Assembly: GCA_937922045.1 (NCBI GenBank)
Contig: CAKZXA010000054.1
Location: 1 to 64,000 of the forward strand
Reading direction: 5' to 3'
DNA from: an uncultured Acidimicrobiales bacterium
GTDB taxonomy: Bacteria > Actinomycetota > Acidimicrobiia > Acidimicrobiales > SZUA-35
Length of the DNA stretch: 64,000 nucleotides
The position numbers and the translations under genes are program-made. The first letter of the stretch is position 1; the number at the start of each line of letters is the position of its first letter. Shown here in pieces: positions 1 to 64,000 of the stretch. The notes under the pieces are model-generated. The model was given only the letters and a program-made list of their open reading frames with translations. It was not told the origin of the DNA and did not search any database.

Positions 1-6
1 CACCTG

Positions 7-171
7 CTACATGGCATCTACCTTGGGCATGATCTCTTCCTTGAGGCGCTTGAGGTTCTCGGTGATCTGATCAGCCGTGCCGATGAGGAGATTGCTGCCC
101 TTGCCCAGAGGCGACTGGTTGTACGTTGCCACGCGCTTGGCTGATCGTTTCGGGTCTTTGAGTCCGCTCAT
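7..171 (-). pseudogene. C-terminal remnant of an LLM-type flavin oxidoreductase (tentative)
   Basis: A 54-codon open frame ends with the segment LLIGTADQITENLKRLKEEI. This resembles the C-terminus of luciferase-like monooxygenases, where a 'GTPDQVxExL' helix closes the barrel. Nothing upstream in this frame encodes the roughly 280 residues of TIM barrel expected for a complete enzyme, and the neighbouring sequence is an unrelated ATPase fragment. It is therefore read as a leftover piece. It lies downstream of tRNA-Pro together with another fragment. A real small protein is possible but less likely. The assignment rests on one short motif. Confidence 0.3.
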
Positions 172-199
172 GCGACAGCAGGGCTTACCTCGACAGCAG

Positions 200-670
200 T
201 CAGGTCAGGCAGTGCCTGAACGACGTGGGACTCAAGTTGCTCCGACCAGGTCGGGAAGAAGATCGGTCACAGATGCCGCTGCTTACGTCCAATCGGGGAC
301 GGTACCGACGCTCGCCGCATGCTCGCTCAAAGGAGTCAAACAGGAGGCTTTGGTTGTCTTTGGTCCATCTGGTTTGAGGCCAAGTTCCAGACACAGAGAT
401 TTCAAGTCGAAATCGGCCGATGACGCTGATTTCGTTGAATCGATTGGACTCGGCGTCGACTCCTCCAGGGACGTTGATGTCACCTGGTCGAGCACGTGTC
501 CGGTCGGTTGTCTTGAACGATCCTTGGCCGAGCAGGAATGCGAGTGCCTGGAGAGCAGTCGACTTCCCGCCGTCGTTGGGCCCAGTCAAAATGGTGGGCT
601 TGCTGAAAGGTATTTCGCTCGCGTCAGCAAGACATCGAAGTCCGCTGATCCGGAATGATTCGAGCTGCAA
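200..670 (-). pseudogene. N-terminal fragment of an AAA/OLD-like ATPase
   Basis: The first ~50 residues look like an SMC/OLD-type ATPase head: a 'FRISGLRCL' opening strand and the P-loop GPNDGGKS at about residues 31-38, followed by ALQALAFLLG. Such proteins normally run past 350 residues with a signature motif and Walker B. This frame stops at 156 residues and its second half loses family character. Alternative minus-strand frames (for example one ending SHVVQALPDLTAVEVSPAVA) look more protein-like further on, which suggests frameshifts. The start is a TTG, and the frame is open further upstream. It is probably a decayed accessory ATPase inserted 3' of tRNA-Pro. Confidence 0.4.
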
Positions 671-788
671 CGGATCTCCGAGAATCGGAAGGTCGGTATC
701 CTCCGCCTTTTGTGACCTTAGCTCGGCGCCCCCTGGCTACAGGTGCTCTGCGGCGGTGGTAGCGGGTGTCGAGAACCTGCTGGTTTAG

Positions 789-866
789 TGGTCGGGATGG
801 GGAGATTTGAACTCCCGGCCCCCTGCTCCCAAAGCAGGTGCGCTAGCCAAGCTGCGCCACATCCCG
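789..866 (-). tRNA. tRNA-Pro (anticodon UGG)
   Basis: On the minus strand the acceptor arm CGGGATG pairs perfectly with CATCCCG. The D arm is GCGC...GCGC, the anticodon stem CCTGC/GCAGG frames a loop carrying TGG, and the T arm is GGGAG/CTCCC. A CCA triplet follows the discriminator A, so the 3' CCA appears to be encoded. The 3' end of the gene faces the decayed ATPase and oxidoreductase fragments, which fits a tRNA used as an integration site. Confidence 0.93.
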
Positions 867-1049
867 TAAGGCGACCACTCTAACTGGTGCAACCGAGGTT
901 CGCGATGCAATTCAGCGAGTCGTTTTAAGCTGGGGAACCTCTCGCTAGGGCCCGGGGCTGAGTCGCGCCGAGAAACCTTGTGAGAACAGTTGCTGAAGTC
1001 CTACCAATGGGCGTCGCGGGTGTCGGTGCCGCTAGCTACACTTCTTGGT

Positions 1050-2399
1050 GTGAGATCCACCGTTGAGTCCCTCGAGGGCAACAAGGTCAAGGTCGTCGTC
1101 GAAGTTGAGGAGGCCGAGTTCGAAAAGGAACTCGATGCCGCCTTCACCCGGCTGGCCAGTCAGGTCAACCTCCCCGGATTCCGTCCGGGCCGTGCCCCGC
1201 GCAAGGTTCTTGAGGCCCGAATCGGGCAGGGATACGCTCGGGACGAGGCTTTTCGTGAGGCGCTTCCGAACTACTACACCAAGGCGGTGATCGAACACGA
1301 CGTCGATGTGATCGCCCCGCCTGAGATCGATATCACCGCAGGCCAAGAGGCCGGTCCGGTGACCTTCGATGCCGTCGTTGAGGTTCGCCCCTCGGTGACC
1401 GTAAGCGATTACGACTCGCTCGAAATCGAGGTTCCTGCCATCGAGGTGAGTGACGAAGACGTCACCGAGGCCGTCGATCGTATGCGTGGCCGCTTCGGCG
1501 AGCTGACCACCGTCGACCGGGCTGCCATCAATGGCGACAGCGTCGTTATCGATATCGCCGCCACCCACGCCGAGGCAGAGATCCCCGGTATGACGACCGA
1601 GGGATACACCTACGAGGTAGGTAGCGGGGCCACCGGCATCGACGCCATCGACGAGAATTTGCTCGGTGCATCGGCCGGCGACGAGCTGTCATTCGACGCC
1701 CCCCACCCCGAGGAAGACGAAGAGGCGCCGATCAACTTCGAGGTCAAAGTCAACGAGGTTCAGGAAAACGTTCTTCCGGAGCCCACCGACGAGTGGGTCT
1801 CGGAAAACTCTGAGTTCGCCACGCTCGAGGATCTCGAAGAAGATTATCGAGACAAGATGGAGCGGTCCCGGATTTCGCAGGCCATCACCGCCCGCCGCAA
1901 CGGCATCGCCAACAAGGTGGCCGAACTGGTCGGCGAAGACGATTGCCCCGAAGCCATGGTCAACAACGAGGTCGAAGGCCGAGTGCAAGACATGGCCCTT
2001 CGGCTCCAGGCCCAAGGCATGACGATCGAACAGTTCATGCAGTTCAGCGGTCAAGGTCCTGACGAGTTCATGGAAACCATCAAGGTGCAGGCCGGATCGG
2101 CCGCCCGCATGGATCTGGCTCTCCGCTCCATAGCTGAGCAAGAAAATCTGGTCGTCGCGGATAGCGATATCGATGAGGAAATCGCCAAGGCGGCCGAGCA
2201 ATACGAGCGTCCCGTCGAAGAACTGCGCGAGCAATTTGTTGAGGCCGGTCAGCTGTCCGTGCTTCGTGCCGACCTTCTAAAAGCCAAAACGATCGACTGG
2301 CTGACCGAGCGCGTCCGACTTGTTGACGAGGATGGCCGACATGTGCCGTCCGATGCGCTAGAACTGCCTGAGGAAGAACTCGAAGAGGACGAAGAGTGA
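1050..2399 (+). CDS. tig: Trigger factor, ribosome-associated chaperone and prolyl isomerase
   Basis: A 449-residue cytoplasmic chaperone that binds at the ribosomal exit tunnel. The N-terminal ribosome-binding domain has the family signature GFRPGRAP at about residues 43-50. An FKBP-like prolyl isomerase domain follows (about 160-240), then a long helical C-terminal domain and an acidic tail. The GTG at 1050 is chosen because homology starts there ([10 protein letters not shown]); the frame is open to an ATG at 990 but those 20 residues look unrelated. There is no clear Shine-Dalgarno site, and a TACACT hexamer lies 7 bases upstream of the GTG, so a leaderless transcript is plausible. It overlaps clpP by 4 bases, giving a tig-clpP-clpX operon. 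Confidence 0.95.
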
Positions 2400-3046
2400 G
2401 CCTTTACCAACCAGCGACGAGCAGCTATTACGTTCCAACCGTCATCGAGGACACGCCGCAAGGGCGTATCTCGCGTGACCTGTTCTCGAGCTTGCTCAAG
2501 GACAACATCCTGTTCCTCGGCACGCCGATCAACGACGAGGTGGCCAACGTTGTTTGCGCCAAACTGCTACACCTCGAGTCCGAGCACCCAGACCGCGACA
2601 TAAGCCTGTACATCAATAGCCCCGGTGGCGATGTAAGCAGTATGTTCGCCATCTACGACACCATGCAGTACATCAAGCCCGATGTGGCAACGATCTGCTT
2701 CGGGCAGGCCGCCTCGGCTTCTGCCATCTTGTTGGCTGCGGGAGCGCCGGGCAAACGTCTCGCCCTTCCGAACGCCCGCATCTTGCTCCATCAGCCATAC
2801 ACCGGAGCCCAGGGTCAGGTGTCGGATCTGGAGATCGCGGCCAAAGAAATCGAGCGCATGAAGGCATCGCTTGAAGAGCTTCTGGTCCGTCACACCGGTC
2901 AGCCGATGGAGAAAATCATTGCTGACACCGACAGAGACTTTGTGCTCGATGCGCATGAGGCGAAAGAATACGGCATCATAGATGAGGTGATCGCGGAGCG
3001 GAACGCTGTCGACTCAAGCGGCCCGATTCGGGCCGTCGAGTCTTAG
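2396..3046 (+). CDS. clpP: ATP-dependent Clp protease proteolytic subunit
   Basis: A 216-residue serine peptidase that forms the tetradecameric chamber used by ClpX. The catalytic triad is visible: Ser107 in GQAASAS, His132 in LLHQPY and Asp181 in DTDRDF. The SPGGDV substrate-binding strand is at about 75-80. It starts with GTG inside the tig stop (GTGA, 4-base overlap), so translation is probably coupled. clpX follows after 9 bases. Actinobacteria usually carry two clpP genes in tandem; only one is present here, and a second may lie elsewhere. Confidence 0.95.
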
Positions 3047-3055
3047 GGAGATTCA

Positions 3056-4321
3056 GTGGCAAAGTTCGGTGAAGGCAGCGAGCTCCTCAAATGCTCGTTC
3101 TGTGGGAAGTCGCAGAAACAAGTTAAGAAGCTGATCGCCGGACCCGGCGTCTACATCTGCGACGAATGCATCGATCTTTGCAACGAGATCATCGAAGAAG
3201 AACTGGCTGATGGCAGCGAGCTGTCATTCGAAGAATTGCTCAAGCCGCGTGAGATATGCGCCTTCCTCGACAACTACATCGTGGGGCAGAGCGGGGCGAA
3301 GAAGATTCTGTCGGTAGCGGTGTACAACCACTACAAGCGAATCCAGTACGGAGCGGCTACCGGCGGCGACGTCGAGCTGGCCAAGTCGAACATCCTGCTC
3401 ATGGGCCCAACCGGCTCGGGAAAGACGCTGCTGGCCCAAACCCTGGCCCGGATGCTGAACGTTCCCTTCGCCATCGCCGATGCAACGGCGCTCACCGAAG
3501 CTGGCTACGTGGGCGAAGATGTCGAAAACATTCTGCTGAAGCTGATCCAGGCCGCCGACTTCGATGTGAAGCGGGCCGAGACCGGCATCATCTACATCGA
3601 CGAAATCGACAAGATCGCCCGCAAGAGCGAGAACCCGTCGATTACTCGTGATGTGTCGGGCGAGGGTGTGCAGCAAGCCTTGCTGAAGATCCTTGAAGGC
3701 ACCGTGGCCTCCGTACCGCCTCAAGGCGGACGCAAGCATCCGCATCAAGATTTCATCCAGATCGACACGGCCAACGTCTTGTTCATCTGCGGCGGCGCCT
3801 TCGCCGGGATCGAAGAGATCATCGAAGGTCGCCTCGGCACCCGCTCGGTTGGGTTCGCCGCTGGCGGATCGAGCGAGGCGGCTCCAAAGGTCGAAGACGC
3901 CTACACCGAAGTAAAGCCTGAAGACCTCCTCAGGTTTGGCCTGATCCCCGAGTTCGTCGGGCGTCTACCGGTGATCGGCACGGTTACCAAGCTGAGCAAG
4001 GAAGCCTTGGTCCAGATTCTGATCGAGCCGAAGAACGCGATTACCAAGCAGTACCAGAAGTTCTTCGAGATGGAAGACGTCGAACTCGAATTCACCGAAG
4101 CCGCCCTCGACGCAATCGCCGACCAGGCTCTCCTCCGAGGAACAGGTGCTCGCGGCTTGCGAGCGATCATGGAAGAAGTTCTGCTCGACATCATGTACGA
4201 CATTCCGTCGCAAGATGATGTGAGCCGTTGTGTCATCGACGAAAACGTTGTGCTCGAGCGGGTCAATCCCACGATCATTGGCCGCGATGAGGGCGAAGAG
4301 CGCCGTCGCGCTGCTTCCTGA
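3056..4321 (+). CDS. clpX: ClpX, AAA+ unfoldase of the ClpXP protease
   Basis: A 421-residue hexameric unfoldase. The N-terminal zinc-binding domain has four cysteines (13, 16, 35, 38). Walker A is GPTGSGKT (117-124), the pore loop GYVG is at about 150-153, and Walker B is IIYIDEIDK (177-185). The ClpP-docking loop is SVGF, in place of the more common IGF. The start is GTG at 3056 preceded by GGGAG. It is third in the tig-clpP-clpX cluster and feeds tagged substrates to the ClpP encoded immediately upstream. Confidence 0.97.
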
Positions 4322-4363
4322 TCTACCTCAGGGCGAACGTCACCTGCAGCTGAAGGCGAGACG

Positions 4364-5683
4364 GTGAATTACGATCAGGCGCTGGCCTACCTCGACAAGC
4401 ACACGAATCTCGAGGGCAACCGAGGTACTCGGTTTAGCCCTGCGCTGCCTACCGCCGGGCAGGCCGACGGGCTTTCGCTCGACCCGATGACCGAACTCAT
4501 GGCTGCCGTCGGCGACCCCCAACACGCCTACCGCACGATTCACATCACCGGGACCAACGGCAAAGGCTCGACGGCTCGAATCTCAGCCGCAATGTTGGCC
4601 GCAACCGGCTTGTCGGTTGGGTTGTACACCAGTCCGAACCTCAGCGCGGTCAATGAGCGGCTCCGGTGGGATAACCGCGACATCTCCGACGAGGAGTTCG
4701 CCGATGTGATGGAGTTGCTGGCCTCGGTTGAGCCGCTGCTCACCTCGACACCGAGCCGATTCGAGCTGCTGACGGCCGCCGCCTACGTCTGGTTTGCTGA
4801 GATGGGCGCCGAGGTAGCTGTCGTCGAAGTTGGCCTTCTCGGACGTTTCGATGCGACCAACGTCAGCAACGGCGACGTGGCTGTCATAACCAATGTCGGC
4901 AAGGATCATACCGATGGAGCCGAAGGCTGGCAGGAGGCCGTTGCGGGCGAGAAGGCTGGCATCATCAAGCCGATGAGTCGCGTCGTTCTCGGCTCCCCGA
5001 TGGGGGAGCTGCGCCACCACTTTGAAGCCGAGACCAATGACGGCATCTGGGAGTTCGGAACCGAGTTCGGCGTCGACGAGTGCCGGGTCGCCGTCGGCGG
5101 CCGGATGGCCGACATCACCACGCCGTTTGGCCACCAAGAAGAGCTCTACATCCCGTTTCACGGCAGCCATCAATGTGAAAACACAGCGACGGCTCTGGCC
5201 GCGGTCGAACTGTTCTTCGACCGTCCCTTTGAACGCGAGCTGATGGACGAGGCGCTTGAGTTAACCGAGCTGCCGGCCCGCTTTGAAGTGGTCGGCACGT
5301 CCCCCACCCTCATACTCGACGGGGCCCACAATCCGGATGGAGCCCGGGCGGTACGAGAGACGCTCGACGATGAGTTCGCCTCCTTTGGTTCACGGGTTCT
5401 CGTGATGGGCATGCTCAATGGCAAGGAACCGACCGAGATGCTTGACGCGATCGGCATTGCCGACTTTGATGCCGTTATCTTCACACAGCCCCACTGGTCG
5501 CGGGCCATTCCTGCGTCCGAGATAGCGGCAGCCGCCGCTGAGATGGGGGTTCAAGCCGACGTGATCAAAGAACCGACAGAAGCGATTCGCCGTGCGCTCG
5601 CCGTCACCGCCGAAGGCGATCAAGTGCTCGTCACCGGAAGCCTTTACGTCGTCGGCGAAATCCGTGAACTCCTCCTGAGTTGA
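4364..5683 (+). CDS. folC: Bifunctional dihydrofolate/folylpolyglutamate synthase
   Basis: A 439-residue Mur-ligase-type enzyme that adds glutamate to dihydropteroate or folates using ATP. The P-loop is GTNGKGST (63-70), followed by the family motif LYTSPNL, and there is a Mur-ligase C-terminal domain with [10 protein letters not shown]. It starts at GTG 4364, 42 bases after clpX, with an AAGGCGAG element upstream. It runs convergently into the pilus operon, with only two bases between the stop codons and no visible terminator. In other bacteria valS often precedes folC; here clpX does. Confidence 0.93.
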
Positions 5684-5685
5684 AC

Positions 5686-7353
5686 CTACTCGACGAGTCG
5701 TAGCGGATCGCCGATGTAGCCGATCGACCAGTTGGTGCGGTCGCCGATGGCGCCGGTACTGCTATAGCGGACCTTCCACCAGCAGTTGGTCGAACACGTG
5801 TAATCGGACGGAATCTCGAGATGGATCTCGATCAGATGGTCGTTGAAGTCCGAATACGGCGACGTCACGAGGCATGGATTACCCCCGGCGCCAGCCCACA
5901 TGCAGGTATCAAAGGCTTGTGTCATCGATGTTTCCCGGTACCCCGTACCATTCAGATTGAGGACGGAATGGTCGGCCCAGCGGTATTGGAATGGCACCGA
6001 GTTTCCGTCTGGGTTCTCGAACTGCATGCTGTCAGCACCGTCGGAGGCGTCGAACACACGAACGACTAACGTCGCACCGGCATGCTCCTCCACGATCTCG
6101 GCCAGGAAGAACTCGTCTTCGTTGGCGGGAAGGTTTCGATAGAGCGGTAACCATTCGAGGGCATAAAGCTTCGGACAGGTCGTGTTGGCCGCCGAGAAGA
6201 CACAGGCTTTTGTTGTTCCGGCGGGCGAGGCCATCACCGAGAACTGATTGATGCCGCTCTCAAGCCAGAACGAGTCGGCCGGGTCGGGGTCGAAGAGTGA
6301 AGGGTTCCGGCTGGCGAGCTGTATGTAATAGAAGCCGCCTTCGGCCGAGGGCAGACTCAGCGACTGGGCGATGGGAAACCAGCCGTCTCCCTTGGGCGAA
6401 TTGTTGTAACAGGCATCCGCAGGAAGGAGCCCGGTAGCGAAAGGAGCGTTGGCCTCGACAAAGGCTCGGTGGTTCTTGGTCGTGCTCGGTCCGTACACGC
6501 GGTAGTGGATCCGCCCGCCGGAATCTGACGTCGTCAGCGTGTTCGTGGCCGCATCACACCGGTACCCGGGTTCGAAGATGCTCAGATCGATAGCGGCCGA
6601 ACCTGGCTGCATCTCGGCAACGAAAACATAGGCGTCCGGATCGAAATTGGGGTTGGGGAAGGCTTCGGGGATCACGTCGGTGGCGGTGGGCCCACAGTTG
6701 TTGTAGATATTGGATTGGGTGCCGTTGGTATAGCCAGCGCCGAAATGATCACCGCGTTCAGCGTCCGTGCAGTAGGCATTCAGCGCTATCCAGCTTTGGG
6801 CCGGAGGTACACCTAGCTCGGCTTCGGGGATTGTGCCGGAGCCGATGGCCGACGTCGGGTTGCCCATATTGATCGGCGCAACGGCCTCAGCGATGGCGAA
6901 ACGTTCGATGACGACGTCGCCTAAGACCAGGCCACCCAGGAACGATCGCTCAGCCTGCCGGATCCGTACCTGCAATGATCCCGGCCGTGGGGAGCTGACC
7001 TCGACTTGGGGGAGTGGTCCGGTCTCGAAGTCACTGTTGTCGTTTGGGGTCGCGTCAACGAACCCATTCCGAATGGCGGCAGCTCGCCCCTCGGCCTCCG
7101 CATCGTCGAAGTTGGGCAGCATCGGAGCGCCGGCCAGGGCTGCGGCGTCGGCCGCTCCTTGGGATCGCCGGGCCTGCACGTACCAGAAGCCGAGATCGGT
7201 AGCGAGCGCGGCAAAGAGCATAAGTGGGATCATCAGCAGCGCCGATTGGGCGAGAATGTATCCAGCCTCGTGCCGGCGGCTGGTCGTGCTGGTGATCTCA
7301 GGTGAAGGGTCCTGGAGGGGCTCGGGGTTGCGAGTGGTTTGTGAAACAGTCAA
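5686..7353 (-). CDS. TadG-like Flp-pilus assembly / pseudopilin-type membrane protein
   Basis: A 555-residue protein with one N-terminal membrane segment (AGYILAQSALLMIPLMLFAA) followed by a QGAADAAALAGA motif. This is the Tad/TadG ('Flp pilus-assembly TadE/G-like') signature. The rest is a long extracytoplasmic, Cys-containing region. The TTG at 7353 is chosen: it lies one base after the preceding stop and has GGAG 9 bases upstream. The upstream 88 codons of the same frame overlap the preceding gene and look non-coding. It is the last gene of the flp-tadE-tadE-tadG operon. The role in pilus assembly or adhesion is inferred from the family. Confidence 0.75.
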   Translation of the reverse strand: MTVSQTTRNPEPLQDPSPEITSTTSRRHEAGYILAQSALLMIPLMLFAALATDLGFWYVQARRSQGAADAAALAGAPMLPNFDDAEAEGRAAAIRNGFVDATPNDNSDFETGPLPQVEVSSPRPGSLQVRIRQAERSFLGGLVLGDVVIERFAIAEAVAPINMGNPTSAIGSGTIPEAELGVPPAQSWIALNAYCTDAERGDHFGAGYTNGTQSNIYNNCGPTATDVIPEAFPNPNFDPDAYVFVAEMQPGSAAIDLSIFEPGYRCDAATNTLTTSDSGGRIHYRVYGPSTTKNHRAFVEANAPFATGLLPADACYNNSPKGDGWFPIAQSLSLPSAEGGFYYIQLASRNPSLFDPDPADSFWLESGINQFSVMASPAGTTKACVFSAANTTCPKLYALEWLPLYRNLPANEDEFFLAEIVEEHAGATLVVRVFDASDGADSMQFENPDGNSVPFQYRWADHSVLNLNGTGYRETSMTQAFDTCMWAGAGGNPCLVTSPYSDFNDHLIEIHLEIPSDYTCSTNCWWKVRYSSTGAIGDRTNWSIGYIGDPLRLVE

Positions 7354-7354
7354 G

Positions 7355-7969
7355 TCAGTCTCCAGCTCCGGGCTCGATGCGCATAACACTGCGGTCACTG
7401 ATAGTGAAGGGGTCGTTGCTGAGGAAGCCGGTGAGAAGGTTGCGTTCGACCTCGACGTAGACGCCAACGTAGTCAGCCTGTTCCAGCGAGTTCTTCCGGC
7501 TCTGTGGGCTCCATGAACCCTGGCTGAACGTTTGGAAGGCGGCCTTGGTGTAAACGCTGCATACCCCGGGAATGCCAGGCGGCGATGAGGTAAAGCAGGC
7601 GGCCGGTACCGCTCCATCGGCCGTCGAAGCTCGATAGAAGATGATTCGCTGCGTGCTGTCGGCCAGGTTTCCGAGGCCGGCCTCTATTGTGGCGACGCCG
7701 AATTCGTCGGCCGCCGAGTCGACGCCGAGCTGTGTAATCGAGCGGGCCCCGCTACGACTGGCTTGGGCCACGAGCTGAGCGTCGCGCCAGGCCATGCCGA
7801 TCTCGAAGGTGCCAAAGACCAGGGTGGATAAGAGCGTTGCAACGATGGCGAACTCGATGAGCGCCGCACCTCGTTCATCGCCTTCGCTTCGGGTTCGGCG
7901 ACGTCGAGTCGACCGCAAGGGACGGGGGAGAAGGCAGCAGCGGAGCTTTGGTTTGGAGGGCAGGTTCAT
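7355..7969 (-). CDS. TadE-like pseudopilin
   Basis: A 204-residue protein with a positively charged N-terminus, the TadE core RGAALIEFAIVATLLSTL (a glycine followed five residues on by glutamate, then a hydrophobic stretch), and a soluble C-terminal part with two cysteines. The ATG at 7969 is preferred because it lies 11 bases after the upstream stop and gives a normal N-terminus. TadE-family minor pilins are cut by a prepilin peptidase and inserted in the membrane. No such peptidase is encoded in this window. Confidence 0.75.
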   Translation of the reverse strand: MNLPSKPKLRCCLLPRPLRSTRRRRTRSEGDERGAALIEFAIVATLLSTLVFGTFEIGMAWRDAQLVAQASRSGARSITQLGVDSAADEFGVATIEAGLGNLADSTQRIIFYRASTADGAVPAACFTSSPPGIPGVCSVYTKAAFQTFSQGSWSPQSRKNSLEQADYVGVYVEVERNLLTGFLSNDPFTISDRSVMRIEPGAGD

Positions 7970-7980
7970 GAGAGCTGTTT

Positions 7981-8649
7981 CTACGGCGAGTCGGGTTCGA
8001 CGGGCAGGATGGCTGTCGACGTAAGCTTGGTGGCGTTTCCGAACATGCCCGTCAAGTAGTAGTGATTGAAGACAATGTGGACGCCGATGTAGTCGACGCC
8101 GGCGCTGAGGCTGGCCACACGGTCCGTCGGGCACCAGGCCGAGTCCAGGTTCCCGCATCGGAAGTTTCCAGTGTCATTGCCTGCGGCGTCATCCAGCAGG
8201 GCGGTGAAATGTCGCGCACTGTAGCGATTGCAGACCTTGGGTCGTGAGGCGTTGTGGCAGCTGTTGGGAATCGCCTCGCCAGGGCCTGCGGCCTTGAACA
8301 CGATGACGTATTCGATCTCATTGGTGCCTGCGGCCTGAATGCCATGTTCGATGCTGCGCAGGATGGCAAAGTCAGCGTCGGACCGGTTGCCCTGGATAGA
8401 CGCGGCTCGAACCCCTTCTTGAACAGCGTTCTGAACGGTGAGCGAGTTGCGAAACACGAGCCCCAGCTCGAAGATAGCGAAGATGAGCATCACGAACAGC
8501 GGCGTGATTATGGCAGCCTCAATAAGCGCCGCACCGCGTTCGGAGGAGCGGGCCTTTGACCCGCTGGGAACGCTTATGCCAGGCATGACCACTACATCGG
8601 CGTTTGAGGTCCACGGTTTAGTAGCCATTCGAGTTCGGGACTGACTCAT
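7981..8649 (-). CDS. TadE-like pseudopilin
   Basis: A 222-residue relative of the next gene in the operon. The TadE core RGAALIEAAIITPLFVMLIF is followed by LGLVFRNSLTVQNAVQEG, then a Cys-containing extracytoplasmic domain with conserved spacing to its neighbour (…YIGVHIVFNHYYLTGMFG against …YVGVYVEVERNLLTGFLS). The two TadE genes probably arose by duplication. Its ATG overlaps the flp stop by 4 bases, implying coupled translation. Confidence 0.77.
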   Translation of the reverse strand: MSQSRTRMATKPWTSNADVVVMPGISVPSGSKARSSERGAALIEAAIITPLFVMLIFAIFELGLVFRNSLTVQNAVQEGVRAASIQGNRSDADFAILRSIEHGIQAAGTNEIEYVIVFKAAGPGEAIPNSCHNASRPKVCNRYSARHFTALLDDAAGNDTGNFRCGNLDSAWCPTDRVASLSAGVDYIGVHIVFNHYYLTGMFGNATKLTSTAILPVEPDSP

Positions 8650-8879
8650 GGTTTGAAGTTGGGGTCTGGATAGTGCGGGGTGAGATCCGTGTAGTGCGGC
8701 CGTGGGGAACCAACGTTGTCGGAGGTTTCACTGAGGTAATCGGCGGATTCCGCCGTCAGGGTGTCGATCGCTACGAGCGTGGACCCGAGAACGAGGGCCA
8801 CAAGCAAGGCGTACTCGACGAGGGTAGCCCCTCGTTGACATCGCTGTTCGCGCTCGGCAACACCCAGATCTTTGGTCAT
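8646..8879 (-). CDS. Flp/Fap-type major pilin
   Basis: A 77-residue prepilin. A short charged leader ends in RGATLVEYALLVALVLGSTL, the classic Flp class IVb pilin core with Glu at +5 relative to the processing glycine. It is first in the minus-strand pilus operon and the likely major subunit. The motor and secretion genes (tadA, tadB, tadC) and the prepilin peptidase are not in this window and must be elsewhere if the pilus is made. Confidence 0.8.
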   Translation of the reverse strand: MTKDLGVAEREQRCQRGATLVEYALLVALVLGSTLVAIDTLTAESADYLSETSDNVGSPRPHYTDLTPHYPDPNFKP

Positions 8880-8959
8880 GGATCGAGGATCGGCGTCGTC
8901 GGTCTAGAAGTTTAGGGGAAGTCGTACCTAAGGGACCTGGCCGCGATACCCTCCGTCAC

Positions 8960-9370
8960 GTGAGCCGAACTTTCATAATTTGTAAGCCTGACGCTGTTGA
9001 GCGTGGCTACGTTGGACAGATCCTCGATCGATTCGAGCGCAAGGGCCTCAAGCTCGTCGCCGGAGAGCTTCGGCTCCTCGACGCCGAGACGCTCGCCCAG
9101 CACTACGCAGAACACGTCGAGAAGCCGTTTTATGGTGACCTGGTCTCGTTCATGAGCCGCAGCCCGGCATTCATCGCCGTTTTCGAGGGCCCCGACGACA
9201 CCTTCGCCATCGTGCGAACCCTGATGGGTCCCACGAACCCTGCTGAGGCCCCTCCCGGCACCATTCGAGGCGATTACGGTACGGTGATGACCGAGAACTT
9301 GGTGCACGGCTCCGACTCCAACGAGTCAGCCGAACGCGAGATCGGAATCTTCTTTCCCGGCCTTGGTTAG
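8960..9370 (+). CDS. ndk: Nucleoside diphosphate kinase
   Basis: A 136-residue enzyme that transfers the gamma phosphate of ATP to NDPs through a phospho-histidine. The catalytic His lies in NLVHGSDS near residue 117, with TFIICKPDAV at the N-terminus and GTIRGDYG before the active site. It starts with GTG at 8960. No good Shine-Dalgarno site is visible, and a GATACCCT stretch lies just upstream, so leaderless expression is possible. It is divergent from the flp operon. Confidence 0.97.
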   Translation: MSRTFIICKPDAVERGYVGQILDRFERKGLKLVAGELRLLDAETLAQHYAEHVEKPFYGDLVSFMSRSPAFIAVFEGPDDTFAIVRTLMGPTNPAEAPPGTIRGDYGTVMTENLVHGSDSNESAEREIGIFFPGLG

Positions 9371-9421
9371 CCGGGGCAGTGTCGCATTCGCGATACGGTA
9401 AAGGATGAGGTACACACACTA

Positions 9422-11398
9422 ATGGAATCGGTTTGGTCTCAGCTAGAGCCGCTCTTGCCGCTGGTACAAAAGCCGGCCCGATACATCGGATGCGAGGACG
9501 GAGCGAAAGCCAAGCTTCCTGACCCTTCGCTGATCAGCTGGTGTTTCCTTTATCCGGATACCTACGAAGTGGGTCTTCCGAACCAGGGTCTTCAGATCCT
9601 GTACGAGATTATCAATGAGCGTCCGGACGCCCGGGCCGACCGAAGCTACGCCCCGTGGGTTGATCTTGACGCCCTGATGCGTGAGCACGAGATTCCCTTG
9701 TTCTCGGTCGAACATCACACACCGTGCTCTGCCTTCGATTTTCTAGCCTTTAACCTTTCGGCTGAGCTGACCTACACCAACCTCATGAACTGCGTTGATC
9801 TTTCGGGGGTGCCCGTCCGCTCGGATGAGCGGTCCGACACCGATCCGTTTGTCATCGTCGGTGGTCACTGCACCTACAACCCTGAGCCGATCGCCGACTA
9901 CGTCGACGCGGTCGTGCTGGGCGACGGTGAGGAAGTGGTCGGCGACATCACCGATGTTCTCGCTGACTGTCGACGCGAAGGTGTGACGGAGCGGGCCCAG
10001 ATTCTGGCCCGTCTCGCTCATGTCGAGTCGGTCTATGTGCCGTCGGAGTACCGCCCGCTGTACAGCAGCGAAGATCTGACGACAGCGAGCCTTGTCGGCA
10101 TCGAGCCGATCGGTGACGCACCGAGCGAGATCACCAAGCGCACCGTGGCCGATCTGGCTGAATGGCCCTACCCGAAGGAACAGCTCGTTCCGTTGACCGA
10201 GGTCGTCCACGACCGGCTCAACGTTGAAGTGTTCCGCGGCTGTACCCGCGGTTGTCGTTTCTGTCAGGCTGGCATGATCACCCGACCGGTGCGCGAGAGG
10301 CCCGCTGATCAGGTCCGCACCATGGTCTCCAACGCCCTCGAGCGCACCGGCTACGACGAGGTCTCGCTGACATCGCTCAGTACCGCCGATTTCAGCGGGA
10401 TCGAATCTGTTGTTACCGACATCATGGATGACTCCGAGGATGCGGGGTGCGGTCCGATCAGTGTCTCGCTGCCGAGCCTGCGAGTCGACGCCTTCGGTGT
10501 TGGTATCGCAGCCCAGCTCCAGAGAGCCAAACGCACAGGGCTGACGTTCGCCCCTGAAGCGGGCACCTGGCGGATGCGCCAGATCATCAACAAGCTGATC
10601 CGAGAAGAAGACCTCTACGAAGCAGTTGAGGCCGCCTTCTCTCAAGGGTGGAAGCGAGTCAAGCTCTACTTCTTGATCGGCCTGCCGTCCGAGACCGATG
10701 AAGACACGCTCGGCATTATCGAGCTGGCCAAGGCTTGCGTCGCTATCGGCAAGAAGCACAACAGCCGAGCAAGCGTGACCGTTTCCGTTGGCGGTTTTGT
10801 TCCGAAACCCTTTACCCCGTTCCAATGGTTTGGCCAAAACACCCATCAGGAGCTGCAACGCAAGGTCAACTTGCTGAAGGACGCAGCGAGGTCTTCCAAA
10901 GGCGTACAGCTCAAATGGCATGATCCGAAGGCGACGTTGGTCGAAGGTCTCATGGCCCGAGGCGACCGTCGAATCGGTCCTGTCATCGAGCAGGTATGGC
11001 GAGAGGGTGGCATCTTTCAGGAGTGGTCAGAGCACTTTGGAATCGACCGGTGGGATGAGGCCATGGAGGCCAACGGCTACCGCTTCGAAGATTTCGTGTT
11101 TCGTCACCGCACCGAAGATGAGCACCTACCTTGGGATCACCTGTTCGCTGGTCTCCACAAGGATTTTCTCTGGCAAGACTGGCAGGATGCTCTGGCCGAG
11201 GTTGGCCTTGAGGATTGTCGCTGGACGCCCTGCTACGACTGCGGCGCTTGCACCGGCTACGGCATCGAACACGTCGTTGCGTCGGCAACACCGCCAGCCG
11301 GGGGAAGCCAAGGAACGGGTCAGGATTTGACCACCGGAGGCATCGTCCCGGTCACGCTTGGCACGAAGCCGTTGACCGGATCGACTGCTCGTTCATGA
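9422..11398 (+). CDS. TIGR03960-type B12-binding/radical SAM protein
   Basis: A 658-residue protein with an N-terminal part resembling the B12-binding radical SAM architecture. A radical SAM core is marked by the cluster motif CTRGCRFCQAG (CxxxCxxC). A C-terminal Cys pair lies in CYDCGACTGYG. In Actinobacteria this family sits directly before a DUF2344 protein and RNase E/G, exactly as here. Its substrate is not known; a role in RNA or ribosome modification is often guessed from its neighbours. It overlaps the next gene by 4 bases (ATGA). Confidence 0.88.
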   Translation: MESVWSQLEPLLPLVQKPARYIGCEDGAKAKLPDPSLISWCFLYPDTYEVGLPNQGLQILYEIINERPDARADRSYAPWVDLDALMREHEIPLFSVEHHTPCSAFDFLAFNLSAELTYTNLMNCVDLSGVPVRSDERSDTDPFVIVGGHCTYNPEPIADYVDAVVLGDGEEVVGDITDVLADCRREGVTERAQILARLAHVESVYVPSEYRPLYSSEDLTTASLVGIEPIGDAPSEITKRTVADLAEWPYPKEQLVPLTEVVHDRLNVEVFRGCTRGCRFCQAGMITRPVRERPADQVRTMVSNALERTGYDEVSLTSLSTADFSGIESVVTDIMDDSEDAGCGPISVSLPSLRVDAFGVGIAAQLQRAKRTGLTFAPEAGTWRMRQIINKLIREEDLYEAVEAAFSQGWKRVKLYFLIGLPSETDEDTLGIIELAKACVAIGKKHNSRASVTVSVGGFVPKPFTPFQWFGQNTHQELQRKVNLLKDAARSSKGVQLKWHDPKATLVEGLMARGDRRIGPVIEQVWREGGIFQEWSEHFGIDRWDEAMEANGYRFEDFVFRHRTEDEHLPWDHLFAGLHKDFLWQDWQDALAEVGLEDCRWTPCYDCGACTGYGIEHVVASATPPAGGSQGTGQDLTTGGIVPVTLGTKPLTGSTARS

Positions 11399-12216
11399 AT
11401 CCGCCGCCGAAATTCCATATTCGTATCAGATTCGCCGAGGCTGGCAAGATCCGTTTTGTCAGCCATCGCGATGTCGCCCGGCTGTTTGAGCGGGCGCTAC
11501 GCAAAGTCCGTCTCCCGGTCGCCTACAGCGAAGGCTTTTCGCCGAGACCTAAGCTCAGCTTTGGTCTCGCTCTGTCTGTTGGCCACGAGTCGGACGCTGA
11601 ATACCTCGATGTCGAGCTCACCGAGCAGATCGAGATCGAAGACCTGGCCGATCGCCTCACCGAAGCCCTACCCGATGGACTCGTCGTCCACGAGGTGGCT
11701 CATCGTGAGCACGGATCGGACTCGTTGCAGCAAGCGATAGTGAGCTGCAACTGGCGCATCTCCTTACAAGGTGCGCCAACCGCCGCGGTGGAAGCAGCAG
11801 TAGCTGAAGCCCTGGCCGCCGAAGAACTCGTTATCGAACGGGTTCGAAAAGGCAAACCTGTCATCGCGAATGTCCGCCCCGCCATACTCGAACTCCGAGT
11901 GGTGGGTTCAGACGGCTCCGAGCCGTCTGATTCGCCGACCGCAGGTGACACACTGCTAGAAGCCGAGCTCTCTACCCAAGGAACGTCTCTACGTCCGGCC
12001 GAATTAGTGGCCGCGCTGGCTGCGAGGAGCGGCCACGAAGGACTGGTTGAGAGCAGGGTCTGGCGAACACACCAATGGTTGATCGTCGATGGGGTCCGGC
12101 GCGAGCCTTTGCGCCCGCCTGAGCCCACGAGAAGGGATTTACATTCATGTCCGAACCGAACGAGAGCGTCTCAGCTCCCGTCGACCGAACTCCAAAGGAG
12201 TCTGGTAGAGAACTAG
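11395..12216 (+). CDS. DUF2344 / TIGR03936 radical SAM-associated protein
   Basis: A 273-residue protein with the DUF2344 N-terminus: RIRFAEAGKIRFVSHRDVAR, then SEGFSPRPKLSFGLALSVG. In some bacteria this domain is fused to the radical SAM protein; here it is a separate gene overlapping it by 4 bases. The reading frame overlaps the start of the RNase E/G gene by 70 bases, more than usual. The function is unknown but it almost certainly works with the upstream enzyme. Confidence 0.87.
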   Translation: MNPPPKFHIRIRFAEAGKIRFVSHRDVARLFERALRKVRLPVAYSEGFSPRPKLSFGLALSVGHESDAEYLDVELTEQIEIEDLADRLTEALPDGLVVHEVAHREHGSDSLQQAIVSCNWRISLQGAPTAAVEAAVAEALAAEELVIERVRKGKPVIANVRPAILELRVVGSDGSEPSDSPTAGDTLLEAELSTQGTSLRPAELVAALAARSGHEGLVESRVWRTHQWLIVDGVRREPLRPPEPTRRDLHSCPNRTRASQLPSTELQRSLVEN

Positions 12217-13919
12217 CGGCCAAACCGAAGATTGGGGACTCTCGTCCCGCGCCGAACTCGCCTTCCAGCGAGTCGAGCAAATCTGACAATGGCCCGGACG
12301 CGCCAGAAGGTGCGTCAAAGAATCGTCGCCGCCGCCGCCGTAAGCCGGCGGGCGATGGCAACCAGGCACAAGGTGAGAAGCAGACTGACTCCGAGGGCGG
12401 CAACAAGGCCCAAGGCAGTCGACAGAAGCAGGGTGGCAAGGGTCGTTCGTCGGAGCGGAGCAACGCTTCCCAGGCATCCGGAGATGACGGAGGCAACAAC
12501 AAGGGTGGCAACCGTCGTCGTCGTCGTGGACGGGGCCGAGGCAAGCAGTCGGAGCCGGTAAGCCAAGTCACCGCCGAAGCCGACGTTGAACTGGACGAGG
12601 AGACGCTGAAGCGTCGCCGCGGCCGCTCGCGCAAGGGGCGGCCTGTCGGTCGCTACCTGATGGTTGTCTCCAAACAGCCTGATGCCATCCACATCGCGAT
12701 CCTCGAGGGTCGTACGCTCATCGAGTACTACGTATCCCGACCCTCCGATAACGTCTTCCAGATTCACGGCAACATCTACCTGGGGCGAGTTCAAAACGTT
12801 CTGCCGGGGATGGAAGCCGCCTTTGTCGACATCGGCACGCCCAAGAACGCAGTGATTTACCGCGGCGACGTCCAGCACGCCAAGGACGACTTCGTCGGCA
12901 GCACCGGCCAGCCGAAGATCGAGCAGATGCTCAAAGCTCGCCAGCAGATTCTCTGCCAGGTGACCAAGAATCCGATCGCTCACAAGGGAGCCAGACTCAC
13001 CACGGAGGTCTCGCTACCCGGGCGTTTCGTTGTGTTGGTGCCAAACAGCGACACCTACGGGATCTCAAAGCGCCTGCCCGACACGGAACGCAAACGGCTT
13101 CGCCAGATTCTCGACAAGGCGCGACCCAAGGGTCACGGGATCATCGTGCGAACCGCCGCTGAGAACGTCACTGCCCCTGAGATCGAACGTGACATCGCTG
13201 GCCTCATGAGCCAGTGGGAACAGATCCAGAAGCTGGCGTCGAACTCGAAAGCGCCGACCTTGCTCTACCAGGAGCCCCAGATGTCCACCCGGGTGATCCG
13301 GGAGGAGTTCAACAAGGAGTACCGCGGCGTCGTCCTCGACAACCGTGAGCTCTTCGATGACGTTGCCGAGTATGTCTCGTCGATCACACCGGCGCTTGCC
13401 GATCGTGTCGAGTTCTACGACACGCCAAAAGAAGAAATCTCGCTGTTCGAGCGCTACCACATCCATGAGCAGCTCCACAAGGCTCTCGATCCCAAGGTTT
13501 GGCTGCCCTCGGGCGGTTCTCTGGTGATCGAATCGACCGAAGCGCTCACGGTGATCGACGTCAACACGGGCAAGAACGTTGGCTCCTCGAACCTTGAGGA
13601 CACGGTTTTCCGGAACAACCTCGAGGCGGCCGAGGGCATCGCTCACCAGCTTCGACTACGCGACATCGGTGGCATCATCGTCATCGACTTTGTCGACATG
13701 GAGTCGAAGAAGAACCGGGATGAGGTTATGCGTGTCTTCCGGGATGCGCTGGCCCGCGATAAGACCCGTACGCAGGTCTTTGACATCTCGTCGCTCGGCC
13801 TCGCCGAGATGACACGCAAGCGTATCGGCGAGGGTTTGCTCGAATCCTTGTCGATTACGTGCCCACATTGTGATGGCAGAGGGATTGAAATCTCATCTTC
13901 TGTGCTGGACGAAGCCTAG
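12147..13919 (+). CDS. Ribonuclease E/G family endoribonuclease
   Basis: A 590-residue RNase. Residues 1-170 are low complexity, rich in Arg, Lys and Gly, typical of actinobacterial RNase E/G. An S1 domain follows (IYLGRVQNVLPGMEAAFVDI), then the DNase-I-like catalytic region with the metal-binding aspartates in LTVIDVNTGKN and IIVIDFVDM. The Zn-link-type CPHCDGRG sits near the C-terminus. It lacks the long C-terminal scaffold of E. coli RNase E. The start at 12147 has an AAGGG element 11 bases upstream. It likely processes rRNA and mRNA, and sits just ahead of two ribosomal protein genes. Confidence 0.92.
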   Translation: MSEPNESVSAPVDRTPKESGRELAAKPKIGDSRPAPNSPSSESSKSDNGPDAPEGASKNRRRRRRKPAGDGNQAQGEKQTDSEGGNKAQGSRQKQGGKGRSSERSNASQASGDDGGNNKGGNRRRRRGRGRGKQSEPVSQVTAEADVELDEETLKRRRGRSRKGRPVGRYLMVVSKQPDAIHIAILEGRTLIEYYVSRPSDNVFQIHGNIYLGRVQNVLPGMEAAFVDIGTPKNAVIYRGDVQHAKDDFVGSTGQPKIEQMLKARQQILCQVTKNPIAHKGARLTTEVSLPGRFVVLVPNSDTYGISKRLPDTERKRLRQILDKARPKGHGIIVRTAAENVTAPEIERDIAGLMSQWEQIQKLASNSKAPTLLYQEPQMSTRVIREEFNKEYRGVVLDNRELFDDVAEYVSSITPALADRVEFYDTPKEEISLFERYHIHEQLHKALDPKVWLPSGGSLVIESTEALTVIDVNTGKNVGSSNLEDTVFRNNLEAAEGIAHQLRLRDIGGIIVIDFVDMESKKNRDEVMRVFRDALARDKTRTQVFDISSLGLAEMTRKRIGEGLLESLSITCPHCDGRGIEISSSVLDEA

Positions 13920-13941
13920 ATCGAGGTAACATAAAGCCGCT

Positions 13942-14250
13942 ATGTATGCAATCGTTGCCACCGGTGGCAAGCAGTACCGGGTAGAAGAAGGTCAGAAGCT
14001 CAAAGTCGAGCGACTTGGTGAAGTCGGCTCCGATGTTGAACTGCGCCCCATAATGGTGGTTGACGGCGATCAGGTGATGGCCACTCCGGCTGCCCTGGAA
14101 GGCGCCTCGGTTTCAGCTCGGATAGTCGATGAGGCCAGGGGTCGCAAAATCGATGGCTTCACCTACAAGTCCAAGACCAACAATCGTCGGCGCTACGGTC
14201 ACCGTCAGACCTATGCGACGATCGAGATAACGGGTATCACGCGAGGCTGA
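13942..14250 (+). CDS. rplU: 50S ribosomal protein L21
   Basis: 102 residues, the usual L21 length. It begins [18 protein letters not shown] and contains the C-terminal [17 protein letters not shown]-binding stretch. It is followed after one base by rpmA, the invariant bacterial pairing, and then by obg. Confidence 0.98.
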
Positions 14251-14251
14251 T

Positions 14252-14503
14252 ATGTCAAAAACTAAGGGTGGCGGTTCCACAAGGAACGGCCGAGATTCAA
14301 ATAGTCAGCGACTCGGAGTGAAGGCCTATGATGGCGAACTTCTCACCTCGGGATCGATCATTGTCCGCCAGCGTGGAACCAAGTTCCACCCGGGCCGCAA
14401 CGTGGCAAAGGGCGGCGACGACACCTTGTTCGCTACATCCCCCGGCCGCGTCAAGTTCGGATTCCGCAAGGGTCGGCGCTTGGTCGACGTAGTCCAAGAC
14501 TAA
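14252..14503 (+). CDS. rpmA: 50S ribosomal protein L27
   Basis: 83 residues. The N-terminus [20 protein letters not shown] and [16 protein letters not shown] are characteristic of L27, whose N-terminal tail reaches the peptidyl transferase centre. There is no N-terminal extension of the kind cleaved in Firmicutes. It is co-transcribed with rplU. A strong hairpin follows the stop. Confidence 0.98.
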
Positions 14504-14521
14504 CTTCCAGAACTAGAGGGG

Positions 14522-14543
14522 CGGCACCTGGATTCAGGTGCCG
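14522..14543 (+). terminator. Hairpin after rpmA
   Basis: A perfect 9-bp stem (CGGCACCTG / CAGGTGCCG) with a GATT loop, 18 bases after the rpmA stop. Only a weak T-run (GTCCTTG) follows, so it may be a partial terminator or an mRNA 3'-end stabiliser that reduces read-through into obg. Confidence 0.5.
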
Positions 14544-14627
14544 GTCCTTGTCTGAACCAACGGGGTGCCTCTGGCCCCCGTTTGGCGCGTTAGGGCTTCG
14601 ATACTTGCCAACTAGAATGGAACGACT

Positions 14628-15884
14628 GTGTCGAACTTCGTCGATGAGTGCAATGTCTGTGTCCGCCCCGGAGACGGTGGCGCCGGATGTGTGTCGTTTC
14701 GCCGAGAGGCCCACGTCCCCTACGGCGGACCGGATGGCGGCGATGGCGGATCTGGCGGCGACGTCTGGCTTGTAGCCGACAGCAACGTGGCTTCTCTACT
14801 CGCCTTTCGCGACTATCCCCATCGAATCGCCGACAGCGGGACTCACGGCCAAGGTGCGAAGAAGCACGGCAAACGCGGCGTTGATCAGGTGGTAAAGGTT
14901 CCAGAAGGGACCGTTGTCCGCGACCATGAGACCGGCGAGATCGTGGTTGATCTTGCCAACCACGGTGATCGTTGGCTGGCTGCTCCTGGCGGTCAGGGCG
15001 GTCGAGGCAACGCCCGATTCCTCTCGAACCGGCGTCGGGCGCCAAAGTTCGCTGAGCAGGGCGAAGTCGGGCACGACCTGTGGTTCCGTCTCGAACTGAA
15101 GTTGATGGCCGATGTGGCCCTCGTCGGCTATCCCTCGGCTGGGAAGAGCACGCTGATCTCGGTGATCTCCCGGGCCAAGCCGAAGATTGCCGACTATCCT
15201 TTCACCACTCTCGAGCCGAATCTTGGCGTCGTCAAGATGAACGACGACATCGAATACGTCGTCGCCGATCTACCTGGGCTGATCGAAGGTGCTGCTGACG
15301 GACACGGGCTTGGCCACCAGTTTCTACGTCACATCGAGCGCGCACGCGTCCTCGTCTACATGCTTGATCTCTCATCGATCGACGGTGAGAGCCCGGCCCG
15401 TCAGCTGGAGGTTCTCCGCCAGGAGCTCGGTCGCTACCAGCCAACGCTTTTGGACCGTCCGACCCTCGTGATCGGTTCCAAAGGCGACATGCTCCGCCCC
15501 GAAGACTGGGGCGACGAGGCCGAGGTGGAGATGACGATCTCCTCGGCGACAACCGAGGGCATCAGCGACCTGAAGTGGCGGCTCGCCAACCTCGTAAAGG
15601 AAGCCAGACAAGCCGAACCGGAACGAACAGGTTTCGTGGTGCATCGCCCCGAACCGGAGGGTGTTCAGGTGTTTCGTGATCCGGAGGGAGGGTGGCGTGT
15701 CGTCGGCCGCGAAGCCGAGCGTGCGGTTGCTCTTTCAGATCTGACTGACGTCGGCGCTCTCGATTACGCTCAAAACAAGTTGAACAAGATTGGTGTCAAC
15801 AAGGCACTGAGACGAGCCGGCGTAAGCGATGGCGACGAGGTTCACATCGGAACGTTCGCTTTCGAGTACGAAGAGGATATGTGA
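14628..15884 (+). CDS. obg: Obg family GTPase
   Basis: A 418-residue ribosome-assembly GTPase. It has a glycine-rich Obg domain (1-160), G1 GYPSAGKST, G3 DLPGL, and a C-terminal OCT domain (about 340-418) as found in actinobacterial and Bacillus-type Obg. The GTG start gives the standard N-terminus SNFVDECNVCVRPGDGG. It follows rplU-rpmA and overlaps proB by 4 bases. Confidence 0.96.
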   Translation: MSNFVDECNVCVRPGDGGAGCVSFRREAHVPYGGPDGGDGGSGGDVWLVADSNVASLLAFRDYPHRIADSGTHGQGAKKHGKRGVDQVVKVPEGTVVRDHETGEIVVDLANHGDRWLAAPGGQGGRGNARFLSNRRRAPKFAEQGEVGHDLWFRLELKLMADVALVGYPSAGKSTLISVISRAKPKIADYPFTTLEPNLGVVKMNDDIEYVVADLPGLIEGAADGHGLGHQFLRHIERARVLVYMLDLSSIDGESPARQLEVLRQELGRYQPTLLDRPTLVIGSKGDMLRPEDWGDEAEVEMTISSATTEGISDLKWRLANLVKEARQAEPERTGFVVHRPEPEGVQVFRDPEGGWRVVGREAERAVALSDLTDVGALDYAQNKLNKIGVNKALRRAGVSDGDEVHIGTFAFEYEEDM

Positions 15885-16975
15885 AAGTTGTAGCCAAGAT
15901 CGGGTCTTCTTCGCTCACGACAGTGAACGGTGAGATCGATCATTCTGCCGTGGCAAAACTCTGCTCCGAGGTTGCCGAACTCATGCGAGCTGGCGACCAG
16001 GTCGTAATCGTTACCAGCGCCGCCATCAGCGCCGGGCTAGGGCCATTAGGCTTCGGGCTCCACGACCGACCGAAGGAACCGGAGCTTCTTCGTGCCGCCT
16101 CCGCAATCGGCCAGATCGTGCTGATGGCGACCTACCGAGGTCACCTCGCCTCAAACGGCTTGATCGCGGGACAGGTCTTGCTGGCACCGACAGACCTGTG
16201 GAACCGCAAGCGCTACCTGAAGAGTCGGGGAACCTTTGAGGCACTGTTGGCTCGCGGCATCGTGCCGGTCGTCAATGAGAACGACGCTGTCGCCGATGAT
16301 GAGATCCGCTTCGGTGACAACGATCGCCTCGCCGCTCTCGTCGCCCACCTGATCGATGCCGACCGTCTTGTTCTACTGACCGACACCGCTGGTGTCTTCA
16401 CCGGCGATCCACGCAGCGATGCCAACGCCTCCCTAATAGAAGAGATCGCCGAGATCGATCAGCGGCTTGAAGCCGCCGTTGGCGGACCGGGCTCAACCAT
16501 CGGCAGCGGAGGGATGGCGTCCAAACTGGCGGCGGCGAAGATGGCGTCCTGGTCGGGGGTGGAGACAACGATTGCGCAGTCTGAGCGGCCGAATGTTCTG
16601 GTCGAAGCGGTCGCCAAGGGCAAAGGGGTCGGTACGGTCTTTCGCTCCCGAAGCGAGCGTCTTCCGGCCCGCAAGCTCTGGATTGCGTTCGCCTCCCCGT
16701 CCTCTGGCCGCATCGTGGTGGACCCTGGGGCGCGAGAAGCTCTTGAACATCGGCAGAAGTCGCTGCTTTCGGCCGGCGTGGTAAAGGCTGAGGGCGAGTT
16801 CGTAGCCGAGGATGCCGTTGAGCTTGTAGATACAAACGGCGTTGTTTTCGCTAAGGGTCTGACTCGCTGGCCGAGTGCCTTGATCAGCGCCAACGCAGGG
16901 ATCAGAAGCGATCGGCTCGATGAGGGCCTGCCACCAGAGGTCGTGCATCGCGACGACCTCGTCGTCCTGTCGTAG
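15881..16975 (+). CDS. proB: Glutamate 5-kinase
   Basis: A 364-residue first enzyme of proline synthesis, phosphorylating glutamate. An amino-acid-kinase domain (about 1-250) includes the N-terminal VVAKIGSSSLT, VNENDAVADDEIRFGDND and GSGGMASKLAAAK, followed by a C-terminal PUA domain (about 270-360). The GTG start overlaps the obg stop (GTGA). The usual partner proA does not follow; a terminator-like hairpin and a minus-strand gene do. Confidence 0.95.
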   Translation: MKVVAKIGSSSLTTVNGEIDHSAVAKLCSEVAELMRAGDQVVIVTSAAISAGLGPLGFGLHDRPKEPELLRAASAIGQIVLMATYRGHLASNGLIAGQVLLAPTDLWNRKRYLKSRGTFEALLARGIVPVVNENDAVADDEIRFGDNDRLAALVAHLIDADRLVLLTDTAGVFTGDPRSDANASLIEEIAEIDQRLEAAVGGPGSTIGSGGMASKLAAAKMASWSGVETTIAQSERPNVLVEAVAKGKGVGTVFRSRSERLPARKLWIAFASPSSGRIVVDPGAREALEHRQKSLLSAGVVKAEGEFVAEDAVELVDTNGVVFAKGLTRWPSALISANAGIRSDRLDEGLPPEVVHRDDLVVLS

Positions 16976-17003
16976 GCGTCAGCCTCGGCGTCCAAAAGCC
17001 ACA

Positions 17004-17030
17004 ACGGCCAACCCGTGGGGGGTTGGCCGT
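17004..17030. terminator. Bidirectional terminator between proB and pspA
   Basis: A perfect 11-bp GC-rich stem (ACGGCCAACCC / GGGTTGGCCGT) with a 5-base loop lies between the stops of two convergent genes. No long T-run is present on either side. Confidence 0.6.
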
Positions 17031-17055
17031 CGCGAACTATCAGATTTCTATCCGA

Positions 17056-17865
17056 CTAGGCAGTGCCAGGCTCCGGAGCTGCGTCGGCAACCGACTCGGC
17101 GGCCTGGACCGTATCGGTCGGCGCAGTGCCGGCGGCGCCAGCTGTCTCCAAGCCGAGCTGAGAGCGAATCTCGCTGAGACGAGCCTGGGCTTCGACGTTC
17201 AATGACGCCTGCTCTACCTCGATCATGCGCCCCTCGATCGAGCTCTCTTGCAGCTCGGCTGCGCCCTTGGCCTTCGCATAGCGTTGCTCAACCTTGTCGC
17301 GTACCTCTTCGAACGATGGTACATCCTGACCGACCTGCTCGTTGAGCGAGGTCATCGCCGTGTTGAGCTGTTCCTGCATCTTGGCCTGATCCAGCTGCGA
17401 CAGCAGCTTCTGGCGTTCGCCCAGCTTCTTCTGCAGCAGCGCTGAGTTCTGGTTGACGGCACTCTTGGCCTGATCCGAAGCCTGTGATGCTTGGAGGTGG
17501 AGGCTCTTGAGATCTTCGATCTCTCGCTCCAAGGCAATCATTCGGTTGGCGAACGACTCGGCGGTCTGGGTGTATTGGAGGGTCTTCTCCGCGTCGCCTC
17601 GCTTGTTCGCGTCATCGGCCATCATCACGGCCTGCCGCGCGTTGGCAGAGATCTTCTCGTAGTCCTCCATTACTCGGTTCAGCTTGATCTCCGTCTGCTT
17701 CTGATGAGCGATGACGTTCGCCGCCTGCTCTTTCAGCGAGCGGTGCTGCTGCTGAGCTTCCTGGATCGCTTGCTCGAGCTGAATCTTCGGATCCGCCTTC
17801 GCCTCAAGATCGCTGTTTGCTTTCGCTGCCAGATACTTCCACCAACGACGAAATACGTTAATCAT
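17056..17865 (-). CDS. pspA: PspA/IM30 family membrane-stress protein
   Basis: A 269-residue protein predicted to be almost entirely coiled coil, beginning MINVFRRWWKYLAAKANSDL, the amphipathic helix that binds stressed membranes. The last ~35 residues form an Ala/Thr/Pro-rich tail absent from E. coli PspA. Family members form ESCRT-III-like assemblies that maintain membrane integrity. No pspB/C or known actinobacterial partner is adjacent; the upstream gene is the lipid-II flippase MurJ. Confidence 0.9.
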   Translation of the reverse strand: MINVFRRWWKYLAAKANSDLEAKADPKIQLEQAIQEAQQQHRSLKEQAANVIAHQKQTEIKLNRVMEDYEKISANARQAVMMADDANKRGDAEKTLQYTQTAESFANRMIALEREIEDLKSLHLQASQASDQAKSAVNQNSALLQKKLGERQKLLSQLDQAKMQEQLNTAMTSLNEQVGQDVPSFEEVRDKVEQRYAKAKGAAELQESSIEGRMIEVEQASLNVEAQARLSEIRSQLGLETAGAAGTAPTDTVQAAESVADAAPEPGTA

Positions 17866-17946
17866 GCTGACGATGCTAGCCCGTCGTTGGCTCTGATGTA
17901 GGCAGCCAGCTCGCGGTTGTAGCTTGCAGCGCCGTCAAGCGTGACT

Positions 17947-19593
17947 TTACCGAAACTCGCTGAGCTCAACACCGCGCTGGATCAGTACGGCGAGGTAGGC
18001 GGCGAACCCGGCGCCAACCACAAGGAGGGCGTCGATCGGCGCTGGGATCGATGCGATGCCAGCCAGCCATCTGATGGCGAGCATCGCGAGGGCAGCGGCA
18101 GCTGCTGCGGTGAGGACCGTCCGGGCGAGCCCAGAGGAAACGGGGCGGCCGAGCTTGGCGGCCACCCGACGCCGGAGGAGCAGCCATTCTGCCCAAGCTC
18201 CTGCCGAGGCACCGAGGCCGAGTCCAACGACGCCGAGGTGGGGCGGGCCGTCGGTGGCCAGCCGTTGGGCTGCCGGCACTCGTTCCCAGGGCGGGAAGTG
18301 CGGCACGTCTCCGACGGTTGCGATGGTGGAGTCGGCGATGGTGAGCCAGTCGAGCTGCAGCATCGCAATCGCCCCCACGGTGATGCTGACGGCCAGGCGC
18401 ACAGCAGAGATTCGGGCCGGACCACGAACATCGCCCAGGCTGTACAAGGTGTTCTGACTGACCCGGGAGGTCATTGCCGCGGGGAGACCCAAGGAGAATG
18501 CCGTTAGGAGATAGGCGACCGCCAGGAGGGGCCCTGGTTCGCTGAGACCTCGATTGGCCAAACGCGACAGCCAGCCATACAAAGCATCGACGATGAGAGG
18601 CGATGCCACGAGATAGGCGACGGTGATGAAACCGGCAGGAATGATGACTCGTCGAAGCGCAGGCCGTAGACGCCCAATAATGGCCTCGGCCCCTTGGCCT
18701 TGGCGCGACATCTCAGCCAACTCAGAGGCGGCAACACTGAATCCAAACAGCGAGATCGGTGTTATGTAGAGCGGCAGAGCGAACCCGTACCAGCCGGTGG
18801 CGCCAAGCGTGATCGCTCCAGCGAGGAAGGTATCGGCGAAGCTGGAGACCTGCACGATGCCTCTGCCGCTAACGGCCGGGACGAATCGGCGCATCACGTC
18901 GCCAAGCTCAGGTGTTCGGAGCAGATTAGGTCGAACACTTGGAGCAAAGCCTGAGACTTTGGGAACCTGGATCAACACCTGAAGGATGCTGCCAGCCACA
19001 ACAGACCAGGCGAGGACGAGGGCGATGTCGTGCTCAGGCCAGACGAGCAGAGCACCAACCGCGAGAGCGGCGATCTGGGCTATGTTCCAGACGACAGGCG
19101 ATGCGTAAGACAGGAAGAAGCTTCGGTGGCTGTTCAGCACGCCGAGGCACCAGGCCGAGATGACCATGAAGCCAAGGCCAACCGTGGTCACGCGGGTGAG
19201 CGAGATGGCCAGCTCGTAGATCTCTGGATTGCCCTCCCAATTGGTGAACAACCAAACCAGGGGCCGGGCTAGGAGGACGCCAGCCAGGACGAGAAGAGAT
19301 GTCACGCAGGTCAGCAGCGCCAAGGTTGCGCCAGCGAGGCGGCTGGCACGTTCCTCGTCACCTTCTTCCACCAGCCGGGCGTAGACAGGAATGAACGATG
19401 CCGACAGCGAGCCCTCACCCAGAAGATTCTGCAAGAGGTTGGGGACGCGCATGGCGAAGAAGAACGCATCACTAGCGACTTTGTTCCCGCCAAGCACCAC
19501 GCCGAGCACGATGGTGCGCAGGATGCCAGCGATTCTTGAAAGAAGAATCCCGGCTGCGACCAGGTTTGATCCCTTGAACCGGGACTCGCTCAC
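17947..19593 (-). CDS. murJ: MurJ (MviN) lipid II flippase
   Basis: A 548-residue integral membrane protein with about 14 hydrophobic segments and the MviN N-terminal pattern GILLSRIAGILRTIVLG…FFFAMRVPNLLQNLLGEGSLSASFIPVY. It moves lipid II across the membrane for peptidoglycan synthesis. It lacks the long C-terminal pseudokinase/FhaA-binding extension of mycobacterial MurJ. Its ATG overlaps the upstream AAA+ gene stop by 4 bases, so the two are co-translated. Confidence 0.92.
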   Translation of the reverse strand: MSESRFKGSNLVAAGILLSRIAGILRTIVLGVVLGGNKVASDAFFFAMRVPNLLQNLLGEGSLSASFIPVYARLVEEGDEERASRLAGATLALLTCVTSLLVLAGVLLARPLVWLFTNWEGNPEIYELAISLTRVTTVGLGFMVISAWCLGVLNSHRSFFLSYASPVVWNIAQIAALAVGALLVWPEHDIALVLAWSVVAGSILQVLIQVPKVSGFAPSVRPNLLRTPELGDVMRRFVPAVSGRGIVQVSSFADTFLAGAITLGATGWYGFALPLYITPISLFGFSVAASELAEMSRQGQGAEAIIGRLRPALRRVIIPAGFITVAYLVASPLIVDALYGWLSRLANRGLSEPGPLLAVAYLLTAFSLGLPAAMTSRVSQNTLYSLGDVRGPARISAVRLAVSITVGAIAMLQLDWLTIADSTIATVGDVPHFPPWERVPAAQRLATDGPPHLGVVGLGLGASAGAWAEWLLLRRRVAAKLGRPVSSGLARTVLTAAAAAALAMLAIRWLAGIASIPAPIDALLVVGAGFAAYLAVLIQRGVELSEFR

Positions 19594-21053
19594 TCGTTCT
19601 CGGTCTCGATCTCGCCGCTGTCTTCGGCCGCCTCATCGTCGCCGGTAAGCACAGACTCGCGTTCTGACTCGGTTGGTACGGCGGCAATGTCTTCAGCTTC
19701 GAGGGTTGTGAGTTGCGCATCGGAGGGCGCCGCGACTTCGGTCAGGCGTTGAGCGTGGCGAGACACCGCTGCTTCGAAGAGGTTGCGGGCCAACCGGCCG
19801 TTGCCGAACCCGTGACCTCGGTCGTGAGCACCGAACCAGGCGACAGCAGCCGTCGTGGCCTCATCGGTCAGCTCGTAGGTGCCCCCGGTCGAGATCAGCT
19901 TGAGAATCGCTACCAGTTCGTCGTTGTCGTAGTCGGGGAAGTAGATGGTCTTGGGGAAACGGCTGCCGAAGCCAGGGTTGGTGGCAACCAGCTCGGCCAT
20001 CTCTTTGGGGTAGCCGGCAAGAATCACAACCATCGAGTCGCGGCGATCTTCAACGTTCTTGACCACCGAGTCGATCGCTTCACGGCCAAAGTCTTTCTCG
20101 CCGCCACGGGTCAGTGAGTAGGCCTCGTCGATCAGCAGTACGCCGCCGTCGGCCTTGTCGAAGACCTCCTTGACCTTGGTTGCGGTCTGGCCGACGAAGC
20201 CAGCGACGAGCCCACTTCGATCGACCTCGATCAGCTGACCCTTCTGGACAACGCCCAGCGAGCGATAGATTCGGGCCAGTAGCCGCCCTACCGTCGTCTT
20301 GCCGGTGCCGGGGTTGCCGCTAAAGATAAGGTGCTTGGTCGAGTCGACGACGGGCAGATCGCGTTCCTCGCGTAGCTTCTGAACGCGAAGCAGGGCGGTC
20401 AGCAGCCGAACTTCTTCCTTTACCTGCTCGAGACCGATGAGCCCGTCGAGTTCGGCCATCAGATCTTCGAGCGGTTCCGGTGGTTCGAGCGGCGCCTCAG
20501 CTTCGGCCGGAGCCTCGATCCCTTCGGCGGACGTATCGCCGCTCTCGCTGGTTGACGCTACCTTCGAGCCGCCGGTAGGTAGGGCCGCCATCAGGAGTCG
20601 CTGGAACTCGATGATGGCCTTCAACTCGTCGTCTGAGGGGTACTGATCGACGGAGGCCACCGTGTGGGCTAGAGCCATGGCCTCTTCGTAGTACGACCGT
20701 GCAAGCGTCGTGCCGCGAGCTTCGTCGACCTGACGCAGGGTTTCAAACATGTCGGACGGTTTGGACAGCCAGGACCTTTTGCCCTCAAGCAGGTCGTTTC
20801 GCCGCATGGCATCAGGCGTGACCATGCCGGGAAGGAGGTTGTGGTGGGCGAAGGCGGCGACGAGCGCCCAAAGCTCATCGTCGGTATGGCGTCCGTCGAC
20901 ATCGACGAAGGCCACGCTCAGATTGAAGGCTTCGACGAGCACATCACTATCGAGTTTGGCCGCGTCTACCGAGGTCCCGACGGCGGCCTGTTTGACCGCC
21001 CGGCCGATCACCCCGATGAACTTCTCGACCGCTTTGGTTAGTCCTTTGTCCAT
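19590..21053 (-). CDS. CbbX/SpoVK-like AAA+ ATPase
   Basis: The C-terminal half is a CbbX-type AAA+ module with Walker A GNPGTGKT, the pore-loop region LVAGFVGQTATK and Walker B GGVLLIDEAY. It is preceded by an N-terminal helical region of about 200 residues and a Ser/Ala/Pro/Glu-rich linker. The C-terminus is acidic. The start at 21053 (MDKGLTK) is preferred. An in-frame ATG at 21197 would add 48 residues, but it overlaps the divergent moxR start codon, which would leave no room for a promoter. The relatives are motors acting on protein complexes; the client here is unknown. It is coupled to murJ. Confidence 0.8.
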   Translation of the reverse strand: MDKGLTKAVEKFIGVIGRAVKQAAVGTSVDAAKLDSDVLVEAFNLSVAFVDVDGRHTDDELWALVAAFAHHNLLPGMVTPDAMRRNDLLEGKRSWLSKPSDMFETLRQVDEARGTTLARSYYEEAMALAHTVASVDQYPSDDELKAIIEFQRLLMAALPTGGSKVASTSESGDTSAEGIEAPAEAEAPLEPPEPLEDLMAELDGLIGLEQVKEEVRLLTALLRVQKLREERDLPVVDSTKHLIFSGNPGTGKTTVGRLLARIYRSLGVVQKGQLIEVDRSGLVAGFVGQTATKVKEVFDKADGGVLLIDEAYSLTRGGEKDFGREAIDSVVKNVEDRRDSMVVILAGYPKEMAELVATNPGFGSRFPKTIYFPDYDNDELVAILKLISTGGTYELTDEATTAAVAWFGAHDRGHGFGNGRLARNLFEAAVSRHAQRLTEVAAPSDAQLTTLEAEDIAAVPTESERESVLTGDDEAAEDSGEIETENE

Positions 21054-21157
21054 GGCGCCTTCGATCGTAGTCGGCTTGATGGGGTCTTTCCGTAGCGCCT
21101 CTACCGAATCTTCAGCTCCACCAGCTTGTGTCTCGTCGAAATCGTTTGGAATTCGGA

Positions 21158-21186
21158 TTGACCATCCGGTCAAGTCCTCTTGTACC
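21158..21186 (+). promoter_or_regulatory. Candidate sigma-70-type promoter for moxR
   Basis: TTGACC (21158-21163), a 17-base spacer and TGTACC (21181-21186) lie 9 bases before the moxR ATG. The -35 is good and the -10 weak. The position inside the longest possible reading frame of the divergent AAA+ gene supports the shorter start for that gene. Confidence 0.35.
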
Positions 21187-21195
21187 TTTGTCTGC

Positions 21196-22095
21196 ATGAC
21201 ACATCGTTTTGACTCGGTCGACCAGGTCCGCGACGGACTGCGCAGCGTCGACTATCTAGCCGACGAATCCATCGCCGGCGTCGCCTTCCTCGCTGACCGA
21301 CTTGAAAAGCCGGTCCTCATCGAGGGCCCGGCCGGCACCGGCAAGACTCAGCTCGCCAAGTCCATCGCCGAGATGAGCGGCGCCCGCCTGATCAGGCTGC
21401 AATGCTACGAAGGCCTGGATGAGGCCAAAGCGCTCTACGAGTGGAACTACAAGAAGCAGCTTCTTCGCATCCAGGTGGAAGCGGGAGACGCAGACACTTC
21501 GTGGACAGAGATCCAGGACGACATCTTCTCCGACGAGTTCCTGCTGCCTCGGCCGCTCCTCGAAGCCATCACGGCCGACGACCCGGTTGTGCTTCTCATC
21601 GATGAGGTCGACCGCGTCGAGCTCGAAACCGAAGCGTTACTGTTGGAGATCCTCTCCGACTATCAGGTATCGATTCCCGAGTTGGGCACGATCGAAGCAA
21701 AACAGATCCCACTCGTCTTTCTCACGTCGAACAACACTCGTGAGCTATCTGAGGCTCTCAAACGACGCTGTCTGTTTCTCCACCTGGACTATCCAGATAT
21801 GGAGCGTGAGAAGGAGATCGTCCTCACCAAGGTGCCCGGGATCAGCGAATCGCTCGCTGACCAGGTTTCTCGGATCGTGCGTTCGGTCCGCCAGCTTGAG
21901 CTGAAGAAGCATCCGTCGGTCTCCGAAACGCTCGACTGGGCCCGTACCTTGGTCCTGCTCGGCATCGACCACGTCGAAGAGAAGCAGGCGGTCGACACGG
22001 TCAACATCCTGTTGAAGTATCGCTCCGACATCGAAAAGGCCATCAAGGACTTCACGGCCAATTCGTCTTCCCACTTTGACGCCGCTGCCGGTTAG
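21196..22095 (+). CDS. MoxR-family AAA+ ATPase
   Basis: A 299-residue AAA+ protein with Walker A GPAGTGKTQ, Walker B VVLLIDEVDR and sensor LVFLTSNNTREL, matching the MoxR family. It starts at ATG 21196; upstream codons in the same frame are antisense to the CbbX-like gene and are not counted. MoxR proteins work with VWA-domain partners as metal-insertion or complex-remodelling chaperones, and such a partner follows after 14 bases. Confidence 0.9.
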   Translation: MTHRFDSVDQVRDGLRSVDYLADESIAGVAFLADRLEKPVLIEGPAGTGKTQLAKSIAEMSGARLIRLQCYEGLDEAKALYEWNYKKQLLRIQVEAGDADTSWTEIQDDIFSDEFLLPRPLLEAITADDPVVLLIDEVDRVELETEALLLEILSDYQVSIPELGTIEAKQIPLVFLTSNNTRELSEALKRRCLFLHLDYPDMEREKEIVLTKVPGISESLADQVSRIVRSVRQLELKKHPSVSETLDWARTLVLLGIDHVEEKQAVDTVNILLKYRSDIEKAIKDFTANSSSHFDAAAG

Positions 22096-22109
22096 CGAGG
22101 ACTAGCGCT

Positions 22110-23570
22110 ATGAGCCTGCTTGAAAACCAGAGCCCTCTGTTCCATTTGCTTGAGGGGTTCGTCACCGAGCTTCGCAACGCCGGGTTGCCGGTGTCGTTGT
22201 CGGAGAACATCGACGCAGCCGAAGCGGTCAAACACATCCCTATCGAAGACCGCGTTGCCTTCAAGTACGCTCTGGCCGCCACGCTCGTCAAGAACGACGC
22301 TCACTGGAAGACATTCGAGACCCTCTTTGAGGTCTACTTCTCGTTGCGAGGTCGTGAGTACGCGATCGAGGGCGACGGCAACGACCCCTTCGGCGACATG
22401 GACTTTGACCCTGAGGAGGGCGACCAGCCTCCGGGCCAGGGTGGCCAGGGCGGGGGAGACGGGCTCTCTCCCGAAGAACTGGCTGAGCTGCTCTATCAGG
22501 CTCTGCTCCGCGGCGATGACACGCTGATGCGCGCCATCGCTCGCCAGGCGGTAAAGCGTTTCGCTGGTATGGAGCCTGGCCGGCCGGTGGGTGGAACGTA
22601 CTACCTCTATCGCACCCTTCGGAATCTGGACCTCGATGGCGTGATGGAGCGCTTGATGGAACAGGCCCGAGGCCAGGGCGACAAGCAGATCACCCCGTTT
22701 GAGGAACGACTCGAGCGCGATGAGTATGAATCCCGTGTTGAGAGCCTTCGGCGTGAGATCGAGGCCGAGATCCGGCGTCGACTCGTGGCCGATCGAGGCG
22801 CTGAAGCCATGGCCAAGACCTTGCGCAAGCCGCTGCCAGAAGACGTCGACTTCATGCACGCCAGCCGCGATGAGATGGTCATGCTGCGGAGGGCCATCTA
22901 CCCGCTAACTCGGAAACTCGCGGTGCGTCTAGCCCGCAAACGTCGCCACAAGCGCAAAGGGAAGCTGGATTTTCGTTCCACGGTGCGGCACTCGCTGAGC
23001 TATGGCGGCGTGCCCGCCGACCCGAAATTCCGTCACCCGAAGCCAGCGAAACCAGAAATCTTCGTGATCGCGGACATCTCGGGCTCGGTGGCCGCCTTCG
23101 CCCGCTTCACCTTGCATCTGGTGTACGCCATCTCAAGCCAATTCAGCCGGGTCAGGGCCTTCGTGTTCATCGATGGCCTCGACGAGGTCACCCCCTTTTT
23201 CGAAGGCGTTGATGACATCACCGAAGCGATCCACCGGGTCAATACCGAGGCTGATGTTGTCTGGGTTGATGGCCACTCCGACTACGGACATGCGCTCGAG
23301 GTGTTCTGGGACCAGTACGGCAAAGAGGTCGGCCCCAAGACCACCGTGTTGATTCTCGGCGACGCTCGCAATAACTATCACGCCTCGCAGGCATGGATCA
23401 CCAAGGAGATCCAGCATCGCGCTCGTAAGCTGTTCTGGCTCAACCCAGAGCCGAAGGCCTACTGGAATACGGGCGACTCGATCGTCGGGGAGTATGGCGA
23501 CCACTGCGATGGTGTCTTCGAAGTGCGAAACCTGCGGCAGCTGGAACGATTCGTCGACAACCTGGTCTAG
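22110..23570 (+). CDS. VWA (CoxE-like) domain protein, MoxR partner
   Basis: A 486-residue protein. The N-terminal region has an acidic Gly-rich linker (about residues 90-120). The C-terminal VWA fold carries the MIDAS motif DISGS with a later conserved Asp in VWVDGHSDYGHAL. The pattern is that of CoxE-like proteins encoded next to MoxR in CO-dehydrogenase and other operons. No metalloenzyme structural genes are adjacent, so the client is unknown. Confidence 0.87.
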   Translation: MSLLENQSPLFHLLEGFVTELRNAGLPVSLSENIDAAEAVKHIPIEDRVAFKYALAATLVKNDAHWKTFETLFEVYFSLRGREYAIEGDGNDPFGDMDFDPEEGDQPPGQGGQGGGDGLSPEELAELLYQALLRGDDTLMRAIARQAVKRFAGMEPGRPVGGTYYLYRTLRNLDLDGVMERLMEQARGQGDKQITPFEERLERDEYESRVESLRREIEAEIRRRLVADRGAEAMAKTLRKPLPEDVDFMHASRDEMVMLRRAIYPLTRKLAVRLARKRRHKRKGKLDFRSTVRHSLSYGGVPADPKFRHPKPAKPEIFVIADISGSVAAFARFTLHLVYAISSQFSRVRAFVFIDGLDEVTPFFEGVDDITEAIHRVNTEADVVWVDGHSDYGHALEVFWDQYGKEVGPKTTVLILGDARNNYHASQAWITKEIQHRARKLFWLNPEPKAYWNTGDSIVGEYGDHCDGVFEVRNLRQLERFVDNLV

Positions 23571-23708
23571 TTCGTTCCTGGCGTTGATTGTCGCTGCGCC
23601 TGCTGTGGCCTGGGCAAATCTTCGAACCGTGCGCATCGCTGGGATCTGCGGCTTGGTATCTGGGTCGAATACTAGCCAGGGTGATGCAAGCGAGCTTATG
23701 ATCAAGGC

Positions 23709-24575
23709 GTGGTCGTAACGCTCGAAGACCGATTGGTAGTTGGAGACGGTTCCGCTCTGCGCGACCTCTTTGACCAATACGCACCCCTGGTCGCAGGTAT
23801 CGGGCGAGGCGTCTTCGGCGCCGACGACGAGTCCGCGAGCAGAGCCATGACCGCGGATGTCATCGCCGAGGCTTGGAACACGCGAACCGACTTCGACCCC
23901 TCGAAGGGGTCGGTGTTGGCGTGGATCGTTTCAATAACCCGAGAGCGTCTTCAATCGTCGTTGACGGCGCTGGGACGGGGAGACGAAGATCATGATCAGC
24001 TCGTCGACCGGTCCTTGATCGGAGCGGTGATGGCCGCCATGCCGGATAGCCGATCGCAGATTCTCGAACGCGGCCTTTTCGATGAGGAAGGCGAAGAAGC
24101 GATCGCCTCACAGCTCGATGTGCCCGTCGGGTCGGTCGCAGGACATCTGCGGGTGGGTCTAGAGAATCTTCGTGATGAACTGAGCGATAGTCTCCCCGAT
24201 GACGTTGATGTTATGGAGCGCCTGCAGAACGCCGTTTCCGGCGGTCGCAGTGGTAGCACCGCACAGCCCGTCTCTTCGGAGGTGTGGGACGATGTGGTTG
24301 CCCGCGCCGACCTGGAAGACGATCAGCTCGTTGAGGTCAGCCACGAAGACGCCACGATCCTTGCTCCCGATGTCGTCGAGAATAAGACCGACATGACAGG
24401 GATCGACGCGCTTCAGCAGGCCGCTGCCGACCCAGATCCCGTCGCAGGTGGCTACGACACGACGGGTTCACGCCTCCCAGACTCGACAAACAGTTCACCC
24501 GGTAAGCGAATGCTGTTGATCGGCCTAGTCGCTGTAGCGGTGATCCTGGGCATCGTGCTCGCAGCGGTTCTCTAG
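23709..24575 (+). CDS. ECF-sigma-like protein with C-terminal membrane anchor
   Basis: A 288-residue protein starting at GTG 23709. Residues 1-160 follow a sigma-70 region 2 to region 4 pattern: LRDLFDQYAPLVAGIGRGVF, then TADVIAEAWNTRTDFDP and GSVLAWIVSITRERLQS, then EEGEEAIASQLDVPVGSVAG as the region 4 helix-turn-helix. A variable acidic linker (170-260) leads to a single C-terminal membrane helix (MLLIGLVAVAVILGIVLAAV). The result looks like a sigma factor fused to a tail anchor. The region 2 core is weakly conserved. It may be an ECF sigma with a built-in anchor, or a zinc-free anti-sigma hybrid. Confidence 0.65.
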   Translation: MVVTLEDRLVVGDGSALRDLFDQYAPLVAGIGRGVFGADDESASRAMTADVIAEAWNTRTDFDPSKGSVLAWIVSITRERLQSSLTALGRGDEDHDQLVDRSLIGAVMAAMPDSRSQILERGLFDEEGEEAIASQLDVPVGSVAGHLRVGLENLRDELSDSLPDDVDVMERLQNAVSGGRSGSTAQPVSSEVWDDVVARADLEDDQLVEVSHEDATILAPDVVENKTDMTGIDALQQAAADPDPVAGGYDTTGSRLPDSTNSSPGKRMLLIGLVAVAVILGIVLAAVL

Positions 24576-24578
24576 AAC

Positions 24579-24597
24579 CTTGTTGAGGCCCAACAAG
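24579..24597. terminator. Hairpin between convergent sigma-like gene and aroF
   Basis: A 7-bp stem CTTGTTG / CAACAAG with a 5-base loop lies four bases after the sigma-like stop and before the convergent DAHP synthase stop. It has no strong T-run, so it is a modest candidate. Confidence 0.4.
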
Positions 24598-24635
24598 CCC
24601 GTCTGAGCCGCTGGGACCCGTTTGTGGTGTCTGTG

Positions 24636-25970
24636 CTAGTGATCGAGTAGCTCGGCGACCTGGAAGGCCAAATCAAGCGCCTGACGGCCATTGAGCCGTG
24701 GATCGCACATCGTTTCGTAGCGTTTCCCGAGATCGGCCGTCTGCACCGCCTCGCCGCCGCCTAGACATTCGGTGACGTCATCCCCGGTCAGCTCGATGTG
24801 AATGCCGCCAGGCCATGTGCCGGCGGTGCGGTGGGCAGCGAAGAACCCAGCGACCTCGGTCATCACATCGTCGAAGTGACGCGTCTTGTGCCCCGACTCG
24901 GACGTGAAGGTGTTGCCGTGCATGGGATCGCAGGCCCAGACGACGGGGTGACCGCTGTCTTTAACCGCTTCGAGCAGAGGCGGCAGCTTCTCTTCGACCG
25001 TGGTGGCACCCATCCGAGTGATGAAGGTGAGACGCCCCGGCGTGCGGTCAGGGTTCAAGGCTTCGCACAGGCCGAGCACCTCGTCGGTGGTGGCGGTTGG
25101 GCCGATTTTGCAGCCGATCGGGTTCTTGACCCCACGCATGAATTCGATGTGAGCGCCGTCGAGCTGTCGAGTGCGTTCGCCGATCCAGACCATGTGGGCG
25201 GAACAGTCGTACCAATCGTCGGTCAGCGAATCCTGTCGAGTGAGCGCTTCTTCATATTGCAAGATGAGAGCCTCGTGGCTGGTGAAGAAGTCTGCCTCAT
25301 GGATCTCGCTGTGATTCGACGAGAGACCGGTTGCTTCCATGAAGCGCAATGCTCGATCGATCTCTGTCGCAAGATGTTCGTAGCGTTTTCCTTCCGGAGA
25401 AGCAGCGACGAACTCCTGGTTCCATGCCTGGACGCGATGCAGATCGGCAAACCCGCCGCGGGTGAAAGCCCGTAGCAGGTTGAGCGTGGAGGCCGACTGG
25501 TTGTAGGCCTGAAGCAGCCGTTCTGGTCTTGGCCGCCGGTCGCCCTCGGAGAAGGGGAGGTCGTTGACCATGTGGCCGAGAAACGAGGGAAGCTCGGTGC
25601 CGTCGACGGTCTCGGTTGGACTTGATCGTGGCTTCGCAAACTGGCCAGCAATACGCCCAACCTTGACGGCGGGAACGCCGGATGAGTAGGTGAGCACAAC
25701 CGCCATCTGAAGGATGACGCGAAGTTTCTCCCTGATGGCGTTGGCATCGAACCCATCAAAAGACTCGGCGCAGTCGCCAGCTTGGAGGAGAAAGGCCTTG
25801 CCATCGCAGACCTCGGCCAGCCTATCGGTAAGGTTTCGTGCCTCGCCGGCGAAGACGAGCGGGGGATAGGAGGCAAGCTCCTGCTCCACTTGCTCGAGCT
25901 CGGCAGCATCAGGCCACTCGGGCTGATGGGCTGCGGGGAGCTGTCTCCAGGTTCCAGGGTTCCATGTCAC
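24636..25970 (-). CDS. aroG: Class II 3-deoxy-7-phosphoheptulonate synthase
   Basis: A 444-residue first enzyme of the shikimate pathway, condensing phosphoenolpyruvate and erythrose-4-phosphate. The plant-type (class II) signature is clear: VFAGEARNL, LLQAGDCAESF, KVGRIAGQFAKPRSSP, and the metal-binding WACDPMHGNT. The ATG start at 25970 gives the normal N-terminus. It is transcribed in the same direction as the upstream sigma factor gene but separated from it by a strong terminator. Confidence 0.96.
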   Translation of the reverse strand: MTWNPGTWRQLPAAHQPEWPDAAELEQVEQELASYPPLVFAGEARNLTDRLAEVCDGKAFLLQAGDCAESFDGFDANAIREKLRVILQMAVVLTYSSGVPAVKVGRIAGQFAKPRSSPTETVDGTELPSFLGHMVNDLPFSEGDRRPRPERLLQAYNQSASTLNLLRAFTRGGFADLHRVQAWNQEFVAASPEGKRYEHLATEIDRALRFMEATGLSSNHSEIHEADFFTSHEALILQYEEALTRQDSLTDDWYDCSAHMVWIGERTRQLDGAHIEFMRGVKNPIGCKIGPTATTDEVLGLCEALNPDRTPGRLTFITRMGATTVEEKLPPLLEAVKDSGHPVVWACDPMHGNTFTSESGHKTRHFDDVMTEVAGFFAAHRTAGTWPGGIHIELTGDDVTECLGGGEAVQTADLGKRYETMCDPRLNGRQALDLAFQVAELLDH

Positions 25971-26026
25971 GTTCTAAGTCTCGCTGGCTCAGTGCGTCTT
26001 CGCAATCGAATTTGCGGCAAAAACAA

Positions 26027-26058
26027 CAGAGGCTGGAGCCTGTCGGCTCCAGCCTCTG
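26027..26058 (-). terminator. Rho-independent terminator of the sigma factor gene
   Basis: A perfect 14-bp stem (CAGAGGCTGGAGCC and its complement, loop of 4) lies 21 bases beyond the sigma factor stop. It is followed on the minus strand by TTGTTTTTG, a clear U-rich tail. Confidence 0.85.
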
Positions 26059-26078
26059 CTCAGGACTACTCCCGATCG

Positions 26079-26918
26079 TTAGGCAGCGTCGAAGTCGCTT
26101 ATGACATCGCCAGCCTGATCGCGTACGGCGCTAACCGCTCGCTTGACCAGGCGTCGGGCCGCCTCGGCGGTAACGCCGAGTTCTTCGCCGACCTCGCGGT
26201 AGCTGCGCTTGCGGCCATCGTTGAGGCCGAATCGCTGCTCTACTGCGTACTTGGCCCGGGGGTCGAGGACCTCCAGGAGGCCGGTGACCATGGTCTCCTC
26301 AGCCTTGGCCATTACTTCGTATTCCGGCCCCGGTGTTGAGTCGGGGAGGAGGTCTACCAGCTCGTTCGAATCATCGTCACCGATGGTCCGGTCGAGGGAG
26401 GTTGGGGTTGTTAGTCGATGGAGGCGTGCGTGCTCGTCGTCCAATTCGTCGCCGTCGCCGGAAACCTGGCGAAGTGCGGCTCGGAGGCTTGCTGAGCGGT
26501 CGCCGGGGAGGCGTACGAGACTGGCTTTCTGGTCGAGAGCTCGACCGATCGCCTGACGAATCCAAAACGTTGCATAGGTGGAGAACTTGAATCCTTTGCG
26601 CCAGTCGAACTTGTCGACTGCGTGCTCAAGGCCCAGGTTCCCTTCTTGAATCAGGTCGAGCAACTCCATGGAAGGAGGGAGTGGATAACGACGGGCAACG
26701 CTGACCACCAAGCGGAGGTTAGCGCGGATGAATCGATCCTTAGCCCGTGCTGCGTTTCGCACTGCTCGTCGGTTTGCCGCCGAATTCTCACCAGCATCGA
26801 TGGATTCCTGGGCCTCTCGGCCCTTCTCGATAATTTGGCTCAGCTCACGCTCTTCGTCCGCCGTTAGGAGGGGAACAAGGCCGATCTCGTTTAGATATTG
26901 TCCTACTGAATCACTCAT
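26079..26918 (-). CDS. RpoD/SigA-family RNA polymerase sigma factor
   Basis: A 279-residue sigma-70 protein. Region 1.2 is DSVGQYLNEIGLVPLLTADEE, region 2 contains RFIRANLRLVVSVARRY and LLDLIQEGNLGL with KFSTYATFWIRQAIGRAL, and region 4 ends in VEQRFGLNDGRKRSYREVGE with a helix-turn-helix. There is no region 1.1, and region 3 is short. It is a group 2 (SigB/HrdB-like) sigma factor rather than the housekeeping one. The 207-base upstream gap is shared with divergent nadD and contains a small hairpin (GGCAGG…CCTGCC) in the probable leader. Confidence 0.9.
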   Translation of the reverse strand: MSDSVGQYLNEIGLVPLLTADEERELSQIIEKGREAQESIDAGENSAANRRAVRNAARAKDRFIRANLRLVVSVARRYPLPPSMELLDLIQEGNLGLEHAVDKFDWRKGFKFSTYATFWIRQAIGRALDQKASLVRLPGDRSASLRAALRQVSGDGDELDDEHARLHRLTTPTSLDRTIGDDDSNELVDLLPDSTPGPEYEVMAKAEETMVTGLLEVLDPRAKYAVEQRFGLNDGRKRSYREVGEELGVTAEAARRLVKRAVSAVRDQAGDVISDFDAA

Positions 26919-27120
26919 GGCGCGTGCTTCTTCAATCAGTTCAATGTGCGGGTCGGGCAGGCATGTTGATCCTGCCGTCTTGGGGGGAAGTCCTAGCTAG
27001 CTTGGTCGATTCCGGTTCGTCGTTCGGGATAATGGATGTTCCGATGTCACGTGCGTCCGGCATGGCAAGAGCGCTAGATGACCAAATATCTTTTTTAGTA
27101 CGAATAGACAGTTTGATAAA

Positions 27121-27134
27121 GTGACATGGGTCAC
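27121..27134. promoter_or_regulatory. Palindrome GTGAC-N4-GTCAC at the nadD start
   Basis: A perfect 5-bp inverted repeat with a 4-base spacer spans the first possible nadD start codon, just after an AT-rich stretch (TTTGATAAA) that could be a -10 region. It may be an operator or chance. Confidence 0.25.
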
Positions 27135-27827
27135 TTGGTGTGGGATTGTCATGTAATGGCGATACCTGATACCCCACACATGAGTAACAACGTCACGACC
27201 CCCGCTCCGCATTCCAACCCCGCTCCGGAAGCGCGAAAATCGCCACAACGCATCGGTTTGTTGGGTGGCACCTTCGACCCTCCTCACCTCGGACATCTGG
27301 TAGCCGCCGACCAGGTTCTCCACGCTCTGGGCCTGGATAAGGTCCTTTTGGTGCCTGCAAACCAGCCATGGCAGAAGGTCGATTCTCGTCAGATCACGTC
27401 GGCCGAGCGGCGTTTGGAGATGACGCGAGTGGCCGTTGGCGGCACCGATGGCCTCGAAGTCTCCGACATTGAATTGCGGCTCGGAGGCCCGAGTTATACG
27501 TCGGTGACCATCGAAGCGCTCTCAAAAGAATTTCCTAACACCGAATGGTTGGTCATCGTTGGCGCAGATGCCGCCATGCGCTTAGACACATGGCACAACA
27601 CGGACAAACTTCGACAGCAAGCCACAATCGTGGTGGTGAATCGGCCGGGTTCAGACTTTCAACCACCTACGGGTTGGACGTGGGAGCTGGTTGAGATTCC
27701 TTCGATTTCGATCTCGGGAACGAGCCTTCGTCGACGGGTGGCGATCGGTAACTCGATCCGATTCCTTACGTCAGCTGCGGTGGTCGAACACATCGAGCGC
27801 TGGGGGCTCTATCGTGAAGATGCTTGA
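27126..27827 (+). CDS. nadD: Nicotinate-nucleotide adenylyltransferase
   Basis: Makes deamido-NAD from nicotinate mononucleotide and ATP. The nucleotidyltransferase motif GGTFDPPHLGH, LVPANQPWQK, and the C-terminal ISISGTSLRRRV (the SxTxxR motif) are all present. Three in-frame starts are possible (27126, 27156, 27180) and none has a clear Shine-Dalgarno site. Conserved sequence begins near RIGLLGGTFD, so the true start may be the ATG at 27180. It heads the nadD-LytR_C-rsfS cluster and overlaps the next gene by 4 bases. Confidence 0.93.
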   Translation: MGHLVWDCHVMAIPDTPHMSNNVTTPAPHSNPAPEARKSPQRIGLLGGTFDPPHLGHLVAADQVLHALGLDKVLLVPANQPWQKVDSRQITSAERRLEMTRVAVGGTDGLEVSDIELRLGGPSYTSVTIEALSKEFPNTEWLVIVGADAAMRLDTWHNTDKLRQQATIVVVNRPGSDFQPPTGWTWELVEIPSISISGTSLRRRVAIGNSIRFLTSAAVVEHIERWGLYREDA

Positions 27828-29047
27828 CGTCGACCGCCGCCGCATCGTCTGAGTCTTCCGCCCAGAGGAAGCCTCGCTTCTCGTCTCACCGCTCCCGCCG
27901 CGGTGGCCTTTCGTCGCGCCGAGCCAACGGATCGCTCTCCGCCTTTGCTCTCATCGAGCTCGTGCTGGCGATGGCCATTCCGTTTCTCGCCATCGAGGGC
28001 TATCACACACTGCTCGAGTCCCGAGCCGGGACCTTCATCGACGAACCGTCGGAGAACGAACCGGGGTGGCGTGCCCTCGTCGATCACACCGTGGTCACCG
28101 CGGTGGTCGACGTCGACAGGCTCGACCCCGATGCTGATGCGAGCCAAGACGAGGCTCCCGCTCAGCGGGTGACCGGGATCGCACTCGTCGTTCACGACCC
28201 GCCGGCTGTTCTTCTCGCTCCGTCGAGTCTTGTTGTCGACGGTGTCGCGTTGGCAGAGTCTGAACCGACAGCAGCCGTTCAGGCGCTGTCGGAGGCGTTG
28301 AGGCTGGGCATCGACGACACGCTCATCATGAACACGAAAGCCTGGCGGACATCGCTGGCCGACCTTCGGCTAACCGTGAACAATCCAGACCCTGTGGTAG
28401 ACGGCTCGGGGAACGAACTGATTCCGGTTGGCGAGGTCGATCTGGATGCTGCACAGATCGCTGCTTTCGCCGGACGGCCCGCTCCCGGTGGTGATGCGAT
28501 GTCGGCCCTACCTCGACGAGAGGTTCTTTGGCATGCCCTGCTCGCTCGACCCAGCGAGATCTCGGGGCCGCTTGGAACACTCCTCGCCCAGCTCGCAGAT
28601 GATGTCCAGGTCCTCGACGTACCGATGGAGGCGGCCGCTGCCCTCGATGACGAACAGGCCGAACTGCTGCTGCGCGAGACCGTGGCCTACCCGACCAGCC
28701 CTCCGTCAGGGAGTCGGTTGCGAGTGACGATTATCGACCGGACCGGAAGCGCTGACCTGAACGCGATTGCGGCGGCGGTGGCGGCTCAGGGAATCGAGGT
28801 ACCGTCGATCGGGAATGCTTCGGTCTTCGACGAAGGGCCGACACAGTTGATCATTCCCGTCCCCCTCGATGCCGCCTCAAACCCTCAGGGAATAGATCAA
28901 CGTTTGGCCGCTCAGCTAACCGAGCTGTCAGCGTCACTTGGCACGGCTACCGTACTAGACAACGATGCGTCTTCAGAGTCCGCTGAAGACGCGGTGGTAC
29001 GACTAGTGATCGGCAGTAATTTTGAGCTCGCAAACCTCTCGTCCTGA
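27824..29047 (+). CDS. Membrane-anchored LytR_C/LCP-related protein
   Basis: A 407-residue protein with a basic N-terminus, one membrane helix (ALIELVLAMAIPFLAIEG) and an extracytoplasmic part. The C-terminal region (RLRVTIIDRTGSADLNAIAA…VPSIGNAS) resembles a LytR_C domain. Actinobacteria often carry an LCP/LytR protein between nadD and rsfS. The central region keeps only scattered LCP-like features (for example LRLTVNNPDPVVD), and the catalytic arginines are not evident. It is probably a divergent cell-wall-associated protein. The TTG start overlaps the nadD stop. Confidence 0.6.
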   Translation: MTSTAAASSESSAQRKPRFSSHRSRRGGLSSRRANGSLSAFALIELVLAMAIPFLAIEGYHTLLESRAGTFIDEPSENEPGWRALVDHTVVTAVVDVDRLDPDADASQDEAPAQRVTGIALVVHDPPAVLLAPSSLVVDGVALAESEPTAAVQALSEALRLGIDDTLIMNTKAWRTSLADLRLTVNNPDPVVDGSGNELIPVGEVDLDAAQIAAFAGRPAPGGDAMSALPRREVLWHALLARPSEISGPLGTLLAQLADDVQVLDVPMEAAAALDDEQAELLLRETVAYPTSPPSGSRLRVTIIDRTGSADLNAIAAAVAAQGIEVPSIGNASVFDEGPTQLIIPVPLDAASNPQGIDQRLAAQLTELSASLGTATVLDNDASSESAEDAVVRLVIGSNFELANLSS

Positions 29048-29492
29048 CGGGCCGTCCGATGAGCCAACCTTTTCAGCGGCCTCCGAGTCGGCAGTGGCCG
29101 GTGCTGGCATCGACGCGCCCGATTTCGGCCTAGCCGACCTCGATGAGGAACTTGTGTCATGGGTTCGGACCGCGACCGAAGCCGCAACCGAGAAGCTTGG
29201 GCAACGAACCATCGCCTTCTACGTAGGCCCCATACTCGGCATCACCGATTGGTTCATCGTGACCTCCGGGCGCAACGGCCGGCAGGTGCGAGCAATCGTC
29301 GATGCTGTGGAAGAGGCTGTGGCTCGCTCGGGCGGCCCCAGGCCGATCCGGATCGAAGGACGGGACACGCTGAGTTGGGTCCTGATGGACTACGGGTTCT
29401 TCGTGGTTCACGTCTTCACCGAGGAAGCAAGAGATTACTACGAACTTGAACGTCTTTGGCGAGATGTGCCTCGTCTCGACACCGTGGCCTGA
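29022..29492 (+). CDS. rsfS: Ribosome silencing factor RsfS
   Basis: A 156-residue protein that binds L14 and blocks subunit joining during starvation. The RsfS core is evident: FYVGPILGITDWFIVTSGRN, then IEGRDTLSWVLMDYGFFVVH and FTEEARDYYELERLW. It has an N-terminal extension of about 40 residues. The TTG at 29022 overlaps the preceding gene by 26 bases, and a later start (GTG 29094) is possible. The nadD-rsfS pairing is widespread. Confidence 0.92.
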   Translation: MSSQTSRPDGPSDEPTFSAASESAVAGAGIDAPDFGLADLDEELVSWVRTATEAATEKLGQRTIAFYVGPILGITDWFIVTSGRNGRQVRAIVDAVEEAVARSGGPRPIRIEGRDTLSWVLMDYGFFVVHVFTEEARDYYELERLWRDVPRLDTVA

Positions 29493-29511
29493 CCTTCGCT
29501 AGCGTCCCGCT

Positions 29512-30456
29512 ATGGGACACCGAAACCAACGAGACACCGGTATCGACATTGGCGTGCATCTGCCTCAGCTTGGGCGTGGGGCTTCGGCCACCGTATTGAC
29601 CGAGTTCTGTGCCGAGGCTGAACGGCTGGGCGTGCACTCGGGTTGGGTAAGCGATCACATCGCCTGGCCTGCTGCGATCGAGCCAAACTATCCCTACTCC
29701 GAAGATGGGGCCTTTCCCGCGCCAAACGACATGGCCTGGCTCGAACCCATTGGCACGCTGCTCTATGCCGCTGGCGTGACAAGCACAATGAAGCTCGGCC
29801 AGACCGTCCTCATCCTTGGCTACCGGCCGCCGGTTCAGACCGCCAAGCTACTGGCCACCCTTGATGTCCTTAGCGAAGGACGAGCCATTATCGGCGCTGG
29901 TGTCGGCTGGATGCGTGAAGAGTTCGAGGTGCTGGGGATGCCGTACGACAACCGCGGAGCTCGAGCCAACGAACAGTTGGAGATCTTCGAGGAGCTCTTC
30001 ACTCAAGCCGATCCGATCTATGACGGCGAGTACTACTCGTTCCCCGCTATCAAGTTTGAGCCGAAACCTCTGCAGGGCCATATCCCCATCTGGATCGGCG
30101 GTGCCTCCGAGCCGGCCTTCAGGCGAGCGGCGCGTTTCGGTGATTGCTTCCATGCTGCCTTCGAGCCTCTGGCCACCGTCGAGGCTGAGTGGGCGCGGGT
30201 GCAAGAGCTGACGACCGACTTCGGTCGCGCCCCAGATGCGCTCCAGCTTTCGGCTCGCCTTTTTCTCGACCCCGCATCGTCGATGAAACCCGAGGTCTCG
30301 ATCGCGGGGAACTCAGATCAGATGCTCGACCAATTGGCCGCCTGGCACGCGATCGGGGTCGACCATGTGTTGCTGGATATCTCTGCTCCCGGAGGCCCAG
30401 CGGGACGGCTCGAAGCGCTCGACCGATTCATGAACGATGTCGCCGGCCGACTCTGA
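29512..30456 (+). CDS. LLM-class, probably F420-dependent, oxidoreductase
   Basis: A 314-residue TIM-barrel protein of the luciferase-like family. DIGVHLPQLGRG, WVSDHIAWP, PVQTAKLLATLDVLSEGRAIIGAGVGWMR and IPIWIGGASEPAFRRAARFGD match actinobacterial F420-dependent (TIGR03619-like) enzymes. The substrate is unknown. The start at 29512 follows rsfS by 19 bases. It runs convergently with an acyl-CoA ligase. Confidence 0.85.
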   Translation: MGHRNQRDTGIDIGVHLPQLGRGASATVLTEFCAEAERLGVHSGWVSDHIAWPAAIEPNYPYSEDGAFPAPNDMAWLEPIGTLLYAAGVTSTMKLGQTVLILGYRPPVQTAKLLATLDVLSEGRAIIGAGVGWMREEFEVLGMPYDNRGARANEQLEIFEELFTQADPIYDGEYYSFPAIKFEPKPLQGHIPIWIGGASEPAFRRAARFGDCFHAAFEPLATVEAEWARVQELTTDFGRAPDALQLSARLFLDPASSMKPEVSIAGNSDQMLDQLAAWHAIGVDHVLLDISAPGGPAGRLEALDRFMNDVAGRL

Positions 30457-30466
30457 TCCGTTCCCG

Positions 30467-32131
30467 CTAGGTCTGGAGTTGTTCGACGAGCTGGTCGCGT
30501 AGTTTGAACTTCTGAATCTTCCCCGATGCTGTGGTAGGCATCTCAGCGACCACTTCGAGACGCTCTGGTAGGTACTGTTTCGCCACCTGCTCGGTGGTGA
30601 GATAGTCCACCATGTCGGTGAAAGAGAAGCCCTCGCCGCCATTGTCGTAGTCGGGGTTGAGGGTGACGTAGGCGCAGGCCCGCTCACCGAGGCGGTCGTC
30701 GGGGTAGCCGACGATGGCTGCAGTAGCTATTGCCGGGTGGCGGTAGAGGAGCGATTCGATTTCGACCACGGGCACGTTCTCACCGCCGCGGATGATGATG
30801 TCTTTGGACCGGCCGGAGATGCGGATGTAGCCGGCCTCGTCCATGCGGGCCAGATCGCCGGTCTCGAACCAGCCGTCGTCGTCCATGCCGTTGAGTTGGG
30901 GCCGTTTGAGATAGCCACCAAAGTTGGAACAGCCGCGTACCTGGAAACGCCCTTCCTGACCCAGAGCTTGAACGTTGCCTGCCTCATCGACGACGCGCAC
31001 CTCCATGCCGGGAATGGCTTTGCCGTCGCTGTTGATCGACCGTTCGGGCGGATCATCGACGTCGGTCATGGTGACCACTCCGTTCTCGCTCATACCCCAA
31101 GCGGACACGACCTTGAACGAGGTGACCTCATTGGCTCGTTCAACAACCGGTCCGGGGATCGGCGCCCCGGCACAAAGGAAGACCTTGAGTGATGAGGTGT
31201 CGATGTCGCTGGTTTCTATTGCCGCGGTGAGGTCCATCAAGAAGGGCGTGGACGCCATCGTGAAGGTGCAGCCATGATCGGCGATGAGCTGTTCGGCCTT
31301 GTTCGGTTCCCAGACGTCGAGGAGGACGGCGGTGGCGCCGAGAAAAATGGGCATCATCAGGCCGTACATGAAGCCGGTCTGATGGGCCATGGGCGACGCC
31401 ATCATGATGACGTCGTCGGCGCTGAGGCCGAGCTGGGCAGAGTACTTGTCGATGTTGGAGATCGTCGTATTGGCGGTGTGCATCGCGCCCTTGGGCTCGC
31501 CGGTGGTACCCGAGGTGTAGATCAGTTGCATCACCTCGTTGGGTGCTGACCGCAGCTGGTGGAATTCATCGCTGGTGGTGTCGGCATCGAAGGAGGGATC
31601 GAGGAGGAGGCGTTGGAGAGACCGATCGCTCGTGCCGTCATCACCGGCGGTCACGATGTGTTCGAGATGGGGGAGTTCATCCTTGAGCTCGTCGAGCATG
31701 GCTTCGTGGTCGAAGCCGCGGAACAGCTTGGGCACGATGACGACCTTGGTCTCACCATGGTTCAGCATGAACCGCAGCTCGCGTTGGCGGAAGATGTGCA
31801 TCATCGGGTTGAGGACGGCGCCGATGCGGATACAGGCCATATAGACGACCGTGAACTCCCACCAGTTCGGCATCTGGAGCCCGACGATGTCTCCTCGGCC
31901 GATGCCGAGCTTGGTCAGGCCGACAGCGGCCCGCTTCGAGAGTTGATCGAGCTCGGCGTAGGTCAGCGTGGTCAGCTCGTCGGTCTCGGCTCGAAGGGCA
32001 GCTACCGCAACCTTGTCAGGCGACGCCTTCACTGCCTGGTCGAGGTAGTCGAGCAATGTCTTGCCCAACCACAGCCCGCTCGCTTCCATCGCCTCTCGGC
32101 GCGGCTCGATCAGCACAGCATCGAAATTCAC
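30467..32131 (-). CDS. AMP-dependent acyl-CoA synthetase/ligase
   Basis: A 554-residue ANL-superfamily enzyme that activates a carboxylic acid as acyl-AMP and then acyl-CoA. The P-loop-like motif IYTSGTTGEPKGAMHT, the A5 region VVSAWGMSENG, DDGWFETGDLARMDEAGYIR with ISGRSKDIIIRGGENV, and the catalytic lysine in TASGKIQKFKLR are intact. It resembles cyclohexanecarboxylate- or medium-chain acyl-CoA ligases; the exact acid cannot be read from sequence. Confidence 0.9.
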   Translation of the reverse strand: MNFDAVLIEPRREAMEASGLWLGKTLLDYLDQAVKASPDKVAVAALRAETDELTTLTYAELDQLSKRAAVGLTKLGIGRGDIVGLQMPNWWEFTVVYMACIRIGAVLNPMMHIFRQRELRFMLNHGETKVVIVPKLFRGFDHEAMLDELKDELPHLEHIVTAGDDGTSDRSLQRLLLDPSFDADTTSDEFHQLRSAPNEVMQLIYTSGTTGEPKGAMHTANTTISNIDKYSAQLGLSADDVIMMASPMAHQTGFMYGLMMPIFLGATAVLLDVWEPNKAEQLIADHGCTFTMASTPFLMDLTAAIETSDIDTSSLKVFLCAGAPIPGPVVERANEVTSFKVVSAWGMSENGVVTMTDVDDPPERSINSDGKAIPGMEVRVVDEAGNVQALGQEGRFQVRGCSNFGGYLKRPQLNGMDDDGWFETGDLARMDEAGYIRISGRSKDIIIRGGENVPVVEIESLLYRHPAIATAAIVGYPDDRLGERACAYVTLNPDYDNGGEGFSFTDMVDYLTTEQVAKQYLPERLEVVAEMPTTASGKIQKFKLRDQLVEQLQT

Positions 32132-32208
32132 TGGGTTCCCCTTTTGTCTGTCTATCGCTGACAGCGATCCTTAGGGCACTGTAGTTCGATGCTCGGCAGG
32201 AGAAAAAG

Positions 32209-32862
32209 CTAGAGGCCGGTGATGCGCTTCCACGCCCTGCGCAGCACCTTCTTTGGTGTGCGTGACAGCGAATAGACTTTGAAGTCGCCGAATACGACGG
32301 TTGAGTTGATCCGCACTCGGGGACCACCGGTAGCGGGCTCGACGAGCTTTTCACTCCGATCGCCGAGGACGGCGAATCCCGCATGCTCGACCTGAGCGCC
32401 ATCGGGAAGGATGAGTTTCACGTCGCCAAAGATGCTCTGAACCTGGACGTCCACGCCGTGTTCAGGGATGTCGATGGTCGAGAGATCAATTGTGACATCG
32501 CCTAGCACCGCTGTTGCCTGTATCGGCTGGCCGAAGTCGAACCCGCCGGTTCGGGATGACGAACTCAGGAGGCTGAGGACACGGTTGCCAGCGGCGGTTG
32601 ATGTAGCTGCAGCCACGGGTAGGGGCTTTTCGGGTGGTGGAGGTTGAGCGACAGGCAGATCGGCGGTGGCGGGTTGGAGCTCGCCGCGGGTCGTTGCCTG
32701 GTAGATGCGTTCGAGCCGTTGTTCAGCTTCGTCGATGTCGAGATAGCCCTCGGCTACCGCCCACTTGATCTGGCCTGAGGCGTGGGCCTGGTCACGATGG
32801 TTGATGCGCAGGTGAGAACCCTGCGCCTCGGGCAGGTTGTCGTTCTCGTTGTCTTGTTCCAT
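32209..32862 (-). CDS. DUF1707 protein with LiaF-like C-terminal domain
   Basis: A 217-residue protein. Residues ~15-65 carry a DUF1707-type module (IKWAVAEGYLDIDEAEQRLERIYQATTRGEL). A Pro/Ala-rich linker follows, then a beta-rich C-terminal region (AVLGDVTIDLSTIDIP…SIFGDVKLILPDG…VVFGDFKVYS) like the LiaF/DUF2154 beta-helix. Related proteins sit in envelope-stress circuits. The ATG at 32862 is chosen for the GGAGGG just upstream; the frame opens 12 codons earlier. No membrane helix is seen. Confidence 0.72.
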   Translation of the reverse strand: MEQDNENDNLPEAQGSHLRINHRDQAHASGQIKWAVAEGYLDIDEAEQRLERIYQATTRGELQPATADLPVAQPPPPEKPLPVAAATSTAAGNRVLSLLSSSSRTGGFDFGQPIQATAVLGDVTIDLSTIDIPEHGVDVQVQSIFGDVKLILPDGAQVEHAGFAVLGDRSEKLVEPATGGPRVRINSTVVFGDFKVYSLSRTPKKVLRRAWKRITGL

Positions 32863-32903
32863 CGGGCCCTCCAGCCGGTACAGCGACGCCAACGACACGA
32901 ATC

Positions 32904-35393
32904 TTAGGCCACGATGTTGACGAGGTTCGGTGCGCGGACGATCACCTTTTTGGGGGTGGCACCGTCGAGTTGCGCTTGTACTTTTGGCGAGGCCATAGCC
33001 ATGGCCTCAGCATCGGACTCGGTGATTTCGGCTGCAACGTCGATGCGATCTCGAAGCTTGCCGTTGATCTGCACGATCATCGTCACCTCGCTCACCACAA
33101 GTTTGGCTGGATCGGCTGTAGGCCAGGTCAACTCGTGGATGTGTTCGTCATCGTGGCGCATGGCCCACAGCTCGGCGCTGATATGGGGCACCGCGGGCGC
33201 CATCAGCCGCAACAACGTATCGACGGCGAAGCTCAGGGTTTCGTCGTTGGCGCCTTCGTCCGATTGCACATATTTATAGAGAGTGTTGGTGAACTCCATG
33301 AACCCGGCGACCGCAGTGTTGTAGGCCCAGCGCTCGTATTCGCCGGTGACCCGATCGATCAGACGATGGGCGGCGGCGTCGATCTCATTGTCGGTTGCAG
33401 TAGTAGCGCCCGACCGTATGTTCTTGATCAACTCTGGATCGGTGGCAGCCAGGCGCCACACCCGATTTAGGAAGCGTTCGCACCCTTCGAGCTGGAAGTC
33501 TTCGAAGTCGACGTCTTCGGCCGGTGGCTTGGCTTGCAGTATGGCCAGGCGGAGCGAATCGGCGCCGTGGTCGTTGATGAAATCTTCAGGGGCAACCGTG
33601 TTGCCCTTCGACTTTGACATCTTTGAGCCACCCATGCGCACCATGCCTTGGGTGAAGAGGCGTTCGAATGGTTCGCGTAGATCTTTGGGCGTGTAGCCCA
33701 GATCGGCCAGCGCCTTGGTGAAGAAGCGGGCGTACATCAGGTGCAAGATGGCGTGCTCTATGCCACCGATGTACTGATCGACGGGCATGAACTTTTCGGC
33801 CGCGGCCCGATCGAAGGGCTCGTCGGTGTTCCACGGATCGCAGAACCGCAGGAAGTACCAGGACGAGTCGACGAAGGTGTCCATCGTGTCGGTTTCGCGT
33901 TTGGCTGGGCCGTCACAGTTGGGGCAGGTGGTGTTGAGGAACTTCTCGTGATGCAGGAGAGGGTTTTCGCCGGAAGCTCGGAACTCGACGTCGTCGGGGG
34001 CGACGATCGGCAACTGATCTTCCGGCACCGCAACGATGCCGCACTCATTTTGGCAGTACACCATGGGGATGGGGCAGCCCCAGAAACGTTGGCGGGCGAA
34101 CAGCCAATCGCGCAGACGGAAATTGATCTTGTGTTCGCCAATGCCCTGATCGACCAGCCAATCGATGGCCTTTGCCTTGGCCTCGGTGACCTCGAGGCCG
34201 TCGAGCCATTCAGAGTTGATGGCTGGGCCGTCGCCGGTGAAGGCCTCGCCGTCGAAATCATCCGGCGGCGCCACCGTTCGGACGATCGGCAGGTCATAGG
34301 CGGCGGCGAAGTCCCAGTCGCGCTGGTCTTGGCCGGGCACGGCCATGATGGCGCCGGTTCCGTAGGTGATGAGCACGTAGTCGGCGAGGAAGACGGGGAT
34401 TGGTTTACCGGTGAAGGGGTTGACCACGTGGCTGCCGGTGGCGATGCCGCGTTTGGTGATCTCGCCGGAGGTGGAGAGGCGGTCGATTTCGGAGCGGTTG
34501 GCGACCTCTTGTCGGAAGGCTTCGACCAGGGGGCGCTGATCGTCGGTTGTCAGCTCATCGACCCGGGGATGCTCGGGCGACATCACGGCGAAGGTCATGC
34601 CGAAGCTGGTGTCGGGCCGGGTGGTGTAGACCATCAGCGGCTCGACGTCGCTGCGAGCGGTTCCGTCGGCGGCGGCGATGGGCAGGCCGAACTCGGCCCC
34701 CTCGGATCGCCCGATCCAGTTGCGCTGCATCAGTTTCACCCGGTCGGGCCATTCCAAGTCGTCCAGGTCGTCGAGCAGTTCCTGGGCGTAGGCGGTGATG
34801 CGGCAGAACCATTGTTCCAGGTTGCGTTTCTCGACGGGATCGTCGGAGCGTTCGCACAGCCCGTCGACCACCTGCTCGTTGGCCAACACGGTGTGGCAGC
34901 CCGGGCACCAGTTGACCGGGGCTTCGGTGCGATAGATCAGGCCGGCTTCGTAGAACTTCTGGAAGAAGACCTGGTTCCATTTCATATAGGCGGGGTCGTG
35001 GCTCTTGATGGTTCGGCGCGTGTCGTAGACGGCGCCGATGCGACGCAGTGACGATGACAGCTCTTCGATCTTGCCGTCGGTGAAGGGTCGAGGGTGTTCG
35101 CCAGACTTGATGGCGGCGTTCTCGGCCGGCAGGCCGAAGCTGTCGAACCCGATGGGGGAGAGCACGCCTCGTCCTTGCATCGTGTTGTAGCGCACGAGGA
35201 GGTCGCCAAAGGTGTAGTTGCGAACGTGGCCGATGTGGGCTGGGCCGGAAGGATAGGGATACATAGAGAGCACGAAGCGCGATTCGCGAGGATCGTCGTT
35301 GTCGATCTCGTAGGTGCCATCGTCGAGCCAGCGCTGCTGCCAGCGTTGTTCGATGTCGGCCGGGTGGTAGCGCAGCGGCTCGGTGTCTTCCAT
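32904..35393 (-). CDS. leuS: Leucyl-tRNA synthetase
   Basis: An 829-residue class I synthetase. The HIGH-type motif is PAHIGH within [20 protein letters not shown], and KMSKSKGNT lies in the second half. The CP1 editing domain contains the threonine-rich region [21 protein letters not shown] zinc-ribbon-like CPNC follows. The length is typical of bacterial LeuS. Its start lies 17 bases from the divergent Cys-rich gene. Confidence 0.98.
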
Positions 35394-35410
35394 GTACCTA
35401 GACTAACGGG

Positions 35411-36094
35411 ATGGTCAGCGGCTCTGAACGGTTTATCGACCCCATCGACGGAACCGAATGGGATGTCGACATGGCGTTCATGGCATCGTCTTGGCGCTGC
35501 ATCTGGGGTGCGGGGTGCGAAGGCATCCTGGAGCGCCCAGCAGCCGCTCTACAGCAGGGATGCTGCTCGGTGGGGGCCGAAGTGTTGGAGGAGGAAGCGG
35601 CAGTCATTGGGGCGCTGGGGATGAGTTTGGATCCGGCCCGGTTCCAGATGGCGGAGCAAGCAGCGGATGGTGGGGTATTTGCAGACTCGTCCCATTCGCA
35701 CACCCGAGTCGTTGACGGCGCCTGCATCTTTTTCAACCGCCCGGGGTTTGATGGGGGAGCGGGCTGTGCATTGCATCTGTCGGCGGTCGACGAGGGTGAA
35801 CGGCCGATGGACTGGAAGCCAGCGGTGTGCTGGCAGGTGCCGTTCCGAGTGGCGACCGGCGACGATGGGACTCGTTCGATACGGCGCTGGGAAGCAGAAG
35901 ATTGGAGCGGTGGTGAACGCGGGGGCGAAGGTGTCGCCTGGTGCTGTACCGATCGGGCAGCAGAGCCGAGTGCGTATGTGGGGTCGGCGCCCGTCGCCGA
36001 GTCGATGGCTGATGAGCTGGCGGCCGTGGTCGGGCCGGAGGTTGCGGTGGAGATACGGCGACGGATAGGCATTCAGCCGCTCACCGAAGGGTGA
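35411..36094 (+). CDS. Cysteine-rich conserved actinobacterial protein
   Basis: A 227-residue protein divergent from leuS. Clustered cysteines occur early (CIWGAGCEGI, then QGCCSVGAE), with more later (GCALH, CWQVPF, WCCTDR). This resembles an uncharacterised actinobacterial family containing a 'GC.GV…QGCCSYGAH' block, possibly a metal- or cluster-binding fold related to YkgJ-like proteins. No signal peptide or membrane helix is seen. The function is unknown. The start at 35411 follows the leuS start by 17 bases, so the two share one compact promoter region. Confidence 0.7.
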   Translation: MVSGSERFIDPIDGTEWDVDMAFMASSWRCIWGAGCEGILERPAAALQQGCCSVGAEVLEEEAAVIGALGMSLDPARFQMAEQAADGGVFADSSHSHTRVVDGACIFFNRPGFDGGAGCALHLSAVDEGERPMDWKPAVCWQVPFRVATGDDGTRSIRRWEAEDWSGGERGGEGVAWCCTDRAAEPSAYVGSAPVAESMADELAAVVGPEVAVEIRRRIGIQPLTEG

Positions 36095-36154
36095 AATCTC
36101 CCAACGGCCGACAACGGGCTGGCAATCAGCCAGTGGCGATAGTGGTCTGGCGTT

Positions 36155-36168
36155 GCGCCCTAGGGCGC
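36155..36168. promoter_or_regulatory. 14-bp perfect palindrome upstream of the copper-radical oxidase
   Basis: GCGCCCTAGGGCGC is fully self-complementary and lies 65 bases before the oxidase start codon. It could be a dimeric regulator site. A CCTCC-TGG-GGAGG mini-hairpin lies between it and the ATG. Confidence 0.35.
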
Positions 36169-36232
36169 GCGGACTAGCTCGACAGGCGACCGCCCATATA
36201 CCTCCTGGGGAGGCCCTGACATCGTTCAGTGA

Positions 36233-38401
36233 ATGCCACTGCTGCGGGGATTTGCTGGCCTTCTAACGATTCGAGCGAGATCAATCGCCTGCGTCGTGCT
36301 CGTCTTTTCCGTATGCGTTTCGATCGCCGGTGAGGCAGACGCGGCGGTTGGAAACCCGGCGGCGGATGGTCGCTGGGAAGAGTTGGAAGACTGGCCGCTG
36401 GTGCCGATTCACATGTCACTCGACGCCGGTGGGCGGGTCGTTTCTTACGGTTCGGTTCCCGGCAACAGGAACGCTCAAGGAGCGCTTCACTACGACGTGT
36501 GGAGTGAGAGGTCCGGACACAGCACACCTCGTTCGTCGGTCACGACAGACTTCTTCTGTGGCATCCAGAATCAAGACCCCTATAGCGACCGGCTGATCTC
36601 CTTCGGCGGCGACCAGACCCTGAACGGCGGGCCGGGCGGCGCCGGGACCAAGGGCTTTTCGAGCAACGCAGGCAACAGAGACATCGTGGCCTATTCCGCT
36701 TCGAACCCGAGCAAGCTCGTTCAGCTTCCAGGCATGAGCCGGGCTCGATGGTACGGCTCTTCGGTGGTTCTGCCCAACGGGCAGATCTATGTGCAGGGCG
36801 GCTCGGCCGATGGGGGCACCTATCAGCCCATCTTCGGCGACATCTTCGACTGGGTCGACCAAGACTACGCAGCGCAGCGGGCTCGCCGGGTTAAGCGCAC
36901 CGTTTTCGGTTCGCTGCTCGAAGAGGAAACGAACCCAGCCAGTCCGCAGTTTCATCCCGAGGTGTGGGAGAACGGTGAAGGCGCTCGGCTGATGACCGAG
37001 CTCGACACCTCTGACATCTATTGGTACTACCCGCGTCTGTTCGTCTTGAGCGATGGGCGCGTCGGCGGGATCGACACCAGAGGCTTCGTCTTCACGATCA
37101 ACAAGGAGATGGACGCCGTAGCCCTCCACCTCAATCTGGGGTCTGACTTCAATTCAAATCAGGGTCCCTTGCTCGGAGGCAAGATGCCGGCCGGGCCAGC
37201 CAACGGGTTGTCAGCGGTTCACTACCGTCAGGATCAGATTCTCGTGTTCGGTCCGACCAACACGTCGGTTACGGTCGACTTCTCAGGGGCGACGCCTACC
37301 GTTTCTCCTGCGGGAAAGCTGAGCGGGCCGAGGCAATGGGGCAACGCAACGATCTTGCCCGACGGGCGGGTGCTGGCAACGGGCGGTGCGCGGATCGACT
37401 CCTCTTCCTATACCGGAGGGTCGGTTTGGGGTAACGGCCACATCGATCAGTACGGCACGGCGACAACAGCGGAGGTTTGGGATCCGGCGACGCGCTCGTG
37501 GACGACCTATGCCGGAGGTCTCGACAAGGCTCGCCTCTATCACTCAACGGCTCTACTCCTGCCGACCGGCAAGGTGTTGGTAGGCGGTGGGGGCACGCCC
37601 GGACCCATCATCAACTCGAATGTAGAGATCTACACGCCCGGCTATCTCTTGAGAGGCGATGGCAGCCTTCGTCCTCGCCCTACAGCCTCGATTCTTCAGA
37701 GGAGTGCCAAGCCGGGGGAGGAGGTGACTGTGAGTGTGAGTGACGATACGACGAGGCTGACGATGGTCAAGTACGGAATGGTGACGCACTCCAACAATAT
37801 GGAGCAACGGTTCATCCCACTGAACGCTCGTCGGGTGGGCAGGGATATGGTCGCAACGCTGCCGCAGGGCACCATGGTCACTCCCGGCAACTATCACGTG
37901 TTCGCATTGAACGCCCAAGGCACTCCCTCTACTTCTGTGCGGCTCAGAATTACTCCGTCTGCCAACCTCGACGCGATCAACGCGGGTTCCTGCAAGGTCC
38001 GAGCACCGGCCAACGCGTTCCGAAACGCCGTCGACACCAGCCCGGCCTCGGCCCAGGTGTGGCGTCTCTACCAGGCCTTCGTCCTCCGCCAGCCAGATGA
38101 GGCCGGGTTCAATTACTGGCTTCGGCAGAGGCAGGCGGGAACAAGGCATGTAGACATCGCCAATTCGTTCGCCAGCAGCCAAGAATTCCAGAACCGCTAC
38201 GGCGACTTCACCAACGCCAAGTTTGTTGACCTCATCTATCGGAACCTGCTTTGTCGAGCGCCTGACACCGCAGGACGCAACTACTGGGTCGATCAACTCG
38301 ACGCCGGTCGAATCACCAGAGGAGAGGCCACCCTTTGGATCTCCGAAGGGACCGAGTACATGGCGAAGACCGGAACTCGCTTTCCCTACGTGGGCTCCTA
38401 G
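36233..38401 (+). CDS. Secreted copper-radical oxidase (galactose/glyoxal oxidase type) with DUF4214 tail
   Basis: A 722-residue protein. A signal peptide (about 1-38, ending ADA) is followed by a kelch-type beta-propeller and a DUF1929-like domain. All metal and radical residues of the AA5 family can be placed: Cys109 (FFCG) and Tyr174 (RWYGS) for the thioether-linked radical, Tyr436-His437 (RLYHS) and His519 (VTHSNN) for copper. It therefore looks like an active extracellular alcohol or aldehyde oxidase that releases hydrogen peroxide. Residues ~597-722 form a DUF4214 domain with two repeats, found in surface and adhesion-type proteins. The substrate is not predictable. Confidence 0.85.
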   Translation: MPLLRGFAGLLTIRARSIACVVLVFSVCVSIAGEADAAVGNPAADGRWEELEDWPLVPIHMSLDAGGRVVSYGSVPGNRNAQGALHYDVWSERSGHSTPRSSVTTDFFCGIQNQDPYSDRLISFGGDQTLNGGPGGAGTKGFSSNAGNRDIVAYSASNPSKLVQLPGMSRARWYGSSVVLPNGQIYVQGGSADGGTYQPIFGDIFDWVDQDYAAQRARRVKRTVFGSLLEEETNPASPQFHPEVWENGEGARLMTELDTSDIYWYYPRLFVLSDGRVGGIDTRGFVFTINKEMDAVALHLNLGSDFNSNQGPLLGGKMPAGPANGLSAVHYRQDQILVFGPTNTSVTVDFSGATPTVSPAGKLSGPRQWGNATILPDGRVLATGGARIDSSSYTGGSVWGNGHIDQYGTATTAEVWDPATRSWTTYAGGLDKARLYHSTALLLPTGKVLVGGGGTPGPIINSNVEIYTPGYLLRGDGSLRPRPTASILQRSAKPGEEVTVSVSDDTTRLTMVKYGMVTHSNNMEQRFIPLNARRVGRDMVATLPQGTMVTPGNYHVFALNAQGTPSTSVRLRITPSANLDAINAGSCKVRAPANAFRNAVDTSPASAQVWRLYQAFVLRQPDEAGFNYWLRQRQAGTRHVDIANSFASSQEFQNRYGDFTNAKFVDLIYRNLLCRAPDTAGRNYWVDQLDAGRITRGEATLWISEGTEYMAKTGTRFPYVGS

Positions 38402-38465
38402 CGAGGATTGCTGAAATCGACGTTGTAACCCTCTCCGAGGCGCTATCATGTTGCGGTACCCGCGA

Positions 38466-38538
38466 GGGGCTATAGCTCAGTTGGTAGAGCGCTTCCATGG
38501 CATGGAAGAGGTCAGGAGTTCAATTCTCCTTAGCTCCA
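38466..38538 (+). tRNA. tRNA-Ala (anticodon GGC)
   Basis: GGGGCTA pairs with TAGCTCC in the acceptor stem. The D arm is GCTC/GAGC, the anticodon stem CTTCC/GGAAG frames loop ATGGCAT (anticodon GGC), and the T arm is AGGAG/CTCCT with TTCAATT. No CCA is encoded. Its last 42 bases belong to the left attachment repeat of the integrated element, so the functional 3' half is element-derived. A terminator follows. Confidence 0.95.
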
Positions 38539-38539
38539 C
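38497..38539 (+). repeat. attL, 43-bp direct repeat
   Basis: It starts at the anticodon loop of tRNA-Ala and extends one base past the acceptor end. It is identical over 43 bases to 49144-49186. Homology weakens beyond it and resumes in the downstream terminator. Confidence 0.92.
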
Positions 38540-38547
38540 AGACACAC

Positions 38548-38572
38548 AAACCCCGCTCCTAGAGCGGGGTTT
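38548..38572 (+). terminator. Terminator after tRNA-Ala
   Basis: An 11-bp stem AAACCCCGCTC / GAGCGGGGTTT with a 3-base loop, followed by CGTTGTTTG. A near copy lies beyond attR at 49195-49217. Confidence 0.8.
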
Positions 38573-38689
38573 CGTTGTTTGTAAGATGACTAGTCGAACC
38601 GGTGTCGACTGTTGTGATCTCACATCTATTGCAGATGTTGACATCCACCGGGCTCCTTCGAGTTGTCAGCCAGGAAGCAGAGGACGAAG

Positions 38690-39820
38690 GTGGCGGTGAA
38701 CCTAAGACCAGAACGCACTCATTCCGAATTGGCACTCCTGGTGAATCCTTACGTTGGCTTCTCGAGCCACGCTCTGTCGGTCGACCCGTCAGCTGATATC
38801 CAGGCCCTCTATTGGCGAAGCATCCAATCGCTTGTTGCGCTTGAGTCTTCCCGCCCAAGTCAACTGCAGAGTGGTGGGAGTTCCAAAGCCATTGCCGATT
38901 TCGGTGGCTATATTCGCCAAGGCTACGACTTCTGGTTGGCGAGTAGGAACACGCCGACTCCGACGAACGCCGTGCTGCTTTACTACTCAGTTTTGCAGCT
39001 AGCAAAGGCTGAACTGCTGATCCACTGTCCAGACGTCGTGCTAGGGCGCCAAATGCGGCATGGAATCAGCACCATCGATCTGGACGCAGAAACGATTGAA
39101 GGAGTTAGTGAGAAGCCTGCCCGGTCGGGAGTCTTCGTCGAATTGGTGAAGTCCCGGACCGGCAAGAAGGTGTCAATGGATGACCGCTGGACTCTTCATC
39201 AGCTGATGTCAGCTTTCCCCGACTCTCGGTGGGAGCTTGCCAAAGCCGGCCACACTAGTGCCTGTTGCATGTTCGTAGCGTATTTGGCAGCCAACGACTC
39301 GGAGATTTGGCTCAGCCTGGATTTTCAGGATGACCAATCGATACTTTTGTCGCCCCGCATACAAGAGCTGCTCAAGCAACACGGCCTACATCTTCGTGCG
39401 GCGAACCGATCAAATCGGGCGAAGTCAGCTACTGGCTACAGCCATCGGCTTGAGACAGATGCCTTGCCACGTGAAGGGAGCGGAGCATTGTCAGCCGTCG
39501 ATTACGACCAAATGAATCAGCAACTGCTTCCAATCCTTCAACCATTCCTTGGGGTCGCCCCATTCGGGCAACCGGAACTGGGATTCTTACCCACCAGCGG
39601 CACTCCAATCGCACCGCCCCTTGCTAGATACCTGTGCCTTCATCTGCTGTCATCCTTGGTCCGCTATAGCCCTGGATTATTGCAAGAGCCTCAGAACCGC
39701 TGGCTTGCCGAGGCCTTCCTCAACGACAGCATTACACCAATGCTCCAATCGGCCTATATGTACTTGTCTGGAGAACGACTTCTATATCGGACTGACAGGA
39801 GAAGCCACACGGTGATCTAG
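38690..39820 (+). CDS. YaaC-like protein, element cargo
   Basis: A cytosolic protein of about 376 residues. It shows the YaaC-family pattern: a hydrophobic helix VLLYYSVLQLAKAELL, then RHGIS, a following KPARSGVFVELV, and a C-terminal YLCLHLLSSLVRYSP…AYMYLSGERLLYR. YaaC was first named in Bacillus and has no firm function; relatives occur in variable islands. GTG 38690 is chosen (AGAGGA upstream), though TTG 38663 also fits. It is the only gene between attL and the integrase, convergent with int (8-base gap), so it has its own promoter near attL. Confidence 0.65.
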   Translation: MAVNLRPERTHSELALLVNPYVGFSSHALSVDPSADIQALYWRSIQSLVALESSRPSQLQSGGSSKAIADFGGYIRQGYDFWLASRNTPTPTNAVLLYYSVLQLAKAELLIHCPDVVLGRQMRHGISTIDLDAETIEGVSEKPARSGVFVELVKSRTGKKVSMDDRWTLHQLMSAFPDSRWELAKAGHTSACCMFVAYLAANDSEIWLSLDFQDDQSILLSPRIQELLKQHGLHLRAANRSNRAKSATGYSHRLETDALPREGSGALSAVDYDQMNQQLLPILQPFLGVAPFGQPELGFLPTSGTPIAPPLARYLCLHLLSSLVRYSPGLLQEPQNRWLAEAFLNDSITPMLQSAYMYLSGERLLYRTDRRSHTVI

Positions 39821-39828
39821 AGGTCAAT

Positions 39829-40911
39829 TCACTCGGGCCAATATCTAGCCCCTACGGCTTGAGCAGCCAACCGCAGCCCCTCGTCTTGTGCATGGGCGTA
39901 GAGCCTCAGCACTAGGCGGGGATCGCTATGGCCAAGAAGGTGTTGAACCGTCCGAGCGTCGACACCCTGAGCGATCCATGCCGTCGCTGCTGAGTGGCGC
40001 AAGCCATGAAACGTCAACCCTTGTAAGCCAGCGGCTTCAAGGGCTGGCAGCCAGACTCTCGTCCGGAAGTTGGAACGTCGAACGTACCCACCATCGTCGT
40101 CTTGGAAGACTGGGCTCTCTGGGCCACCGGGTGTGCAGACCTCGAGATGACGATCAAGCTCAACGGCCAGTGCCTTCGGGAGCGAGAGCGTCCGGAAGCT
40201 CGCCGCTGTCTTGGGTGGTCCTATTCTGAGATGGCCCTTGACTTCGCTAACCGTGTGGCTGATCTGAATGGTCGCAGCGTCTGTGTCGACGCCACTTCGG
40301 GTGAGTGCGACCGCTTCGCCAAATCGCAGGCCCATCACACCTCCTAAATAGATCAGACACCGCCATCGAGGCCCGATTGCATCCGCTAGTTCGTGAAGCT
40401 CGATCGGAGTCACCAACCTTCGGGCAGCGACCTGCGCCGATGGCAACTTAATGCCCCGGCAAGGCGAGCGCCCGATTAGGTCGGCCTCGACGGCATCGGC
40501 GAGAAGTCCTCGAAGCGTGCCGTAGTAACTTCGAATTGTCGAAGAGCGAAGCTCTTTTGATAGCTCGTTTATCGCTTGCTGGATCATGCGAGAAGAGATA
40601 GACGAGAGGCGAACGGGTCCGAGGCGGGGAATCCAGTGTTCGTCTAGAGCGGCCCGGTGGCGTGCAGCCGTAGATGGTCGCCAAGAGTGCGTCATAGTTG
40701 AATACCATTCATCAGCCCACTGCTGGAACGTGATCTTCCCAGCCTGCGGATCAATCCAGGTTCCTTGATCGCGATCTGTCAGTTCCTTCGCCTGGAATCG
40801 CTCTGCCTCACGCTTGGTGCGAAAGGTTGTGGAATATGGCGTTCCATCAGGTTTGCGGAGTCGAACGTCATAGCGGACGCCCTTTTTGGTCTCTCGGCGA
40901 TGAATGCTCAC
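39829..40911 (-). CDS. int: Tyrosine recombinase (integrase) of the tRNA-Ala element
   Basis: A 360-residue integrase. The N-terminal arm-binding region (1-60) precedes a SAM-like core-binding domain (60-150) and the catalytic domain with Arg196 (GLRFGEA), Lys234 (PKTAASFR), His302/Arg305 (HGLRH), His328 (LGHSD) and nucleophile Tyr338 (RLYAHA). All catalytic residues are present. It lies 1.3 kb from attL and overlaps the excisionase gene by 4 bases. Confidence 0.95.
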   Translation of the reverse strand: MSIHRRETKKGVRYDVRLRKPDGTPYSTTFRTKREAERFQAKELTDRDQGTWIDPQAGKITFQQWADEWYSTMTHSWRPSTAARHRAALDEHWIPRLGPVRLSSISSRMIQQAINELSKELRSSTIRSYYGTLRGLLADAVEADLIGRSPCRGIKLPSAQVAARRLVTPIELHELADAIGPRWRCLIYLGGVMGLRFGEAVALTRSGVDTDAATIQISHTVSEVKGHLRIGPPKTAASFRTLSLPKALAVELDRHLEVCTPGGPESPVFQDDDGGYVRRSNFRTRVWLPALEAAGLQGLTFHGLRHSAATAWIAQGVDARTVQHLLGHSDPRLVLRLYAHAQDEGLRLAAQAVGARYWPE

Positions 40912-41120
40912 GACGACCTCTGCAGCTCGTCTACGAAGGCTTCGAGGGCTGCTCTTGGGATCAGCCGGCGGCCGCCGATCTTGACTGAGCGGAGTTCGCC
41001 TCTCTTGAGTAGGGCGTAGACGTTGGTTCGGCCGATGCCGAGGATGGTGGCGGCTTCGGTGATGGCGAACAGCATGGCTGGTTCGTTGGTTCGGTGCTGG
41101 GATGTTGTTGTGTAGTTCAT
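40908..41120 (-). CDS. xis: Excisionase-type MerR-like DNA-binding protein
   Basis: About 70 residues containing FAITEAATILGIGRTNVYAL and a basic wing (KIGGRRLIPRAALEAFV), the standard winged-helix excisionase motif. ATG 41120 is chosen; the frame is open 17 codons further. Overlap with int (ATGA) implies coupled expression, so int is probably made only with xis from the long leftward operon unless it has its own promoter. Confidence 0.85.
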   Translation of the reverse strand: MNYTTTSQHRTNEPAMLFAITEAATILGIGRTNVYALLKRGELRSVKIGGRRLIPRAALEAFVDELQRSS

Positions 41121-41193
41121 AGTGGCCACCGAGGGTTCGAACCTCGCCCGCCCAATCGAGGACGGTGACACCAGCTGTCGTGGCCTGCTTGCT

Positions 41194-41613
41194 CTAGGCG
41201 GCTTCAGCGTCGGCTTTGCGCTTGGTAGCGCTCGTCGAGGTCGATGCCGGTGGGGTGGCGCTAGCTCCGCTGCTGAGCACGGCCATGGACTCGGCGGTCC
41301 AGGTCTGTCCGTCTCGGCCGTCCATGTTCCACGACTTCGAGGTGACGCTGGTGAAGTCCACCGGGTGCTCGAAGTCGAGGTCGTCGGCTGGCGGCGTTGG
41401 CAGCGGGACTCGGACGGTGATGAGTCCGGATTCCCGGTTGCGACGAAAGATCACCTGGCACCGCACCGTGTAGATCAGGTGGCCGGTGTTCTCGTCTCGT
41501 GCCTGGTCCTTCTCCCGCTTCTCAGTGTCGCGGTTGAAGGCTCTGTACTCGGAGGCTCCGTGGTAGCGGAACTCCAGAGCGCTGGTGTCAATTGGCATGG
41601 TTTGTAGGGACAT
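41194..41613 (-). CDS. Hypothetical element protein between rep and xis
   Basis: A 139-residue protein. The ATG at 41613 has a strong AGGAGG 7 bases upstream, and the gene overlaps the rep end by 26 bases. The middle is beta-rich (LIYTVRCQVIFRRNRESGLI, then ITVRVPLPTPP) and the C-terminus is a low-complexity Ser/Thr/Ala tail with lysines. The position and a beta-barrel-like pattern would fit a small DNA-binding or replication accessory protein, but no family is recognised. Confidence 0.6.
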   Translation of the reverse strand: MSLQTMPIDTSALEFRYHGASEYRAFNRDTEKREKDQARDENTGHLIYTVRCQVIFRRNRESGLITVRVPLPTPPADDLDFEHPVDFTSVTSKSWNMDGRDGQTWTAESMAVLSSGASATPPASTSTSATKRKADAEAA

Positions 41614-42922
41614 GATCAATCCTCCTGGATTGGTTGTTGGGGTTTGGATCGTTGAGCCGCAGCATGGCTAGCGGCCCGTCCTCGGTGAGTTCGGCGGTGA
41701 TGCCGTGCTCGGCCAAGTAGTAGAGGGCGTCGAAGCAGTCGCCGCCCGATTCGAAGATGCGAATGAATCCGGCTCTGGCCCCGTCGGGGCGGTTGATGAT
41801 CTGTCGCCACAGATCCCGATCGAGCACGAGTAGCGATTCGTCGCCGACCTGCTCCTCCTGGGCGAGCTCGTGGTCGGACTTGTCGGCCTCGACGCTCACG
41901 TAGGCCTTGATCTGAGCGCCCGACCATTGGATCGACCGCTTGCGTTTGCTGCCCACGATCCACTCACGGAGCAGCATCACATCGGCTTTGTCGCCGTAGT
42001 GGGCGGCATCGTGGGCGATGGCGAACGGGTGGCGCTGGCCTTCGCCTCTTCCGACTTTGGTGTCGGCCATGGCCAGCTCGTAGCCGACCTTGGTGCAGTA
42101 GACACCGACCTTCGCCGAGTCATCCGCCTTCACTGGGTCGAATCGGGTGCCGAACTCTTGCGATACGTTGCGGCCTTGTTTGGTGCGGAACCAGTGAATC
42201 CATCGCTCTCGCAAGTCTCGGCGGAACGCTCGGTAGTCGTCTTCACGGTCGAAGTCGTTCATAGGGGCACCAACGAAGAACAAGACGTGCAGGTGTGGAT
42301 GCCACCCGTTGCCGCCATGCGTGACCTCGACGCTCTTGATCGAGCCGACCAGATCGAAGGCCTGTTTGAAATCGATCCACTGTCGACCAGCGGTCATGTG
42401 CGCCCATCCGCTGCTGAGGATCTGCCACAGACCTTCGAGCGGCTCGGAGCGATCGTGGCTCATCGTGAAGGTGCCGAACAGGACGCCGCCGCCAGATGCG
42501 AGATGAGCCGCTACCGCTTGGGCGATGTGACGGGCACGCTTGGCTCTGATCTTGTAGCTACAGCTCAAGCACGACCAGGGGCTGCCGCAGGTAACCAAAC
42601 CTGAGGCGTACACGTAGCCGTCGGACGACCGCTTCAGGACGACTCCCGACGCACTTCGCACCGCACGCCCGCACTGGACGATCCTGGCCGCTTCCTCCAG
42701 GTCGGCACACGTCTGGGCGATAAGCAGACGGGCCATATCAGCAGACCCTCGACGCCGTTCACGAGCGTCCGAATCCGTGCCGGGAAGACTTAACTGCGAT
42801 ATTACCAAGGGCGGCCCTTCGGGCCGCTGAAGGCCTCCTGCCTTCCGCCTTCGCCTTCCGCTGACGCTCCCGGCTCCGGCTACGGCTCCGGCCTTCGTGG
42901 GGTCAGGGATGTTGGGGTTCAT
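41588..42922 (-). CDS. Rolling-circle replication initiator (RepSA-like, HUH type)
   Basis: A 444-residue protein. The HUH motif is HPHLH (208-212) after EVTHGGNGW. The candidate nickase tyrosine is Tyr275, in VGVYCTKVGYELAM with Lys278. A CxxxxxCxxC cluster (112, 118, 121) resembles the zinc-binding region of Streptomyces plasmid initiators. An Arg-rich N-terminus precedes it. It probably nicks the element origin so the excised circle can replicate. It overlaps its upstream gene by 4 bases. Confidence 0.85.
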   Translation of the reverse strand: MNPNIPDPTKAGAVAGAGSVSGRRRRKAGGLQRPEGPPLVISQLSLPGTDSDARERRRGSADMARLLIAQTCADLEEAARIVQCGRAVRSASGVVLKRSSDGYVYASGLVTCGSPWSCLSCSYKIRAKRARHIAQAVAAHLASGGGVLFGTFTMSHDRSEPLEGLWQILSSGWAHMTAGRQWIDFKQAFDLVGSIKSVEVTHGGNGWHPHLHVLFFVGAPMNDFDREDDYRAFRRDLRERWIHWFRTKQGRNVSQEFGTRFDPVKADDSAKVGVYCTKVGYELAMADTKVGRGEGQRHPFAIAHDAAHYGDKADVMLLREWIVGSKRKRSIQWSGAQIKAYVSVEADKSDHELAQEEQVGDESLLVLDRDLWRQIINRPDGARAGFIRIFESGGDCFDALYYLAEHGITAELTEDGPLAMLRLNDPNPNNQSRRIDHVPTNHAN

Positions 42923-43431
42923 AGCTGGTCACTCCCGTTGGCGGTTGACGGGGTTGACTGCGTTTCGGGTTTGTTGTGGCGGTCATGGGTCGGCCAGGGG
43001 GCCGACCCGGAGTCAAGTGTCAGATCCTCATTTGGTTTGGGTGCGAGGCCGTAAAGGGTCGTTGTGGGACTCGCTCCGCTCGTGTCCTCACTCACCTTCG
43101 GTGCCCCTTGACTGCCTCTCGAACGTGGCCGAGCGTGTCGACGTCGATCCTCTGCCAACTGGATTGTCTGGGCGACCACAAGCAGCGCTCCACACAACAT
43201 CGAAGCTGCGACGACTAGGCCGGTGAGGGTTGATCCGATGTCGACGACGGCCAGGGCCAGGACCACGGCGGTGATGCCAAGCCCAGCGAGCAGCAGCGAT
43301 TCGATCGGGACATGAACCGTTCGGCCGGGTGTCGGTGGGAAGACGAGGCCGGGTCGTCGAGGTTCGTTGTTGTGGGTTAGCCGGCGGCTTGTGGTTTCGA
43401 TGATCTCGCCGTCGTGATTGTGGTCGGTCAT
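42919..43431 (-). CDS. SpdB-like two-TM membrane protein
   Basis: A 170-residue protein. A hydrophilic N-terminus (about 45 residues) is followed by two membrane helices (LLLAGLGITAVVLALAVVDI and LTGLVVAASMLCGALLVVAQ) and a charged, Ser/Pro/Thr-rich C-terminus. Small two- or four-TM proteins in this position in Streptomyces elements (Spd proteins) help spread transferred DNA between hyphal compartments. The assignment rests on topology and position, not on a motif. It shares one base with the ATPase gene. Confidence 0.55.
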   Translation of the reverse strand: MTDHNHDGEIIETTSRRLTHNNEPRRPGLVFPPTPGRTVHVPIESLLLAGLGITAVVLALAVVDIGSTLTGLVVAASMLCGALLVVAQTIQLAEDRRRHARPRSRGSQGAPKVSEDTSGASPTTTLYGLAPKPNEDLTLDSGSAPWPTHDRHNKPETQSTPSTANGSDQL

Positions 43432-44273
43432 TAGAAGGGTTCCTCGTTGAACAGGGTCTGTGGGCTTGGGGTGAGGTGTGAGGTTGCGGCGACGCGGGCG
43501 GCGACCTGGCCGTCACTGACCCAATGCGCACGGCCCCTTACGGGTTTGCCGGTGTCGGGTAGTCCGACGATCCAGAGGCCGCCACGTTCGGTTGGGCTAA
43601 TGGATTTGGGTGAGATTGAGTTGCCGTAGCCCTGGCCGAGACACACGGCGACTTGTTCACCGGAGGCGACTCGGAGCATGACCTTGATCGTCAACTGGGT
43701 TCGGATCTGCTGATCCACGACCTCCGCTGACGGATACTGGGTAGCTCCGACGATGGTGACGCCGCAGAACCTTGCGAGGCGGGCGATGGAGCCGAGGAGG
43801 GCGGTGCGGATCTGCTGGTTGTTCTTAGCTTCCCGCATTGCTTGAGGCCCGCCCTCACCCGTCGAGATCACTTCAGCGAGTTTGTCGGCGTCGACGGCTT
43901 GGAGTTCTGCGAGTTCGTCGATGATGAACAGCACCCACGGCCCGAACTTTGCGTCCCAGCGTCGGAGTCCGTTGGCTTGGAGGAACTCGGCCCGCTCACG
44001 AATCAAATCACGTAACGCAACAAGGAGATGATCAGCCTCAGCCGCCGTTGTGGCGAGCGTGGTTAGGCGGTCGGCCCATGGTGATAGTTCGACGAGTTTG
44101 AGGTCGATGCCGCAGATAGCGGTGTTGGGGTCGGCGGCAACCGAGCCGATGAGGACGTTGCATAAACCGGATTTGCCGGAGCCGGTTTCGCCGCCGATCT
44201 GGATGTGGGGGCAGTTCGGCCACGGCAACACCAACGGCCGGTTATCGAACCTGCGGCCTATCTCGATGCTCAT
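43431..44273 (-). CDS. TraB/FtsK-like DNA translocase, ATPase half
   Basis: A 280-residue FtsK/SpoIIIE-type motor. Walker A is GETGSGKS (28-35) and Walker B VLFIIDELAEL (about 114-124). The RecA-like downstream motif GVTIVGATQYPSAEVVDQQIR matches the conserved FtsK 'TQRPS…IRxN' region. No membrane helix is present and the C-terminus lacks a clear gamma domain. It starts on the last base of the preceding gene (TGATG), which encodes the membrane part. Streptomyces TraB has both parts in one chain. Confidence 0.88.
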   Translation of the reverse strand: MSIEIGRRFDNRPLVLPWPNCPHIQIGGETGSGKSGLCNVLIGSVAADPNTAICGIDLKLVELSPWADRLTTLATTAAEADHLLVALRDLIRERAEFLQANGLRRWDAKFGPWVLFIIDELAELQAVDADKLAEVISTGEGGPQAMREAKNNQQIRTALLGSIARLARFCGVTIVGATQYPSAEVVDQQIRTQLTIKVMLRVASGEQVAVCLGQGYGNSISPKSISPTERGGLWIVGLPDTGKPVRGRAHWVSDGQVAARVAATSHLTPSPQTLFNEEPF

Positions 44274-45046
44274 CAGGACACGTCCCCATCAACAACCCGC
44301 AGATTCGGGCGTGACGGCTGTTTACGTTCGAAAGCGACAATCGCAGCGTCGAGATCATTGATTGGTTCGTCGGTTGCTTCTTCAGGCCATGGCGGGGCAG
44401 AGGCCTTGGCGAAGGAGTTGTTGAACGACACGATCAGGCGGCCGTGGGAGTCGTTCTCCCGCTCATACTCAACCGACACGTCAGCGACTCGGGGAAGGTT
44501 CGCCGCCAGGATCACGGCCAACTCATCCAACGCCGCTAACGAACGGCCAGGGGGTGGGCCAACCCACCACGAAACAACTGGCCAGTCGATACGAGGGAGC
44601 CACGACATTTTCGGATGATCAGCGACCGGGCGTAGCACCGCTGAGGCGATTGGTTCTTTCGAGGTGCCGACCTCGGCCTGGACCCGAGAAGTCTTTGCCG
44701 CTACAGCCGCCCACACAGATGGCCATTGACGCCGCAACCGCCACGCCTCACACCAACCAACCCAACGGCTACCGGAATCAACACCAACACGATGAAAGAT
44801 CCCCATCGAGATGTTGATGCAAACCACAAACCCGGCAGCGTTCAGAAACGGGACACCAGCCCTCACCCAAACGAGGAATCCGACGAGGACGGCGAGCGCC
44901 TGGACCGGGTTACCAACCACCCAATGAGCCAACGAACGGAACCGGACAGCCCACGGCGCTACACGAGGGAAACGCTCAGCAAAGAACCGGACCCCAGGCC
45001 GCAACTCCATCAAAAACTGCCACCACAAGCGATAAACGGGATTCAT
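44273..45046 (-). CDS. Membrane subunit of the split TraB/FtsK-like translocase
   Basis: A 257-residue protein with two membrane helices (AHWVVGNPVQALAVLVGFLV and AGVPFLNAAGFVVCINISMG) in the first third. The soluble C-terminal region contains a beta-rich domain (VSVEYERENDSHGRLIVSFN) like the region preceding the motor domain in TraSA/TraB proteins. The ATG at 45046 is favoured over the longer 45079 start. Its tight 1-base overlap with the ATPase gene suggests the two subunits assemble together. Confidence 0.7.
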   Translation of the reverse strand: MNPVYRLWWQFLMELRPGVRFFAERFPRVAPWAVRFRSLAHWVVGNPVQALAVLVGFLVWVRAGVPFLNAAGFVVCINISMGIFHRVGVDSGSRWVGWCEAWRLRRQWPSVWAAVAAKTSRVQAEVGTSKEPIASAVLRPVADHPKMSWLPRIDWPVVSWWVGPPPGRSLAALDELAVILAANLPRVADVSVEYERENDSHGRLIVSFNNSFAKASAPPWPEEATDEPINDLDAAIVAFERKQPSRPNLRVVDGDVS

Positions 45047-45048
45047 GG

Positions 45049-45297
45049 TCACCACGCCTCCCCGCCACAGATGCACCATTCAGGAATGGTCGGTGAGCCG
45101 TTCAATCGGATCTCGGCTTGGAGGAGTGCTGAGCCGCCGAAGGGTTCGAGCGCCGTGCGGAGTTTGTCGATCTCCCATGAGCGGTCGATGTCGATGGCGG
45201 CCACGATGGCATCGATGAGGGCGGTTAGGTCACGATCGGCCATCCGCACGCTGATCGGGCCGCTTCTGGATCTGTCTGTACGAGTTGGAGTTGCCAT
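45049..45297 (-). CDS. Small hypothetical protein, first gene of the transfer operon
   Basis: An 82-residue protein from ATG 45297 with a basic N-terminus, an amphipathic helix (ADRDLTALIDAIVAAIDIDR) and a C-terminal CICGGEAW ending in two cysteines. No family is recognised. It is the most upstream gene of the leftward operon and ends two bases before the next start codon. Confidence 0.55.
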   Translation of the reverse strand: MATPTRTDRSRSGPISVRMADRDLTALIDAIVAAIDIDRSWEIDKLRTALEPFGGSALLQAEIRLNGSPTIPEWCICGGEAW

Positions 45298-45437
45298 GTC
45301 CGTATCCGAACATGGATGAGCATCAACAGATCGCAGCAACGAGTGCTAGTACAAAAGTGCGGGTTCAGGTCTGACTCGCGCCGTAGCATCAAAAGAACTA
45401 GAATTAGCCGTAGACACCGCCACCAGGAGTGCCAACG
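45298..45437. promoter_or_regulatory. Divergent control region of the element
   Basis: A 140-base intergenic region separates the leftward transfer/replication/integration operon from the rightward regulator gene. It is the only sizeable gap in the element core. A TAGAAT hexamer (45399-45404) could be a -10 for the regulator. No clear operator repeats were found. Confidence 0.4.
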
Positions 45438-46633
45438 ATGGAACAACAACGCCATATAGGCGAACGCATCGCATTCCACCGAAACCGTCGAGGGTTGAGC
45501 CAAGCCGTTCTCGCTGGCATGGTCGGCCGCTCTGTCAGCTGGCTTTCTCAGCTCGAACGAGGCGAACGAACCGCCGACAAACTCTCTGTGCTACTGCCAA
45601 TGGCCCGAGCGCTCCGAATCGACTTGGCCACCCTCGTCGGCGAACCCGTCGACTTCACCGCAGCGCCGGGACCAAGCCTCAACGCCATCGACCGCATCCG
45701 ATCGGCAATGACGTCCTACCTGCCCGACGAGGACAGCCGGCCATTGGACCTCGCCACAATGCGCTCTGTCGCCGTCGAGATCATGAGCCTCTACCAAGCT
45801 GCTGAATACGACAGGGCGGCCTCGCTTATGCCAACCACGCTGCAGTCAGTCGACGCTGCTGTTGCCAGTACCGAAGGTGATGAACACCGAGAAGCGCTGG
45901 CCGTCGCTGCACTGACCAACCAAATCGCCGCAGCCCTGTTCAGCCGAACGGGGCAAACCGACCTCGGATGGGTCGCCGCCGATCGGTCGATCAACGCCGC
46001 CCGCCAGGCCGACGACATCGAACTCGTAACCGCTGGCATCTATAGACTCGGCCAAATCATGCTCCGAGCGGGCCAAGACGACGAGGCCTACCGACTGGCC
46101 GACACAACCTGCCAACCATCGAAGGCGTCGACGGCCCATCAGCCCTATCACTCCACGGAGCTCTGTTGCTGACTGCTGCAATTGCGGCCGCACGCCTGGA
46201 CGACCGTAGAGAAGCGAACCGCCTCATCACTCAGGCTCAAGACATTGCCGAGCAACTGGGTGACGATCGAAACGACCACTGGACAGCATTCGGTCCAACC
46301 AACGTCCGCATCCATGCGACGTCGGCAGCAGTCAGTCTCGGCGACCCAGCCGATGTGATCATCCAAGGTGAACAAGTCGAAACCGGCAACCTGCCCGACG
46401 AACTCAAAGGCCGCCGCAGCCAGGTCTACATCGACATGGCCTGGGCCCACAGCCAACAACGAAACGACACCGCCGCCGTCCTCTCACTCATGGAAGCCGA
46501 ACGCCTCGCACCCGAAGCCGTCAGGTTTCACCCACAAGCACGAGACCTCATCCAAACCGCACTCCACCGATCGAGAAAGAACGCTATTCCAGGCCTCGAC
46601 GGACTCGCAGAACGAGCCGGAGTCGCTGCCTGA
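45438..46633 (+). pseudogene. XRE-family regulator with TPR-like domain, frameshifted
   Basis: The N-terminal helix-turn-helix (GERIAFHRNRRGLSQAVLAG, SVSWLSQLERGER) is followed by a helical repeat region. The first frame runs off at a stop near 46172. The second frame continues the protein (LPTIEGVDGPSALSLHGALL, then LTAAIAAARLDDRREANRLI) to 46633. The switch falls near 46101-46112 and fits loss of one base. Restored, the protein is about 400 residues, typical of actinobacterial XRE-TPR regulators. The ATG at 45438 has AGGAG upstream. It is probably the element's repressor or switch, now broken or misread. Confidence 0.75.
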
Positions 46634-47115
46634 TGCCCAGCTTCGGATCCGAAACCGGAAACGTTCTCTATCTCATTGTTTGCGGAGCGCCACCAGCCGC
46701 CGACACGCCGCTACTCATCAAAGAAAAGCAAGACGAAGGCTGGGACGTAGTCGTCATCGCTACACCCCACGGCGTCCAATGGTTCGACACCGACGAAGTC
46801 GAACGCCTCACTGGCCACCCAGTTCGAACCGAATTCCGCAAACCCACCGACCCTGAATTCCGACCCCGAGGTGACGCCGTGCTCGTGGCACCGGCGACGT
46901 TCAACACCATCAACAAATGGGCACTCGGGATCAATGACAACTTGGCGTTAGGATTGCTGAACGAAGTACTCGGTCTACCAACAAGCGTTGTCGTTGAACC
47001 AAGCGTCAACCATGCGCTAATGGCACATCCAGCCTACGCGGTCTCGGTGAAGCGACTCGTTGGCAAAGATGTCGAAATTCTGGTGGGAAAAACGAGCGAA
47101 CTGCACAAGCCCTAG
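46633..47115 (+). CDS. Flavoprotein-family (PPC decarboxylase-like) protein
   Basis: A 160-residue protein. VLYLIVCGAPPAADTPLLIK, VVVIATPHGVQWF, and GDAVLVAPATFNTINKWALG with a GINDNLALGLLNE stretch match the HFCD/flavoprotein fold (PF02441) that binds FMN. It is shorter than CoaB/CoaC and lacks their partner domain. Its ATG overlaps the XRE stop (TGATG). XRE regulator plus flavoprotein pairs are common in Actinobacteria, so the two may form one sensing unit. Confidence 0.8.
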   Translation: MPSFGSETGNVLYLIVCGAPPAADTPLLIKEKQDEGWDVVVIATPHGVQWFDTDEVERLTGHPVRTEFRKPTDPEFRPRGDAVLVAPATFNTINKWALGINDNLALGLLNEVLGLPTSVVVEPSVNHALMAHPAYAVSVKRLVGKDVEILVGKTSELHKP

Positions 47116-47213
47116 ATGTCATCGTTTGCTAGAGATCGCCCATCGACGAGTAGACTTCACCGTATCAATCCTGAGGAGTCTTCCCGTCGATCAATCTAGT
47201 TAGGAGGAGAGGT

Positions 47214-47522
47214 TTGAAAGAAGCAGGATATGAGGAATTGCCTAAGATGGCGGCCGACCTATATGCAAAGGCCTTCAAGATTTACGCTATTGCGGCTGAC
47301 CTGCCACCCGACAGGGCAGAAGCGGCAGCGAGGGCAGAGGCGAATTCAACACTAGAACGTATAGATCACATCGTGCGGAATGAGATCGAACGGGGGGCTC
47401 TTGAAGTAATGGACCTAGAAATGACAACTGAATTGCTACACCGAATTGCCCGGGAGTTATTGGTTCAATCGGCTCGTGTCAATGCGATGGTTAGTGATCT
47501 CGCTCATGGCTCAGAGGCCTAA
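47214..47522 (+). CDS. Small helical protein of the cargo cluster
   Basis: A 102-residue all-helical protein starting at TTG 47214 behind a very strong GGAGGAGAGG. It has an acidic/alanine-rich heptad-like pattern (ADLPPDRAEAAARAEANSTL). No family is recognised. It overlaps the HIT gene by 17 bases and heads a three-gene unit. Confidence 0.6.
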   Translation: MKEAGYEELPKMAADLYAKAFKIYAIAADLPPDRAEAAARAEANSTLERIDHIVRNEIERGALEVMDLEMTTELLHRIARELLVQSARVNAMVSDLAHGSEA

Positions 47523-48195
47523 GTCCATCGCTATGCGGATGCATGTCGATGCGCCATGCACCTTCTGTTCCGAAATGGAAGATGTGGGTAGTTCAGACTT
47601 TGCAAGCATATGCATGCATCTTGAAGGGCGATGCGTCGCTCGATCGGCATCGTTTGAGCTGGTTGCGGGCCTCGGGGGCTTTAGGGCCCCCTATCTCCTT
47701 CTGCTATCTCGGCGACATGTGGTGTCATTTTCTATGTTGACTAAGGCTGAGCTGACCGAGGCTCAACTGATTGTTCGAGCGGTTGAGGAGTACCTGCGTG
47801 CGATGGGTGTCAATGTCATGTGTTTCGAGCACGGAGCCTCGTCAGGAGCGAACTCGGGGGCTTGTATCGACCATGCCCATCTGCATGTCTCGACGTTCGA
47901 AGATTCGCTCATGACGGAGCTCAGAGACGAATTGGAGCCGATCGCTTCGATTGCGTCCTTGACGCAACTGCCGGCTGTTGTCGGTGGCGAACCCTATCTT
48001 CTGTGGGCGGATGAACCGGACTCACTTTGGGTCGCCAGGACAAGTGGGCAGAAAATACCTTCTCAGTTTTTCCGGCGGAGGCTTGCGTCACAGTTTCAAG
48101 TCGAGGCCTGGGATTGGGCGTTGGATCCAGCTTGCGATGTCGTCGCGACGACTCTGGAGATCATGTCGGGCTTCGACGTCCAGTCGCCGCTGTGA
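47506..48195 (+). CDS. HIT-family (histidine triad) protein
   Basis: A 229-residue protein. The N-terminal CTFCSEM forms a CxxC that may bind zinc. The histidine triad appears as CIDHAHLHV, preceded by GANSG. HIT enzymes hydrolyse or transfer nucleotides (AMP-lysine, dinucleoside polyphosphates). The C-terminal ~100 residues are an extension beyond the usual ~140-residue HIT fold. The start at 47506 is preferred to 47446. It overlaps its neighbours on both sides, so the three genes are probably translated together. Confidence 0.78.
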   Translation: MAQRPKSIAMRMHVDAPCTFCSEMEDVGSSDFASICMHLEGRCVARSASFELVAGLGGFRAPYLLLLSRRHVVSFSMLTKAELTEAQLIVRAVEEYLRAMGVNVMCFEHGASSGANSGACIDHAHLHVSTFEDSLMTELRDELEPIASIASLTQLPAVVGGEPYLLWADEPDSLWVARTSGQKIPSQFFRRRLASQFQVEAWDWALDPACDVVATTLEIMSGFDVQSPL

Positions 48196-48797
48196 GGCGG
48201 GACCGGGGCTGGCAGGCCAATGACTTTGACTGGGTGCGAGCTGACTATATGGCAATCTTGTCGACCGAGCGATCTACTTCTCTAGGGGAACTCCAGAACG
48301 CTACTACGTGGAGTCTTACTATTCTTACCGGTGCGGCGGTCGTCGTTGGACTCCAACAAGACTTTCCGAACTCCGTATCCATGGTTGGCTTGTCCGCCAT
48401 CTTCGTTCTCGGTACACACTTTGGTGTCCGAGCGGCCAAGGGTTATATTAACGTAATCCGGTGGGCACATATTCAACGCCGTATCCTTGGCGCAGTGACT
48501 GGAGAGGTGAGTAAAGATGATGTATTTGAAGCCATCGAGACTTATCATATCAAATGGAAATCACCCATTACTCGGTGGGACTTGATTCGAAAGTGTCTCT
48601 TCGAGCTTGGCTACTTTTATATTCTATTTGGACTAATGGCAGCCATAGCATTTGGATTCTTTTCTTCCACCGTCTCAAATGCGTCCCGATTGGTGGTCAT
48701 TATCGCTGTTGGACTGGCCTCCTATGAAGTAAGCGTCTTCTTTGATTCCGCCTATATGGACGTCGAGCCGGATGATGAGGCCCGAAAACTACGTTGA
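48192..48797 (+). CDS. Four-TM membrane protein of the cargo cluster
   Basis: A 201-residue protein with four hydrophobic helices in two pairs (about 40-60, 67-87, 143-166, 172-190) separated by a charged loop. GTG 48192 is chosen because it overlaps the HIT stop (GTGA); the longer frame back to 48027 is antisense-like noise over the HIT gene. The codon use is more A/T-rich than in the core genes. No family is recognised. With the HIT protein and the small protein it could form a membrane effector system, but this is only an inference. Confidence 0.65.
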   Translation: MRRDRGWQANDFDWVRADYMAILSTERSTSLGELQNATTWSLTILTGAAVVVGLQQDFPNSVSMVGLSAIFVLGTHFGVRAAKGYINVIRWAHIQRRILGAVTGEVSKDDVFEAIETYHIKWKSPITRWDLIRKCLFELGYFYILFGLMAAIAFGFFSSTVSNASRLVVIIAVGLASYEVSVFFDSAYMDVEPDDEARKLR

Positions 48798-49143
48798 GGT
48801 CCGCCGACTCATATCGTGCCCTGCGTCGCCCAGGAGGCTCTTAGCCTCTGAGACATCTTGCTATTAAGGCTAGTTCAGCGTGCTAATCTTGTGGACTGTA
48901 GCCAGGTGATGCTGTTCATCATCAGCCAATGAGAGGTAGGGGCTGATGTCGGCAGGCTCGCCATAGATCGAGATCTTTGATTTGGTGCGGCATGGACGCA
49001 AACGTAGTCGCCGTCAGATTACTGGTTGCCATTTCAGAGTTATGGCACATTCATCGCACATCGGGTCCGTTCGATGCTGTTCAGGTGCTGGCTGGAATCG
49101 ATAGATGAACGTTCTCAGACACACTCGAACCCTCTCCCGATTG
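48798..49143. other. Non-coding right end of the element
   Basis: About 345 bases without a convincing reading frame between the last cargo gene and attR. It probably holds integrase arm sites, but no repeated arm-type motif was recognised. Nothing else is supported. Confidence 0.5.
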
Positions 49144-49186
49144 ATGGCATGGAAGAGGTCAGGAGTTCAATTCTCCTTAGCTCCAC
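49144..49186 (+). repeat. attR, 43-bp direct repeat (displaced tRNA-Ala 3' half)
   Basis: It is identical to 38497-38539. The sequence before it bears no resemblance to a tRNA 5' half, so this is the displaced original 3' end. The original terminator follows. Confidence 0.92.
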
Positions 49187-49194
49187 TCACACCG

Positions 49195-49217
49195 AACCCC
49201 GCTCCCGTAGCGGGGTT
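49195..49217 (+). terminator. Displaced tRNA-Ala terminator
   Basis: A 9-bp stem AACCCCGCT / AGCGGGGTT with a 5-base loop, followed by TCGTTGTTTT. It is a near match to the terminator at 38548-38572 and is probably the original chromosomal one. Confidence 0.75.
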
Positions 49218-49370
49218 TCGTTGTTTTGGGTAATCGGACACACCACGACATCAACCGGCCCCGTCGGATCGTCTTCGGAGTGCCAGCTCGGAGTGCCAGA
49301 TGACCCCGAACTTTTTCCGAGCTGCCGATCCTGCTAACGTCTGCGGAGCGGGCCCAAAGGAGAATACCTC

Positions 49371-50197
49371 GTGCGAATACCACCTCTACCGACAAGACGC
49401 GCCATCGCAGCGGTCGCAGCTTCTTGTATGGCTGTTGGAGCTTTCGCCACAATGGTCGCCGCCGTCGAAGATTGGAATTACAACGACAAGGGGCCCGACA
49501 CATGTGGGCTGAGAGCTTTCCCGAATGTGCGGGAACCGAGCAGAGCCCAATCGACATCGATAGCGGTGAGGTTGACGCCGCTATCGAGCAGCTGAAGCTT
49601 GAGAAGCGGGGAGCCAAGAAGTCTGCCGGGATTGCCGTCGACTACGCTAAATCGACCACGGTGGATGTGTTCAATAATACCCACACGATCCAAGGCAACA
49701 TTCCGGTTGGAGCCGGATCGTTCTCGATCGGGGGCGACACTTACGACCTGCTCCAGTTCCACTTTCATGCTCCCAGTGAGCACGCCATCGATGGTGCTTT
49801 GCATCCGATGGAGATGCACTTCGTTCATGCCAACAGCGACGGCGATCTGGCTGTACTCGGTGTCTTCGTTGACGAGGGCCGAGCCAACAAAGTGCTAGCG
49901 CCCCTTTGGGCCGATCTGCCCGAGGTTGGCGAGACGCGCCGTGTTGAAGTGACCGACTTCCGCCTGTCGAGGTTGGTGCCGAAGAAGCCAACGAGCGTGT
50001 CGTACATGGGATCGCTCACGACGCCGCCCTGTTCGGAGGGCGTCTCCTGGTTCGTTCTCAATGAGGACCAAGAGATGAGCGAGGAGCAGATCGGTAGGTT
50101 CGAGGAAATATTCTCGGGCGAGGAGTTCCCCGAAGGTACCCGTCGGCCAGTCCAACCGTTGAACGATCGAGAGATATCGGTTACCGGCAAAAACTAG
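49371..50197 (+). pseudogene. Alpha-carbonic anhydrase, frameshifted
   Basis: GTG 49371 with AAAGGAGAA upstream starts a signal peptide (RRAIAAVAASCMAVGAFATM) and the mature N-terminus EDWNYNDKGPDT. The frame then shifts near the ACATGTGGG at 49501-49509 and continues as WAESFPECAGTEQSPIDID to 50197. The zinc ligands are intact: FHFHAPSEH (two His) and MHFVH. The TTPPCSEGVSWFV substrate loop is also present. The protein would be a periplasmic or extracellular CO2-hydrating enzyme of about 275 residues. Either a one-base loss (or two-base gain) inactivated it, or the base call is wrong. Confidence 0.82.
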
Positions 50198-50220
50198 CTG
50201 CACGAACACGCTCAACAGAT

Positions 50221-50263
50221 CGCGAGGGTCGGATTCGGCATCGTTCGGAATCCGACCCTCGCG
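50221..50263. terminator. Strong inverted repeat after the carbonic anhydrase
   Basis: A perfect 16-bp stem (CGCGAGGGTCGGATTC and complement) with an 11-base loop lies between convergent genes. There is no T-run. Confidence 0.6.
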
Positions 50264-50330
50264 GTATGGGCTTGTTTGGCCAGCGCTCATTGTCGTAGGT
50301 CCGCGCATTGTCCCAAATCACTGCGACGAT

Positions 50331-50963
50331 TCAGGTGCCGGGTTTCTGGGCGAGAACTGTTGCTTGGTCGAACGGCCGGCCGCCTTCGGGCGGGTCTTTA
50401 ACGCCGATTTCGATGTCGGTGAATCCAGCGTCTTGTAGCTGTTGTGCGATCGTCGCTGGGAACAGAGCGTAGGCGGTAACGACGGCGTGATCGAAGGGTG
50501 TGCCATGCGCATTGGGCGAGGTCGCACCGAAGAATGATACGAGGACTGGGGCCTCCGGCTCCAGCGCTCGCATCCACTCCGTGAAGGCGTCGCCAAGACG
50601 GGATGGAAGCATGTGGATGAGTGAGTATCGGGACACGATTCCCCCGAGCGAGGAGTCCGTAATGTCGAGCGCTGTCAGGTCGCCTACCTCGAACTGTAGG
50701 GCCGGAAAGGCGCTTCGAGCTTCAGCGATCTGGCCGGAGGAGAGGTCGTAGCCGATCGTTGTGAGGCCGAGTTCGGTCAGGTGATTGACGACGTGTCCAG
50801 GCCCGCAACCTAGGTCTGCGACGGGGCCTTTTCTGGTAGCCGCGAGCTTGGCGAAAGCTGCGAGCCAATCGCGGGCGTTTGCATTCTGGTGGAGATCGTG
50901 GAGAAAGAGTTCGGCGTACAGTTTCGCCATCGCGTCGTAGGAATCTCGAACCTCATCGCTCAT
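50331..50963 (-). CDS. Class I SAM-dependent methyltransferase
   Basis: A 210-residue enzyme. Motif I VADLGCGPGHVVNHL, then GYDLSSGQIAEAR, the acidic FEVGDLTALDI and SRYSLIHMLP are typical of small-molecule methyltransferases (Methyltransf_11/25 type). The start at ATG 50963 is chosen; the same frame stays open another 900 bases opposite the amidase gene, but that part is a shadow. The substrate is unknown. Confidence 0.87.
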   Translation of the reverse strand: MSDEVRDSYDAMAKLYAELFLHDLHQNANARDWLAAFAKLAATRKGPVADLGCGPGHVVNHLTELGLTTIGYDLSSGQIAEARSAFPALQFEVGDLTALDITDSSLGGIVSRYSLIHMLPSRLGDAFTEWMRALEPEAPVLVSFFGATSPNAHGTPFDHAVVTAYALFPATIAQQLQDAGFTDIEIGVKDPPEGGRPFDQATVLAQKPGT

Positions 50964-51093
50964 GCACCCACTATGCCAATACGAGCGTTGCGTGTTTGCT
51001 CGGCGGCGGCGATCACCGAGAACGAGTTGCCGGACGTCGTGGTCTTCACTCACGCTCGGCGGTGCGTTCCTGTCGGGAAGCCATACTGACTTC

Positions 51094-52479
51094 ATGGATA
51101 CTGATGACCTCTGTTTCGCTGGAGCGGCTCGCCAAGCCGAGTTGGTTGCGGGCAGGGCCGTCACTGCGGTCGAGCTGGTACAGGTAACCCTCGATCGAAT
51201 CGCTGACGTCGATCCTCGGATCAACTCGTTTCGGACTGTCTTGGGGGAGCGGGCTCTGAGCGAAGCAGCCCAGGCGGATGAGCAGCTGGCGTTAGGGAAC
51301 GCGCTGCCCATGCTTGGTGTTCCGGTCGCTGTGAAAGACACGATCGCCGTCGAAGGCGAGGTGACGACGTTTGGAACCGGCTGCAACGCCATCGCCGCCG
51401 CAGTTGACTCGCCGCTCGTCGCCCGTCTGCGAGAGGCAGGCGCGGTGATCATCGGGATCACGACCTGTTCGGAGTTGGCGGTCTGGCCGATCACTGAGAC
51501 ACCCACGTGGGGAGCGACGCGAAACCCTTGGAACACCGAGCACAGCCCTGGTGGTTCGAGCGGTGGCTCCGGAGCGGCGGTGGCCGCGGGCCTTTGTGGG
51601 CTTGCTGTCGGCTCCGACGGTCTCGGATCGATTCGAGTCCCCGCCAGTTTCAATGGCGTGTTCGGTCTGAAGCCCCAACGCGATCGGGTGTGGCACGGGA
51701 GCGCAGACTGGAAGGGGTTGTCGGTGAATGGTCCTTTAACCCGAACCGTGGCTGACGCCGCTCTGTTCCTCGACGCAGCCGCGACCGCCGGTCCGGCCAG
51801 CGGCTTTCTTGCGGCAGCGGTACCGGGAGGGCCACGACTTCGAATTGCGATCGCCTGGAAATCTCTGGTCGAGTGGCCGGTCATGGCTCGCCTGGGAGAC
51901 GCTCAACGTCGAGCTGTTGATGAGACGGCTGGGGTGTTGCGGGATCTTGGCCACACCGTTGTCGAACAGGAGATTGACTTTCCGCGACGGGCCGCGAATG
52001 ACGGCATGATCCGCTATCTAGCTGGTGTTCATGAAAGCCAGGCTGTCCTGGAAAAGCCGGAACTTCTCTCACCCCAAACAGCTCGGATGGTGTCTCTGGG
52101 TGGCCGAATCCCCAAACGGATCGTCCGCTCTGCGATGGACGCCGTTGCTGCGTGTGCCGATCAGATCAACGAACTCTTCACCCACGTCGACGTGGTCCTC
52201 ACCCCGGGTGCGTTGCAGGACCCGCTCAAGATTGGTGAGCTCGACGGGGCTGGTGCGCTGAGGCGGCTCAACCAATCGGGCAGGATTATTCCGCACTACA
52301 GCCCTTGGAACGTGATCGGGCAACCGGCTGCATCTGTGCCTGCCGGGTTTAGCGAGACCGGGCTACCAGTGTCGGTGCAGCTGGCTGGCCGACCTTCGGA
52401 CGAGGAGACTCTTCTGAGGCTGGCGGCCGAGATCGAAACGGTAAAGCCATGGTTCGAAGAACGACCCGGTTGCGTCTGA
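51094..52479 (+). CDS. Amidase-signature family hydrolase
   Basis: A 461-residue protein with the Ser-cisSer-Lys triad: Lys81 (VAVKDT), Ser155 (SPGGSSGGSG) and Ser179 (GSDGLGSIR). The usual GGS before the nucleophile reads LGS here, so one oxyanion-side glycine is replaced by leucine. It is not GatA: no gatB/gatC is nearby. It is more likely a general amide or ester hydrolase. Its promoter region lies between it and the divergent methyltransferase. Confidence 0.88.
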   Translation: MDTDDLCFAGAARQAELVAGRAVTAVELVQVTLDRIADVDPRINSFRTVLGERALSEAAQADEQLALGNALPMLGVPVAVKDTIAVEGEVTTFGTGCNAIAAAVDSPLVARLREAGAVIIGITTCSELAVWPITETPTWGATRNPWNTEHSPGGSSGGSGAAVAAGLCGLAVGSDGLGSIRVPASFNGVFGLKPQRDRVWHGSADWKGLSVNGPLTRTVADAALFLDAAATAGPASGFLAAAVPGGPRLRIAIAWKSLVEWPVMARLGDAQRRAVDETAGVLRDLGHTVVEQEIDFPRRAANDGMIRYLAGVHESQAVLEKPELLSPQTARMVSLGGRIPKRIVRSAMDAVAACADQINELFTHVDVVLTPGALQDPLKIGELDGAGALRRLNQSGRIIPHYSPWNVIGQPAASVPAGFSETGLPVSVQLAGRPSDEETLLRLAAEIETVKPWFEERPGCV

Positions 52480-52798
52480 GTAGTCGATCTCAAATCTCCA
52501 AAAAACTATGGTTAGGGGCCATCTCAGAACGCCATTCGCTTGACTTCAAAGAAGATATCGAATCTTTAGACAGATGTTTGCCTGTAGCCATTTTGCGAAG
52601 TCGGTTGTTGCCAATGCTGTGCGTAGGTGCTACAAAGGTTTCCGATCGGGCGAGAGTTACTTGGGCCCCTGGCAGTTCAATGCGGATGATCTGGTGTAGG
52701 TAACATCCTTGTGTGGGTTTAACCCATCTCAAGCTCTTTGTGCATCGATCTCTTCGGTATGGGTTCCCCGTGGCAGTGCGGGGTGAGGAGTGGAAGCA
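52480..52798. promoter_or_regulatory. Upstream region of the RHS gene with palindrome
   Basis: A 319-base non-coding gap, A/T-richer than its surroundings. It contains the perfect palindrome TGGGTTTAACCCA (52714-52726), 73 bases before the RHS start codon. GAGGAG precedes the ATG by 10 bases. No further feature was recognised. Confidence 0.4.
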
Positions 52799-55700
52799 AT
52801 GCGTTCTCGTCTTTTTCTTTGTCTGTTTTTGGTGTTCGCTCTGTGTGTTTCTGTTGTTGCACCAGCATCAGCTCAGCCGGAGGTCGAACCTCCGCCGGAA
52901 GTGGATGCGTTCGATCCGGCCACGGCGGAGAGCCCCCCGCCTCCGGCCGATGGCGAGACGCATCCCGATGCAGCGGCCGCGGCCGAGCAGGGTTTCGATT
53001 TTGACGGTACGAGCCTCGACGTTGAGCCGTCCAGCGATCCTGGTGCCGTGGTTGCTGGGCCAGGACCGACAGACCTCACTGATGATGGCTCGGATATGGC
53101 CAGCCGGAATCCTGAGTCGTCGAATGTGCCCGAATGGGCCAAGCGTGGCCTAAACAACCTGAGTGAAGAGGCGGCGGTCATGCCGTCGGCCGTTGCACCA
53201 GGGCGGCGTGTCAGGTTTGAGCCGGGGACAAGCGGCGAGTCGGCGCCCGCGACCGCTGGGTTAGTGGACGATGCTACTGAGGAACCCGACGAGGTTGGCG
53301 CATTGTCGGCGATCCGTCTCGTGCGTCCTGATGGCGATAGCAGCATCGGCGTGACCCTCGAAACCATCGATGATGGCACGACGAGGGAGCTGTCGAACGC
53401 TGGGCTAGCTTTTCGCATGGAAACCGATCGGTCTGTCGGCCGTGGTCGTCCGATAGTCCCGGCGCCCCGCAAAGGCGACGGCGGTCGGCCGAGTGTTGAC
53501 ATTGGGCCGCGCAGTGGCTGGGAGTTGCACATAAAGCTTGATCTGTTCGTCGAGACGATGCACGACCCGACGTCTCTTCAGTTTGAGGTCAGCTATGGCT
53601 GCAGTCCATCAGGTAAATGCAAAGCTGCTCAGGATCTCCCAACTCGTATCGATGAAGAAGCGGGCCTTGCCGTTGTTGAACTCCCAGCGAATGTGATGGC
53701 TTCGCTAGCGAGGTCCGGAAACGGGAATCGCCAAGATGCCAGGGTCGAGCCGAATACCCCTTCTACGACGTCGACCGCGGCTGATGATGCGGTTGGCGAT
53801 GTAACCACTACAACCGAAACCTCAACTACAGGGCAGACCTCGACCACCACCACCACCACGTCGCCGTCGACAACATCCGAGACGACGACAACTGAAACGA
53901 CGACGTCCACGACGTCCGAAACCACGTCTACCACTAACGGGTCCAACGATGATGCTGCTGGTTCGGATGAGAGCGCTCTTGCGGTTGACGGCCTCTTGGG
54001 TGTGTCTGGAGTTCCAGCTGGATCATCGTTCTCAAGGGGAGTGTCGCTACGCCCGGCATTGGAACTAGAGACTGCTGACACGGGGATTCTCTTCGTCGCC
54101 CAAGAGGGAGGCGATCGTTATAGCGCATCGAAGTTCGAGTCATTGGCAACCTGGCAGGTCGGTTTGCAGACTGGTCACGCTGAACTTTCGTACAACATGC
54201 CGGTGCCCGAGGGGCTTGGCTACACGCCGAACGTTTCTTTCTCGTACTCATCGGGTTCGGTCGATGGGTTGAACAACACAACCAATGATCAGGTCTCAAA
54301 GGTGGGTGTGGGCTGGTCGGAGTCGACGGCAGTGATCAGCCGGGCGATCATGAACTACAGCCCGACATCGAAGAATCTGACACCGGTCTCCGGTAATCGC
54401 CATGATGGCTTCAGTCTGTCGTTCAACGGTGTTTCGGGCCCGCTGGTTCGAGTCACTACCAGCGATACCGGCAGCACACACCCTCAGGTTTCGGGGGCGA
54501 AGTTCTGGGAGTATCGCCTCCAGGAGAAGAACGATTGGCGGGTTCGTCGAGTCGAGGCCCTATCGGCGGGAGCCTTCAACGGCGATGCGTGGTCGACGTG
54601 GTGGGAGATCACCACCGGTGACGGCACGCTCTTCACGTTTGGCCGCGAGTACGCGTTCAAGCCAACCGGTGGGTCCGGCGTTGCCACCACTCGCCCTCGC
54701 AGCACGGACTGGTCTCGCAACCTCAAGTCGCTGCAGGCTGTGCCGCTGTACTTCGATGATGGCACTCGCAACGGCGTGGACTGCGGCCAGGTTGATGGCT
54801 ACTGCATGGCTGGTCTGGCTTGGTATCTCGATCAGGTGGTCGACACCTCGGGCAATCAGGCTACGTTCCAGTACACGACCGAGACCAATCGCATCAGGAC
54901 GGTCGTGAACGGCCAAACCTATGCGCAGACGACGGCCTATGATCGCGATGTTGCGCTCGATTGGATCGACTACGGACGAAAGTTCGGTGAGAGCCCGTTG
55001 GGTTGGACGGCCAGCTTCCCGTTCCGCGTCAACTTCTCCTATGAGGATCGCAAGCTCAGCAACGGTGCGTGGGCCGACGTGCCCACCAACCTTGATTGCA
55101 CGTCGTCGACGACCTGTTCGGAGCAAACGCCATCGTTCTATAGCAAGAAGCGGATGCGTGGTGTGTCGGTGTACACCGGGAATCAGGGCAACTGGAAGTA
55201 CGGCTGGGCCTTGAATCACTCCTATCCGCAACCGCCCGATCCGGCGTCAGCGGATCGTCTCTGGCTGAGCAACTTCGACCGGTTCTACTACGGGAAGACG
55301 TCGTTCGAACCGATCTTCCTCGACAACCGGGTGAACCCTTCGGGGTCGAAGAAGCAGGCGGCCCGGGTAAAGCAGATGCGTACCGCTAACGGTGGTCTTG
55401 TCACCTTTACTTACGGACAGTCTCACCCGCCCACTAACAACTCGAGCGACTACTGCTATCGCCTGAGTACCGATGGCACCCGTAGGCAGTGCGATATGTA
55501 TCCGGCGTGGGACGTTAACCCGTATCAGTCTGGCATTGTTTGGTGGCATAAGTGGAAGGTCACCAAGCAGGAGGTCAATGCTCGCTGGGGTGGGTCATCC
55601 ACGATGGCCACCACCTTTGAGTACAAGACGCCCCCAGATTTCGCTCACAAGGCGACCGGGCGTACCGCTATTGGGTTCTGGAATGACTATCGAGGCCATC

Positions 55701-58700
55701 GGCAAGTCGACGTCATCGATGCATCGGGTGTCCGAACCTCTCACTTCTTCTACACCGGCATGTACGACGACAAGAACATCAATCGGTCGACCGAGCCGGC
55801 CCGGGTTAAGAACCCCAAGGGTGAGTTGAAGAACAACGTGTTGGCTCTGCGCGGCCGGTCGCTCGGAACCATTCGCTACGCAGCCCCCGTGTCGGGGTCG
55901 GCTCCAGTCCAGTACCGCGAGACGATCGACAACTCGACAACGAACGACTATTCGACCACGCGAGCCAATGTTCCTGAACGTTTCCTTCGGTCGACCCGCG
56001 TCACATGGCAGCGCAACTCCCAAGATCACTATCAGTGGCCCGAGAATGGGTCTCGGCAGACAACCGAACAGCAGCTTCATTTCGATTGGGTTGGCCGGGT
56101 TGCGAAGGTTCGGGATCGGGGCCTTACCTCCACCCCGAACGACGATTACACCCGGTTCACCGACTACAAGAACACCTCGGATTCCTGGGTGTATTCGGTG
56201 CCGACGTTTACCGGTGCGGTCTCGTGGGACTCTTCGGCCAGCACAAGACCAGCAACCGACTACATGTCGGCCACGGCGTTCGATGTCGATGCCTTCGGTC
56301 GCACGACCAAACGTCGGGACCAGTACCAGCAGTACTCGGTCGACAAATCGCCGCTTTACGAAGACACCCGCTACAAGTACAACTCGCGTGGTCAAGTGAC
56401 AGAGGAGCGCGTGGTTGCTGGCAGCCGTGGTGGCGGCGACAAAGTCTCCTACTTTGGCTACAACGACACCTACGGGTACTTGTGGTGGCAGGATGGCCCG
56501 CTGGCTGGCACGGTCGACAAATACTCCTATCAGGTCGACCCAACGTTCGGGTCCGTCACGGTGGAGACCGATCCCAATCATCGCAAGACCTACCTGACCT
56601 ACGACAAGATCGGGCGGCTCACGTCGGTTCGCGCAGCTGGTGCACCAGAGGTTACGTCCAAGTATTCCTATGGCGTTTCACAATGGGGTATTGACTGGAC
56701 GAAAACCGAGGTCTTGCGCAACCGGTTCTCGTCGGAGAAGTTCATTCCAACCTGGGAGTTCTCCGATGGGGTCGGGCGCACCATCCAAACCCAGGAACGC
56801 CACCCATCCAACAACTCGAAGACCGTGGTGGTGTCGACTCGGTATGACAACGTTGGCCGTCTCTATGACGTGACCGAACCAAGGTGGGCTTCGGTGTCGT
56901 CGGGCACGTTCCTCAGTGAGAACTGGGGCAGTATCGGAGCAGGCTTCCACCGCTATACCTATCCGGCGTCGGTGAACACCAACGCGGGTTGCGACCGCGG
57001 CCTGAATACGGTCGTCCACTCCTACGACAAGAACCGCACATGGTGGTCGAAAACCCAGACAGCGGTATGTGGGCTGGAGTCTCGAAGCTGGGATCGCGAG
57101 TACCGCCGCACCACGTCGTTCCACAACGCTCGAGGTGACGTGGTCAAGTCGGTTAATTCCGCCGGTGAGACGGTCTCCTTCCAGTACAACGAGCGTGGCG
57201 ACATGACGAGGGCGACCGACAACGCTGGCAACCAAACCGAGTACCAGTATTGGTCGTGGAATGCCGACGGTCCTCGGAAAGTGGTCGACCCGAACCGGGG
57301 GAGCACCGAGTATGGCTATGACCGTCATGGCAGGGTCCGTGAAACCAAAGATGCTCGTGGCACTCGCCTGATTTATGGCTACGACGCAGCAGATCGGCCA
57401 ACCAATATCTGGTTTGGTCATTCGTCGGGCTCGCTAGATGTGTCGAGGTGGCGTTACGACAACGGCTACGGCAACTATGGCACGTTGGCTCAGAGCGAGC
57501 ACTGGAATCGCACCACCGATGGGGTGTCGAACGGCTTCGTTTCAGACAAGTTCACCTACGACGACCGTTATCGAGCTACCCATGTTGATCAGAAGATCAC
57601 GGGCCAGGATTGGAAGCGCACCAGCTACACCTACCTCGAAACGGGCGCGGTTGAAGATGTCGTGCACCCTGATGGCAAGACGGTGAAGAACCGTTTCGAT
57701 CGTATGGGGAGGGTGTCGTGGGTTGGGATCGATGATCACACGGCGGCCGAGTGGGTGTCGTACAACGAGCGGGGCCAGGTCGGTGGGATTCAGCGTGGTG
57801 TCAGTGGGTGGCACAACGATCTGAAGACCTTGTACCAATACGATCATCGCAATGGCCGGCTGGCCAAGGCGACGACCACTGGTCGAACCGGTCCGGTGCA
57901 GGATTTTGAGTACAAGTATCGCCGCAATGGTGAATTGTCCTCGCTTAAGGAGACTGGGCCTGGGGGCACGACTACGACGTGCTCTACGCATGATTCGGCC
58001 AAGAGATTGACGAAGGCGTGGACCCGGGTTGATGGGAACTGTGGGAACACGTCGTCGGATGGTTCAGGATTCGAGCCGTTTGAGGTTGCGTACTCCTACA
58101 ACGGTTTAGGGAACATCACCCGAGCCACGGGAACTGGCACGGTCAACGGCAACTACTCGTATTCGTCGGGTCATGTGAATGCGGCGTCGGCGGCTGGTGG
58201 TAGCACCTATTCCTACGATGCGGCCGGGAACCGGACCAAGGCAGTGGTTGGCGGCAAGGCGACCGATTCTCGCTATGACGTTCAGAATCGCCTGATCTCC
58301 ACTAGTGGTGCGGCGACGTCGCAGAATTTGTATCGGGCGTCGGGTGAGCGTGCTCGGCGGATGGTCAATGGTTCGAGTTCGTGGTATTACCGCGATGGGT
58401 TTGAGCTTGATAGCGGTAGTGGTGGCACCGTTTCGATGTCGGTTGCTGGGATGTTGGTGGCGGCTCGTGGGGCTGATCGTGAGTTGTGGTCGCAGGCTGC
58501 GGATCATTTGGGTACGCCGTCGGTTTCGGTGTCGTGGAGTGGGAATGTTGAGACTCGCCGGAACACGCCGTTTGGTGGGTTGAGGTCTGGTTTGTCGTCG
58601 GTGGCTGGTGGTCCGTCGGATCTGTCGTTTACGGGGCAGCGTGATGATGTTGGTACGGGCCTGATGTATTTCGGGGCCCGGTTTTATGATCCGGTGCTTG

Positions 58701-59449
58701 GTCAGTTCACGCAGCCTGATTCGTTGAGTGTTGATGGGTTGAATCGGTATGCGTATGTGCGTAACAGTCCTTTGAGTCTCGTTGATCCGTCTGGGTTGTG
58801 TGCTGAGGAGGTTGCTGATTCGGGTGGTTGTTATCAGTGGGGTTTGTTGGAGATTGGTTGGTCGACGCGGGCTCAGTTTGGTGATTCTCGTAATTGGGCG
58901 AATCAGGCGTATGGGTTGGCGTCGAGTAGGTCGCCGGATCCGGTCACGGTTGAGCTTGCGTCTGCGGGTTTTGGTGCGGCGGCAGCGACGACAGCGGCCA
59001 AGGTCACGGCGCCGCTTTGGAAGCGGGCGTTTAATGCGGCGAAGAATGTGTTCAAGCGCCCTAGCCGATCGACTGATAGATTTGGACGCAATGCTTCTAC
59101 TGGCCATAAAGTCGCCCCAAACGGACTAGCCGATGACTTCGCCAACCACGGCAGCGAGTTCCTTGACGACGCGACTAGGTTTCCTACATCGCGGCTGGAC
59201 ACCGGTGCGGGGACCTTCGATGTCCCGCCGCATGCGGCCAACCGCATGGCTCAGCGTGGAATCACCAATGGCAACGTCCAGGATGCGCTGACCACACAAC
59301 CGTTTGACTACTTCCATGACGGCATCTGGAAGGTCGGCTATTACGACACGGGCACGCGCGTGTTCGTTGGAACTGTCGGTGAAACGATCACAACGACGAT
59401 CAAGACGGGGCCGAACTACATCCGTAACATCCAGGCGGCAACTCCATGA
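52799..59449 (+). CDS. Secreted RHS/YD-repeat polymorphic toxin with DUF4258-like tip
   Basis: A 2216-residue protein. The signal peptide is MRSRLFLCLFLVFALCVSVV…ASA, followed by an acidic/proline region, a Thr/Ser-rich stretch (about 325-380), a SpvB/TcaC-like segment (GHAELSYNMPVPEGLGYTPN), many YD repeats (about 850-1960) and the RHS-core end (YFGARFYDPVLGQFTQPDSL, DPSGL). The variable tip starts near residue 2107 and includes HAANRMAQRGI…GTRVFVGTVG, resembling DUF4258, an RNase-like fold found in toxins. The downstream DUF2283-like gene overlaps by 4 bases and is probably the immunity gene. The N-terminal signal peptide implies Sec export. Confidence 0.88.
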   Translation: MRSRLFLCLFLVFALCVSVVAPASAQPEVEPPPEVDAFDPATAESPPPPADGETHPDAAAAAEQGFDFDGTSLDVEPSSDPGAVVAGPGPTDLTDDGSDMASRNPESSNVPEWAKRGLNNLSEEAAVMPSAVAPGRRVRFEPGTSGESAPATAGLVDDATEEPDEVGALSAIRLVRPDGDSSIGVTLETIDDGTTRELSNAGLAFRMETDRSVGRGRPIVPAPRKGDGGRPSVDIGPRSGWELHIKLDLFVETMHDPTSLQFEVSYGCSPSGKCKAAQDLPTRIDEEAGLAVVELPANVMASLARSGNGNRQDARVEPNTPSTTSTAADDAVGDVTTTTETSTTGQTSTTTTTTSPSTTSETTTTETTTSTTSETTSTTNGSNDDAAGSDESALAVDGLLGVSGVPAGSSFSRGVSLRPALELETADTGILFVAQEGGDRYSASKFESLATWQVGLQTGHAELSYNMPVPEGLGYTPNVSFSYSSGSVDGLNNTTNDQVSKVGVGWSESTAVISRAIMNYSPTSKNLTPVSGNRHDGFSLSFNGVSGPLVRVTTSDTGSTHPQVSGAKFWEYRLQEKNDWRVRRVEALSAGAFNGDAWSTWWEITTGDGTLFTFGREYAFKPTGGSGVATTRPRSTDWSRNLKSLQAVPLYFDDGTRNGVDCGQVDGYCMAGLAWYLDQVVDTSGNQATFQYTTETNRIRTVVNGQTYAQTTAYDRDVALDWIDYGRKFGESPLGWTASFPFRVNFSYEDRKLSNGAWADVPTNLDCTSSTTCSEQTPSFYSKKRMRGVSVYTGNQGNWKYGWALNHSYPQPPDPASADRLWLSNFDRFYYGKTSFEPIFLDNRVNPSGSKKQAARVKQMRTANGGLVTFTYGQSHPPTNNSSDYCYRLSTDGTRRQCDMYPAWDVNPYQSGIVWWHKWKVTKQEVNARWGGSSTMATTFEYKTPPDFAHKATGRTAIGFWNDYRGHRQVDVIDASGVRTSHFFYTGMYDDKNINRSTEPARVKNPKGELKNNVLALRGRSLGTIRYAAPVSGSAPVQYRETIDNSTTNDYSTTRANVPERFLRSTRVTWQRNSQDHYQWPENGSRQTTEQQLHFDWVGRVAKVRDRGLTSTPNDDYTRFTDYKNTSDSWVYSVPTFTGAVSWDSSASTRPATDYMSATAFDVDAFGRTTKRRDQYQQYSVDKSPLYEDTRYKYNSRGQVTEERVVAGSRGGGDKVSYFGYNDTYGYLWWQDGPLAGTVDKYSYQVDPTFGSVTVETDPNHRKTYLTYDKIGRLTSVRAAGAPEVTSKYSYGVSQWGIDWTKTEVLRNRFSSEKFIPTWEFSDGVGRTIQTQERHPSNNSKTVVVSTRYDNVGRLYDVTEPRWASVSSGTFLSENWGSIGAGFHRYTYPASVNTNAGCDRGLNTVVHSYDKNRTWWSKTQTAVCGLESRSWDREYRRTTSFHNARGDVVKSVNSAGETVSFQYNERGDMTRATDNAGNQTEYQYWSWNADGPRKVVDPNRGSTEYGYDRHGRVRETKDARGTRLIYGYDAADRPTNIWFGHSSGSLDVSRWRYDNGYGNYGTLAQSEHWNRTTDGVSNGFVSDKFTYDDRYRATHVDQKITGQDWKRTSYTYLETGAVEDVVHPDGKTVKNRFDRMGRVSWVGIDDHTAAEWVSYNERGQVGGIQRGVSGWHNDLKTLYQYDHRNGRLAKATTTGRTGPVQDFEYKYRRNGELSSLKETGPGGTTTTCSTHDSAKRLTKAWTRVDGNCGNTSSDGSGFEPFEVAYSYNGLGNITRATGTGTVNGNYSYSSGHVNAASAAGGSTYSYDAAGNRTKAVVGGKATDSRYDVQNRLISTSGAATSQNLYRASGERARRMVNGSSSWYYRDGFELDSGSGGTVSMSVAGMLVAARGADRELWSQAADHLGTPSVSVSWSGNVETRRNTPFGGLRSGLSSVAGGPSDLSFTGQRDDVGTGLMYFGARFYDPVLGQFTQPDSLSVDGLNRYAYVRNSPLSLVDPSGLCAEEVADSGGCYQWGLLEIGWSTRAQFGDSRNWANQAYGLASSRSPDPVTVELASAGFGAAAATTAAKVTAPLWKRAFNAAKNVFKRPSRSTDRFGRNASTGHKVAPNGLADDFANHGSEFLDDATRFPTSRLDTGAGTFDVPPHAANRMAQRGITNGNVQDALTTQPFDYFHDGIWKVGYYDTGTRVFVGTVGETITTTIKTGPNYIRNIQAATP
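58645..59117 (+). repeat. RHS tail homology block, copy 1 (in the intact gene)
   Basis: This 473-base segment, from GTG/GYFGARF-type coding up to the tip boundary, is repeated with few mismatches at 61327-61704. The second copy lacks bases 58696-58790. The block ends exactly where the tip sequence diverges. Confidence 0.9.
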
Positions 59450-59682
59450 AGTTCACCTACGACGAGTCCATCAACGCCGCGTACATCCAGTTGGCGAACA
59501 CGATTGGTGCGGGCGAGGTGGAGTTCACCTATCCGTGCGACCCCGCCGAGGTCGGCGGGATGATCCACCTCGACTTCAGCAAGAGTGGCGTGCTCCTGGG
59601 AATCGAGGTGCTCGGAGCCGACAAGCTCCTCCCACCGGAGTTCTTGGCCCTTGCTGGGGAGGAGTCGGAATCGGACGGCTGA
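59446..59682 (+). CDS. DUF2283-like probable immunity protein
   Basis: A 78-residue protein. MKFTYDESINAAYIQLANTI and FSKSGVLLGIEVLGADKLLP match the DUF2283 pattern ('YD…aLYI.L…G.lvGIEil.A..lL'). It overlaps the RHS stop by 4 bases, the usual layout of a toxin and its immunity gene. From general knowledge of bacterial genomes, DUF4258 and DUF2283 genes are often adjacent as presumed toxin-antitoxin pairs. Here that pair appears to be the tip and immunity of a secreted toxin. Confidence 0.78.
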   Translation: MKFTYDESINAAYIQLANTIGAGEVEFTYPCDPAEVGGMIHLDFSKSGVLLGIEVLGADKLLPPEFLALAGEESESDG

Positions 59683-60097
59683 TCCGCTTCGTTGCGGCGC
59701 TGCTTGTCAGTCTGTTCGCTCTTGGCCAGCCGGTGCTGGCCGATGTTGTCGCGCCCGCCGAGGAGTGTTGTTCGGTTGCCCCAAGCGGCGCACGGTTGGC
59801 TGGGGAGACCAGTGATGTATTGCTCAACTCGTCGCGGCAGCTTCAATCGAAATTCAAACATGCTGGTGACTTTGGGGTTGACGGAAACTACAACCGTGCG
59901 AACGCTGCCCGGTTTAGCGAAGCGCTGAACCAGCACATCAACAGGCCTCTGACGACGGCAATCGAGGGAACCTACCGTGGTAGTCCGGTGACTCACTATC
60001 TCGATCCGTTCGTCCTGACACTCACCTCAGTGGCCCCTTGCTCGAGGCCATCTCAGGATCCAACGGCGCAATTCAGCTGAGGTTTATCCCACAGTGA
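59679..60097 (+). pseudogene. Displaced toxin tip with own signal peptide, colicin-D-like, frameshifted
   Basis: A hydrophobic signal-like segment (RFVAALLVSLFALGQPVLAD) leads into LLNSSRQLQSKFKHAGDFGV, then NAARFSEALNQHI and GTYRGSPVTHYLDP. This resembles colicin-D-type tRNase tips of RHS/CDI proteins, including the lysine-rich FKHAGDFG stretch and the GTYRG…VTHY region. Around 60005-60025 the frame shifts. The continuation (HLSGPLLEAISGSNGAIQLR) ends at a TGA overlapping the next start. A CTG at 59679 may initiate; no ATG or GTG precedes the signal segment. Probably an orphan tip, now broken. Confidence 0.55.
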
Positions 60098-60695
60098 CGA
60101 TGGACGATCGAGAGTCTCAAAAAGGTATGAGCGCGGCGGAGTTCGCGGCGAAGCTTGCTTCCGACCAGGAATATGAGCGCGGACGCGCGAATTTCGAGGA
60201 GCAACTCGAAGCACAGGCAGCTGGATGGCGCAAGGCGGAGGCACCTCTTGTTGGGGACCTGCGAGCGGTTGGGGTCGATGTCGACTCGGTGTGGGATCTC
60301 GTTAACACCGACGCACCTTACCCCTCGGCGCTGCCGATTCTCATTCGCTATCTCGAAGCCGGGGACCTGCCCGACCGAGTGCTTGAGGGAGTGGGAAGGG
60401 CGCTGGCGGTTGGGCCAGCGATTGAATTCTGGGATCGTCTGGTTGAGTTGGTGCTCTCCCCGTCGAGCGAGGGCCAGGCGGAAGGGTCCGCAGTCGCTGT
60501 CGCAGCTTGCGCAACGGCTGAGCAGGTCGATGACTTGATTCGGATCGTGACTGAAACGAAACGACGACCGGAACACATTTTTTCCTTCGTCCTATTCTGA
60601 GGTTTGGGGGTGAGCGCGGCAGAGATTTGCTTGCTTCACTTGACGGGGACCCTGCGTTGGGAATTGAAGCACAAGCTCTGCTTCAAGGCGGCTAG
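60094..60695 (+). pseudogene. Helical-repeat immunity candidate for the colicin-D-like tip, frameshifted
   Basis: GTG 60094 overlaps the toxin-tip stop. The protein has HEAT-like helices: LPILIRYLEAGDLPDRVLEG, then VGRALAVGPAIEFWDRLVEL and ACATAEQVDDLIRI. The first frame stops at 60600. Adding one T to the T6 run at 60578-60583 continues it as HIFFLRPILRFGGERGRDLL…GIEAQALLQGG to 60695. Position and overlap make it the immunity partner of the preceding tip. Either a homopolymer deletion or a sequencing slip broke the frame. Confidence 0.6.
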
Positions 60696-60697
60696 TT

Positions 60698-61309
60698 GTG
60701 CCTGTTGCTCCGACATTGCCAGTTTGGGCTTCGGTTGCCACGAGGTTGCTCGTCTGCGCTGCGTTGGCGTTTGCGGCGTTTTTTGTGCCAATGCCTTTCG
60801 CAGCAGCGGAGTCGCACGGGTCGCATGCCTACACGTACGACTCGCACCCTGATACAGACGCCAGCGCTCCCGATACGGTCGATGTCGCGTGGCCGTACGA
60901 AGCCGCAAGCCGTTCGCTAGCGAATGGAGTCGTCAGGCATGTCTACGACCGCTCCGTCATCTTTGTTGCCCCACGACAGCTCAGTGCGCACGGTCAGCTA
61001 CGGGGGGGTCAAGCCACGATGATCTCGGAACTTGGCCAACGTCATGTCGCACGGCTTCGCGAGTGCTTGGATGCGTATGAGGCTGGCTGTTCGAGCCTTC
61101 AACGGTTGATCAGTAATGTGGAGTCCCTAGTCGGCCTGCTCTATGAGGAAGCTGATCCGGAATGGCTCGCTGAGCTTGAGTCCGAGTCGAACCGGCTGGA
61201 GTTCGTCAACTCGGCTGGGTCTGTTGGCCGAGGTCTGACGGATGCGGAAACGGCGGAGGTTGTTGATGCAGTCAGCCAGCTTCGTCTGATCACCGAGCCT
61301 TACGAGTAG
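60698..61309 (+). CDS. Hybrid ORF: signal-like N-terminus plus immunity-like C-terminus
   Basis: A 203-residue frame from GTG 60698. Residues 1-38 are hydrophobic and end in AAA, like a signal peptide. Residues 40-100 (…VAWPYEAASRSLANGVVRHV…) may be part of a toxin tip. The C-terminal ~95 residues (from ATG 61019, ISELGQRHVARLRECLDAYE, then EEADPEWLAEL) look like a small acidic immunity protein. A G7 run at 61002-61008 lies at the junction. It could be a decayed tip fused in frame to its immunity gene. No family name can be given. Confidence 0.4.
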   Translation: MPVAPTLPVWASVATRLLVCAALAFAAFFVPMPFAAAESHGSHAYTYDSHPDTDASAPDTVDVAWPYEAASRSLANGVVRHVYDRSVIFVAPRQLSAHGQLRGGQATMISELGQRHVARLRECLDAYEAGCSSLQRLISNVESLVGLLYEEADPEWLAELESESNRLEFVNSAGSVGRGLTDAETAEVVDAVSQLRLITEPYE

Positions 61310-61326
61310 GCAGTCAGGCCCGGCCC

Positions 61327-61704
61327 TGATGTTGGTACGGGTCTGATGTATTTCGGGGCCCGGTTTAATGATCCGGTCTGGGTTGTGTGCTGAGGAGGTT
61401 GCTGATTCGGGTGGTTGTTATCAGTGGGGTTTGTTGGAGATTGGTTGGTCGACGCGGGCTCAGTTTGGTGATTCTCGTAATTGGGCGAATCAGGCGTATG
61501 GGTTGGCGTCGGGCAGGTCGCCGGATCCGGTCACGGTTGAGCTTGCGTCTGCGGGTTTTGGTGCGGCGGCAGCGACGACAGCGGCCAAGGTCACGGCGCC
61601 GCTTTGGAAGCGGGCGTTCAACGCGGCGAAGAATGTGTTCAAGCGCCCTAGCCGATCGACTGATAGATTTGGACGCAATGCCTCTACTGGCCGGAAGGTC
61701 GCCC
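61327..61704 (+). repeat. RHS tail homology block, copy 2 (deleted, silent)
   Basis: A near-identical copy of 58645-59117 lacking 95 bases. The junction lies within GATCCGGT/GATCCGT, a short direct repeat. The lost part encodes the end of the conserved RHS core up to DPSG, and the deletion puts a stop just after the junction. Confidence 0.9.
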
Positions 61705-62046
61705 AAGTACAGGAGCGATTGTCGATGCTGGCAAGCATGGTTACTTGTTCGGGAACGTCTCGTCGAACTCGCACAACCTCCGTCGGTCGCTTCAGAACCA
61801 GCGTCAGTTGAATCGGGTAGTGTGTACGACAACACTGCTGGCAGAGATCTGCTGTCATCGCATTTCGGCGAAGTACTTGCCACCGATTCGAACATCGTTC
61901 GTACCTGGACCGATGAGTGGGGCACCCATCAGATTCGTGAGTCGATCTTCGCTGGGCCAAATGGGGTCCTGAAGTTCGAGTCATCCTGGGAAGTCACAAG
62001 TGGAGGGTTCCGACTCGAGACAGTTATCCCGTTTGGAGGTGGATGA
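61327..62046 (+). pseudogene. Orphan RHS tail with a third toxin tip, frameshifted
   Basis: After the copied RHS linker (LCAEEVADSGGCYQWGLLEI to GRNASTG) the tip diverges. Read across three frames it gives TGAIVDAGKHGYLFGNVSSN, then SHNLRRSLQNQRQLNRV and VYDNTAGRDLLSSHFGEVLA, and ends LETVIPFGGG. This is a coherent toxin-tip-like domain of roughly 110 residues. The two frame switches lie near 61703-61707 and 61817-61825, and each fits loss of one base. The family is not named here. There is no promoter or start, so it is a silent module that could replace the expressed tip by recombination in the shared linker. Confidence 0.6.
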
Positions 62047-62393
62047 TGGTTTCGCGACTTGAAGTTCCCGACAACGATGTGCTGGACATGTTGCCGGTTG
62101 AAGTCATCAGGCACGAGGAACCTTGGGTGGCCACTGTTCGAGCTATCGCTGATGATGGTCTCATCGCTGAGATGACATGGGACGAGGTCGCAGCATCTGT
62201 TGCGGTCAGAGTTCTTCAGGACGATGCGGTGATGGTGCGGCTGGAGCGGGAGTCGATGAGAAGCGTTCGAGTTCTCAGCAGTGACCTTGGCCTGCACTTC
62301 GAAGCAGCATTGTTTGCAGTAGAGCTTGGCGGGGTCCTCACCATCGACATCGGCTCAACTGTCATAGTCCGAGATGCCCTGCTGCGCCAATAG
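62043..62393 (+). CDS. Immunity candidate for the third tip
   Basis: A 116-residue acidic, mostly beta-predicted protein (for example AALFAVELGGVLTIDIGSTV). The ATG at 62043 overlaps the tip stop, with GGAGG just upstream; a second ATG follows at 62046. No family is recognised. The function is inferred from position only. Confidence 0.55.
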   Translation: MMVSRLEVPDNDVLDMLPVEVIRHEEPWVATVRAIADDGLIAEMTWDEVAASVAVRVLQDDAVMVRLERESMRSVRVLSSDLGLHFEAALFAVELGGVLTIDIGSTVIVRDALLRQ

Positions 62394-62936
62394 ATCGTTT
62401 GGTCGAGGCTGCATCGCGAGAGCTGAGCGTTGTGGCGATGAACAACAATCCGGTATCGGGCGCTGTTGAGAAGTGGGGGACTCGACTTCCGGTTGAGATG
62501 CCGATGACTGGCCCAAGCGGAGCTGGGGTTGTACGTGAGCGGTCTACCAGAGCATCGAGTGCCCGCCGAGCGCTGGCGGTCGTCCTGAAGTCCATTCGGA
62601 TCCGTACGCGGCCGACGAGGTTGATGTCGTCGACAACTCGGCCAAAGGGCCTTTTTCGGTGCTGGCGATCTGTGCATTGGGAGGTCGTGGATTAGGCGAG
62701 CTCACCAGCGATCGGAGACACAGTATGAATGAACCCTGTTGTGCCGGTGATGATGTCAGCGAGTTGCCTGACACTGGCGATCAAGATGTGGATCTGGTTG
62801 ACGAAGAGCGTGATTGGCGTCGTGCTGCAGGAGCTCGTCGGGGTCGCCTTTCTGATCTTCACACTGCTCCTTTCGGGCGCTGGTCCGGCTTCTCGGCAGG
62901 CAATTAGGTGGTCTCATAGTGATACCATCGCTGGCT
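62394..62936 (+). other. Degraded coding remnants
   Basis: A 540-base stretch with short interrupted frames only. Fragments such as RLPVEMPMTGPSG, DPYAADEVDVVDNSAKG and FSVLAICALGGRGLGEL in different plus frames suggest one decayed gene, perhaps another tip or immunity gene. No intact gene is supported. Confidence 0.35.
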
Positions 62937-63140
62937 ATGGCAATGACCTTGCGTCTGACCGACGAAGAACATGCAGCCCTGCGAGAGCGAGCTGAGGTTG
63001 AGGGGATCTCGATGCAGGAGGCGGCGCGGCAGGCGGTGCGTGAGTTTGTGGCCAGGTCGGCTCATCGTGACCGGATCGCCGAAGCCGCCACACTAATTAG
63101 TGACCGTCATGCCGACGCCTTGCGTCGTCTCGGCGAGTGA
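62937..63140 (+). CDS. Ribbon-helix-helix antitoxin
   Basis: A 67-residue protein from ATG 62937. MTLRLTDEEHAALRERAEVE followed by GISMQEAARQAVREFV is a CopG/Arc-type ribbon-helix-helix, and the C-terminus (ISDRHADALRRLGE) would contact the toxin. It overlaps the Doc gene by 4 bases. It would bind the operon promoter and block the toxin. Confidence 0.82.
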   Translation: MAMTLRLTDEEHAALRERAEVEGISMQEAARQAVREFVARSAHRDRIAEAATLISDRHADALRRLGE

Positions 63141-63526
63141 GCAAACAATTCGATTACCTCGACCTCGACGATCTGCTTGGTCTGGCGGAACGGTTACTCG
63201 GATCGAATCCGCCCATACGCGACCTTGGCCTTCTTGGCTCCGCTGTTGCTCGGCCGCGCACAACTGCCTTTGGTGCCGATGCCTACCCCGACATCTGGAC
63301 CAAGGCAGCGTCGCTTCTGCAGTCGATCGTGAAGAACCACGCTTTGGTCGATGGCAACAAGCGGCTCGGTTGGTTGGCGACAGCCGTCTTTCTGGAAATC
63401 AACGACGCAAGCGCCAGCAGTGTTGGCAACGACGATGTCTACGAGCTTGTGATGAGCGTGGCGTCAGGCGATCTGTCGGTCGATCGGATCGCCGTATCGC
63501 TCCGCCGACTACGCGAGGGCGATTAG
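63137..63526 (+). CDS. doc: Doc/Fic-family toxin
   Basis: A 129-residue protein from GTG 63137. The Fic-type catalytic motif is HALVDGNKRLGW (His68, Lys75, Arg76), preceded by SAVARPRTTAFG as in Doc. Doc phosphorylates EF-Tu and halts translation. All key motif residues are present, so it is probably active, neutralised by the upstream antitoxin. Confidence 0.88.
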   Translation: MSKQFDYLDLDDLLGLAERLLGSNPPIRDLGLLGSAVARPRTTAFGADAYPDIWTKAASLLQSIVKNHALVDGNKRLGWLATAVFLEINDASASSVGNDDVYELVMSVASGDLSVDRIAVSLRRLREGD

Positions 63527-63575
63527 GCCGCCAGGTAAGAGTCGGACTAGATCGACGCCACCGCTCAGCGCTCGG

Positions 63576-64000
63576 TCATGCGAACATGCCTGAGCGGTCA
63601 CGCACGACGCGTCCACCCACGACGGCCCCATCGGCCACCCGGACGATGCCGGCGCTGCGGAGCATGGCCGGGCTACCGACTCGATCGGGCTTACCTGCGC
63701 CGCCGAGATACTCGCCTGTCTGGGTCACATGAAAGGCCACCCGATCGCCAGCTGAGAAGAGATCGTCAATCGTCGTGGCGGTCACCTCGACCAGTGGCCC
63801 GCAGGCATGGCCGTCCCACTCGTCGTCGAAATCGACACCGCCGGTGCCGTGAATCGAACCAGCGCTCAGCCAGGCTCCGACCACGCCCTCGGCCGCCTCG
63901 TCCGCTGCCACCGGCTGCTCATCCCAGGGCGCCACCGCTGGTGGCTCCAACCGATTGATCGTTCCGTCGGCCAGCTGACGGCGGCGGGCGTAATAGTCTT
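63576..64000 (-). CDS. SnoaL-like/ester-cyclase-type protein, 5' end beyond the window
   Basis: At least 141 residues in a frame open to the window edge. The N-terminal part visible reads DYYARRRQLADGTINR, and the C-terminal half has the pattern of NTF2/SnoaL folds (DDLFSAGDRVAFHVTQTGEY with GIVRVADGAVVGGRVVRD). Members bind small hydrophobic molecules or act as cyclases or isomerases. It is truncated by the window, so length and start are unknown. It converges with the Doc gene. Confidence 0.6.
   Translation of the reverse strand, partial: DYYARRRQLADGTINRLEPPAVAPWDEQPVAADEAAEGVVGAWLSAGSIHGTGGVDFDDEWDGHACGPLVEVTATTIDDLFSAGDRVAFHVTQTGEYLGGAGKPDRVGSPAMLRSAGIVRVADGAVVGGRVVRDRSGMFA

Follow-up and report, generated by a model that had tools for sequence, protein, structure and literature searches.

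In one genus of the Acidimicrobiales, seven genomes have a single open reading frame that combines a SigK-like ECF sigma with an RskA-like anti-sigma and from which the outer RskA_C sensor domain is gone. We propose, with a probability of roughly 0.7, that this fused pair has been put to new use as a tail-anchored, promoter-blind regulator acting through protein binding. The copy described here lies at positions 23,709 to 24,575 (+) of the window, i.e. the whole stretch of 64,000 nucleotides that was analysed, which belongs to a genome of 4.88 Mb (96.9% complete).

Layout and origin of the fused gene

The fused sigma/anti-sigma gene (23709-24575, +), identified from its ORF, Pfam matches, synteny and a structural model, is a single ORF that begins with GTG and encodes 288 aa. 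Pfam matched sigma families only and no response-regulator receiver domain: Sigma70_r2 was found on residues 20-88 (25.2 bits, cut-off 24, E 1.5e-5), Sigma70_r4_2 reached only 14.7 bits (cut-off 25.7, E 0.024), and RskA_C (PF10099) gave no Pfam match in the protein. The best NCBIfam match was SigK (E 4e-14, 52.6 bits, cut-off 226). An AlphaFold2 model built with 14 aligned sequences has a mean pLDDT of 81.3 (84-96 per 10-residue block in the sigma part), with good confidence for residues 1-203 and the C-terminal helix 265-287 and poor confidence for the linker. It matched region 2 of sigma-E (4lup; Z 11.1, 86 residues, 2.1 A) and region 4 of sigma-E (2h27; Z 10.6, 71 residues, 2.3 A), so that the model supports the presence of both folds. 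The sigma region 2/4-like sequence noticed by the first-pass annotation, which had suggested structure prediction as a check, is thereby confirmed, with Pfam region 2 above its cut-off.

Along the chain, the sigma-2 domain (residues 1-90; 23709-23978, +; Pfam region 2, alignment, residue table, model) has kept its core, while its region 2.2 motif and region 2.4 recognition residues are replaced and four residues are inserted near region 2.2. The sigma-4 domain (residues 93-161; 23985-24191, +; Pfam, model, residue table) retains the helix-turn-helix fold but has Ala in place of the invariant Lys of the recognition helix. It is followed by a putative remnant of the cytoplasmic part of an anti-sigma factor with an invariant Trp193 (residues 164-203; 24198-24317, +; hhalign, AlphaFold2 helices), by an acidic linker of low confidence (residues 204-264; 24318-24500, +; pLDDT mostly <55, composition) and by a C-terminal transmembrane helix (residues 265-288; 24501-24572, +; hydrophobicity, model). 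Residues 200-264 hold 15 acidic and 2 basic residues among 65, and the single strongly hydrophobic C-terminal helix spans 269-287 (Kyte-Doolittle 3.15), modelled as helix 265-287 at a pLDDT of ~89; an acidic linker and a terminal membrane helix had both been described correctly before. The chain terminates at the membrane helix, and no outer part is left.

The gene sits in a conserved neighbourhood, which was compared across 23 genomes of the family, window included. The gene order is CbbX-like AAA (-), MoxR (+), VWA/CoxE-like (+), sigma (+), class II DAHP synthase (-), SigB-like (-) and nadD (+), where CbbX, DAHP synthase and nadD are names presumed from sequence family. The MoxR-VWA-sigma-DAHP order is complete in 19/23 genomes, and contig ends interrupt it in three (G001, G007, G028). 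Named records among the syntenic loci are mostly uncultured Acidimicrobiales, and 14 of 36 fetched regions were left out of the syntenic loci as they had no MoxR/VWA/DAHP flank. In the window the MoxR-like AAA+ ATPase (MadB-like; 21196-22095, +; profile matches, synteny) probably starts at 21196 and not at 20749. Its VWA/CoxE-like partner (22110-23570, +; PF05762 145.7 bits, synteny) ends 138 bases before the fused gene, the distance that had already been noted. Downstream, on the opposite strand and with no separate adjoining anti-sigma gene, follows the flank marker of the slot, presumably a class II DAHP synthase gene (24636-25970, -; placed by synteny). The next gene, for a SigB-like group 2 sigma factor with region 1.2 (26079-26918, -), shows ~90-97% identity across the syntenic loci of the family, more than the adjoining genes, and its product is possibly a general regulator. 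The sole synteny break seen in the genus is in G030 (L040), where an ordinary sigma/anti-sigma pair lies ~3.5 kb from the DAHP synthase gene and no VWA gene was found within the 11 kb examined.

In 16/23 genomes the slot between the VWA and DAHP synthase genes is occupied by two overlapping genes, for a SigK-like ECF sigma and an RskA-like anti-sigma factor. The ordinary sigma gene has 168-177 codons from the aligned start (14 complete copies); the anti-sigma gene has 196-258 codons, encodes one membrane helix and overlaps the sigma gene in 16/16. At the one locus tested, the anti-sigma factor matched RskA_C (38.1 bits, cut-off 29.4) and the sigma factor matched Pfam region 2 (73.2 bits) and region 4 (52.1 bits). 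In 14/16 two-gene loci the start of the anti-sigma gene is offset from the sigma reading frame in the same way; because the parent genes overlap in different frames, a single frameshift could join them. The first-pass annotation had stated that there is no separate anti-sigma gene, which is correct for the window locus, but the reason is that this gene has been fused on, and all 16 two-gene relatives have it as an overlapping gene at this place.

That an anti-sigma-like part and a membrane helix follow in the same chain is supported by the position of the parent anti-sigma gene, by the family profile match and by hydrophobicity and model. In alignments the remnant pairs with the cytoplasmic N-terminal region of the relatives' anti-sigma gene, and profile-profile comparison of the seven-member family with the parent anti-sigma (hhalign) gave 95.2% at E 2.9e-8. 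As single sequences, the remnants of G028 and G029 scored 36.1 and 30.3 bits (shuffle maxima 6.9 and 6.5), whereas four other fused copies scored 4.6-8.3 bits, with only G032 (8.3 vs 6.8) exceeding its shuffle maximum, and the window remnant scored 2.5 bits, which is not significant as shuffles reach 4.9. The model places helices at residues 168-177 and 190-199 of the window remnant. The Trp is present in 7/7 fused copies, and the matching parent residue is Trp in 14/16 and Phe in 2/16. In a co-evolution study (PMC7406223), the fourth helix of such anti-sigma factors, aromatic in some groups, is placed on sigma regions 2.1-2.2, i.e. the polymerase-clamp face, and the remnant may well be that helix. 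The acidic linkers of the fused copies are 23-38% acidic across the counted stretches and are followed by the membrane helix.

One ORF instead of two genes was found in the window genome (G000) and, when the same fusion was searched for in relatives, in six further genomes of the same genus (G024, G025, G028, G029, G031, G032). The ORFs are open across 266-462 codons in 7/7 (a contig end cuts G028 before the membrane helix). In a tree of six flanking proteins all seven copies fall on one side of a branch with support 80/83, and the window copy branches first among them. Only these seven among 39 family genomes gave matches of the fused-family profile past the sigma part. Across 298 genomes of the order, with up to five candidates scored per genome and among the matches listed, no fused-profile match outside G000 reaches past position 171 of 425. 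Inspection of the 23 best loci (L162-L184, of which two belong to the same family) for independent fusions showed that the ORF ends no more than 30 residues from the sigma-4 motif. The fusion most likely happened once, at the base of the seven-genome clade. Two separate fusions inside the genus, one for the window copy and one for the other six, are a lesser possibility that stands because the joining branch has a support of only 80/83, which is moderate.

Losses in the sigma part, selection and start element

Seven fused copies were compared residue by residue with 28 working sigma factors (14 local, 7 C4-type as described below, 7 others); G026 (N run inside the sigma gene) and G007 (contig end) were omitted from this table and from alignment A1. 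We take the region 2.4 residues to recognise the -10 element, the region 2.2 D..Q motif to bind the clamp, and the sigma-4 Lys to belong to the -35 helix. These labels are backed in part by PMC7406223, as far as its accessible text goes. The four region 2.4 positions D79, R82, R86 and R87 are 93-100% conserved in the working sigmas, and the fused copies retain 1/28 cells: in the window D79 and R82 are replaced, R87 is absent and R86 aligns to an Arg. The region 2.2 Asp (D42) is kept in 0/7 and the region 2.2 Gln in 2/7 fused copies, and the recognition-helix Lys (K154) in 0/7, with Glu in its place in three. In working sigmas the Trp of region 2.3 and the Asp of region 4.1 lie 40-48 residues apart, as against 28 in the window copy and 20-21 in the other six, so the sigma-2/sigma-4 linker is shorter by 12-28 residues; because a sigma factor must span from clamp to flap, such a linker should not serve sigma function. 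The core Phe, Trp and Gly of regions 2.2-2.3 are retained, as are 54/98 conserved cells of the region-4 helix-turn-helix, and Pfam region 4 stays below its cut-off in 7/7. From these sequences we infer that the fused sigma part can no longer read promoters and lacks part of the motif that docks to RNA polymerase. Degeneration has gone least far in the window copy, which clears the Pfam region-2 cut-off and whose model retains a region-2.4-like helix.

The fused protein is nonetheless under purifying selection and not decaying, as measured in relatives of the window copy (the window sequence itself being too diverged). The dN/dS of sigma-2 was 0.029 (G031-G032), 0.041 (G031-G024) and 0.098 (G029-G028), and that of sigma-4 was 0.040, 0.063 and 0.073 in three relative pairs, sigma-2 being at least as constrained as sigma-4 in 2/3. 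For comparison, two pairs of working sigmas gave 0.076-0.161 and VWA gave 0.019-0.031. Values were higher in the anti-sigma remnant (0.199 and 0.28 in two pairs, synonymous sites saturated in the third) and in the acidic linker (~0.2, one pair saturated).

Six nucleotides upstream of the GTG start lies the sequence TATGAT (23697-23702, +), which resembles a -10 element of the form TANNNT. A TANNNT 5-7 nt upstream of the start is kept in 22/22 loci, which supports the GTG start, and at spacing 6-7 was found for 57/10028 random RTG codons; no -35 motif was established for this element. The pattern suggests that the fused gene is transcribed as a leaderless mRNA from its own promoter. Upstream of the ordinary sigma ORFs a conserved 'YPR'-like peptide in the same frame could be taken for an N-terminal extension, but the DNA fits a -10-like element and a leaderless start better. 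When a promoter shared by the C4-type and fused genes was looked for, the pattern used had no match upstream of any of the seven C4-type genes. The MoxR-VWA neighbourhood, from which a regulatory link had been suggested, is real and conserved, but as the sigma gene has a conserved promoter-like element of its own, co-transcription with MoxR-VWA is not needed.

The moxR gene also appears to have a leaderless promoter (TACCTT near 21183-21188, ATG at 21196). At its likely -35 position lies a palindrome, TTGACC-NNNN-GGTCAA (21158-21173), that is perfect in G000, G014, G015, G027, G033 and G038 and partial in G026 and G034; it looks like a repressor site.

A second SigK-RskA-like pair and the possible role of the fused protein

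The sole RskA_C gene of the window genome lies on another contig (C4, ~144320-145102), adjoining an intact SigK-like sigma gene (P0002). The other six fused genomes, and only these, have intact homologues of P0002 with 60-64% identity (219-229 bits); all other hits in the 39 family genomes are at <=168 bits, many of the best ones being the local ordinary sigmas. The seven C4-type sigmas form their own clade (support 97/93), so that a recent duplication of the local sigma is not supported. An RskA-like partner lies directly beside the C4-type sigma in G000, G025 and G032; in G029 and G031 a matching gene lies on a different contig, and the contigs of G024 and G028 end there. At this identity the pair was found in 0/5 same-genus genomes that carry the ordinary two-gene pair. 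Fusion and second pair thus co-occur (7/7 vs 0/5), which counts as one coincidence and not as seven because all cases are on one branch; the co-occurrence would make sense if the second pair had freed the first from its old duty. In L205 (2321-3103, contig C4) and L223 the C4-type pair stands beside a divergent gene for a secreted-protein-like product, which could be a target of the pair; in L223 this product, we presume, resembles a DUF4397 protein.

The following course of events would account for these findings. One frameshift would have joined the overlapping sigma and anti-sigma genes, the RskA_C sensor domain would have been lost while the anti-sigma helix with its Trp and the membrane helix stayed, and the duty of the old pair would have passed to the second, intact SigK-RskA-like pair. 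In the present-day protein the sigma-2/sigma-4 body would be cytoplasmic, the anti-sigma helix of the same chain packing against it. The AlphaFold2 placement of sigma-2 and sigma-4 had been considered as a sign of such a closed state, since it lies within 2.7-3.1 A of SigW-RsiW, SigG1 and CnrH-CnrY and at 25-27 A from several polymerase-bound sigmas; the ordinary sigma L075, modelled as a control with the same alignment rows, adopts the same arrangement (3.1-3.4 A to the same entries), and this argument was dropped. The body would then bind another protein, for which the second RskA-like anti-sigma is the best-motivated candidate, in the manner of PhyR mimicry. Our tentative suggestion is that a membrane-anchored sigma mimic competes for this anti-sigma factor and sets the threshold of the second pair from the membrane. 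According to the accessible parts of PMC7509140, the N-terminal part of RskA alone can inhibit SigK, and RskA variants can also activate it; a protein that carries or binds the helix could therefore tune the pair in either direction. Overall confidence is kept down because the control matches the closed model, Pfam calls region 2 and the window remnant is weak.

Other roles have to be weighed against a promoter-blind, protein-binding regulator. The protein could be a membrane-bound adaptor or client of the MoxR-VWA chaperone pair, with the sigma fold as a docking surface, a role that is compatible with our main reading. The MoxR-VWA genes are present both beside the two separate genes and beside the fusion, and the MoxR-VWA pair RavA-ViaA is described as associating with complexes of respiratory enzymes (PMC10585395, PMC3893208). 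Yet the fused gene has its own conserved promoter-like element, the ordinary pair shares the same neighbours, so that proximity is not specific to the fused form, and in G030, where 11 kb were examined, the sigma pair stands without a VWA gene; we regard this role as doubtful. The main rival, proteolytic release of a membrane-tethered sigma factor that would then initiate transcription, is unlikely, even if the order of sigma, anti-sigma-like part and membrane helix is that of IutY and ECF48/52/53 (PMC8999054, as far as accessible), the window copy clears the Pfam region-2 cut-off and the region-4 helix-turn-helix is partly retained (54/98 cells). The freed product would have lost its promoter-reading residues (region 2.4 at 1/28 cells, recognition-helix Lys at 0/7), which makes its release as an active sigma less likely than the main reading. 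The clamp Asp is kept in 0/7, the sigma-2/4 linker is shorter by 12-28 residues, and there is no outer domain for signal reception. For the same reasons (region 2.4, linker, absent sensor domain) the first-pass proposal that the anchor holds the factor at the membrane until release is not supported.

DNA binding through the sigma-4 helix-turn-helix alone, by a regulator held at the membrane, appears very improbable: the fold is retained (2h27, Z 10.6) under a sigma-4 dN/dS of 0.04-0.07, but the recognition-helix Lys is lost in 7/7 and replaced by Glu in three, Pfam region 4 is below cut-off in 7/7, and sigma-2 is at least equally constrained in 2/3 pairs. Finally, a decaying pseudogene relic of the old sigma pair would be expected to have lost key residues and the sensor domain, as seen here, and this explanation could hardly be reconciled with ORFs that are open in 7/7 (266-462 codons, G028 contig-cut), a sigma-2 dN/dS of 0.03-0.10, similar to or below that of working sigmas, and a conserved start element.

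Known systems and implications

The direct ancestor, by position and sequence, is the SigK-RskA pair (ECF18/19-like sigma, RskA_C anti-sigma); here there is one protein instead of two, RskA_C is missing and the sigma has lost its promoter-reading residues. Sigma factor, anti-sigma-like part and membrane helix are likewise one chain in IutY (ECF243) and in ECF48/52/53, according to the accessible text of PMC8999054 and PMC5826349; as described there, IutY and SCO4117 have a role in transcription, with proteolysis as the activating step for IutY, and for ECF48/52/53 release by proteolysis is proposed (PMC8999054). ECF52, as far as described there, has a zinc finger and outer domains, whereas the window family has neither an outer domain nor promoter-reading residues. 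In the accessible parts of PMC7509140, a truncated RskA accompanies SigK in Nocardia, which is likewise a lineage-specific loss of the sensing part, but there the sigma factor stays separate and is highly active, whereas in the window family it is fused.

For a sigma fold that serves protein binding there is a precedent in PhyR of Alphaproteobacteria, a sigma-like anti-anti-sigma factor (PMC8103513, as far as accessible). PhyR (9by5) superimposes on the window model with Z 8.2 and 3.4 A over 116 residues. PhyR, however, is a response regulator, whereas the window protein lacks a receiver domain and has a membrane anchor and an internal anti-sigma helix; the likeness lies in fold and precedent, and anti-sigma binding by the window protein is a candidate function.

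A literature search that covered mainly sources other than subscription journals recognised no description of such a fused sigma factor lacking region 2.4. Sigma/anti-sigma fusions as such are known from IutY and ECF48/52/53; what is new is a conserved fusion that is promoter-blind and has no sensor. It provides a stepwise case at one locus, where the two-gene arrangement, the clade of fused copies and, in the window, a less degenerate copy that branched early have all survived. That a sigma domain without promoter-reading residues is under strong selection suggests that protein binding can be reason enough to keep a sigma fold, and region 2.4 should therefore be checked before membrane-anchored 'sigma factor' annotations are counted as transcription factors.
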